Part shown: in pieces, positions 1 through 38,062 of the stretch
Position numbering within the stretch: position 1 is the first letter of the stretch
Layout: each line of letters opens with the position of its first letter
Source: Psychromonas algarum
GTDB lineage: Bacteria > Pseudomonadota > Gammaproteobacteria > Enterobacterales > Psychromonadaceae
DNA: 38,062 nt
Direction: 5' to 3'
Assembly (NCBI RefSeq): GCF_004376845.1
Contig: NZ_SNUW01000017.1
Location: forward strand, 1 to 38,062
Made by a program: the position numbers and the translations under genes
The notes under the pieces: generated by a model
Databases searched by the model: none
What the model was told of the DNA's origin: nothing
Seen by the model: only the letters and a program-made list of their open reading frames with translations

Positions 1-623
1 CGCTCGTAAGCGGAGGTATATTCAGACGTTTCAACACTGTCACTCATTTTTGCTCGCACAGGATTCAAATCAACGTAAGCCATGCAAGTGAGTAATGCAT
101 CTTCATCAAGTAGTGCTTGAGACTTGAATCGCCCTTCCCAAAAACGACCAAAGCACTCATCTTCTTTATTGGCTTTACGTGCAATAAACTCGTTTAAGCA
201 ACGCATAAACCATGAAATATCAGCGAGTCGACTCCGCCAATGTTCAATAATAGCCAATGCTGCTTTATTTTCTGCTTCTGATATTGTTTGCCCTGATTGC
301 CAACGCTCAACTAATACAGGCTTGGAATACAACTGACACCAACGTTTACAAACTTCCTCATGGTTTAGATTATTATTGAATGCTTCATCTACATGTAACA
401 CCAGATGGTAATGATTGGACATAATAGCGTAAGCACAAATATCAATACTAAACAGCGAAGCAAGGTAATGCATTCGCTCAACCACCCATTGACGCCTATG
501 CTCAAAAGATTTTTGTGTGTATTTATCTTCTCCACATAAGTAAGCGCGGCGAACACAGCGAGAAATACAATGGTAATAAGGTGTATCAGATAACGATACT
601 TGCGATTGGCGAGATTGAGTCAT
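1..623 (-). CDS. Y1/HUH transposase (RAYT-like), 3' end cut by window edge
   Basis: Open reading frame with no stop running off the left window edge, about 207 codons visible. It begins at ATG 621-623, eight bases after a strong GGAGGT ribosome site. The protein shows the HUH signature as HYH at residues 71-73 (context MSNHYHLVLHVD). Further on come RFWEGRFK and MAYVDLNPVRA, typical of the Y1_Tnp-domain transposase-like proteins that are dispersed singly in gammaproteobacterial genomes (REP-associated tyrosine transposases and relatives). These proteins nick single-stranded DNA through a tyrosine. Family members are about 220-330 residues, so roughly a third may lie outside the window. The HUH family call is confident. 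Whether it is a true RAYT mobilising nearby REP-like hairpins is an inference, and the catalytic tyrosine was not assigned. Confidence 0.85.
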   Translation of the reverse strand, partial: MTQSRQSQVSLSDTPYYHCISRCVRRAYLCGEDKYTQKSFEHRRQWVVERMHYLASLFSIDICAYAIMSNHYHLVLHVDEAFNNNLNHEEVCKRWCQLYSKPVLVERWQSGQTISEAENKAALAIIEHWRSRLADISWFMRCLNEFIARKANKEDECFGRFWEGRFKSQALLDEDALLTCMAYVDLNPVRAKMSDSVETSEYTSAYE

Positions 624-761
624 AGCAAACTACCTCCAATATGCTGAAATAAGCCACTTTTAAAAGATAGTTTACGCTTTAAATTAATTCAAAGTAGATG
701 GGTGTCCACTACTTTCCCTGCTCAATCAAGGTTATTTTTTGTACAATTAAAAGTAATTAGA

Positions 762-784
762 AAAAACGCATAAAATGCGTTTTT
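762..784. terminator. Perfect 10-bp hairpin, likely bidirectional terminator
   Basis: Two perfect 10-base arms (762-771 and 775-784) flank a 3-base AAA loop. An A run and a T run lie at the outer edges, so either strand would give a stem with a U tail. It lies upstream of the transposase start and downstream of the possible small peptide gene on the minus strand, so its clearest role is ending minus-strand transcripts. Confidence 0.7.
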
Positions 785-808
785 GGGAGAAATTCTACAG
801 CCTCAACG

Positions 809-876
809 CCGTTTTAAGCGGCAATAAAATAGTTGGTTAAAATGGCGACGAAGGAGCAAAAACCAACTGTTTTTTG
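809..876. other. Two tandem hairpins (REP-like and stem with T run)
   Basis: The first is an imperfect palindrome GCCG-TTTTAAG-CGGC at 809-823. The second has arms AGTTGGTT (831-838) and AACCAACT (861-868) around a 22-base loop, and is followed on the plus strand by GTTTTTT. Together with the hairpin at 762-784 they form a structured tract between the transposase and the small open frame. They could be terminators or REP-like substrates of the adjacent HUH enzyme; the sequence alone does not decide. Confidence 0.5.
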
Positions 877-920
877 TCCGACTTGAAAACCCTTGTTATG
901 TTTTACTGAAACTAAAACTC

Positions 921-1013
921 TTAGGTTAGCGGCCCACCAAAGGCAACTAAACTTGTTCCCAGTGCCTGAAATACATCAATTACTGAAGCTACTACACACT
1001 TTGCTTTTCCCAT
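921..1013 (-). CDS. Possible 30-residue hydrophobic peptide
   Basis: ATG at 1011-1013 is preceded by AAGGAGG at good distance (8 bases), and the frame runs 30 codons to TAA at 921-923. The peptide starts MGKAKCVVASVIDVF and ends VAFGGPLT, and is largely hydrophobic with a short basic start. A 6-bp hairpin (arms 1029-1034 and 1042-1047) sits directly upstream of the ribosome site, and terminator-like hairpins follow the stop. I do not recognise the family. The ribosome site and the surrounding structure favour a real gene, but at this length a chance frame cannot be excluded. A type I toxin-like or small membrane peptide is one possibility, by inference only. Confidence 0.35.
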   Translation of the reverse strand: MGKAKCVVASVIDVFQALGTSLVAFGGPLT

Positions 1014-1126
1014 AATACTATCCTCCTTCTCAGGATTTTGGCCTGAGTCCAATGTTGTTAACATACGATTTTTGATGTAACTCAAAACCACCAACAAAGT
1101 ACAGACAGCTAGGAACAAAACAAGCA

Positions 1127-1148
1127 GGGCAGGATTCGAACCCCCGCC
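1127..1148 (-). other. tRNA T-arm-like fossil
   Basis: On the minus strand the segment contains GGGTTCGAATCCTGCC, the classic T-loop and 3' T-stem of a bacterial tRNA. The 5' T-stem (GGGGG) pairs poorly with CCTGC, there is no CCA end, and no D-arm or anticodon arm is visible upstream. It is not a working tRNA. Such fragments commonly mark old attachment sites of integrated elements, which fits the mobile character of this region, but that origin is inferred. Confidence 0.5.
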
Positions 1149-1224
1149 ACTAACCGTTAACCTAAAAGTTCTATTGTAAAACACCTACCTCCAATGAAAA
1201 CATAACAGTATATTAAACAGAAAA

Positions 1225-1253
1225 ATTCCATATTTACGGTGGATATACGGAAT
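1225..1253. promoter_or_regulatory. 29-bp dyad, copy 1
   Basis: Arms ATTCCATAT (1225-1233) and ATACGGAAT (1245-1253) make an imperfect dyad of 29 bp. A second dyad with the same total length and near-identical arms lies at 1344-1372. Both are upstream of the minus-strand small frame at 921-1013. It looks like an operator or recombinase site. The binding protein is unknown. Confidence 0.5.
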
Positions 1254-1343
1254 ATTTTAATTTGTTAAAATATACGCTTTTGAAACACAAAAACAATATG
1301 TTACATAAAAAACAAAAAACTAGTCATGTGGATAGATAGAATT

Positions 1344-1372
1344 ATTCCGTATTAGCAACTGAAATACGGAAT
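1344..1372. promoter_or_regulatory. 29-bp dyad, copy 2
   Basis: Perfect 10-base arms ATTCCGTATT (1344-1353) and AATACGGAAT (1363-1372) with a 9-base centre. Position by position it matches the dyad at 1225-1253 at 21 of 29 bases, and the two lie 119 bp apart. Confidence 0.55.
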
Positions 1373-1689
1373 CAATTAAAAAATACAATGTTAAAAGCAA
1401 AAATTAAATAATTATTCGTATGAAATTGGAATGATAAACAAGCGCGGCTACTACGACTCCTCTGTTAAGCTTTCCCAAGCAATTAACGCATTTTAGTAAA
1501 GCCAAGCAGGATGTTTGGATTAGTTGAGACTAGTGCATGGAGCGATTTATGGACAGCATAGTTATATGGGCGGGCTAAGCTCTGTGAGCCCTTTGCACGT
1601 CCGAAACGGTACGTTTAAAATGAATTAATTAATTGGGTCAGAAAGTGATTCGGAGTGCTTTTTTCTTTGGTTACGTTCTTTTAGGCAGC
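1373..1689. other. Intergenic stretch with no recognisable gene
   Basis: No open frame here has a plausible ribosome site or protein character. A small GGGCT...AGCCC hairpin lies at 1572-1591. The stretch continues into the dispersed repeat modules at 1690-1910. Confidence 0.5.
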
Positions 1690-1763
1690 AAAAGAAAGTA
1701 ACTTACCGGCAGGGCGAAACCACAGCAAATAAAAATCAACAAGCCACGACGAGCGAAGACGAG
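1690..1763 (+). repeat. Dispersed repeat module 2, copy 1
   Basis: This segment recurs in reverse orientation at 28848-28920. Shared blocks, read on the plus strand here, are GAAAGTAA, CAGGGCGAAA, AATAAAAATCAA and CGAGCGAAGACGAG. No reading frame across it looks like a gene. It appears to be a genomic interspersed repeat. Confidence 0.7.
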
Positions 1764-1863
1764 TTCACTCCTGAACCTCTAAAATCTGAGTAAATACCCT
1801 TTCCTACGCATAGGATTATTATTTAAAAGAACCAGGCTAAAGCCTGCGCCCCAAAACACCAGC

Positions 1864-1910
1864 ACTTTCAGCAACAGCAAACAGGATGTTTGCTGTAAGT
1901 TCATTCGGCA
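1864..1910 (-). repeat. Dispersed repeat module 1, partial copy
   Basis: Read on the minus strand this is the start of the module seen at 28954-29000. The shared blocks are CCGAATGAACTTACAG, then TCCTGTTTGCTGTTGC or a close variant, then GAAAG. It diverges after that, so it lacks the later half of the module. Confidence 0.65.
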
Positions 1911-2060
1911 CATGGACGTGCAGTATGAATTCAGCGCTCCAAAACTAATCTTTGTTTTTTGGTTAAAATGCAAAATAAAGTGGAACGCTAAGAAAAAGAT
2001 AATCACTTACAGGGAAAGCAAAAACGAGGCAACACCCAGCTAATATCAAAGCATTTTCTG

Positions 2061-2089
2061 CAAAACAAAAGCAAGCCGAAGCTTGCTTT
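2061..2089 (-). terminator. Terminator of the ars operon (UUCG loop)
   Basis: On the minus strand a 9-bp stem (AAAGCAAGC with GCTTGCTTT, 2068-2089) closes a TTCG tetraloop and runs into TGTTTTG. It lies about 50 bases after the arsJ stop, which fits the end of the arsR-gapdh-arsJ transcript. Confidence 0.85.
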
Positions 2090-2141
2090 ATAACGTTGCG
2101 CAAAAAGTTATCTGTTTATAAGAAGAAAGCTTTAATAAAAA

Positions 2142-3383
2142 TTATTCAGCTATCTGGATATTTGTATCAGCTTTTTGAACAGGTAACTTTAAAGAAATTA
2201 TACTGGTAAGTAACAAAAATCCAAACGCGATCCACAAGCAAGCAGCAAATCCAGCTTCTTGATAAACCCATCCCGATAAAACAGTGCCTACTAAACGCCC
2301 CATGGCATTCGCCATATAATAGAAACCAACATCTAAAGACACGCCATCTTCTTTTGCATAGCTGATGATCAGGTATGAATGTAATGAAGAGTTAATCGCA
2401 AAAATAGCACCGAAAATGAGTAAACCAACACCGATAACCCATTGTACTTGCCAGCCTAATTGCACGCCCAATGCGAGAATACCGGTTACACTAGCCAGTA
2501 AACAACACCATAACAAAGCACTTTTCCCGTTTGGTATTGCCCCAGCTGAAAAATAAGCGGTAATACGAGGTGCAAAGCCTTGTACGATGCCATATAAAAT
2601 AACCCAAGTCGCAATGAACGCGCCCACAACAGAATGCGACCAATCAAAAATACTCGCAAGATAAATGGGCAATGCCACCACAAACCAGACATCTCTTGAT
2701 GCGAATAAAAATAAACGGGCTGCAGACAAAATATTAACAGGGCCTGACGATGAAAATATCTGTGAAAACTTAGGTTTAGACTTTGCTTTACCCAAATCTT
2801 TTTCAAGAAAAACAATGCTCGCAACAAAAACTAAGCTCAGTACCATTGCCATTGTTAATAATGCGAATTGAAAACCTAGCGTTGATAGCAAAAATCCACC
2901 AAGGAAAAAGCCAGCACCTTTGAGTGCATTTTTAGATCCCGTTAATACTGCAACCCAGTGATACAACTTACCTTGTTGATCACCCGGAATTAATGTTTTT
3001 ATTGCACTTTTGGCACTCATTTTGTTGAGATCTTTTGCGATGCCAGATAACGCTTGTGCCATCATTACCCATGCAATACTTAACCAATCGCTAGGTACGG
3101 TTAATAATAACAAAGCTGCTATTTGTAAACCGAGACCAATATTCATGGTACGATTTAAACCAACTTTTGCACCTAACCACCCTCCAACAAGGTTAGTTAC
3201 CACTCCAAAAATCTCATAGAAGAGAAACAATAAAGCGATATTTAAAGGGCTGTAACCTAACTGGTAAAAATACAACACCACCAGCATACGTAATGCACCA
3301 TCTGTGATAGTGAAGTTCCAATAGTTAAAAGTAACTAATAAATATTGTCGTAACGGTTTATCCAGTTTTAAAAACCACTGCAT
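2142..3383 (-). CDS. arsJ: Organoarsenical efflux transporter ArsJ (MFS)
   Basis: The 413-residue inner-membrane major facilitator has about 12 hydrophobic segments. The N-terminal FNYWNFTITDGALRM and FEIFGVVTNLVGGWLG-type blocks (residues about 19-70) are characteristic of ArsJ. In the known pathway the partner GAPDH makes 1-arseno-3-phosphoglycerate from glyceraldehyde-3-phosphate and arsenate, and ArsJ exports that unstable product, giving arsenate resistance without arsenate reduction. The gene is third in a minus-strand operon, 24 bp after gapdh. It starts at ATG behind AAAGGA and is followed by a UUCG-loop terminator. Length is normal for the family. The neighbours strongly support the call; export activity itself is inferred from homology. 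Confidence 0.93.
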   Translation of the reverse strand: MQWFLKLDKPLRQYLLVTFNYWNFTITDGALRMLVVLYFYQLGYSPLNIALLFLFYEIFGVVTNLVGGWLGAKVGLNRTMNIGLGLQIAALLLLTVPSDWLSIAWVMMAQALSGIAKDLNKMSAKSAIKTLIPGDQQGKLYHWVAVLTGSKNALKGAGFFLGGFLLSTLGFQFALLTMAMVLSLVFVASIVFLEKDLGKAKSKPKFSQIFSSSGPVNILSAARLFLFASRDVWFVVALPIYLASIFDWSHSVVGAFIATWVILYGIVQGFAPRITAYFSAGAIPNGKSALLWCCLLASVTGILALGVQLGWQVQWVIGVGLLIFGAIFAINSSLHSYLIISYAKEDGVSLDVGFYYMANAMGRLVGTVLSGWVYQEAGFAACLWIAFGFLLLTSIISLKLPVQKADTNIQIAE

Positions 3384-3407
3384 TGTTTCAATCCTTTTTT
3401 GACGTAT

Positions 3408-4409
3408 TTAAGCTAATGCTACTTTTTTCATTAACTCGGCAGTACGTGTCGCATAACCCATTTCATTGTCATACCAAGCGTATATTTTTAACATGCGCTT
3501 GCCGATCATCATGGTTGATAACGCATCCACAATGGTAGAACGTTGGTCACCACGATAATCAATAGATACAAGCGGACGTGTTTCAAAGCCTAATATGCCA
3601 GCTAATTCACCTTCTGCTGCTTCCGCTAATAGTTGATTAACTTCCTCCACACTCGTTTCACGATCAACTTCAAATACGATATCCGTTAACGATGCATTTG
3701 CCAGTGGCACACGCACTGCATGCCCATTAATTTTATCTTTCAATTCAGGGAAAATTTCAACAATTGCTTTTGCAGAGCCTGTTGTTGTTGGAATTAAGCT
3801 CATACCACAAGCACGCGCTCGACGTAAATCCTTATGCGGTGCATCTAAAATAGTTTGTGTGTTAGTTAAGTCATGAATAGTGGTAAAGGCAGCATTTGTG
3901 ATACCAATTTTTTCATGGATCACTTTTACAATTGGCGCGATACAGTTGGTTGTACAAGAAGCAGCAGTGACAATTTTGTGAATGTCAGCATCAAACACGT
4001 GATCATTCACGCCAACAACAATATTCGCAATCTCAGGATGTTTAACTGGTGCAGAAACCACTACTCGCTTCACACCTTGCGCAATATATTTATCTAATAA
4101 GGTTTTATCACGATGTACACCTGTTGCTTCAACAATCACATCACAAGCAGACCAATCAACGGCATCGATATCTCTTACTTGACTAACTGCAATCGATTTC
4201 CCTGCAATCTCCATACTGCTTTCAGTACAAGTCACAGGATGTTCCCAGCGACCTTGGATTGAATCAAACTCTAATAAGTGAGCTAATGTTTTAGCATCAC
4301 CAGCAACATCATTAATTTGTACAAACTCAACTTCTGGCCAATCAAATGCTGCACGCATCACTAAACGACCAATACGTCCAAATCCATTAATTCCAACTTT
4401 AATTGTCAT
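3408..4409 (-). CDS. gapdh: ArsJ-associated glyceraldehyde-3-phosphate dehydrogenase
   Basis: The 333-residue type I GAPDH has the N-terminal NAD-binding motif INGFGRIGR (residues 7-15). The catalytic cysteine is in ASCTTNC (C152), and the partner histidine H179 is in TTIHDLTNTQ. It oxidatively adds arsenate in place of phosphate to glyceraldehyde-3-phosphate, producing the arseno-ester that ArsJ exports. The operon position between arsR and arsJ marks it as the arsenic-dedicated copy rather than the housekeeping glycolytic enzyme. All active-site residues I can check are present, so it should be enzymatically normal. It starts at ATG behind AGGAA and lies 19 bp after arsR. Confidence 0.93.
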   Translation of the reverse strand: MTIKVGINGFGRIGRLVMRAAFDWPEVEFVQINDVAGDAKTLAHLLEFDSIQGRWEHPVTCTESSMEIAGKSIAVSQVRDIDAVDWSACDVIVEATGVHRDKTLLDKYIAQGVKRVVVSAPVKHPEIANIVVGVNDHVFDADIHKIVTAASCTTNCIAPIVKVIHEKIGITNAAFTTIHDLTNTQTILDAPHKDLRRARACGMSLIPTTTGSAKAIVEIFPELKDKINGHAVRVPLANASLTDIVFEVDRETSVEEVNQLLAEAAEGELAGILGFETRPLVSIDYRGDQRSTIVDALSTMMIGKRMLKIYAWYDNEMGYATRTAELMKKVALA

Positions 4410-4428
4410 GATTATTTCCTATCAAGAT

Positions 4429-4758
4429 TTACGCATCTTTTTTGATGCTTTGGTAATTGTTAATATCTAGTTGATACTCTTTTTTAAGACAATTTGATGC
4501 AATCAAACCATCAATAACTTTACGCATCCACCCCGGTAACTCGGAGTTCACTTGGTAATAGACCCACTGCCCTTCTCGTTTATCTAACAGCACACCCGAC
4601 TGACGTAAAATCGCTAAATGTCGCGAAATTTTTGGCTGGCTTTGCTCAAGTGCAACGGAGAGATCCCCGACACTGACCGAATTTTCTCTCGCAACCAGTA
4701 TTAAGCAGCGTAAGCGTGTTTCATCGGATAACATTTTAAAAAACTGATTAGGTAACAT
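4429..4758 (-). CDS. arsR: ArsR-family repressor of the ars operon, atypical sensor
   Basis: Small winged-helix ArsR/SmtB-type regulator, about 109 residues from ATG 4756-4758; an in-frame GTG at 4770 would add four residues. The recognition helix region is SQPKISRHLAILRQSG, followed by a beta-wing DKREGQWVYYQV. The usual ELCVCDL metal site is replaced by SVSVGDL, with serines where the arsenic-binding cysteines would be. The only cysteines are near residue 22 (counted from the GTG) and in SNCLKKEY near the C-terminus. It heads the operon and probably represses it through the dyad overlapping its promoter. The inducing ligand is therefore uncertain: either an arsenite site formed elsewhere or another signal. 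Confidence 0.88.
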   Translation of the reverse strand: MLPNQFFKMLSDETRLRCLILVARENSVSVGDLSVALEQSQPKISRHLAILRQSGVLLDKREGQWVYYQVNSELPGWMRKVIDGLIASNCLKKEYQLDINNYQSIKKDA

Positions 4759-4770
4759 ATTTAAATCCAC

Positions 4771-4816
4771 ATATACGAATATCCATATATAATAAATAAA
4801 GAGAATGGTAAGTCAA
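4771..4816 (-). promoter_or_regulatory. ars operon promoter and likely ArsR operator
   Basis: Minus-strand -35 TTGACT (4811-4816) and -10 TATTAT (4789-4794) are 16 bp apart. An AT-rich imperfect dyad, ATATACGAATATCCATATAT on the plus strand (4771-4790), overlaps the -10 region and start point, where a repressor would block transcription. The 5' leader before arsR would be only 10-25 bases. Confidence 0.7.
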
Positions 4817-4846
4817 CTCTATTTATTGTTTATTCTGTATTAATTA

Positions 4847-6232
4847 TTATTTTAAGATTTTCTTAAGCCAAAAAAGCTTATGTTTATAAGGAGGGTAAAT
4901 AACGGGGAGATCAAACCAAGTAGCAGCTTTGAGAACACTTTTTTTATGTGAAAAACAATCAAAACCATGTTTCCCGTGATAACTGCCAATACCACTTAAA
5001 CCAACACCACCAAAAGGTAAGTGAGGATTTACAAGGTGTTGTATACAATGGTTAATTGCCATACCACCAGCTTGAATTGCTGACGTAAGTTGCTCTTGTG
5101 TTTTATTATCTTCACTAAAAATATAAGCCGTTAAAGGATGACTAGGTAAAGAGTGAATAATATTAAGAATATCTTGATGCTCAGAAAAACTAAGAACAGG
5201 TAAAACAGGACCAAAGACTTCTTGTTGCATGATAGGATCGGTAAGTTCTACGTTTTCTAGTACGGTTGGCGCGATATAACAGTGTTCAATATCATACTGA
5301 CCACCGACAATGGCTTTATCTGTATCAATCAACTTACTAATACGTTGCGTATGTTTGCTATTAATAATGCGTCCAAAATCTTCACTTAATCTCGCATCAT
5401 CTCCATATAATATTTGAATACGTTTTGCTATTTTAGCTAAAAAATCTGATTTAATAGCATCGTCTACCAACACATAATCAGGTGCCACACAGGTTTGTCC
5501 GGCATTTAACATTTTCCCATACACGATTCGCTTAACAGCAATATCAAGGTTGGCATCTGCACAAACAATACAAGGACTTTTACCTCCGAGCTCTAAGGTC
5601 ACCGGAGTTAAATTCTTAGCAGCTTGTTGCATTACTAATTTGCCTACTTCGGTACTACCCGTGAAAAAAATATGGTCAAATTTTTGTGCCAATAAACAAG
5701 TGACGTGTTCAACATCACCATTAATACAGGTTACATATTCAGGCTTAAAAATTGAGTCAATTATTTGTTTTAATACTCGACTCACATTAGGCGTTAATTC
5801 AGATGTTTTTAACACACAGCAATTGCCTGCTGCAATCGCGGCAATTAATGGAGACAAGGTTAAAGAAACGGGATAATTAAAAGGTGAAATAATTAAACAT
5901 ACACCCAATGGCGTTGAGTGTATGTAACTAGTAGCAGGTTGAGATAATAAAGGTGTTTTAACTTTTCTAGGTTTTAACCAATGTTTTAACTGTTTAATTG
6001 TTGTGCTTATTTCGTGTAAAACAAATCCAATTTCAGCGACATAAGATTCAAATTTAGGCTTCCCTAAATCGTCTGCTAACGCTTGTGTTAAAACAGCTTC
6101 ATTGTTTAATATTACTTGCTTTAATAAATCTAACTGCTGCTGTCGATATGCTAAAGAGAATGGTTGATTAGCAACAAAAAAATCACGCTGTTTTTGCACC
6201 ATTTGTTCAAAAGCAACAGTTAATGACATCAT
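4847..6232 (-). CDS. Aldehyde dehydrogenase, ALDH3-like
   Basis: The 461-residue NAD(P)-dependent aldehyde dehydrogenase has all catalytic landmarks in order: oxyanion-hole asparagine N119 in SPFNYP, FFTGSTEVG at 189-197, general base E214 in LELGGK, and nucleophile C248 in NAGQTC. Compact length, PFNYP and the hydrophobic C-terminal tail (YKHKLFWLKKILK) resemble the class 3 or fatty/coniferyl aldehyde dehydrogenases, some of which are membrane-associated by the tail. It oxidises an aldehyde to the acid; the true substrate cannot be told. The second ATG (6227-6229) is better spaced from GGGAG than the first. It lies 23 bp downstream of sixA, so co-transcription is likely. Confidence 0.9.
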   Translation of the reverse strand: MMSLTVAFEQMVQKQRDFFVANQPFSLAYRQQQLDLLKQVILNNEAVLTQALADDLGKPKFESYVAEIGFVLHEISTTIKQLKHWLKPRKVKTPLLSQPATSYIHSTPLGVCLIISPFNYPVSLTLSPLIAAIAAGNCCVLKTSELTPNVSRVLKQIIDSIFKPEYVTCINGDVEHVTCLLAQKFDHIFFTGSTEVGKLVMQQAAKNLTPVTLELGGKSPCIVCADANLDIAVKRIVYGKMLNAGQTCVAPDYVLVDDAIKSDFLAKIAKRIQILYGDDARLSEDFGRIINSKHTQRISKLIDTDKAIVGGQYDIEHCYIAPTVLENVELTDPIMQQEVFGPVLPVLSFSEHQDILNIIHSLPSHPLTAYIFSEDNKTQEQLTSAIQAGGMAINHCIQHLVNPHLPFGGVGLSGIGSYHGKHGFDCFSHKKSVLKAATWFDLPVIYPPYKHKLFWLKKILK

Positions 6233-6255
6233 TAAACTCCCTTACTGCAAAAATA

Positions 6256-6732
6256 CTAAATAATAATTTGAGGTACCGTAGTTAAACTTAATAATTGCGC
6301 AAAACCATCTTCATCATTTAATGATATGTGCCCTACAGCTGATGTTGAGAAAGCTGGTACACCAGCAGCAGGTGCTAACTCCCCTACAATATAACCAACT
6401 AAAGGTAGATGAGAAACAATCAATATAGACTTTAACCCTTGAGCTTGAAGCGCAAATATTTCATCGACCGTATCTCGTGCACTACCACTTGGTGTTAAAC
6501 AAGGTAACGTTTGAATATTAGTAATGCCTTCAAAAAAAGGACTGACTGATTCCCAAGTTTGTTGAGCTCTAACGTAAGGACTGATTAACACTGCATCAAA
6601 AGAAACTTTTTGTTTAAGTAAATACTTCGCCATTAACTCAGATTCTTCTCGCCCAATATCTGTTAAATTACGTTCAGCGTCAGAATAAGCCATCATTTCA
6701 GCTTGCCCATGTCGCATTATATATATCTGCAT
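6256..6732 (-). CDS. sixA: Phosphohistidine phosphatase SixA
   Basis: The 158-residue histidine-phosphatase-fold protein starts MQIYIMRHGQAE, with the RHG nucleophile motif at residues 7-9 (H8 forms the phosphoenzyme). The second catalytic histidine is in ILIVSHLPLVG. SixA enzymes remove phosphate from histidine on phosphocarrier or histidine-kinase domains, such as ArcB or PTSNtr NPr, in the cytoplasm. Length is normal for SixA. It starts at ATG behind AGGAGA and is followed 23 bp later by the aldehyde dehydrogenase on the same strand. Confidence 0.9.
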   Translation of the reverse strand: MQIYIMRHGQAEMMAYSDAERNLTDIGREESELMAKYLLKQKVSFDAVLISPYVRAQQTWESVSPFFEGITNIQTLPCLTPSGSARDTVDEIFALQAQGLKSILIVSHLPLVGYIVGELAPAAGVPAFSTSAVGHISLNDEDGFAQLLSLTTVPQIII

Positions 6733-6750
6733 AAATCATTTCTCCTGAGC

Positions 6751-6785
6751 AAAAAAAAGCCCCATTACTGTAATAGCAATGGAGC
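6751..6785 (-). terminator. Rho-independent terminator after the small membrane protein
   Basis: On the minus strand GCTCCATT and AATGGGGC (arms 6778-6785 and 6759-6766) form a hairpin with one G-T pair, followed by eight Ts. It separates the transcript of the 46-residue protein from sixA. Confidence 0.8.
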
Positions 6786-6843
6786 TTAACAATTATTTAA
6801 TCATCCCTAAAGGATTGTTATGCATGGCATTCTCTTTGTGTGA

Positions 6844-6984
6844 TTAATCTTCGACTGGAGTATCGCCAGAAAGTTTTAATATGCCAACGGCAACAAAAAA
6901 TACGCCAATAAAACCTGCAATAAAGATAGTAGGCATAGCCATGTAACCTAACACGTGCCAAATGATCGATTCTAATTCACTCAT
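6844..6984 (-). CDS. Small single-pass membrane protein, TIGR02808 family
   Basis: The 46-residue protein begins MSELESIIWHVLGYMAMP, then has one membrane span (about residues 19-38) and an acidic tail GDTPVED. It starts at ATG 6982-6984 behind AAGGA. It fits the TIGR02808 family, tiny proteins known from Vibrio, Photobacterium and Aeromonas, often beside periplasmic nitrate reductase (nap) genes. No nap gene is visible here, so this is the unlinked arrangement. Function is unknown. It has its own terminator, so it is probably a single-gene transcript. Confidence 0.8.
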   Translation of the reverse strand: MSELESIIWHVLGYMAMPTIFIAGFIGVFFVAVGILKLSGDTPVED

Positions 6985-7216
6985 TTTTCATTCCTTAAAT
7001 AAATAATTATTGAATCTAATAAATGTAAATATACGTCAATATCATTTAAAAAACAGGATAAAAATCTACTTTTGAATGATCACTTGATCTATTACATCTT
7101 TACCTAAAAGCATAATCAAAAAATTCCTAAATTAATTTCAATGAAACTTTTGCCTCTTGTGCTTGTCTTTTATAGTCAGTATATTTTCTCGCAAACTAAT
7201 AACGTAGATATTAAAA

Positions 7217-8176
7217 ATGGCAAAACAACAATTAAATCAATTACGTCAATACTTAAATCAAATGATCTTAGGGCAAAGCGAGCTTGTTGATAGTTTACTT
7301 ATTGCCTTGTTAGCAGATGGACATATTTTAGTTGAAAGCCCTCCAGGTTTAGCAAAAACACGTGCAATTAATGCCCTTTCAGACGGTATCGAAGGTGACT
7401 TTCATCGTATTCAATTTACCCCCGATTTATTACCTTCAGATGTAACGGGTACTGATATTTTCCGCCAAGAAACTGGACAATTTATTTTTGAAAAAGGTCC
7501 CATTTTCCATAACTTGATTTTAGCGGATGAAATTAATCGAGCGCCAGCTAAAGTACAATCGGCTTTATTAGAAGCTATGGCAGAACGCCAAGTTACAGTA
7601 GGTAAAACTACTTATAAGTTACCTGAATTATTTTTAGTAATGGCAACACAAAATCCATTAGAGCAAGAAGGAACTTACCCATTACCTGAAGCTCAATTAG
7701 ATCGTTTCATTATGCACATACAACTTGATTACCCAGATGCAGAAACTGAACGAGCTATTTTGCAGTTAAACCAAAAAGAAATTTTAAAAGAAACGGTTGC
7801 TGAAGTGACACCATTATTAAATGAACAGATATTTAGTATGCGTGAAGAAGTTATGAAAGTAAGCATTGCAGAACACTTAGAGCAATACTTAATTGATCTT
7901 ATTATTGCAACACGTGAGCCATCACGATTTGGTGAACAACTCCCTCAATGGATAAGTTACGGAGCCAGTCCTCGTGCTACATTAGCATTAATGCGAACAG
8001 CAAAAGCAAGAGCATGGTTAAATGATCGAGACTATGTCATGCCAGAAGATATTATTAGCAATTTATATCCTGTATTACGTCATCGTCTTATTTTAAGTTA
8101 TGAAGCGGAAGCTCAGGGTGTAGACGCAAATCAAGTGATTCAAGAAATTATTAATCAAGTGGCAATCGCAGGATAA
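7217..8176 (+). CDS. MoxR-family AAA+ ATPase
   Basis: The 319-residue MoxR ATPase has Walker A SPPGLAKT (about residues 40-47), Walker B LILADEIN, sensor-1 ATQNP and the usual C-terminal lid domain. The first Walker A position is serine where glycine is typical (GxPGxAKT), a mild departure. MoxR proteins act as chaperone-like ATPases with VWA-domain partners, here encoded downstream. It is the first gene of a tightly packed operon, and its stop overlaps the next start as TAATG. The ribosome site is weak. Upstream 6985-7216 is AT-rich and should hold the promoter, but I cannot assign it firmly. Confidence 0.92.
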   Translation: MAKQQLNQLRQYLNQMILGQSELVDSLLIALLADGHILVESPPGLAKTRAINALSDGIEGDFHRIQFTPDLLPSDVTGTDIFRQETGQFIFEKGPIFHNLILADEINRAPAKVQSALLEAMAERQVTVGKTTYKLPELFLVMATQNPLEQEGTYPLPEAQLDRFIMHIQLDYPDAETERAILQLNQKEILKETVAEVTPLLNEQIFSMREEVMKVSIAEHLEQYLIDLIIATREPSRFGEQLPQWISYGASPRATLALMRTAKARAWLNDRDYVMPEDIISNLYPVLRHRLILSYEAEAQGVDANQVIQEIINQVAIAG

Positions 8177-9117
8177 TGAGCACTAATATTCCTTTTGTAT
8201 TTACTGGTACGCCTTATACCACAGGTGTCAATGTTCAATTAACTGAATTACTCAGTTATAAACAGCATGGTAAATTATCATTAAATGCGAAACGTTTACC
8301 TGCATCTCGACAGTTAGCTGGCAATTATTTGGCGAATATCAAGGGTCGAGGAATGGAGTTTGCTGAAGTACGTCATTATCAAGCTGGTGATGATGTTCGC
8401 GCCATTGATTGGGCAGTTACCGCTCGCACAGGCAAAGCACATACTAAGTTATTCCAAGAAGAAAAAGAACGCCCTGTTTTTTTACTCCTTGATGTTTCTG
8501 ATAGCATGATATTTGGTAGTCAATTAGTGTTTAAATCTGTTCAAGCATGCCATTTAGCAGCTTTATTAAGCTGGCAAGCCAAACAACGTAATGATCGTTT
8601 AGGCGGTATTGTGTTTAATCAACAAGAGGTAGCTGAATTAAAGCCAACCTCTCGCAATAAAGGGTTAATGGCATTTTTACATCAGACCCAAATTTTGTGT
8701 AAGAATGTTGCATTCAAAACAGCACAACAACAATCACTTTTGTCACAACTTAAGCGACTTTCTCATTTAGTACAAACAGGTAGTCAGGTTCATTTGATCA
8801 GTGATTTTTCTCAATTAGATGATGCCTGTTATAAATTAATTAATTTGATAAGACGCCACAACCAAGTCACCGTTTGGCAAATTAGTGATCCTCTTGAATC
8901 ACATTTACCCAAACAAGCATTACAAGCAGGTTTAAAGATTAATGCAATCAAAGAGAGTGGTTTTTTACGCAATCAACGTCAGCAGAATTCTTATCAGGAA
9001 GCAGCAAGCCAACGCCAACAACTAATGGAAAGCAACTTATTAAAATATGGTATTGCTCATTATCATATTAGTTCTGCCATACCACTATTGGAGCAATTTA
9101 ATGTCTACGCCCAATAA
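8176..9117 (+). CDS. DUF58 protein of the MoxR operon
   Basis: The 313-residue protein carries the DUF58 signature GRGMEFAEVRHYQAGDDVRAIDW (written here as GRGMEFAEVR then YQAGDDVRAIDW, around residues 57-80). A VWA-like fold follows with a DVSDS metal-binding (MIDAS) motif. DUF58 proteins are regular partners of MoxR ATPases and Bat proteins. No membrane span or signal peptide is evident, so it is probably cytoplasmic. It starts one base inside the MoxR stop codon (TAATG) and overlaps the next gene by 17 bp, indicating translational coupling. Confidence 0.9.
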   Translation: MSTNIPFVFTGTPYTTGVNVQLTELLSYKQHGKLSLNAKRLPASRQLAGNYLANIKGRGMEFAEVRHYQAGDDVRAIDWAVTARTGKAHTKLFQEEKERPVFLLLDVSDSMIFGSQLVFKSVQACHLAALLSWQAKQRNDRLGGIVFNQQEVAELKPTSRNKGLMAFLHQTQILCKNVAFKTAQQQSLLSQLKRLSHLVQTGSQVHLISDFSQLDDACYKLINLIRRHNQVTVWQISDPLESHLPKQALQAGLKINAIKESGFLRNQRQQNSYQEAASQRQQLMESNLLKYGIAHYHISSAIPLLEQFNVYAQ

Positions 9118-9607
9118 TCCTTTTGAACAAATCATCATACCAAGCTCAGCCCCTTCGGCATGGCCACCAGCACCTATCTATTGGTTAATATTAGTATTGC
9201 TGATTGTTGTTATAGGTTTAACTGTATTTTTAATTAAGCGACACCTCAAAAAACAGAAAATAATTAAACAAGCACTATCAACATTAATACAGTTACAACA
9301 GAAACAAGTAACTTTTGCACAGTTAAATCAACTCTTAAAAGGGGTGGCTTTACAATATTATCCGCGTGAGCAAGTGGCTTCCCTTTCAGGTCAAGCATGG
9401 TTTATGTTTATACAGCAACATAGCAAACAAAAAAGCCAACTTTTATTTGAAGATAAAAGTACATTTTGTAAACGCTTATATCAGCAAGATAGCTTCTGTA
9501 CTGAACAGGATTTTATAACGGCTAAACAGTGGATAGCAGAATTTCCAGCCCAGCTAATACAGCAACAAAAACAATTAAAAACAGGTAAGAAAAATGTTCG
9601 AGTTTAG
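9101..9607 (+). CDS. DUF4381 membrane protein
   Basis: The 168-residue protein uses ATG 9101, supported by GGAG eight bases upstream. A longer in-frame reading from 9047 adds 18 unsupported residues. A proline-rich start (SSAPSAWPPAPIYW) leads into one strong membrane span (about residues 28-50). A basic, glutamine-rich cytoplasmic domain follows with QLLKGVALQYYPREQVASLSG, typical of DUF4381. The family is found almost only in MoxR/VWA operons and is presumed to be part of that membrane complex. It overlaps genes on both sides. Confidence 0.85.
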   Translation: MSTPNNPFEQIIIPSSAPSAWPPAPIYWLILVLLIVVIGLTVFLIKRHLKKQKIIKQALSTLIQLQQKQVTFAQLNQLLKGVALQYYPREQVASLSGQAWFMFIQQHSKQKSQLLFEDKSTFCKRLYQQDSFCTEQDFITAKQWIAEFPAQLIQQQKQLKTGKKNVRV

Positions 9608-10577
9608 TTACCTATGGGTATTTTTATTATTACCTATGCCTTTATTAATTCGCTTTTTTCTCTCTCCTAAAAAGCAAACATTTACACAAATTTGGATCCC
9701 ATTAGCTGAAGGTTTACAGCAAGAAAAATCAGCAAAAACCAATCCATTGTTAAGCGTATTTATTCCTTGGTTATTATGGATATTGTTGCTTGCTACCATC
9801 GCTAAACCTATCTGGCTCGATGAACCTATTCGTATCCAGCAACAAAGCCGAGATATGATTTTATCCTTGGATTTGTCTGGCAGTATGCAAGAAGTTGATA
9901 TGCCACTCAATGGGCAAACAGTAAACCGTTTAACCTTAGTAAAATCAATCGTTAAAGATTTTGTAAAGGAACGTGAAGGTGACAGATTAGGCCTTATTTT
10001 ATTTGCAGATCATGCTTATTTACAAACACCTTTAACCTTTGATTTAAACACCATATCAACTATGGTTGATGAAACTCAAATAGGTTTAGTTGGTAATCAA
10101 ACAGCGATTGGTGAATCCATTGCAATGGCCATTAAACGTTTTGTTGAAAATAAAAATGAACAGCGTGTATTAATACTCTTAACTGATGGGGCAAATACAG
10201 CTGGTAACATCAACCCTATTGCAGCAGCACAACAGGCAGCCAAAAATAACATTACCATTTACACCATAGGTATCGGTGCTGATGAAATGATGAAACGTAC
10301 TTTTTGGGGAAATCAAAGAGTCAATCCATCAGCAGACCTAGACGAAAAAACATTAACGGAAATTGCTTCATTAACCAATGGCCAATACTTCCGCGCAAGA
10401 AACCAAGAAGATCTACAAAAAATTTATAATACAATCAATAAATTACAACCGGTAAACAGCGATGTTTTAGAATTCCGTCCAGAGAAGAACCTCTTTTTTT
10501 GGCCACTTTCTTTAGCTCTATTTATTTTATTAATCGTTGTTTTATCGTTAAAAATAAGAGGTAAAGATGAACTTTAA
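9594..10577 (+). CDS. VWA-domain membrane protein, BatA-like
   Basis: The 327-residue protein has an N-terminal membrane span (about 5-20), a second (about 55-75), a von Willebrand A domain with the MIDAS motif LDLSGSM (around residues 93-99), LLTDGAN, and a C-terminal span (about 300-320). This is the BatA arrangement (aerotolerance-related family named in Bacteroides). The VWA domain probably faces the periplasm and binds partners through a metal ion. The MIDAS residues are intact. It overlaps DUF4381 by 14 bp and the next VWA gene by 11 bp. Confidence 0.9.
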   Translation: MFEFSYLWVFLLLPMPLLIRFFLSPKKQTFTQIWIPLAEGLQQEKSAKTNPLLSVFIPWLLWILLLATIAKPIWLDEPIRIQQQSRDMILSLDLSGSMQEVDMPLNGQTVNRLTLVKSIVKDFVKEREGDRLGLILFADHAYLQTPLTFDLNTISTMVDETQIGLVGNQTAIGESIAMAIKRFVENKNEQRVLILLTDGANTAGNINPIAAAQQAAKNNITIYTIGIGADEMMKRTFWGNQRVNPSADLDEKTLTEIASLTNGQYFRARNQEDLQKIYNTINKLQPVNSDVLEFRPEKNLFFWPLSLALFILLIVVLSLKIRGKDEL

Positions 10578-12459
10578 CGATATGTTTATGGGCTCTCTCA
10601 ATACGCTTGAATTTCTACGTCCATATTGGTTATTAGGTATTTTAGTTGTCATACTTCTGAGTTTATGGCGCTATCAACGTAGTAGAAAAAAAACGACGAA
10701 TATCATTGCGAATCATCTTAGTGAGCATTTAGTCACTTTACCTGAAACAACCAAAAACAATCGTCTATTGCTAAATTCATTAGCCATTATTGCTTGCATT
10801 GCTTTATCAGGACCAAGTATTCGTAGTTTAAATATGCCAGTCTATGAAATACAAAAAGCACAGGTGATCGCTTTGGATTTATCCTTCTCAATGTACGCAA
10901 CTGACATTAAACCAAACCGTTTAAGTCAAGCAAAATACAAAACAATTGATCTGTTAAAAAAATGGACTGAAGGTGATAAAGCACTGATTGCTTATGCTGG
11001 TGATGCTTTTACTATTTCGCCACTGACCAAAGATAGTAATGCCATCATCAATCATATTCCACACTTGTCACCGGAGTTAATGCCGATACGGGGTTCTCGT
11101 CCAGATCTTGCATTACAAAAAGCAATATCATTACTAAAAAATGCAGGCTACCAGCAAGGTCATATTGTTTTTGTTACTGATGGGTTTGATAAAACGAGCC
11201 TTAATAAAATGCAAAACATGGTCAAAGACAGTAACTGGATTGTGTCCGTTCTTGCAATTGCAACTCCTGCAGGCGCAGCAATTAAATTACCTGATGGTAG
11301 TTTATTAAAAGATCAAAAAGACAAAATTGTTATCCCCAAACTAGATAATAATACCCTCTACCCTATCACTTCTATCAGCGATGGTTTATACAAAACCTTT
11401 GATGTGAGAGGACAAGATATCCAGTCTTTAGCTGATTATTATCAAGATAAAAATAAGGTAAAAGAAAATAATAAAGATCAGAGAAATTCAGATAATAAAC
11501 AATTAATTGACGACGGATACTGGATTGCTTTATTGCTAGTTCCTCTGTTTTTATTATTGTTTAGAAAAGGTGTTTTTTATGCGCTGTTATTAACATTAAC
11601 ATTGCCATTAACCGCTCATAAAGTAGAAGCATCGATATGGAAAAATGATCAACAAAACGCTTACCAAGACTTTCAACAAGGACAATATAAAGAGGCGAGT
11701 AATGCCTTTAAAGATCTGAGTTGGAAAGCAGCGGCATTATTTAAAGATAAACAATATAAAAAAGCTGAAGCAACATACTTAGATCAGCAATCAATTGAAC
11801 CAAATAACGCGAATAATTTGTATAACTTAGGTAATGCCCAAGCGATGCAACAAAAGTATAAAGAAGCATTACAGAGCTTTAATCAAGCATTAAAAATAAA
11901 TCCTGATTTTGAACAAGCACAAAAAAATAAAGCTGCTGTTGAAACATTATTAAAACAACAAGAACAAGAAAATAAACAGCAGCCACCGCAGGATCAAAAA
12001 CAAGATCAGCAAAACGATAAACAGCAACAACAATCTTCTGATCAGCAACAAAATGAACAGCAAGAGCAACAGTCTTCTGAACAACAGCAAAATGAACAGC
12101 AAGAGCAACAGTCTTCTGAACAACAGCAAAATGAACAGCAAGAGCAACAGTCTTCTGAGCAACAGCAAAATGAACAGCAAGAGCAACAGTCATCAGAGCA
12201 GAATGACAAAGAATCAAAACAAGCAGACGAGCAAAAGATTAAAGCAGAACAGCAAACAAAAGAAGATGAAGAAGCAACTCCTGCCGCTGCAACAATTGAG
12301 CAACAAGCTACCAATAAAGAATATGAAGACTTACCAATCTGGTTAAAAAACATGCCAGATGATCCGTCTTTATTATTACGTAATAAAATGCAGCTTGAAT
12401 ACCGAAAACGATCTGCTAATCACCCCGTCTCACAACAAAACAACGGAGAAATCTGGTAA
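10567..12459 (+). CDS. VWA-TPR fusion membrane protein, BatB/BatC-like
   Basis: The 630-residue protein joins what are separate BatB and BatC proteins in some bacteria. It has an N-terminal span (about 18-35), another (about 65-80), a VWA domain with MIDAS motif LDLSFSM (about 99-105), and two spans at about 317-350. A TPR region follows (NNLYNLGNAQAMQQ, then YKEALQSFNQALKINP), then a glutamine/glutamate-rich low-complexity linker with four exact 13-residue repeats, and an acidic C-terminus. The linker is coded by a 39-bp tandem repeat at 12043-12198. Partners are the MoxR ATPase and the neighbouring VWA and BatD proteins. Overlapping starts on both sides indicate coupled translation. Confidence 0.9.
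   Translation: MNFNDMFMGSLNTLEFLRPYWLLGILVVILLSLWRYQRSRKKTTNIIANHLSEHLVTLPETTKNNRLLLNSLAIIACIALSGPSIRSLNMPVYEIQKAQVIALDLSFSMYATDIKPNRLSQAKYKTIDLLKKWTEGDKALIAYAGDAFTISPLTKDSNAIINHIPHLSPELMPIRGSRPDLALQKAISLLKNAGYQQGHIVFVTDGFDKTSLNKMQNMVKDSNWIVSVLAIATPAGAAIKLPDGSLLKDQKDKIVIPKLDNNTLYPITSISDGLYKTFDVRGQDIQSLADYYQDKNKVKENNKDQRNSDNKQLIDDGYWIALLLVPLFLLLFRKGVFYALLLTLTLPLTAHKVEASIWKNDQQNAYQDFQQGQYKEASNAFKDLSWKAAALFKDKQYKKAEATYLDQQSIEPNNANNLYNLGNAQAMQQKYKEALQSFNQALKINPDFEQAQKNKAAVETLLKQQEQENKQQPPQDQKQDQQNDKQQQQSSDQQQNEQQEQQSSEQQQNEQQEQQSSEQQQNEQQEQQSSEQQQNEQQEQQSSEQNDKESKQADEQKIKAEQQTKEDEEATPAAATIEQQATNKEYEDLPIWLKNMPDDPSLLLRNKMQLEYRKRSANHPVSQQNNGEIW
12043..12198 (+). repeat. 39-bp tandem repeat x4 inside the VWA-TPR gene
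   Basis: Four in-frame 39-bp units each encode QQQNEQQEQQSSE. The block AATGAACAG recurs at 12052, 12091, 12130 and 12169. Units 2 and 3 are nearly identical and the first and last carry small changes, consistent with recent slippage or recombination. Copy number may vary between strains without breaking the frame. Confidence 0.95.
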
Positions 12460-14156
12460 TGCCGTTATTAAAAAAATATTTAAGTGGTGTATTGTTACTT
12501 TTATTGCTTATTAGCAACTCGGCTATTGCTGCCACCCAAGCAACGGCATCTGTCAGTAATAATAAAGTGTTTGTCGGAGATGTTTTTATATTAAGTGTTG
12601 AGGTCAATGATAAAGGCTCTGAATATCAAATTGATACCAGTAAGTTAGTCAATGATTTTACTGTTTACCGTCCTTCTCGCAGCGAGCAATCATCATATAT
12701 TAATGGTGATTATACTAAGAAAACGACTTGGACATTACGCTTACAAGCAAACAAAGCAGGCACTTTCACCATCCCTTCTTTGAAGCTAGGTAAAGTAGCA
12801 ACAGAAGCAATTAAGATTGAAGTTTCTGAGCCAGGTAAGCAGCAACAATCTACGCAAGATGATACTATTTTTATTGAAAATAGCGTCAATAAAACAAAAG
12901 TTTACCTAGAACAAGCCGTTACATTAACCAGTAAAATTTATATCTCAGAAAATATTATTAATGGCGATATCCAACCGCCTATATTAGAAGGCTCAAATAT
13001 TGAGCGTATTGGAGAAGAGAACCAACAAACTCAAGTTGTCCGTAATGGTATCCGTTATCAAGTATTTTCTAATCAATATCAAATTACCCCCACTATTGCC
13101 GGTGAAGTGAGTATTCGTTCACCTTTATTAATGGGTTCAATTCATAAATCTGTGCGCGTCAATGATTGGCAAAACAAAATAATTCCTGATCCCGTTAATA
13201 TAAGAGGTAATGATATTGCGCTTACAGTAAAACAAATGCCTGCTGGTTATAAAGGCGATTGGTTGGTCAGTGAAGATGTTCGATTAATTGAAAATAATGA
13301 CTTACAAAAGCAAGAATATTTTGTAGGTGACCCGATCACTCGCAGTATTAGCTTACAAGTTGCATCATTACCTATTGATAAAATGCCAGAGATCCCTGTT
13401 CATTACGATAGTTCATTACGCTATTACCCTGATCAAGATGATCTGAAACAAGGTACAGTCAATGGACTTATATACAGCCAACGTACGATTACTCACGCAA
13501 TTATTGCCAATAAAAGTGGTCAATTAACTTTGCCTGAAATAAAAATAGCTTGGTGGAATAGTACAACTGAAAAACAAGAATTTGCTACTTTGCCGGCACA
13601 AACATTAACCATAAAAGCGGCACCGATAAGTAAACACAATCAATACGCGCCAAATCAAGAGTTGCAACAGAATACCCCACAAGCAGAGCAACACATTAAC
13701 AACAATATTCAGTATAAAGATAATTCAAAAGAACTATTAATATGGAAAATAAGCACCTTTGTTTTATTAATATTACTGCTTTTATTTATCCTTTATCATT
13801 TACAGGGCCATCACTTCAGCCAAAAGAATGAAAAGAAAATAGATGTAGATAGCAATCAGTATCTGCAATTATTAGCCGCTTTGAAAGAAGAGAAAGCAAA
13901 TGAAGTTTATGCAAGTTTATTGCGTTATTTCCAATCACAGCATCCAAGTATCACGCAATTACAACAAATCAGTGCTTTTACTGAAATAAGTGAAGATGAT
14001 AAACAACAACTTTTATACAACTTACAACAATTAGAATTAGCTTGTTCTGCACAAACGCACCAATGGGATGCAAAAACCTTACTAAAACTAATGAAAATGC
14101 ACCAGAATTTAACAAAAAAACAAACAGACAAAAAATTTAATAATATCAATCCTTAA
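12459..14156 (+). CDS. BatD-family protein
   Basis: The 565-residue protein starts with a clear signal peptide (about residues 1-24, LLLLLLISNSAIAA). Beta-sandwich repeats typical of BatD follow (ATASVSNNKVFVGDVFILSVEV at the start, given in part as NNKVFVGDVFILSV; KAGTFTIPSLKLG). One membrane span lies at about 428-450 (ISTFVLLILLLLFILYHL) with a helical cytoplasmic tail. It is exported and anchored, with most of the chain in the periplasm. It is last in the MoxR operon; its ATG overlaps the preceding stop (TAATG), and a terminator follows at 14170-14204. Confidence 0.9.
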   Translation: MPLLKKYLSGVLLLLLLISNSAIAATQATASVSNNKVFVGDVFILSVEVNDKGSEYQIDTSKLVNDFTVYRPSRSEQSSYINGDYTKKTTWTLRLQANKAGTFTIPSLKLGKVATEAIKIEVSEPGKQQQSTQDDTIFIENSVNKTKVYLEQAVTLTSKIYISENIINGDIQPPILEGSNIERIGEENQQTQVVRNGIRYQVFSNQYQITPTIAGEVSIRSPLLMGSIHKSVRVNDWQNKIIPDPVNIRGNDIALTVKQMPAGYKGDWLVSEDVRLIENNDLQKQEYFVGDPITRSISLQVASLPIDKMPEIPVHYDSSLRYYPDQDDLKQGTVNGLIYSQRTITHAIIANKSGQLTLPEIKIAWWNSTTEKQEFATLPAQTLTIKAAPISKHNQYAPNQELQQNTPQAEQHINNNIQYKDNSKELLIWKISTFVLLILLLLFILYHLQGHHFSQKNEKKIDVDSNQYLQLLAALKEEKANEVYASLLRYFQSQHPSITQLQQISAFTEISEDDKQQLLYNLQQLELACSAQTHQWDAKTLLKLMKMHQNLTKKQTDKKFNNINP

Positions 14157-14169
14157 CCACACCTCTATA

Positions 14170-14204
14170 AGTGAGTAAATTATATGCAGATTAATTTACT
14201 CATT
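14170..14204 (+). terminator. Terminator after the MoxR/Bat operon
   Basis: A long AT-rich stem (arms 14170-14182 and 14192-14204, core GAGTAAATTA with TAATTTACTC) and a 9-base loop end just downstream of batD. The T run is weak, so it may be only partial. Confidence 0.55.
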
Positions 14205-14250
14205 TATTAAACTTCAAACTCACTTTTCATTAAAAAAGCCAGCAAAACGT

Positions 14251-14260
14251 GACTTAAGTC
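14251..14260. promoter_or_regulatory. Perfect palindrome upstream of the sigma-54 promoter
   Basis: GACTTAAGTC is a perfect 10-bp palindrome about 85 bp upstream of the sigma-54 site, a usual distance for an enhancer-binding activator. It does not match the NtrC consensus, and a 10-bp palindrome can arise by chance. Confidence 0.25.
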
Positions 14261-14340
14261 GTAAAAAAATCAGATATACCCATGACTGGGTGGCAATCGC
14301 GTAAGCCTTACTTATGATTAATATTGTTCAATGTATGGGG

Positions 14341-14356
14341 TGGCACGCAAATTGCT
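14341..14356 (+). promoter_or_regulatory. Sigma-54 promoter of aapJQMP
   Basis: TGGCAC-N5-TTGCT matches the sigma-54 (RpoN) -24/-12 consensus exactly, with GG and GC ten bases apart. Transcription would start near 14366, giving a leader of about 80 bases before aapJ. This points to control by nitrogen status through an NtrC-type activator, as for amino-acid uptake systems elsewhere. Confidence 0.88.
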
Positions 14357-14449
14357 ATCTTTACAGTATATGAATATCGTTACAAAGCTCGTTACCTAAC
14401 TATTCATAATTGACTTTATATATTATTTTTAAGCCACAAGGAAAATACC

Positions 14450-15463
14450 ATGAAAGTGACAAAATTAGCTCTATTAGTTGGTCTTACCGCGTTAGTTCCA
14501 ACCCTATCTCAAGCTGGTACCCTGGAAGATGTTGTTAAAGAAGGTGTACTGAAATGTGGTGTATCAACTGGTATCCCAGGTTTCTCTGCTGCTGATTCAA
14601 AAGGTGTTTGGCAAGGATTAGATGTAGATTTTTGTAAATCTGTTGCTAGTGCTGTTTTAGGTGATGCAAGTAAAGTTAAATACTTCCCACTCACAGCTAA
14701 AGAACGCTTCACTGCCTTACAAAGTGGCGAAATTGATGTACTTTCTCGTGCAACCACTTGGACTGCGACACGTGATACATCTTTAGGTTTGAACTTCGCA
14801 GGTGTTAACTACTACGATGGTCAAGGTTTCTTAGTAAGTAAAAAACTAGGCGTTACTTCAGCTAAAGAATTAGATGGTGCAACATTCTGTATTCAAGCTG
14901 GTACAACAACAGAACTTAACTTAACAGATTACTTCAAATCTCAAGGTATGGAATATAAAGCGGTTACCTACGATACATCAGGTCAAACAATCGATGGTTT
15001 CAAAAGTGGTCGTTGTGATGCTGTAACATCAGATCGTTCTCAATTAGCGGGTTTACGCATTAAATTAGATGATCCAAAATCAGCGGTTCTTTTACCAGAA
15101 ACGATTTCAAAAGAACCACTAGGTCCAGTGGTACGTCAAGGTGATGACGCATGGTTTAACATCGTTCGTTGGACTATGTTTGCAACAATTGAAGCTGAAG
15201 AATTAGGTGTTTCATCAAGCAATGTTGATGAAATGTTGAAATCTCCAAACCCTGGTATCAAACGTCTATTAGGTGTTACAGGTAAAACGGGTGAAGATTT
15301 AGGTCTTAAAAATGATTGGGCTTACCAAATTGTTAAGCAAGTTGGTAACTACGAAGAGTCATACGACAAGCACGTAGGTAAAGACTCTCCAATTGAAATA
15401 GAACGTAGCTACAACAAACTATGGAACGATGGTGGATTAATGTACCCAATGCCAGTACGTTAA
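14450..15463 (+). CDS. aapJ: General L-amino-acid ABC transporter, binding protein AapJ
   Basis: The 337-residue periplasmic solute-binding protein (SBP family 3) has a signal peptide MKVTKLALLVGLTALVP..LSQA. The mature start GTLEDVVKEGVLKCGVSTG is typical of AapJ, and further blocks include GFSAADSKGVWQGLDVDFC and FCIQAGTTTELNL. It captures a broad range of L-amino acids in the periplasm and delivers them to AapQM. It is first in aapJQMP behind a sigma-54 promoter. A strong hairpin terminator follows, which would keep binding protein in excess over the membrane parts. Confidence 0.95.
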   Translation: MKVTKLALLVGLTALVPTLSQAGTLEDVVKEGVLKCGVSTGIPGFSAADSKGVWQGLDVDFCKSVASAVLGDASKVKYFPLTAKERFTALQSGEIDVLSRATTWTATRDTSLGLNFAGVNYYDGQGFLVSKKLGVTSAKELDGATFCIQAGTTTELNLTDYFKSQGMEYKAVTYDTSGQTIDGFKSGRCDAVTSDRSQLAGLRIKLDDPKSAVLLPETISKEPLGPVVRQGDDAWFNIVRWTMFATIEAEELGVSSSNVDEMLKSPNPGIKRLLGVTGKTGEDLGLKNDWAYQIVKQVGNYEESYDKHVGKDSPIEIERSYNKLWNDGGLMYPMPVR

Positions 15464-15480
15464 TTTTAAACAGTACCCCA

Positions 15481-15504
15481 GGGGAAGTTAAGCTTCCCCT
15501 TTTT
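15481..15504 (+). terminator. Intra-operon terminator between aapJ and aapQ
   Basis: GGGGAAG and CTTCCCC (15481-15487, 15493-15499) form a stem with a 5-base loop, followed by TTTTT. It sits between aapJ and aapQ and should let only part of the transcripts continue into the permease genes. Confidence 0.85.
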
Positions 15505-15534
15505 ACTCCGCTGATTAAAAGTTAAAAGGCAATT

Positions 15535-16719
15535 ATGAAAAACAAACCACTCCCAACAGACGGTCAAGGAATTTTAAATAATCCGAAATACCGTGCAATT
15601 ATCTTTCAAGTTATCGCATTAGCACTTGTTGTCTTTTTCGCAATTTACTTTGCTCACAACATGTTTGCTAACATTGAAAGTCGCGGTATTACAACCGGAT
15701 TCTCATTCTTAGATAACACCGCTGGTTTTGGCATTAGCCAAACTTTAATTCCCTATGATGATGGAACATCAACTTTCTTAGACGTATTTATTGTGGGTTT
15801 ATTAAATACCCTTCTCGTCTCTATTCTGGGAATAATATTCGCATCGATTATTGGTTTATTAATAGGTGTTGCTCGTTTATCAACTAACTTCTTAGTCTCT
15901 AAACTTGCATTAATTTATATTGAAACTTTTCGTAATATCCCAATCTTATTGCAGATCTTATTTTGGTATAACGTCGTACTTGCGGCCTTACCTGGGCCAA
16001 GACAAAGTTTTGCTTACCTAGATAGCATATTTTTAAATAATCGCGGGTTATTATTACCAGAGCCTATTTTTGAAAGTGGCAGTATGTCGATTCTTATCGC
16101 TTTCATACTCGCTGTTGCAGGTGTTATTTATTTAACACGTTGGGCTCGCAAACGTCATCATGATACAGGTCAAGAATTCCCAATATTTAAAGTATCTATC
16201 GCGTTACTTATTTTAGCGCCAACATTAGTTTACTTTATTGCAGGACAACCTGTTTCTGCAGAATACCCTGTATTAAAAGGGTTTAACTTTAGAGGTGGTT
16301 TAACCATCATTCCGGAGTTATTAGCGTTATTATTTGCATTAAGCATATATACTGCGACCTATATTGCCGAAGCCGTACGAGCTGGTATTGAAGCCGTTCC
16401 TAAAGGGCAAAAAGAAGCGGCAAAAGCATTAGGTCTAAGCGACTATGTAATTTTAACAAAAGTTATTTTGCCTCAAGCATTGCGCGTTATCATTCCTCCT
16501 GTTATCAATCAATTCTTAAACTTAACGAAAAACTCATCATTAGCAACCGCCATTGGTTACCCTGAACTGGTGACTTTATTCTCAGGAACAACATTAAATC
16601 AGGTAGGACAAGCGATTGAAATCATATTGATGACAATGGCAGTTTACCTCGTGATCAGCATTGTCATTTCAATCCTATTGAACTGGATTAATGCAAAAAT
16701 GGAAATAAAAGGACGTTAA
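15535..16719 (+). CDS. aapQ: Amino-acid ABC transporter permease AapQ
   Basis: The 394-residue inner-membrane permease of the HisM/GlnP type is long, as is usual for AapQ, with an extended segment between early spans. The cytoplasmic EAA loop that docks the ATPase is EAAKALGLSDYVILTKVILP, residues about 300-320. It pairs with AapM to form the pore. It starts at ATG behind AAAAGG and its stop is one base from the aapM start. Confidence 0.94.
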   Translation: MKNKPLPTDGQGILNNPKYRAIIFQVIALALVVFFAIYFAHNMFANIESRGITTGFSFLDNTAGFGISQTLIPYDDGTSTFLDVFIVGLLNTLLVSILGIIFASIIGLLIGVARLSTNFLVSKLALIYIETFRNIPILLQILFWYNVVLAALPGPRQSFAYLDSIFLNNRGLLLPEPIFESGSMSILIAFILAVAGVIYLTRWARKRHHDTGQEFPIFKVSIALLILAPTLVYFIAGQPVSAEYPVLKGFNFRGGLTIIPELLALLFALSIYTATYIAEAVRAGIEAVPKGQKEAAKALGLSDYVILTKVILPQALRVIIPPVINQFLNLTKNSSLATAIGYPELVTLFSGTTLNQVGQAIEIILMTMAVYLVISIVISILLNWINAKMEIKGR

Positions 16720-16720
16720 C

Positions 16721-17800
16721 ATGGCAACTTATACGATGAAAGAAGCCAAGCCGGCTCCTTCAACAAACAAAGGTGTAATTTTCTGGTTAAGAGAAAACTT
16801 ATTCCCAGATGTAAAAAATACTCTTCTAACGTTAGCAGGCCTGTATTTTTTATACACTATTCTTCCTCCATTATTAAACTGGATGATTTTTGATGCTACT
16901 TGGAGTGGTTCGAAAGAAGATATTGTAAATAGTGGTGCTCGATGGATATTTATTGTCGAAAAATTCGACCAATTTATATATGGGTTCTATCCAGAAGCTT
17001 TACATTGGCGCCCTAACCTAGTAGCAATTATCTGTATTTTATTTGTCTTTTCTTTTAAATACATTAAAAGCATTAAAGTTAAAATTGCAGGAATAATATT
17101 ATTTCCAATTGTTTGTTACATTTTAATTAGCGGTGGAGTATTTGGATTAGAAACGGTGCCAACTGAAAAATGGGGTGGCTTAATGCTGACTATTTTAGTT
17201 GCAGCGGTTGGTATTGTTGCTTCATTCCCTATCGGTATCGTTTTAGCACTAGGTCGTCAATCTGACATGCCAATTCTTAGAACTTTATGTATCGGTTTTA
17301 TTGAGTTCGTACGTGGTGTGCCATTAATTACTATTTTATTTATGGCGTCAGTCTTACTACCACTCTTTTTTCATGATGGTATCGAGTTTGATAAATTATT
17401 GCGTGCACTTATCGGTATAACGCTTTTCCAAGCGGCATACATTGCCGAGGTGATACGTGGTGGTTTACAAGCGATACCAAAAGGTCAATATGAAGCCAGT
17501 GAAGCACTTGGATTAAGTTATTGGCAAGGAATGATTTTAATTATTCTTCCACAAGCTTTAAAAATATCTATCCCTAACTTAGTAGGTTCGTTTATCTCGT
17601 TATTCAAAGATACGACCCTCGTTTTAATTATTGGTTTATTCGACATTTTAGCCATGGTAACACTGACCAATAGTGATACTAATTGGCTCGGTTTCGAAGT
17701 AGAAGGTTATGTTTTTGTAACTATTATTTACTGGGTATTCTGTTTTTCTATGTCGCAGTATTCAAAATCAATTGAACGTAAATTTAACACCGAGCATTAA
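16721..17800 (+). CDS. aapM: Amino-acid ABC transporter permease AapM
   Basis: The 359-residue inner-membrane permease is partner of AapQ. Several spans are visible, and the EAA loop reads [20 protein letters not shown] near residues 257-277. The N-terminal part ([20 protein letters not shown]) is typical of AapM. It begins one base after aapQ (TAACATG, with AAAGGA upstream) and is followed by aapP after 11 bp. Confidence 0.94.
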
Positions 17801-17811
17801 AAGGAAATATC

Positions 17812-18558
17812 ATGTCAGACCAAGAATTTATGATAACAATGAAGGACGTCAACAAGTGGTATGGTGATTTCCATGTACTAAAAGATGTAAACCTAAACAT
17901 TAAAAAAGGCGAAAAAGTCGTTATCTGTGGCCCATCAGGCTCAGGTAAATCGACAACAATTCGCTGTTTAAATCACCTTGAACAATTCCAACAAGGTCAG
18001 ATATTTATTAACGATACTGAGTTAATTGATGATGTAAAAGTCGTGCGTCATATTCGCTCACAAGTTGGGATGGTGTTTCAACATTTTAACTTATTCCCAC
18101 ATTTATCCGTGCTAGAAAACTTATTATTAGCGCCTACTTGGGTACACAAAAAACCCCGTAAGGAAGCGATTAAAACTGCGATGTATTACTTAGAACGAGT
18201 AAAAATTGCAGACCAAGCACATAAATACCCGAATCAATTATCAGGTGGTCAACAACAACGTGTAGCGATTGCGCGTTGTTTATGTATTAACCCTGAAATC
18301 ATGTTATTTGATGAACCTACCTCAGCACTTGATCCAGAAATGGTATCGGAAGTACTAGACGTAATGGTCGAATTAGCGGATGAAGGTATTACTATGATTT
18401 GTGTGACCCATGAGATGGGCTTCGCTAAAAAAGTGGCTGACCGCGTTATCTTTATGGATGCTGGACAAGTTATTGAAGAAAATGAACCACATGAGTTTTT
18501 TGAGAATCCACAATCGGATCGCTTAAAATTATTCTTGGATCAAATTTTATCGCATTAA
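17812..18558 (+). CDS. aapP: Amino-acid ABC transporter ATPase AapP
   Basis: The 248-residue ATP-binding subunit has Walker [10 protein letters not shown] (residues 40-48), signature LSGGQQQR, Walker [15 protein letters not shown] and the H-loop CVTHEMGF. It is the polar amino-acid (GlnQ/HisP) subtype. As a dimer it powers AapQM on the cytoplasmic face. It starts at ATG behind AAAAGGAAA. It is the last gene of the operon, closed by a perfect hairpin at 18581-18605. Confidence 0.95.
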
Positions 18559-18580
18559 TAATATGCGTTTACGACATTAA

Positions 18581-18609
18581 AAAGAGCTAAGTCAATTAGC
18601 TCTTTTTTT
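18581..18609. terminator. Bidirectional terminator between aapP and the GNAT gene
   Basis: Perfect 10-bp arms AAAGAGCTAA (18581-18590) and TTAGCTCTTT (18596-18605) with a 5-base loop and T/A runs on both sides. It ends aapP on the plus strand and the convergent acetyltransferase gene, whose stop codon touches the T run. Confidence 0.88.
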
Positions 18610-19118
18610 TAAGTATTATCAGGATCAATCTGTTCTACCACTTTACTTTTAAATGTTAAATCTGAATAAAACTGAGTCACTAAATGAGCGGTTTCAATGG
18701 CAGTACGTTGCATTAAAGGAACGGCTCGCTCTGTTGCCGTTATATAGGCATGAATGTGTTTATAGCGAATTAACAAAGGTTTAATGACCTCTTTATACAT
18801 CTCATCAGCTAACAAGCTCGCATAACCTTTATTACGATGCTCAGGTACAGTTACAAAATGTATCACACCTAAATCTTGATAATGCACACCATTAAATAAC
18901 TTAACTTTACCTGTACACGCTTCATAATTTTCAAATAAGCTATAAGCCACTAACTCTTGATTTACATACAGTTTTATTACTTCAGCCTGCGTGCCATGCC
19001 GGAGTGCTTCATGATCTATTAACCATTCAAACAAATACCACATTTTCATATTGATCTGCCCTAATTTAAGCAGTTCTTGAGCGCTTGATTTGGCGCTACT
19101 GTGTTCAAAACGTTGCAT
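18609..19118 (-). CDS. GNAT-family N-acetyltransferase
   Basis: About 169 residues from ATG 19116-19118, which has AATAGG upstream; a TTG at 19151 would add 11 residues with no better support. The acetyl-CoA-binding motif A is visible as VTVPEHRNKGYASLLADEM, followed by a helix and YITATERAVPLMQR. The acceptor substrate is unknown. It is transcribed toward aapP and shares the terminator, so it is a separate transcript from its neighbours. Confidence 0.8.
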   Translation of the reverse strand: MQRFEHSSAKSSAQELLKLGQINMKMWYLFEWLIDHEALRHGTQAEVIKLYVNQELVAYSLFENYEACTGKVKLFNGVHYQDLGVIHFVTVPEHRNKGYASLLADEMYKEVIKPLLIRYKHIHAYITATERAVPLMQRTAIETAHLVTQFYSDLTFKSKVVEQIDPDNT

Positions 19119-19283
19119 TGATGGCCTATTAAAAATTAGATTTAAAAACAAATGGAAAAGAGCGTTTACACACTCGATAGATAAACTTTGAGATATGATC
19201 GATGATGATTAATTAACAGCTACCTTAGAAAAAACTATGCCTACATCTATTGTTAATTCTTAGCCCGACTTTCTCATAACAGT

Positions 19284-19613
19284 TCATTCAATTCCTCTGG
19301 CTTTACGTGCCTCTTCAATACTACCTGCATTATGCAGGTTCTTATAACCGATAGCTTTTAAAGCAGACAATGCAATATCAGAACGACCGCCAGTATTATC
19401 ATAAAGATAAAGTTCTGTATTTTTATCAGGAAAAAGTACCGTAACTTCTTTAACAATATTTGAATGAGATATACGTACATCACCTGCAATATTGTCTCGT
19501 TGATTTTCACTTAAAGTACGTACATCAATCCATACTGGATCTGCAAAAGATAAGGAACTAGAAAGCACCATAAAAATAACGGAAAAAGTATATATAACAG
19601 TTTTCATTTTCAT
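19284..19613 (-). CDS. PspE-like exported rhodanese lacking the catalytic cysteine
   Basis: The 109-residue protein has an N-terminal signal peptide (about residues 1-24, ending SLSFA) and a single rhodanese domain of the PspE type (WIDVRTLSENQ, then VRISHSNIV). In PspE the active loop is YCNAGRQS; here it is YDNTGGRSD, so aspartate takes the cysteine's place, and the protein has no cysteine at all. It therefore cannot carry a persulfide by the usual route. A decayed close relative with the same substitution lies at 29569-29880. It is periplasmic. A binding or structural role is possible, but the function is unknown. Confidence 0.82.
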   Translation of the reverse strand: MKMKTVIYTFSVIFMVLSSSLSFADPVWIDVRTLSENQRDNIAGDVRISHSNIVKEVTVLFPDKNTELYLYDNTGGRSDIALSALKAIGYKNLHNAGSIEEARKARGIE

Positions 19614-19704
19614 CTATTATTTAAAACCTCAAAATAAAATTATCACTCGGTAAATCAACTGACGCGATGTAATGTAATGTAATACAAACTATTAATGCTT
19701 ACCT

Positions 19705-20613
19705 TTAAGCAAGTTTTTCAAAGAGAAAATCTAAAAATAAACGAATACGTTTAGGCTGATATTTTTTGCTTATGTAAACAACATTCAAATCACTGCTTGA
19801 AGCCGACATCGCACCACTGAAATTTTTCATATAACCATCAAGCACAGTCACTAAACGTTTATGCTCAATATCCGCTTTCACATCCAACCATGATTTTAAG
19901 GCTATACCAATCCCTTCAAGTGCCCATAATCGGATCACTTCACCATCATCAGAAAAACGATTAGGTACCACGGTAATAGAATTTTTATTATCTTTATCCT
20001 GAAAATGCCAGGTTTTTAACTCTTCATTGCTGCGTAACATCGCTAAGCATTTATGTTGCGCAAGATCTTGTGGTGTTAATGGAGTGCCATATTCGGCAAG
20101 ATATTCAGAAGAAGCACATAATACACGTCGACTAGATAATAACTTCCTTGAAATTAAACTACTATCAGCCAACTCACCATAACGGATCACTATATCCATT
20201 CCTGATTCAGCAATATTACTGACTTTATCATCTAAATAAATATACGGAACAATATCAGGATATAAAGCACAAAACTCAGACAAAATAGGCAAAATATATT
20301 GTTTACCAATATCTCTAGGCGCAACAATTTTTAAAGCCCCTTTAACTTCTTTAACACCACTTTGTATTAGATGCTCAGCTTCTTTCACATTTTCTAATAT
20401 TTCTAAGCAGCTTTTATAATAAAGGTCACCTGAATCAGTTAATGAAATATGTCGAGTACTTCGATTAAGCAATTTGACACCATACCTTGCTTCAAGCGCC
20501 TTTAACCTTGCCGTCATTGAGGCTGGTGAAAGCCCTAATTCTCGTCCCGCAGCAGCTAAACCTTGATGCTTTACGATACTCACAAACATTGCCATATCTG
20601 AAAACCGATCCAT
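19705..20613 (-). CDS. LysR-family regulator
   Basis: The 302-residue LysR-type activator/repressor has the helix-turn-helix near the N-terminus (GLAAAGRELGLSPASMTARL, residues 18-37, then LEARYGVKLLNRSTR) and the periplasmic-binding-like effector domain after about residue 90. It belongs to the CrgA-like branch. It is divergent from the MFS exporter, with 148 bp between starts, and probably controls that gene and itself through the shared region. It starts at ATG behind GAGGCG. The effector is unknown. Confidence 0.9.
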   Translation of the reverse strand: MDRFSDMAMFVSIVKHQGLAAAGRELGLSPASMTARLKALEARYGVKLLNRSTRHISLTDSGDLYYKSCLEILENVKEAEHLIQSGVKEVKGALKIVAPRDIGKQYILPILSEFCALYPDIVPYIYLDDKVSNIAESGMDIVIRYGELADSSLISRKLLSSRRVLCASSEYLAEYGTPLTPQDLAQHKCLAMLRSNEELKTWHFQDKDNKNSITVVPNRFSDDGEVIRLWALEGIGIALKSWLDVKADIEHKRLVTVLDGYMKNFSGAMSASSSDLNVVYISKKYQPKRIRLFLDFLFEKLA

Positions 20614-20640
20614 TTAGCGCCTCATTATTCAGTTTTTACG

Positions 20641-20658
20641 AAATATAATTTCATATTT
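20641..20658. promoter_or_regulatory. Dyad in the LysR/MFS divergent promoter region
   Basis: AAATAT-N6-ATATTT forms an inverted repeat with the T-N11-A style spacing that LysR regulators bind. It lies 28 bp upstream of the LysR start and about 100 bp upstream of the MFS start. AT-rich dyads are common by chance, so this is a candidate only. Confidence 0.35.
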
Positions 20659-20761
20659 TACTCAATTATCAATGTAGTTAAAACAAATATAATCATCAGC
20701 ATTAAAGCAAACAACCTATTTGACGTATATAGCGTTTATCAATTAATTGAAGGAATTGATC

Positions 20762-21919
20762 ATGAATAAAGAAAAAATGCCATTTCAAGTGTGGATATTA
20801 ACACTCGCTGCATTTGCAATTGGTACAGCTGAATTTGTTATTGCAGGAATACTGCCACAAATAGCAACATCATTATCAATTACTGAAGGGCAAGCTGGTT
20901 ACTTAATCAGTGCCTACGCATTAGCTATCGTTATTGGTGGTCCAATTTTAACTATTTACCTTGCTCGTTTTAACAAGAAATATGTATTACTTGGATTAAT
21001 GGCACTATTTATTATTGGTAATATATTATCTGCACTCGCACCAACTTATCATTATTTATTACTGAGTCGAGTCATTGCCGGGCTTGTACAAGGACCTTTT
21101 TATGGAATTGGAGCCGTTGTTGCAACAAATTTAGTATCACAAAAAATGGCAGGAAGAGCTGTTGGTCAAATGTTCGCAGGTTTAACGTTAGCGAATGTAT
21201 TAGGTGTACCAGCAGGCACTTGGATCAGCTTACAATTTGGATGGCACAACACATTCTTTACCGTGGCTGCATTTGGCGCCTTAGCCATGTTTTTCATTAT
21301 ATTATCGATTAAATCAACAGGTCATAGTGAAGCTAAAAATGTTAAAGAACAATTACGTGCATTCAAAAATCCAATGTTATTAATGAGCTTAGCTATTACT
21401 GCTTTATCATGGTCTGGTTTTATGGCTTTATATGGTTACCTAGCTCCTATTGCAACACACATTTCTGGTTACAGTGAGCATGCGGTGACATGGATATTAG
21501 TTATTGTTGGAATAGGTTTAATTATTGGTAACATTTTAGGCGGACGATCTGCAGATAAAGATCTTAAAAAAGCATCTATGTTTTGGGCGGTAGCCATGAT
21601 CATTTCATTGATCATCGTTGGTCTTGTGATTGAAAATCAAATACTGTTTGTGATTGCTGCTTTCATCTTTGGTGTTGCATCATTTGCAAATGTACCTGCA
21701 ATGCAACTTCGAGTGATGAACCATGGTGGTGAAGGTCAAGAATTAGCTGCAACAGCAAACATTTCAGCTTTTAACTTAGCGAATGCGTTTGGTGGGTTTC
21801 TAGGCGGTATAGTAATTGATAGTCAGTTAGGTGCTGGCATGATCCCGTACTTCGCAATTATTATCCCTATTATTGGTTTGGTATTTATTGCAAAAGCAAA
21901 TAACGCAGAGAAAAAATAA
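20762..21919 (+). CDS. MFS exporter (YdhP/AraJ-like)
   Basis: The 385-residue major facilitator uses ATG 20762 with AAGGA eight bases upstream; an in-frame TTG at 20747 is unlikely. About 12 membrane spans. The N-terminal FAIGTAEFVIAGILPQIA block is characteristic of the drug/purine/sugar-efflux branch (YdhP, AraJ, PbuE). It acts in the inner membrane as a proton-driven exporter. The divergent LysR gene is its likely regulator. The substrate cannot be told from sequence. A clear hairpin terminator follows. Confidence 0.9.
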   Translation: MNKEKMPFQVWILTLAAFAIGTAEFVIAGILPQIATSLSITEGQAGYLISAYALAIVIGGPILTIYLARFNKKYVLLGLMALFIIGNILSALAPTYHYLLLSRVIAGLVQGPFYGIGAVVATNLVSQKMAGRAVGQMFAGLTLANVLGVPAGTWISLQFGWHNTFFTVAAFGALAMFFIILSIKSTGHSEAKNVKEQLRAFKNPMLLMSLAITALSWSGFMALYGYLAPIATHISGYSEHAVTWILVIVGIGLIIGNILGGRSADKDLKKASMFWAVAMIISLIIVGLVIENQILFVIAAFIFGVASFANVPAMQLRVMNHGGEGQELAATANISAFNLANAFGGFLGGIVIDSQLGAGMIPYFAIIIPIIGLVFIAKANNAEKK

Positions 21920-21941
21920 ACCTTTATATTTCACCAGATAG

Positions 21942-21970
21942 CCTCGAGGTTTTTATCTCGAGGTTTTATT
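21942..21970 (+). terminator. Terminator after the MFS exporter
   Basis: CCTCGAG and CTCGAGG arms (21942-21948, 21957-21963) with an 8-base loop and a following TTTTATT. Confidence 0.85.
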
Positions 21971-22076
21971 CATTCCCTAACATAGAAAATACTTAACTTT
22001 TCTCTATTTTAAATAGCCCCCCCTTTAAATAGTCAGTAAGTACCTATTATTATAACAATGCTTTAATTCACTCCGC

Positions 22077-22152
22077 TGAAAGACATTCATGATTTGGGAA
22101 AGCTCAACAGTGGAGAAGTTTTAGCCACATTGATCATCGCTTTAATCATTAG
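22077..22152 (+). repeat. Dispersed repeat module 1, copy A
   Basis: This shares GAAAG, ATTCATGATTTGGGAAAGCT, CAAC, GGAGAAGTT, AGCCACATTGA and TTTAATCATTA with copies at 28711-28797 and 28954-29070. No gene is evident in it. It is flanked by non-coding DNA from 21971 to 22422, about 450 bp, in which I see no other feature. Confidence 0.75.
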
Positions 22153-22422
22153 CTCATTGATATTATTAACTAAAATGTATGGTTCCCTAATACCTTCCAA
22201 TGCTTCAAAGCCTCCAATTAATAAGTACAACTAATATGCGAATCATCAGTAAGGTTACAGAAGAAAGTAGAGCTTTTTACTATAAACCCAACTCATTCAT
22301 CAGAATAATTTACTCAAAACCGTAGTCATGCATTTTCTTTAACTTCATCTTAACCTTGCTTATGAGACGATTACATTAATAGTCTATTTTGGCACAATAT
22401 TTTTAAACTCTAAGGCTTCACT

Positions 22423-23641
22423 ATGTCTTGTATTAAAGCATTTAAATACCCTTTATATTTGTTACTTTCTTTAACATTATTAGGGTGCAGCAAACAAACA
22501 ACCCCTGAGCAACGTCCTATTAAAGCTGTACATGTTAATACTTTAACTCTCACCCCCCTCAACAATACGTTTAAGTAATGAACTGCCAGGGCGTATTACT
22601 GCATTTAAAGAAGCTGAAGTTCGCCCGCAAATAACTGGCATTATACAAAATCGCTTATATCAGGAAGGTAGTTATGTTCAAGCCGATGAAGTACTTTTTC
22701 AAATTGACCCGACCACTTATCAATCAGCAGTGAATAGTGCTGAAGCACAGTTAAAAAAAGCAATTGCAAGTGAGGCCACAAATGCCAAAGAAGTTAAACG
22801 TTATGCACAGCTATTGAAGAAAAAATTAACCAGTCAACAAAATTATGACCAAGCTGAATCTGTTTATTTACAAGCAAAAGCTGAAGTAGCTATTCGCCAA
22901 GCTGAATTAGATTATGCCAATATCCAACTTTCTTATACAAAAATAAAAGCGCCTATTTCTGGCTATGCAGGGTTTTCTCTTGTATCAGAAGGTTCATTAT
23001 TAACATCTGGTCAAGCTAATTATATAACAACGATTATTCAAACAGATAATGTTTATGTTGATATGAAACAGTCCTCAGTTGCCCTTTATAAATTAAAACA
23101 AGAGTTTATGGACCTAAAAACGGAGAAGCCGACGATCCCCGTTACAATTACTTTAGAGGATGGCTCAACCTATCAACACACAGGGCATTTGGAATTTCTT
23201 GATACACAGGTTGATGACTCTACGGGAACCGTTACTTTACGAGCAATTATTCCAAATCCAGAAAATACATTATTAGCAGGTATGTACGTAAGAGCACATA
23301 TTGCTATGCCTGAAGAGCGTGAATACTTAGTTATTCCTCAATCATCTGTTATCCGTGGGCAATCAGGATCTCCGTCAGTTTATGTTGTTGGAGAAGATAA
23401 TAAAGCGCTAAAAAAATCTGTAGTGTTAGGCAATGAAGTTGACAATGGTTGGATTGTCACTAAAGGATTAACAGCCGGAGATAAAGTCATTATTAATAAC
23501 TTTAATAACATAAAACACAATCAACTAGTCATTGTTGATAATCAAAAGTCTCCCACTAAAAACATTTCCTCCGTAAGCGACAAAATCAGTTCTGCAAGCA
23601 CCGCTGCTGACTCAGCAACTAATTCACAGGATGTTGATTAA
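22423..23641 (+). pseudogene. RND efflux adaptor (AcrA/MexA family), frameshifted
   Basis: A membrane-fusion lipoprotein gene is split by one extra base. It starts at ATG 22423 (AAGG upstream) with a lipoprotein signal ending LTLLGCSK. The frame is lost in a run of six Cs at 22553-22558 and stops at 22576-22578. Reading on with one C fewer gives the normal adaptor continuation LSNELPGRITAFKEAEVRPQ and IQNRLYQEGSYVQADEVLFQ, through the coiled-coil hairpin and barrel domains to 23641. The downstream part alone is open from an internal ATG at 22730 (303 residues) but lacks the lipid anchor. Together about 405 residues, normal for AcrA. It is followed 3 bp later by the pump gene. True inactivation, slippage-based switching or a sequencing error are all possible. 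Confidence 0.85.
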
Positions 23642-23644
23642 ACT

Positions 23645-26600
23645 ATGTCTAAATTCTTTATTCAAAGACCCATTTTTGCATGGGCAATTACTATTGTAAT
23701 TATGTTATCAGGCATCGCATCCATTTTTACGCTACCGATAGCTCAATATCCAACGATTGCACCACCAGCAATCACAATTAGCGCTTCATACCCGGGGGCC
23801 TCAGCAAAAACAATTGAAGATAGTGTTACACAGGTTATTGAACAAAGTATGACAGGTTTAGATAATTTACTTTATATGTCATCAACCAGTGACTCTGCCG
23901 GAAATGCAGAAATAGTCTTAACCTTTAGTGCAGAAACAGATCCCGATATTGCACAGGTTCAAGTACAAAATAACTTACAGCAAGCAAGTAATCGCTTACC
24001 TGCAGCAGTACAAAATCAAGGTATATCAGTCAGAAAAAGTAGCTCTGGTTTTATGTCAGTTACCAATCTTTACTCTCCCGATGATTCAATGAACGCAGGT
24101 GATATACAAGATTATGCAAACTCTAATCTTAAAGATGTTATTAGCCGTGTAAATGGTGTGGGTAGTGTCAGAATATTTGGTCCTTCTTACGCAATGCGTA
24201 TCTGGTTAGATCCCGCTAAATTAAATAGTTACAACTTAACACCACTGGATATTTCTGACGCAGTATCAGTGCAAAACAGTCAAGTAACCGTAGGACAATT
24301 AGGTGGGACTCCATCTGTTGATACGCAATTAATTAACGCAACCATTACAGCACAAAGTTTATTAACAAGCGTTGATGAATTTAAAAATATCTTATTAAAA
24401 GTAGATGGAAATGGAGCAAAGATCCGCTTAAGTGATGTGGCACGTGTCGAATTAGATAGTGCAGACTTTAGTGTGATCCCTTCATTTAACGGTTATCCTG
24501 CATCAGGCATTGCAGTTGTACTTGCTTCGGGTGCAAATTCCTTAGATACACAGGATGCAGTTGATGCAAAACTAGCAGAGTTATCTGAAAACTTTCCAGA
24601 AGGTTTGGCAATGGCCAAATCAACAGATAATAATATTTTCATTCGCTTATCTATTGAAGAAGTTGCTATTACATTAGTTGAAGCGGTTGCATTAGTTTTT
24701 CTTGTTATGCTGCTATTTTTACAAAATTTAAGAGCAACATTAATTCCAACGATTGCCGTGCCAGTTGTACTCTTAGGCACATTTACCGTGATGTCCATGT
24801 TAGGTTTTTCAATTAATACATTAACCATGTTTGGCTTGGTACTGGCTATTGGTTTGTTAGTTGATGATGCAATTGTTGTTGTTGAAAACGTTGAACGAAT
24901 AATGCATGAGGAAAACCTATCTCCTTTAGAAGCCACTAAAAAATCCATGCAACAAATTACTAGTGCCTTAATTGGTATCACTATGGTTTTAGCCGTTGTA
25001 TTTATTCCAATGGCATTCATGGCGGGGTCAACGGGTGTTATCTATCAACAGTTTTCATTAACAATTGTTTCAGCAATGGTACTGTCGGTATTAGTTGCTT
25101 TGACGCTAACACCCGTCCTATGTGCCACACTATTAAAACCTGCAAGTAATAAAAAACCATTAAAGATATTTAATCTTTTTAATGCCGGATTTGACTATTT
25201 ATTATCGGGTTATCGTCGTTCGATAAAGCACGTTTTATTACGACCGTTACGCTTTATTCTCGTTTACGCATTACTCTTCGCTGGCACGGCATATTTATAC
25301 AACGCATTACCAAGTTCATTTTTGCCAAATGAAGACCAAGGTGATTTCAACGTCATGGTGCAATTACCAGTAGGCTCTACATTAAGAGAGACTACAGATG
25401 TAATGAATGATGTAAAAGAGTATTTTGAAGAATATGAAAAAGATACTGTACGTTCTGTATTCACTGTTTCAGGTTTTAATTTCTCAGGTTCAGGGCAAAA
25501 TGCTGCAATGGGATTTTTGGGATTAAAAGATTGGTCAGAAAGAACAAAGCCAGGTACAGATGTTAATTCCATTATCCAACGTACTATGGCGCATTTTGCA
25601 GACTATAAAAAAGCCTCTATTTTTGCTTTTAATGCCCCCCCAATTAGAGAGTTAGGGCAAGCTTCTGGTTTTGACTTTTATCTCGAAGACATAGCTAGCA
25701 TTGGGCATACTCAATTAATTGATATTCGTAATCAATTAATTGCCAAAATGGAACAAAGTCCAGTACTTCAAAAAGTAAGACCGAATGGTTTAGAAGATAA
25801 TGCTCAATTTTTTCTTGATATTGATTATGAGAAAGCCAAAGTCTTTGGAATAGATATCAATGAAATAAACCAATCACTGTCTATTGCTTGGGGCTCTGCT
25901 TACGTAAATGATTTCATTGACCGTGGGCGCTCTAAAAAAGTCTATATACAATCAGACGCAGAATACCGTATGACACCAGAAGATCTTGACCTATGGTTTA
26001 TTCGTAACAACCAAGATGAAATGGTGCCTTTATCAGCATTCAGTTCTTCTCATTGGGGGACGGGATCACCACAATTAGTCCGTTATAACGGTAATTCTGC
26101 CGTCGAAATATTAGGTGAAGCAGCACCCGGTTATAGTACAGGGGATGCAATTGCAGAAGTTAATAAGATAGCGGCTGAATTGTCTAAAGATGTTCAAGTC
26201 AGCTGGACGGGCATGTCTTATCAAGAAATAGAAGCAGGTAACCAAGCCCCTCTTTTATATGCTATTTCAATACTGATGGTATTCCTATGTTTAGCAGCAT
26301 TATATGAAAGCTGGACTATTCCAATAGCAATTATTTTAGTGGTTCCTTTAGGTGTACTTGGTGCATTAATGGCCATTATGTTCAGAGGTTTAGAAAATGA
26401 TGTTTACTTCCAAGTAGGAGTATTAACCACCATAGGTTTAACGGCTAAAAATGCAATTTTAATTGTTGAGTTTGCAAAGGAACTGTATGACAAAGGCATT
26501 AACATGCTAGATGCCACCATACAGGCTTGTGAAATGCGCTTACGACCGATTATGATGACGTCATTAGCATTTATACTTGGTGTATTACCTTTGGTAATTA

Positions 26601-26776
26601 GTACCGGAGCTGGAGCAAATGCTCGTAATGCAATTGGTACCTCGGTAATGGGGGGAATGATTGCAGCAACTTGTTTAGTTATTTATTTTGCACCATTATT
26701 TTTTGTACTCATTTTAAAACTATTTAAGTCAACACCAACAGAAGTTGAAAAGATAACTGACAATACTAAAGTTTAA
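23645..26776 (+). CDS. RND multidrug efflux pump, AcrB/MexB family
   Basis: The 1043-residue inner-membrane proton-drug antiporter of the HAE-1 class has two halves, each with a periplasmic loop and six spans. N-terminal FFIQRPIFAWAI and the proton-relay aspartates D407 and D408 (GLLVDDAIVVVEN) are intact, as is the lysine of TAKNAILIVEF in the second half. Length is normal for AcrB. It works as a trimer with an adaptor and an outer-membrane TolC-type channel. The adaptor gene just upstream is frameshifted here and no channel gene is present. A perfect terminator follows. Confidence 0.95.
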   Translation: MSKFFIQRPIFAWAITIVIMLSGIASIFTLPIAQYPTIAPPAITISASYPGASAKTIEDSVTQVIEQSMTGLDNLLYMSSTSDSAGNAEIVLTFSAETDPDIAQVQVQNNLQQASNRLPAAVQNQGISVRKSSSGFMSVTNLYSPDDSMNAGDIQDYANSNLKDVISRVNGVGSVRIFGPSYAMRIWLDPAKLNSYNLTPLDISDAVSVQNSQVTVGQLGGTPSVDTQLINATITAQSLLTSVDEFKNILLKVDGNGAKIRLSDVARVELDSADFSVIPSFNGYPASGIAVVLASGANSLDTQDAVDAKLAELSENFPEGLAMAKSTDNNIFIRLSIEEVAITLVEAVALVFLVMLLFLQNLRATLIPTIAVPVVLLGTFTVMSMLGFSINTLTMFGLVLAIGLLVDDAIVVVENVERIMHEENLSPLEATKKSMQQITSALIGITMVLAVVFIPMAFMAGSTGVIYQQFSLTIVSAMVLSVLVALTLTPVLCATLLKPASNKKPLKIFNLFNAGFDYLLSGYRRSIKHVLLRPLRFILVYALLFAGTAYLYNALPSSFLPNEDQGDFNVMVQLPVGSTLRETTDVMNDVKEYFEEYEKDTVRSVFTVSGFNFSGSGQNAAMGFLGLKDWSERTKPGTDVNSIIQRTMAHFADYKKASIFAFNAPPIRELGQASGFDFYLEDIASIGHTQLIDIRNQLIAKMEQSPVLQKVRPNGLEDNAQFFLDIDYEKAKVFGIDINEINQSLSIAWGSAYVNDFIDRGRSKKVYIQSDAEYRMTPEDLDLWFIRNNQDEMVPLSAFSSSHWGTGSPQLVRYNGNSAVEILGEAAPGYSTGDAIAEVNKIAAELSKDVQVSWTGMSYQEIEAGNQAPLLYAISILMVFLCLAALYESWTIPIAIILVVPLGVLGALMAIMFRGLENDVYFQVGVLTTIGLTAKNAILIVEFAKELYDKGINMLDATIQACEMRLRPIMMTSLAFILGVLPLVISTGAGANARNAIGTSVMGGMIAATCLVIYFAPLFFVLILKLFKSTPTEVEKITDNTKV

Positions 26777-26800
26777 ATAATGATTCAGAATTGAGGTTAA

Positions 26801-26847
26801 ATAAAAGATAAGGGTAATATTTTATTATATTTACCCTTATCTTTTAT
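26801..26847. terminator. Long perfect terminator hairpin after the RND pump
   Basis: Seventeen-base complementary arms (26801-26817, 26831-26847; core AAAAGATAAGGG) with a 13-base AT loop. It lies between the convergent pump and GFA-domain genes and can serve both strands. Confidence 0.88.
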
Positions 26848-26877
26848 CAATGATTAACAGTACATGTCAATACAACT

Positions 26878-27291
26878 TTAACGCTGTTTATCAAATACTT
26901 TTACCCCATCAGGGAGCTGATACCAACTTACTTTTTCACTTACCCAAGTATGTACTGAAGGCTCAAATAAATTATCTTCAGGTAAATTAATAGGCTTTAA
27001 TTTTAACTTCACTGTCTCTGGTTGCTCTGGGTTATATTGATAAACTCTGTTGCCACATTCAGGACAAAATTTAGCACTATTTATATTCCCACTTGTTGCT
27101 TTTCTACTCCATTCTTTTAGCTCACCAGTGAACTCAATAGCAGACGTTGCAACCACTGCAGTGACACTAAATGGGCCGGTTGATAATTTTTGACACTCAG
27201 TACAGTGACAAGCTAAAACAAGCTTAGGTTTTTCAAATAGCTTATAAGTTAGCTGTCCGCACTGACAAGAGCCTTGAATTGGAAAGCTCAT
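26878..27291 (-). CDS. GFA/CENP-V-domain zinc protein
   Basis: The 137-residue protein of the GFA family (named for glutathione-dependent formaldehyde-activating enzyme) shows zinc-ligand clusters CQCG (residues 9-12), CHCTEC (28-33) and CPECGN. Most members have no proven enzyme activity, so the formaldehyde label should not be taken as function. It starts at ATG behind GGAG, convergent to the RND pump, as a single gene. Confidence 0.88.
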   Translation of the reverse strand: MSFPIQGSCQCGQLTYKLFEKPKLVLACHCTECQKLSTGPFSVTAVVATSAIEFTGELKEWSRKATSGNINSAKFCPECGNRVYQYNPEQPETVKLKLKPINLPEDNLFEPSVHTWVSEKVSWYQLPDGVKVFDKQR

Positions 27292-27718
27292 ATTTCACTC
27301 CAATATTAAATAAAAATAGAATAACTATTTCACTGCACCTTTTAGAGGCAACTATCTCATTATCAATGTTCGTTGAACAGAAACACTTTATAACTGCAAA
27401 AATAAATTTCACCTGTTAGACAGATACTCTAGGTAAATAATAGCATTCCGCTTAATCACGGTAATTGTGAAACCATGATGGTAGTCCAAATACAGCACGC
27501 ACCATAAAGCCAATTCCGGTAATTTTAATTGATAAGGACCCGAAAAAATGAAGATGGTATTTGGGTGATATGGCACCAACCCTATTAAAGTTAATGGGTG
27601 TTGAACAACCAACCACAATGACAAAACACTCATTAATTTAATTATAACAGTCACGCACAGTGATAAAATAGCGTTGTTAACAGAGTAGGATTAACGCCCT
27701 ACTGCTGAATTTAGATTA
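27292..27718. other. Intergenic stretch, no supported gene
   Basis: One 81-codon frame on the minus strand (27409-27654) begins at GTG without a ribosome site and resembles no family I know. I see no hairpin or repeat of note here. It may be remnant coding DNA. Confidence 0.4.
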
Positions 27719-28609
27719 TTATTTAATCGGCACCCGCTTACGTGTTAGCGCTATTCCGACAATAATGAATATCATTGCTGCCAGGCTGTGCCACTCAATC
27801 GCTTCTCCTAAAAGAAGCGCGCCAGTAAAATACGCCACAATAGGGATCACATAATTAATGTACGAAAGAAATGTAGGGCCTGCCGATCCGATAACGGAAA
27901 ACAAAAGAATGGTGGCCAATGCAGTCGGTCCGATACCTAACCACAACATGGATAGCGAGGATGTTAAAGAATAGCTTTGTTGCCACGGCAAACCTTGCCA
28001 TAGCCAAAATGGCACGATAACGAGACTGGAAATAATCATCACACCTGCCGCTGTTACCACAGGGTTATAAGAGGGTAATCGCCTCACCAAAATAGCATTT
28101 ATCGCATAACTAAAAGTGGCGAATAAAATCAATAAACCACTCAGTAAGTTACTATGGGCTCCGACTAGCGATGGCCAAAGCACAATCACTACACCAGTGA
28201 TACCTAACAGAAAACCTAAAACTTTAAAGCGATTAAGGCTTTCTCCAGACACAAAATAATGTGCCAAAATCATTGTCGCCAGCGGCATAAATGCCATCAA
28301 TAATCCCGTAATGCCAGAGCTAATATCTTTCTGCCCCGTTGAGATAAGAAGAAATGGCAACAAATTCCCCATAATACCTAACAATAAAAATACCGCCCAC
28401 GCCAAGGGTGCTAAAGGCAAGCGCCAACCCTTTATATACATAAAGAAAGTGAGAATAACCGCTGCAATCAACACTCTCAGAGAGACAATAGCAACAGGGC
28501 TAAAACTTTGCAGTGAGACTGCGGTAAACATAAATGATGTCCCCCACAGCAAAATGAGTAACAGCAGAGAAAGCCAGTCTTTGATAGTAGGCGTATAGTT
28601 GAGAGACAT
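27719..28609 (-). CDS. EamA/DMT-family transporter
   Basis: About 296 residues from ATG 28607-28609; a longer reading from a TTG adds 15 residues and is less likely. Ten membrane spans in two EamA repeats. The start DWLSLLLLILLWGTSFMFTAV and SGITGLLMAFMPLATMILAHY are typical of drug/metabolite exporters (RhaT/YdcZ-like EamA). It acts in the inner membrane, with metabolite or amino-acid export likely but substrate unknown. It is a single gene bordered upstream by repeat DNA. Confidence 0.88.
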   Translation of the reverse strand: MSLNYTPTIKDWLSLLLLILLWGTSFMFTAVSLQSFSPVAIVSLRVLIAAVILTFFMYIKGWRLPLAPLAWAVFLLLGIMGNLLPFLLISTGQKDISSGITGLLMAFMPLATMILAHYFVSGESLNRFKVLGFLLGITGVVIVLWPSLVGAHSNLLSGLLILFATFSYAINAILVRRLPSYNPVVTAAGVMIISSLVIVPFWLWQGLPWQQSYSLTSSLSMLWLGIGPTALATILLFSVIGSAGPTFLSYINYVIPIVAYFTGALLLGEAIEWHSLAAMIFIIVGIALTRKRVPIK

Positions 28610-28710
28610 GTATTTGATCCAATTAGCATGGTGACTAGATAGTTTAACCGACAAGCTCTCACTTTGTTGATTATTTTATTATCATGACCTAATGGGTCAC
28701 TGAGTTTTAG

Positions 28711-28797
28711 TTTGCTGTTGCTTAAAGGTATTCATGAGTTGGGAAAGCTCAACGGTGAAGAAGTTGTAACCGCATTGTGTATCGTTTAACTCATTGT
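28711..28797 (+). repeat. Dispersed repeat module 1, copy B
   Basis: It contains TTTGCTGTTGC, AAAGGTATTCATGA, TTGGGAAAGCTCAACGGTGA, GAAGTTGTA and CATTG, aligning to copies at 22077-22152 and 28954-29070. A second copy lies about 240 bp downstream in the same orientation. Confidence 0.75.
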
Positions 28798-28847
28798 ATG
28801 ATTGATTTCGATGTATGGGGATTCTGTGCTTTGATGAGTTTGTTAAG

Positions 28848-28940
28848 CTCGTCTTCGCTCGTTGGGGCAACTTGATTTTTATTAGCGGTGATTTCGCCCT
28901 GTCGGCGACTTTACTTTCTCTAAACCAGTAGAGAAAGTAA
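28848..28940 (-). repeat. Dispersed repeat module 2, copy 2, with a 10-bp hairpin
   Basis: Reverse-oriented relative of 1690-1763 (shared CTCGTCTTCGCTCG, TTGATTTTTATT, TTTCGCCCTG, TTTACTTTC). At 28911-28940 perfect 10-bp arms TTACTTTCTC and GAGAAAGTAA enclose a 10-base loop. It sits between two module 1 copies. Confidence 0.7.
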
Positions 28941-28953
28941 GCAAAGAGAGCTG

Positions 28954-29070
28954 GCACCGAATGAACTTACAGAAAACGTCCTGTTTACTGTTGCAGAAAG
29001 GTATTCATGATTTGGAAAGCCCAACGGCGGGGAAGTTGTAGCCACATTGAGCATCGTTTTAATCATTAAC
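28954..29070 (+). repeat. Dispersed repeat module 1, copy C (longest)
   Basis: Starts CACCGAATGAACTTACAG, continues CCTGTTTACTGTTGC, then GAAAGGTATTCATGATTTGG and GTTGTAGCCACATTGAGC to TTTAATCATTAA. The first half matches 1864-1910 in reverse and the second half matches 22077-22152 and 28711-28797. Confidence 0.75.
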
Positions 29071-29111
29071 TAATACGTCATCTTTACACAGCTTTATGAC
29101 GTAACATCGGC

Positions 29112-29564
29112 TTAGGGCTCTTTCACAGCAATATGCAATTCAACTTGGTCAGGGCCAGAATAAAACTCAAAATCTACCGTATAGGCACGTTGATATGCGC
29201 TTTGCTCATTGGCAAAAAATTCCCACACTTCCATCCAGGCATTAATCACGGCTTGTGGCATTTCACCTTGTTGCATGAAGACTAAGTAATTCGCGTCAGG
29301 AAGCACCACTTTTTCTAACGTTTGATGCGCTAAGGGTTTACCGTCAAATCCCGATAATACGTTAAAACGGCCTGTATGGTCTGATTCATAATCAAAATAA
29401 ACACCATAGACGCGTTCACCATTTTGATAATCAACCTTCACACTGCTATCAAATAACTGATGCAAGGCGCCTATTTTGGCTTTTTCTGGATCCATTTCAG
29501 TGGCGTTATCGGTTCTAGTACTGACACCATAAACCACTTTTTCAGCGCTGTGTTTTAATTGCAT
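29112..29564 (-). CDS. GyrI-like / AraC effector-binding domain protein
   Basis: The 150-residue protein is a stand-alone GyrI-like (SOUL/AraC-E-bind) domain. It has YGVSTRTDNATEMDPEKAKIG, a GVYFDYESDHTGRF strand, NYLVFMQQGEMPQAVINAWM and EFYSGPDQVELHIAV, which are family landmarks. Such domains bind small amphipathic molecules; some inhibit gyrase or serve as the sensor half of regulators. No DNA-binding domain is present. It starts four bases after the stop of the decayed rhodanese reading, so the two were probably co-transcribed. Confidence 0.8.
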   Translation of the reverse strand: MQLKHSAEKVVYGVSTRTDNATEMDPEKAKIGALHQLFDSSVKVDYQNGERVYGVYFDYESDHTGRFNVLSGFDGKPLAHQTLEKVVLPDANYLVFMQQGEMPQAVINAWMEVWEFFANEQSAYQRAYTVDFEFYSGPDQVELHIAVKEP

Positions 29565-29568
29565 GTTA

Positions 29569-29880
29569 TTACTCTATGCCTCTTTGTTCGCAGGCTTCGT
29601 TAATACTGCCTTCGTTATGAACATTCTTATAGCCTTCGCGCTCTAATGCTGATTTTGCAATATCAGATCGCCCACCCGTTTTATCATATAAGTAGAGTTC
29701 AGTGTTTTTATCTGGATACAAACGGCTCACTTCTCTCACAATATTAGAGTGAGAAATACGAATATCACCTTCTTTATTGTTACATAAACTTCTGATAGCG
29801 TACGTACATCAACCCAAACAACAACGGCATAAGCTTACCCTGCCATCAAGGTTACAATAAAAGAAAAAACATTATGCTTT
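29569..29880 (-). pseudogene. Decayed PspE-like rhodanese (second copy)
   Basis: Translation of the minus strand gives a close relative of the protein at 19284-19613: VWVDVRTLSE in one frame, then after a frameshift GDIRISHSNIVREV, LYPDKNTELYLYDKTGGRSD and NEGSINEACEQRGIE to TAA 29569-29571. An in-frame stop also interrupts the signal-peptide part. At least one shift and one stop mean it cannot make the full protein. It too has aspartate where PspE has the catalytic cysteine. Confidence 0.82.
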
Positions 29881-29925
29881 TTTTAAACTTCACTAAAGAT
29901 ACCTTTTTAATCACTGCTAAAATAA

Positions 29926-31245
29926 TTAGACGTTAATCAAATCTTCAACCAGATAAACAGATGACGCTATACGCTTAATATAACCGTAATCCGCCATTGG
30001 TGATAAATTCAAAATTGCACGGCGTAACATATCAAAAGCGATAGCGACCGTAATCTCCCTAATGTAGTCGCGACTACGCTGTGAGGAAATTTTGATCATT
30101 TGACAATGCACTTGAGAGCCAGCTTTAACAGCGATAACCACTGTGCCAACTGGATGCTTGTCATGTTCACTCGCAGGGCCAGCTACACCCGTTGTTGCAA
30201 TTGCAAAATCAGTCTCTTTGATTTTTGTATTCACCATTGCAGCACCAATAGCCATTAGTGCTGCACATAATAACGACACTTCAGAATGTTCATCAAGGCA
30301 AGCTTCAGTCACTTTTAATAGGGTATTTTTTGCTTCATTGCAGTAACTCACCACACCTTGTTTAAGGTAACGGGAACTACCTGGAAAATTCACTAATTGA
30401 CTACAAACTTCTCCCCCCGTTAATGATTCTGCAATACTGAGAGTTTTACCTGCTTGGGTTAATAATTCATGTACTTCAGATGCGAGAGTGGGCTGGTTTT
30501 TGGCAACAATGCCATCCCCTAATTCCGCAACAGCTTGTTGTACCGCGATATTTTGCTCTGATTGGCTCACATCTCTTGCGATAAGTTTAAGCTCTAAGTA
30601 AGGCATATAAGCACGATACCCAAGTGAAATGCCTTTTGGCCAAATGAGTTTTTCTAAACGTTCCGCCATATCAGACTCGCCAATGCCTAAACTCAATAAC
30701 TTAGTCACCGCAACTTTACTTTGTGATCCCGCTTCTGATTGAACAAAAGGAATAAATTGCTCTAGCACCATTTTTTTATATTCATGCGGTACACCAGGGG
30801 TAAAGAATAACCATGCGCCATTCAATTTTGCTCTAAAGCCACAGGCACTACCGACAGGGTTATCAACCAAGACAGCACCTTCAGGTAATAAGGCTTGTTT
30901 ATAATTACTGTCTGTCAGTTTTACGCCTCGTTCCGCCGCCCATTCAACTAAGCGATCACACCAAACTTGGTTTCTTTCTAACTTAACGCCCATTGCTTCA
31001 GCCATGGCTTGTGTTGATAGATCATCGGCCGTCGGCCCTAACCCACCATTGACGAGAATAATATCGGCACAGTGACTACGCTCTTTAAACACTTCAATTA
31101 AATCTTCTAAGCGGTCACCCACTGTGGTGCGACGGTGCATTTCAAAACCATTGTCCATCAGTTGATTGCCTAACCAAGCGGCATTAGTATCAACTATTTG
31201 CCCTGACAGAACTTCTTCACCTGTACATATCATTTCTAATTTCAT
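29926..31245 (-). CDS. cinA: CinA-family protein (COG1058 + NMN amidohydrolase-like domain)
   Basis: The 439-residue two-domain protein has an N-terminal MoCF-biosynthesis-like domain (MICTGEEVLSGQIVDTNAAW; VNGGLGPTADDLS, about residues 65-77) and a C-terminal CinA/PncC domain (SIAESLTGGEVCSQL; ATTGVAGPASEH; GTVVIAV). In bacteria the C-terminal domain deamidates nicotinamide mononucleotide and the N-terminal domain can act as an ADP-ribose pyrophosphatase, salvaging pyridine nucleotides. The C-terminus has about 20 residues beyond the usual end. No clear ribosome site precedes the ATG, but this start matches the family N-terminus. Confidence 0.92.
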   Translation of the reverse strand: MKLEMICTGEEVLSGQIVDTNAAWLGNQLMDNGFEMHRRTTVGDRLEDLIEVFKERSHCADIILVNGGLGPTADDLSTQAMAEAMGVKLERNQVWCDRLVEWAAERGVKLTDSNYKQALLPEGAVLVDNPVGSACGFRAKLNGAWLFFTPGVPHEYKKMVLEQFIPFVQSEAGSQSKVAVTKLLSLGIGESDMAERLEKLIWPKGISLGYRAYMPYLELKLIARDVSQSEQNIAVQQAVAELGDGIVAKNQPTLASEVHELLTQAGKTLSIAESLTGGEVCSQLVNFPGSSRYLKQGVVSYCNEAKNTLLKVTEACLDEHSEVSLLCAALMAIGAAMVNTKIKETDFAIATTGVAGPASEHDKHPVGTVVIAVKAGSQVHCQMIKISSQRSRDYIREITVAIAFDMLRRAILNLSPMADYGYIKRIASSVYLVEDLINV

Positions 31246-31590
31246 GGGTGTTTATTACCGTATTCTTAAGTGGATGATTTATCTAATTAATAATAACTCG
31301 TTACCGTTAATTTTGTTTAATGTCGTTATCTAATATTACTGTTTTATTGTGGTATATGTCTTTGAGGGTAAAAGACAATGATTAACAAATAATGCCATTG
31401 ATTTGCTCTCACGTAATGCAAATTGCAGGTTAAACAATATAGCCTATTCAAAACAGAAAATTAAAATCACTGTACCATCTACTTGACGCATCAGTTAAAC
31501 TTCACAGCAAATGTATTATAAATATTTCTAGCTTGCTCATTTATTCCTCTCATGAGAACACGCTAAGATAAATAAAGGGTTACAAATCAA
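31246..31590. other. Divergent promoter region between cinA and ylqF
   Basis: 345 bp between two divergent genes, AT-rich. It must hold both promoters, but I cannot pick out a convincing -35/-10 pair. No small gene or strong hairpin seen. Confidence 0.4.
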
Positions 31591-32532
31591 ATGAGTAAAG
31601 CGAATATCCAGTGGTTTCCTGGACACATGCATAAAGCACACAAGCAAATCAAAGAAGTCCTTCCACAGGTTGATATCATCATTGAAGTTGTTGATGCTCG
31701 TATTCCATACAGCAGTGAAAACCCTTTAATCGCCGCCATTCGTGAAAAAACACCTTGTATTAAAGTATTAAATAAAGCCGATCTTGCAGATCCTGAAATA
31801 ACGGAAAAATGGATTGAATATTTAGAGCAAGATCAAGACATAAAAGCTATCGCGATTACCACCAGCAAGCCAGAACAAGTACATCAAATCACCAAACTAT
31901 GTGAACAGATGTTGCCTCATCGTTTAGGTCAGGATAAGCAGATTCGCGCCATGATCATGGGGATTCCTAATGTTGGAAAATCAACCATCATTAATATTTT
32001 AGCTGATCGAATCATAGCTAAAACAGGGAACGAGCCTGCTGTTACTAAAAACCAACAACGTATCCGTTTACCAAGCGGTATTATGTTATCTGATACACCG
32101 GGTTTTTTATGGCCAAAAATTGAAAATGCTAATTCAGGTTATCGTTTAGCAGTGACTGGTGCTATCAAAGATACAGCCATTGAATATGAAGATATCGCTT
32201 ATTATGCTGCCGAGTATTTAATTAAACATTATTTACCACGTTTACAACAACGCTATGAATTTGAAGAAACACCTCAATCAGATCATGAGTTAATGGAGTT
32301 AATTGCTAAACGCCGTGGGGCTTTACGTACAGGTGGACACTTTGATATCTATAAAGTATCAACTATTTTATTAAATGAATTACGCTCAGGGGCATTAGGC
32401 CCATTAAGTATTGAGACACCAGAAATGGCGGCAGTAGAAAAAGTAGAAGTTGCTGAATTAATGGCAATACAAGCTGAAAATAAAGTAGAAAAGAAAAAAT
32501 CAAGAAAGCGCAAATATAATAAAAGAAGATAA
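31591..32532 (+). CDS. ylqF: Ribosome-assembly GTPase YlqF/RbgA
   Basis: The 313-residue circularly permuted GTPase has G4 NKAD (residues 61-64) first, then G1 GIPNVGKST (124-132) and G3 DTPG (168-171), the order diagnostic of the YlqF/YawG group. The N-terminus WFPGHMHKAHKQI matches RbgA/YlqF. RbgA matures the large ribosomal subunit in Bacillus; a similar role is inferred here. The C-terminal tail is strongly basic (KKKSRKRKYNKRR), suiting RNA binding. AAAGGG precedes the ATG. It is a single gene followed by hairpins. Confidence 0.92.
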   Translation: MSKANIQWFPGHMHKAHKQIKEVLPQVDIIIEVVDARIPYSSENPLIAAIREKTPCIKVLNKADLADPEITEKWIEYLEQDQDIKAIAITTSKPEQVHQITKLCEQMLPHRLGQDKQIRAMIMGIPNVGKSTIINILADRIIAKTGNEPAVTKNQQRIRLPSGIMLSDTPGFLWPKIENANSGYRLAVTGAIKDTAIEYEDIAYYAAEYLIKHYLPRLQQRYEFEETPQSDHELMELIAKRRGALRTGGHFDIYKVSTILLNELRSGALGPLSIETPEMAAVEKVEVAELMAIQAENKVEKKKSRKRKYNKRR

Positions 32533-32549
32533 AATCAACTGCCCCATTA

Positions 32550-32592
32550 AAATTTAAAATAGTTATAGCTCTTATATGACTATTTTAAATTT
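32550..32592 (+). terminator. Terminator-like hairpin after ylqF
   Basis: Perfect 14-base arms (32550-32563, 32579-32592; AAATTTAAAATAGT with its complement) and a 15-base loop, 18 bases after the ylqF stop. AT-rich with no long T run, so strength is uncertain. Confidence 0.55.
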
Positions 32593-32623
32593 CCACCTTT
32601 GTTCTCTCAATAAATAGTTTAAT

Positions 32624-32644
32624 CTATTTTACTTGTTAAAATAG
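32624..32644. repeat. Second AT-rich hairpin downstream of ylqF
   Basis: Perfect 8-base arms CTATTTTA and TAAAATAG around CTTGT. The core AAAATAG is also in the hairpin at 32550-32592. The remaining 32645-32952 holds no gene that I can support and should contain the promoter of the next gene. Confidence 0.45.
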
Positions 32645-32964
32645 TCCGCTTCTTCATTGTAAATTTCGTAAACTGAACAGTTACTTGTGTCAATTTACGT
32701 CCTGAATTGAACTGTTTTTTCAGCGCAAAATGTAGATACATATTTATTGTCATCAGTATTATCAAAAAATGATCAGCATAAATTCAAAAAAACTCAGTAA
32801 TCAATTAGTTGAAAAACAAAATCCGTTGTATATTTGAGAAATATTTATATCTTCTACTTAGAGCATCCATCATGACACTACAGAGAAAGAAGTTAGTGTG
32901 TAATAGCTAATATAGTAACTAAGTAGATATGTATTCTACGATCATCTAACAAATGGATACGTTT

Positions 32965-33657
32965 ATGACCTCAAGATTATTGAAAAGTGCAATAGTAACT
33001 ATTCCAACTATTTTTTTAAGCACTAATGTGTTTTCCGCTGAAGAAGAAAAAAAAGAAACAAGTATTGAACCTATAGATTTTACGACTTACCGTGCCATCG
33101 ATACACCTGTAAACTATAGCTATATTGCTCTTAATTTAGGTAAAGACGATTACGATAACTTTGATCCCTCTGTAACAACAGCTGGATTACGTGGTCAAGT
33201 ATTACTTAATGAAAGATATATTTTCAAAATGGGTTACGAAACCTCACTTCTAGACAAAGATAATGCAGGTAACGATCTTTCATATCAATCAAGTGTTTTT
33301 GGTATGGGTATCGGCTTACGTCAAGCAATATTTAAAACAACCGATATCGAATTTGATGCGCATGTGCTCTACAACTGGCGTGATAATGATCAGACCAATA
33401 AATCCGAGCAAGAGTTAGGCTATAAAGTGGGCGCTTATATCAATCAAGGCATTGGTGATAGTTTTGAAGGTACTCTTGGGGTTAATTACGTTTCAGAATA
33501 TAGCCAAGAATCATTTAACTTTCTTCTTTCTGGAACACAATACATTACAGAATACGTAGGTCTAGGTCTTGATGGTAAATTAAGTAACCGATCAAGCAGC
33601 ACCTTCACAGGTGACTTGCTCTATGTTGGTGTTCATCTACGTTTAGCATTTTACTAA
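32965..33657 (+). CDS. Outer-membrane beta-barrel protein
   Basis: About 230 residues from ATG 32965, which has GGA upstream at a fair distance; ATG 32953 would add four residues and lacks one. A signal peptide (MTSRLLKSAIVTIPTIFLSTNVFSA) is followed by a short charged linker, then alternating amphipathic strands (YSYIALNLG, YIFKMGYETSLL, DIEFDAHVLYNW, FEGTLGVNYVSE, LLYVGVHLRLAFY). The last residue is aromatic, the usual signal for barrel assembly. I count about eight to ten strands. Specific family and function not recognised. Confidence 0.75.
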   Translation: MTSRLLKSAIVTIPTIFLSTNVFSAEEEKKETSIEPIDFTTYRAIDTPVNYSYIALNLGKDDYDNFDPSVTTAGLRGQVLLNERYIFKMGYETSLLDKDNAGNDLSYQSSVFGMGIGLRQAIFKTTDIEFDAHVLYNWRDNDQTNKSEQELGYKVGAYINQGIGDSFEGTLGVNYVSEYSQESFNFLLSGTQYITEYVGLGLDGKLSNRSSSTFTGDLLYVGVHLRLAFY

Positions 33658-33680
33658 AATAATAAATAAGTAGTCTCAAT

Positions 33681-33712
33681 AGCTCAGTTATAACAATATC
33701 TGAGCTGTTTTT
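33681..33712 (+). terminator. Terminator between the barrel protein and topB
   Basis: AGCTCAG and CTGAGCT arms (33681-33687, 33700-33706) with a 12-base loop, then GTTTTTATTT. It reaches the convergent topB stop. Confidence 0.8.
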
Positions 33713-35642
33713 ATTTCTTTTTAAATCCTCCTTTTGTATTTGTCGTCTTTCTTTTGCGAAAAGGCTTTTTAAATCCTTTAGGGCTAGCAGGTAAATTAAC
33801 TAATGCTTGTGGTCCATCACTAATCGCTCTTGTAATTATATTTTGTAATTGTTCTTGTAATGGAAATACAAAGCCTTGATAACTTTGCTCTTTCTGACTA
33901 ATTGCATCCAACTGCATTTCCCATAGAGCCGTCATATCAGGCAATGTTAAATTATCAGGTAAACTTTCAATTAATTTTCTTCCCACTTCTGTTGCTTGAA
34001 TTGTTTTACCTACTCGTTGTAAAAACTGACGTTTAAATAATAATTCTATAATGCCTGCTCGTGTCGCTTCAGTCCCTAGACCATCAGTTTCTTTTAATAC
34101 TTTTCTTAATTCAGGATCCTGTACAAAACGCGCAATATTACTCATTGCAGCAAGTAACGTTGCATCACTAAAATGGGTTGGTGCTTGAGTATTTTTATCA
34201 ACAACCTCTCCTTTTTGGCAATGCAGAATTTGCCCTTTTTTTAAGTTAGGTAAAAAACTTTCAGTTTCCTTTTGTGGAAATAAAATTTTCCATCCATCAC
34301 TTTGTTTAGACTTAGCTTTACTAATAAACAAACCTTGGTTTATTTCAATTTCTGCAAAGCATTCAGCATAACAATAATCATCATAAAACTGACTAAGATA
34401 CTGCCGTGCAATCAATTGATAGATATTCTTAGAAACAATATCTAACGAACTGCTTAGCTTTTTTGTATCTGTTGGAATGATTGCATGGTGTGCATCAACT
34501 CTACTATCATTCCAAGCCCTGCCCTTAATCGACAAATTAGCATCAGTCACCGCTTTTTGCATAGCAGGTTCATTGTTAGCAATTGCTTGTACTACATATT
34601 GCGCCTGTTGATGGTGGTTACGTGGTAAATATCGCGAATCTGAACGAGGATAGGTAATTAACTTATGTTTTTCATACAATGCTTGAGCGGCATCTAACAC
34701 TTGTTGTGCACTATAACTAAAACGTTTTGCGGCATCTATTTGCAACCCAGATAAATTATAAGGTAAAGGTGCTATCTGTTTTTTGTTTTTATTAGTAAAG
34801 CTTTTTACCTGTGCGGGTTGGTTTGTTATACGTGCTGCTACGTTTTCCGCTAATGCTTTAACGATAACACGCCCATCACTATCTTGATAAGCAGCACATG
34901 CTTCGCTAGGCTGCCATTTAGCGGTAAAAGTAGATTCAGCGAGGTTGTCAGTTTGACAATGCGCTAATACCTCATAAAAAGGTTTACTAACAAACTCTTC
35001 AATTTCTTTATCACGCCTTGCAACCAAACCTAATAATGGTGTTTGTACTCGCCCTACAGAAATCACTCCTTGGTAACCTGACTTTTGTGCAAGTAAGGTA
35101 TAAGTACGGGTTAAATTCAAGCCATATAACCAATCTGCACGGGTTCTTGCTAATGCTGAAGTTGATAAAGGAATAAAGTCTTGATTGGAACGAAGCTGTT
35201 GAATCGAACGCTTAACGGCATTAACGGTTAAATCATTAATTAAACAACGCTGTACCTGTTTTAATTTAACACCTTTCACACCACTAAAATGGATCACTTC
35301 ATCAACTAATAACTGTCCTTCCCGATCAGGATCACCAACGTGTACCAGTTGATCGGCTTGCTTAATTAGTTTTTTTAATATGCTTAATTGTTTACTCGTT
35401 TGCGCAACAGACTTTAATTTCCATTTATCAGGAATAATAGGTAAATGCTCAAACTTCCATTGCTTAAAAGCAGGATCATAAACCTCAGGATCAACTTGTG
35501 TTAGTAAATGTCCAATACACCAACTCACTACATCGCCATTAGCAACATAAATACAGCCATCAGCTTTACGATGTGGTTTAGGAAGCGCATCGGCAACAGC
35601 ACGCCCTAGACTTGGTTTTTCAGCAATATATAATTTCAACAC
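33711..35642 (-). CDS. topB: DNA topoisomerase III
   Basis: The 643-residue type IA topoisomerase aligns with E. coli TopB throughout. It has the TOPRIM start KLYIAEKPSLGRAVADALPK, DPDRE at residues 104-108 for metal binding, SVGRVQTP, and the active-site tyrosine Y331 in ITYPRSDSRYLP. It decatenates and resolves single-stranded intermediates. The first codon here is GTG, but the TTG one codon later gives the usual MKLYIAEKPSL start, and GGGGTGA upstream could serve either. The C-terminal tail is basic (FRKRKTTNTKGGFKKK) without zinc-finger cysteines, as in TopB. Confidence 0.95.
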   Translation of the reverse strand: MLKLYIAEKPSLGRAVADALPKPHRKADGCIYVANGDVVSWCIGHLLTQVDPEVYDPAFKQWKFEHLPIIPDKWKLKSVAQTSKQLSILKKLIKQADQLVHVGDPDREGQLLVDEVIHFSGVKGVKLKQVQRCLINDLTVNAVKRSIQQLRSNQDFIPLSTSALARTRADWLYGLNLTRTYTLLAQKSGYQGVISVGRVQTPLLGLVARRDKEIEEFVSKPFYEVLAHCQTDNLAESTFTAKWQPSEACAAYQDSDGRVIVKALAENVAARITNQPAQVKSFTNKNKKQIAPLPYNLSGLQIDAAKRFSYSAQQVLDAAQALYEKHKLITYPRSDSRYLPRNHHQQAQYVVQAIANNEPAMQKAVTDANLSIKGRAWNDSRVDAHHAIIPTDTKKLSSSLDIVSKNIYQLIARQYLSQFYDDYCYAECFAEIEINQGLFISKAKSKQSDGWKILFPQKETESFLPNLKKGQILHCQKGEVVDKNTQAPTHFSDATLLAAMSNIARFVQDPELRKVLKETDGLGTEATRAGIIELLFKRQFLQRVGKTIQATEVGRKLIESLPDNLTLPDMTALWEMQLDAISQKEQSYQGFVFPLQEQLQNIITRAISDGPQALVNLPASPKGFKKPFRKRKTTNTKGGFKKK

Positions 35643-35787
35643 TCACCCCACTGTTTTTATACACAGTATTTTATAAATAAGAAAAATTCAAGCTTCGACT
35701 GATTTTATTTGCAACTAAGTCGACTATTGTTTGACTAATAAATTATGCCTTTTACACTTTGAGAATTATCTTAATAAGAATTTATCT

Positions 35788-36261
35788 ATGAAAATATCAA
35801 AAAAAATAATTCCAATATTATGTTTTAGCTCCACTCTGCTTATTACCGCTTGTAATACGGAACAAGAAAAAGAATTAACAAAAGCTAAAGAAATCCCTAT
35901 TAAATCTTGGGAAACAGTAGAAAACTCTAGCAAAGAGATCTGGGAAAAAAGCAAACAAACTGGATCTGACATTTGGGTATTAAGTAAAGAAAGCACTCAA
36001 GAAGCTTGGCAAGAAGGTAAAGAATCAAGCCAAGATCTCTTACAAAAAGGCAAAGAGTCTAGTGCAAGTATTTGGCAAGAGAGTAAACAAAAAACATCTG
36101 AAAAGTTACAATCATTAGGGGAATCAACAAATAATATATGGCAAGAACATAGTGAAAAAATACAAAAATCATTAACAGAATCAATAGATAAATTAAATGA
36201 CAATATAAATACTGATAATACTGATAATACTGATGAGCCTTATGAATCCGATGAAATTTAA
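35788..36261 (+). CDS. Lipoprotein built of 11-residue helical repeats
   Basis: 157 residues from ATG 35788; an in-frame ATG at 35731 adds 19 residues before the signal and is unlikely. The lipoprotein signal ends LLITAC. From about residue 40 the chain repeats every 11 residues: tryptophan or leucine recurs at exact 11-residue steps (W, W, W, W, L, W, L, W, L), with units such as WQEGKESSQDL, LQKGKESSASI and WQESKQKTSEK. This predicts a long amphipathic helix. The C-terminal tail is acidic, with a 9-bp DNA repeat coding NTD three times. No family recognised. It is probably anchored to an envelope membrane by lipid, with the helix lying on or linking surfaces. Confidence 0.8.
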   Translation: MKISKKIIPILCFSSTLLITACNTEQEKELTKAKEIPIKSWETVENSSKEIWEKSKQTGSDIWVLSKESTQEAWQEGKESSQDLLQKGKESSASIWQESKQKTSEKLQSLGESTNNIWQEHSEKIQKSLTESIDKLNDNINTDNTDNTDEPYESDEI

Positions 36262-36301
36262 TATTGATTGCAGATATAGAACCTAACTTAGAAAACTATC
36301 T

Positions 36302-36649
36302 TTAATAAAAGAAATAAAGAAGCACTATGCTCATATTCAATAAACTCATTAAATAGAACCAAGCTCTAAAACTAGCTTTAGTTGTTTTATGATGAAAGAG
36401 CAATTGACCTAATATACTGCCCGGCCAACCTGAACATAAAGCTAAAAGATGAAAATATTTTTCTGGTGTTCTTCTCCAGTTTTTTATTGCCGCTATTTTA
36501 TCTATTCCATAGAACAAAAAACTCAATAAACTACTCGCCACTAAAAAATAAAGAAAAATGATTGGTAGTAGCTGAATTGACTGATAATAAACGATAAATG
36601 CGCTATAAGTAACAGCTATCATAAACATGATTATATTTTTAAAATTCAT
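36302..36649 (-). CDS. DUF1294 membrane protein
   Basis: 115 residues from ATG 36647-36649 (GAGGTG upstream); a GTG at 36658 adds three. Three to four membrane spans with the DUF1294 landmarks: YGIDKIAAIKNWRRTPEKYFHLLAL, GWPGSILGQLLFHHKTTKASFR (each quoted in part: DKIAAIKNWRRTPEKY and GWPGSILGQLLFHHKTTK). In many bacteria this domain is fused to a cold-shock domain; here it stands alone. Inner-membrane, function unknown. Confidence 0.88.
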   Translation of the reverse strand: MNFKNIIMFMIAVTYSAFIVYYQSIQLLPIIFLYFLVASSLLSFLFYGIDKIAAIKNWRRTPEKYFHLLALCSGWPGSILGQLLFHHKTTKASFRAWFYLMSLLNMSIVLLYFFY

Positions 36650-36753
36650 AGTAAACACCTCAATAAAAAGGCATTTACCATAACGCTATTTCAAATTTTT
36701 AACTAGCATTAAAACTTATTGAAAACACAAAATAAAACAGTGGGCATAAAAGG

Positions 36754-36781
36754 GAGACTGTAATAAAAACTGTGTAACTGC
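36754..36781 (+). repeat. IS256-family left inverted repeat
   Basis: Starts GAGACTGTAATAAAAACTG and ends TGTAACTGC. It pairs with the reverse complement of 38035-38062. Confidence 0.9.
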
Positions 36782-36820
36782 TTATTTATAATCCTACTAT
36801 TTGGAAAAGGATAAGCAGTT

Positions 36821-38029
36821 ATGGATCAGAAGCAATTAGAAGCGTTTGCTCGTGAAGCCACTAAAACATTAAAAACAGAAAAAGACCTCAATAACTTTAG
36901 TCAGATGCTAACTAAGATAACCGTTGAAGCTGCATTGAATGCAGAATTAGACGACCACCTTGGTTACTCCAAACATCGAAAATCATCAACCACTAACAGT
37001 CGTAATGGCAGTTCAACTAAAACTATTATTACTGACGATGGCCAGTTTGAACTTGAAACTCCCCGTGACAGAGAAGGCTCTTTTGAGCCTCAGTTAGTCA
37101 AAAAACAACAAACTCGTTTTACCTCAATGGATGACAAAGTGTTAAGCCTATATGCGAAAGGCATGACAACACGTGAAATAGTCGCTACGTTCAAAGAACT
37201 TTATGGCGCAGATGTCTCTGCTTCACTCATTTCAAGGATTACTGATTCGGTGATTGAACAAGTGATTGAATGGCAATCTAGACCCTTGGATAATGTATAT
37301 CCTATTGTTTATCTTGATTATATTGTGCTTAAGATTCGCCAGGATAAACGGGTCATCAATAAAGCTGTCTACCTAGCACTAGGCGTCAATATGGAAGGCC
37401 AGAAAGAACTGTTGGGCATGTGGATGTCTGAAAATGAAGGCGCTAAATTCTGGCTTAACGTGCTGACCGAACTTCAAAACCGAGGTGTTAAAGATATCTT
37501 AATCGCTTGTATTGATGGCCTCAAAGGCTTTCCTGATGCGATTAATACGGTTTACCCAGAAGCACAGATACAACTCTGTATCGTGCATATGGTTCGGAAT
37601 TCAATTAAGTACGTACCTTGGAAGGATTACAAAGAACTGACGGCTGATTTAAAAGGTATCTATCGAGCAGTGACTGAAGATGAAGCCTTAAAGGCATTGG
37701 ATGACTTTAGTGATAAATGGGATGAGAAGTACCCTCAAATCAGCCGTTCATGGCGTGCTCATTGGCATAACCTCAATACGTTGTTTAGTTATCCTGAGGA
37801 CATCAGGAAAGCGATATATACGACCAATGCGATTGAGTCATTGAACAGTGTAATACGTAAAGCCATCAAGAAACGTAAGGTGTTCCCAACGGATGATTCG
37901 GCTAAAAAGGTGGTTTATCTTGCTATCATGGATGCATCAAAGAAATGGACGATGCCAATAAGAAATTGGAAAACGGCCTTGAATCGTTTTATGATAACGT
38001 TCGAAGACCGTCTTAAAGACTACGTTTAA
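36821..38029 (+). CDS. IS256-family transposase
   Basis: The 402-residue mutator-type DDE transposase has catalytic residues assignable as D166 (YLDYIVLK), D232 (CIDGLKGFPDA) and E339 (TTNAIESLNSVIRK), with the C/H-containing CIVHMVRNS between. The N-terminal region includes the DDHLGYSKH and SRNGSSTKT blocks usual for the family. It starts at ATG with AAGGA upstream. Length is normal and no frame damage is visible, so it is probably active. Confidence 0.95.
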   Translation: MDQKQLEAFAREATKTLKTEKDLNNFSQMLTKITVEAALNAELDDHLGYSKHRKSSTTNSRNGSSTKTIITDDGQFELETPRDREGSFEPQLVKKQQTRFTSMDDKVLSLYAKGMTTREIVATFKELYGADVSASLISRITDSVIEQVIEWQSRPLDNVYPIVYLDYIVLKIRQDKRVINKAVYLALGVNMEGQKELLGMWMSENEGAKFWLNVLTELQNRGVKDILIACIDGLKGFPDAINTVYPEAQIQLCIVHMVRNSIKYVPWKDYKELTADLKGIYRAVTEDEALKALDDFSDKWDEKYPQISRSWRAHWHNLNTLFSYPEDIRKAIYTTNAIESLNSVIRKAIKKRKVFPTDDSAKKVVYLAIMDASKKWTMPIRNWKTALNRFMITFEDRLKDYV

Positions 38030-38034
38030 AAACC

Positions 38035-38062
38035 GCAGTTACACAGAATTATTTACAGGGTC
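38035..38062 (-). repeat. IS256-family right inverted repeat
   Basis: Plus strand begins GCAGTTACACAG and ends ACAGGGTC at the window edge. Complementary to the left repeat at 36754-36781. Confidence 0.9.

Follow-up and report, generated by a model that had tools for sequence, protein, structure and literature searches.

Psychromonas are marine bacteria of cold habitats. A gene transcribed divergently from topB in P. algarum, within a 38,062-nucleotide stretch of contig NZ_SNUW01000017.1 (the whole of that stretch hereafter being the window), encodes a 157-residue protein with an export signal, in which Trp or Leu recurs at every eleventh residue (Table 1). No Pfam or NCBIfam model was over its cut-off for this protein. 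A sequence-only reading of the same DNA had likewise recognized no named family, and had predicted a lipid-anchored helix lying on, or bridging between, envelope membranes. What, then, might a Trp-striped protein of this kind do in the cell envelope? It is probably a weak, protective coat or rod. In the preferred reading, to which we give a probability of roughly 0.4, it would be an amphipathic, LEA-like helix that is exported to the envelope, usually with a lipid anchor, and that buffers its surroundings by weak and reversible contact.

Table 1. Features of the hendecad gene and its flanks, in window coordinates.
Feature	Position	Strand	Basis
Trp-hendecad lipoprotein gene, 157 aa (ATG at 35788, stop codon 36259-36261)	35788..36261	+	ORF, orthologues, dN/dS
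Signal peptide, residues 1-21, ending L-I-T-A before Cys	35788..35850	+	Sequence reading; lipobox pattern in 17/21 orthologues
Cys22, predicted lipidation site	35851..35853	+	Lipobox pattern
Rod, ten 11-residue units, residues 30-139	35875..36204	+	W/L periodicity
Single predicted helix, residues 38-142	35899..36213	+	AlphaFold2
Acidic C-terminal tail, residues 140-157, ending Asp-Glu-Ile	36205..36258	+	DEI in 16/20 orthologues
9-base unit, three perfect copies within the tail	36208..36234	+	Tandem-repeat search
Possible promoter of the gene, TTGACT-16-TACACT	35731..35758	+	9/12 consensus matches
topB, DNA topoisomerase III, conserved divergent neighbor	33711..35642	-	Pfam, synteny
DUF1294 membrane protein, neighbor in some species only	36302..36658	-	Pfam; cluster c6 in 6 loci including the window

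Periodicity, anatomy and conservation

The nine consecutive 11-residue periods counted by the sequence-only reading slightly understate the run. Trp or Leu stands at residues 30, 41, 52, 63, 74, 85, 96, 107, 118 and 129 of the window protein, with Ile140 as a possible continuation, and a ten-step run arose in none of 20,000 shuffles of the protein at any period from 3 to 22. Spectral power at period 11 was equalled by 19 of 100,000 shuffles and that at 11/3 by 11 of 100,000. In a control set of 280 other proteins (100 aa or longer) taken from the fetched loci, no period-11 run of Trp or Leu exceeded five, a length reached in proteins of 1366 and 1336 aa. The mature window protein contains six Trp. 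The sole tandem DNA repeat detected between positions 35600 and 36400 is a 9-base unit confined to the C-terminal tail, and the periodicity is therefore a property of the protein rather than of recent DNA duplication.

Two further expectations of the earlier reading, that the Trp spacing would be kept in homologues and that repeat number would vary, are borne out by 21 orthologues, in which 148 of 154 mature Trp share one register and the rod ranges from 6 to 14 units. The longest rod, that of L018, has one Trp off register. Gaps in the rod alignment are mostly whole 11-residue units; between the sisters L003 and L013 the gap columns number exactly 11. This 21-row alignment (A1) omits the copy with an in-frame stop (L026, genome G022), a different protein (L028) and seven loci of other families (L015, L016, L024, L025, L027, L029, and L030). 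The unit profile, built from 201 units including a few outside the conservative rod limits, reads W73 - E/D - E/K - S40/G27 - K64 - E45 - S/K - S57 - K/E - E/D - L32/I20/A17. The proteins are very hydrophilic (GRAVY -1.11 to -1.62), with Ser, Lys, Glu and Gln making up 43-56% of the mature chain; the rods are Lys-rich, almost without Arg or Pro, lack Tyr and contain 7.8% Trp. Delimited as for the unit profile, the rod is net acidic in 20 of the 21 orthologues.

The anatomy is close to certain: a signal peptide, a Cys in most species, a linker, the hendecad rod and an acidic tail that usually ends in DEI. By pattern and by eye, a lipobox Cys is present in 17 of the 21 orthologues and is replaced by a plain signal peptide in the other four (L012, L018, L020, and L021). 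Placed on a topB tree, with the broken G022 copy scored as not lipidated, the anchor state requires three changes, at least two of them forced by well-supported branches; this count is rough because the tree has a very long G013 branch (54% identity) and only 7 of its 18 inner branches are well supported. The lipid anchor proposed from the sequence alone is thus predicted for most orthologues, although its replacement in 4/21 argues that anchoring is not the core of the function. The residue at +2 after the Cys is mixed (Asn, Asp, Gly, Ser, or Tyr), so the target membrane is not readable from the lipobox. The linker between Cys and rod spans 43-53 residues in 13 of the 21 orthologues and is short in the window protein. 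Tail sequences vary and their final three residues are mostly constant: among the 20 C-terminally complete orthologues (L002, which ends at a contig edge, is excluded) 16 end in DEI, with DDI, DET, DEN, and DQK found once each.

A copy of the gene was found in 22 of 24 Psychromonas genomes, its own included, and one of these copies, in G022, is broken by one in-frame stop. In the remaining two genomes (G003 and G017) topB was not matched either, and their assemblies may therefore lack the locus. The dN/dS ratio is 0.14-0.19 in seven close orthologue pairs and 0.125-0.34 in four more distant pairs.

The locus and similar repeats elsewhere

The gene is divergent from topB in 22/22 copies and is the nearest ORF of at least 80 aa to it in 18 of these; in L035, L036, L050, and L051 the two lie up to ~4 kb apart. 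No neighbor besides topB is shared among the 22 genus loci. Downstream genes differ between species groups, so the surroundings indicate neither an operon nor a function. Promoter-like sites resembling the one in Table 1 number six in the region against 4.4 expected by chance; a TTGACTA element precedes the gene in 7 of the 20 further genus loci that were scanned and is also visible in the upstream alignment of L006 and L007. In the window, a Mutator-type transposase occupies 36821-38029, close to the contig end. A 234-aa ORF at 32953-33657, beside topB, has a signal-like start and no Pfam match; it gives the impression of a small outer-membrane barrel, and its cluster occurs in only 2 of 27 loci compared.

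The intergenic region also carries a LexA-type box (CTGT-N8-ACAG) at 35651-35666, 8 bases upstream of the topB ORF. Such a box begins -1 to 58 bases from the topB start in all 21 genus loci with a full topB ORF, and 0.36 would be expected by chance in the window alone. In Vibrio parahaemolyticus, binding of LexA at the topB promoter is reported as confirmed by EMSA (PMC3323433). SOS control of the hendecad gene was considered and rejected: the box adjoins topB and lies ~65 bases upstream of the possible promoter of the gene, and it is therefore assigned to topB. The topB ORF of L047 (G013, 4660-6579) is only 54% identical to that of the window, compared with 74-90% for other full-length copies, and the hendecad gene still adjoins it divergently. 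The topB of G013 could be a foreign allele substituted at the original position.

How far do such proteins extend beyond the genus? A genus profile matched 60 of 394 genomes of the order at E<=1e-4, including the 22 genus genomes. In a homology-free scan, 369 class genomes were searched for five TGG codons spaced 33 bases apart, and 106 gave some match; the reversed pattern, used as a control, was likewise found in many genomes, and most of these matches are therefore noise. The window gene is itself missed by the pattern because its longest Trp-only run is four. Among the matches listed, 30 loci of which were extracted and the rest judged by eye, at least five genomes (G408, G427, G510, G610, and G681) carry K/E/S-rich Trp hendecads, in six genes, all six of which begin by eye with a signal peptide or lipobox. 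A match in G616 resembled, by eye, a phage tape-measure protein. A mixed profile (A3) matched 13 of 321 class genomes at E<=1e-10 and 12 of 299 phylum genomes at E<=1e-12, the window's own genome included in both. Export signals were seen by eye in eight of ten loci read from the class set (of the other two, L138 was unscored and L146 is the same gene as L140; among the eight, L148 is a second G408 gene already counted in the TGG set) and in nine of ten loci of the phylum set (L154 was unscored); because A3 includes signal-peptide columns, it favors exported proteins.

Similar exported Trp hendecads (W-x-x-T/S-K-x-x-S) thus occur in other Pseudomonadota. In 86 Trp-led units from 13 hand-chosen proteins of these other families, position 4 is Thr in 80%, position 5 Lys in 91% and position 8 Ser in 62%. 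One protein, L140, has 17 units, and L141, L142, and L145 are hendecads with few or no Trp. In L142 (G595), a cytochrome-c-like segment (CKLCH) appears by eye to be fused to a hendecad lipoprotein. No topB lies beside the gene in five other-family loci read with their flanks, or in L132. L131 and L127/L148, from different bacterial families, have a C-terminal stretch in common (ESWR..AKEKSH...DYSYRQW) and so look truly homologous. In general, shared ancestry and convergence would both fit repeats of this kind. It is rather unlikely that exported W-[DE]-x-[TS]-K-[EQ]-x-S-x-E-[AVIL] hendecads are an unnamed, recurrent envelope class of Pseudomonadota, anchored or not and of ~3-17 units, which would cover periplasmic membranes as a self-organizing helical coat and use the Trp-Lys pair as an interfacial lock, a bacterial counterpart to perilipin/LEA coats.

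Eight relatives gave no match over Pfam cut-offs, and nine further relatives none over Pfam or NCBIfam cut-offs, the nearest being RDM3_C at 34.0 of 35 bits. L140 has a sub-threshold match to LEA_4 (E 4.4e-07, 30.1 of 51.1 bits) together with sub-threshold apolipoprotein and synuclein matches. LEA_4 does not match the window protein at E<=1 and is absent among the best 25 of the 33 Pfam families matched by the 21 orthologues; PF02987 matched in 0/24 genus genomes, a result to be read beside control genomes that likewise gave no match. Among those best 25 families, the lowest E-value is 0.0011 (Apolipo_F, one member), and YtxH matches seven orthologues with a best E of 0.0045. From NCBIfam the best is 1.3e-05 (DivIVA_Wag31, three members), while Ag473 (NF047840) matches five of the 21 at E<=0.01 (best 0.00029) and scores 12.9 bits against its 100-bit cut-off on the window protein. 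These matches of the orthologues are read as helix composition, as is a weak PADLOC match to ZorA (E 0.00039), which was rejected. A single-sequence search of 5.8 billion proteins yielded nothing at E<=0.01 (17 candidates), and an alignment search of the same collection found eight at that threshold, one of them named Psychromonas. No recognized paper on Trp-hendecad lipoproteins or on this gene was among the top-ranked results of literature searches, which is not a claim that they are unpublished. Lpp (PF04728) matches neither the window protein nor anything in its genome, with E. coli positive as a control, and is found in only 4 of the 24 Psychromonas genomes. These, small in number, are G022 (broken hendecad gene), G005 and G021 (altered DEI end), and G004 (which ends in DEI).

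Predicted helix, membrane affinity and known systems

The one long helix expected by the sequence-only reading was returned by AlphaFold2, run on single chains with the 21-row alignment, as an uninterrupted helix of moderate confidence (mean pLDDT 65.6, pTM 0.24; 66-83 in ten-residue blocks over 41-140). Taking 0.15 nm per residue, its 105 residues would span ~16 nm. For the window rod, the moment computed over the full length with 98.18 degrees per residue is 0.382, against a mean of 0.084 and a maximum of 0.279 in 2,000 shuffles. The apolar face, made up of positions 1, 4, 8, and 11, is thin: Ser, Gly, or Thr predominate at two of them. The lipid discrimination factor of the window rod is 0.10 on average and 0.95 at most, and the Wimley-White interfacial energy, including a helix term of -0.4 kcal/mol per residue, averages +0.40 kcal/mol per 11 residues among the orthologues (range -0.55 to +1.29); in other families it is +2.84 for L015 and -0.85 for L140. 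By these energies membrane binding is marginal, and a helix lying on the membrane is a candidate arrangement beside a right-handed bundle.

The nearest studied relative in kind is BilRI of Aggregatibacter actinomycetemcomitans, described as an outer-membrane lipoprotein classed as LEA_4 with eleven 11-mers, encoded by a stand-alone gene with higher promoter activity at 27 than at 37 degrees C, and reported to enhance natural transformation (PMC8096337). Like the window protein it is a small, very hydrophilic Gammaproteobacterial lipoprotein with 11-mers, a stand-alone gene and a predicted helix (PMC8096337). The window protein has both lipobox and ten units, although 4/21 orthologues are without the lipobox. 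BilRI has no aromatic residues and ten of its 11-mers end in KD[A/T] (PMC8096337), whereas the window protein has Trp in most units, Ser at the places of Ala in LEA_4, and no LEA_4 match. NMR found BilRI disordered even though two programs had predicted 97 and 92% helix (PMC8096337), a warning for the AlphaFold2 helix described above.

The LEA_4 11-mer is given there as regularly repeating Lys, Asp/Glu, and Ala (PMC8096337). Psychromonas proteins share the 11-mer repeats and the high hydrophilicity; their units keep the Lys and Glu positions, but Trp, Ser, and Leu mostly stand in place of Ala. One group-3 LEA protein, like its homologues, is described as touching membranes reversibly and as having a weak hydrophobic moment (PMC10808001). 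The likeness to this protein (tardigrade HeLEA1) lies in the amphipathic 3-11 helix elements and weak moment, and the difference in an apolar face enriched in Ala/Thr there and carrying Trp in Psychromonas (PMC10808001). Near-zero interfacial energy and a thin apolar face point to the same marginal binding in the Psychromonas rods. Apolipoproteins, synucleins, and perilipins also have 11/3 helices with an unbroken apolar stripe (PMC6164224), but they are eukaryotic, and the window protein matches none over cut-off and has an interfacial energy near zero.

These proteins form a true and conserved family that has no name, and are a variant, marked by Trp, of the LEA-like or hendecad helices found in the bacterial envelope.

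Possible roles: buffering, bundling or bridging

In the preferred reading, the mature chain would be fastened to a periplasmic membrane leaflet or lie free close to one, and would be weakly folded or disordered alone. A 3-11 helix would form when the chain meets lipid, another copy of itself or a partner, and weak, reversible contact at many sites would buffer the membrane or neighboring proteins against cold, freezing, and osmotic stress. A conditional helix of this kind is favored by the very hydrophilic chain, the variable anchor and length, and the disorder of the best-studied relative. The sub-threshold LEA_4, apolipoprotein and synuclein matches of L140 and the precedent of BilRI also speak for this reading. 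Weak contact at many sites would explain why length and anchor are free but the stripe is fixed. The net acidic charge of nearly all the rods makes a poor fit to anionic lipid, and this counts against a coat. So do the low mean lipid discrimination factor, the unfavorable energy of the L015 hendecads, the lack of LEA_4 matches in Psychromonas, the contrast between Trp-rich rods and aromatic-free BilRI, and the moderate confidence of the AlphaFold2 model.

Alternatively, the helices might associate with each other through the stripe, forming a stiff rod off the membrane as a constitutive right-handed hendecad coiled coil. This is possible, though on balance unlikely. In hendecads the apolar positions a, d, e, and h are spaced 3-1-3-4; Martinez-Goikoetxea and Lupas have reportedly surveyed hendecad coiled coils. 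Positions 8, 11, 1, and 4 of the Psychromonas unit match this spacing, but two of them are mostly Ser, Gly, or Thr; a right-handed bundle would fit as well, and the rods also resemble hendecad coiled coils in growing by whole hendecads. The register would place Ser/Thr/Gly at a and h, Leu/Ile at d, and Trp at e, with small residues between Trp and Leu/Ile as a helix-packing groove needs, and it is held through up to 14 units. However, any 11/3 amphipathic helix shows such spacing, and the core would be thin in other families, which often have Ala/Val/Gly at position 11 and Thr at position 4. Positional electrostatics gave no diagnosis of packing.

Could the protein instead fix how far outer membrane, wall, and inner membrane lie apart, in place of Braun's lipoprotein? 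Lpp is a trimer with a C-terminal Lys for wall linkage. Like the window protein it is a small helical lipoprotein, and the lipid anchor in most orthologues, the scarcity of Lpp in the genus and the length of the predicted helix would suit a spacer or tether. Yet the window protein lacks the C-terminal Lys, ending in DEI, and four species have lost the anchor. An intact hendecad gene remains in three of the four genomes with Lpp; one is therefore not clearly exchanged for the other, and replacement of Lpp was rejected. The bridging helix proposed from sequence likewise fits poorly with rods that range from 6 to 14 units (~8-22 nm) within one genus. Such a spacer is improbable.

A scaffold, in which the Trp marks dock a periplasmic partner and the DEI end is a separate recognition tag, is improbable as well. 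Its model is the phage tape-measure protein, described as having a variable number of 11-residue units marked by Trp/Phe, which are held to anchor small auxiliary proteins (PMC3271669). Trp marks every 11 residues in variable number are indeed a likeness, W-T/S-K-S is common to several families, and the last three residues are mostly kept though the tail varies. Tape-measure units, however, serve tail assembly (PMC3271669), whereas the Psychromonas protein is exported and far shorter at 157 aa. No conserved neighbor beyond topB and no candidate partner were found. A phage tape-measure protein as such was rejected: topB, DUF1294, and the Mutator transposase are the neighbors, with no phage genes among those read. 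Finally, chance periodicity in an unconstrained ORF, to which the low-complexity composition and the G022 stop might point, is refuted by the shuffles, the shared Trp register set against 280 control proteins, the low dN/dS of the seven close pairs and the copies in 22/24 genomes.

No Pfam or NCBIfam model claims these proteins, though they are kept throughout most of Psychromonas and have look-alikes in other Pseudomonadota. If they are indeed LEA-like coats of the envelope, they would provide simple helices from nature that differ in length and carry their own Trp reporter, with which to study bacterial protection of the periplasmic membrane face in ice brine, salt, and cold.
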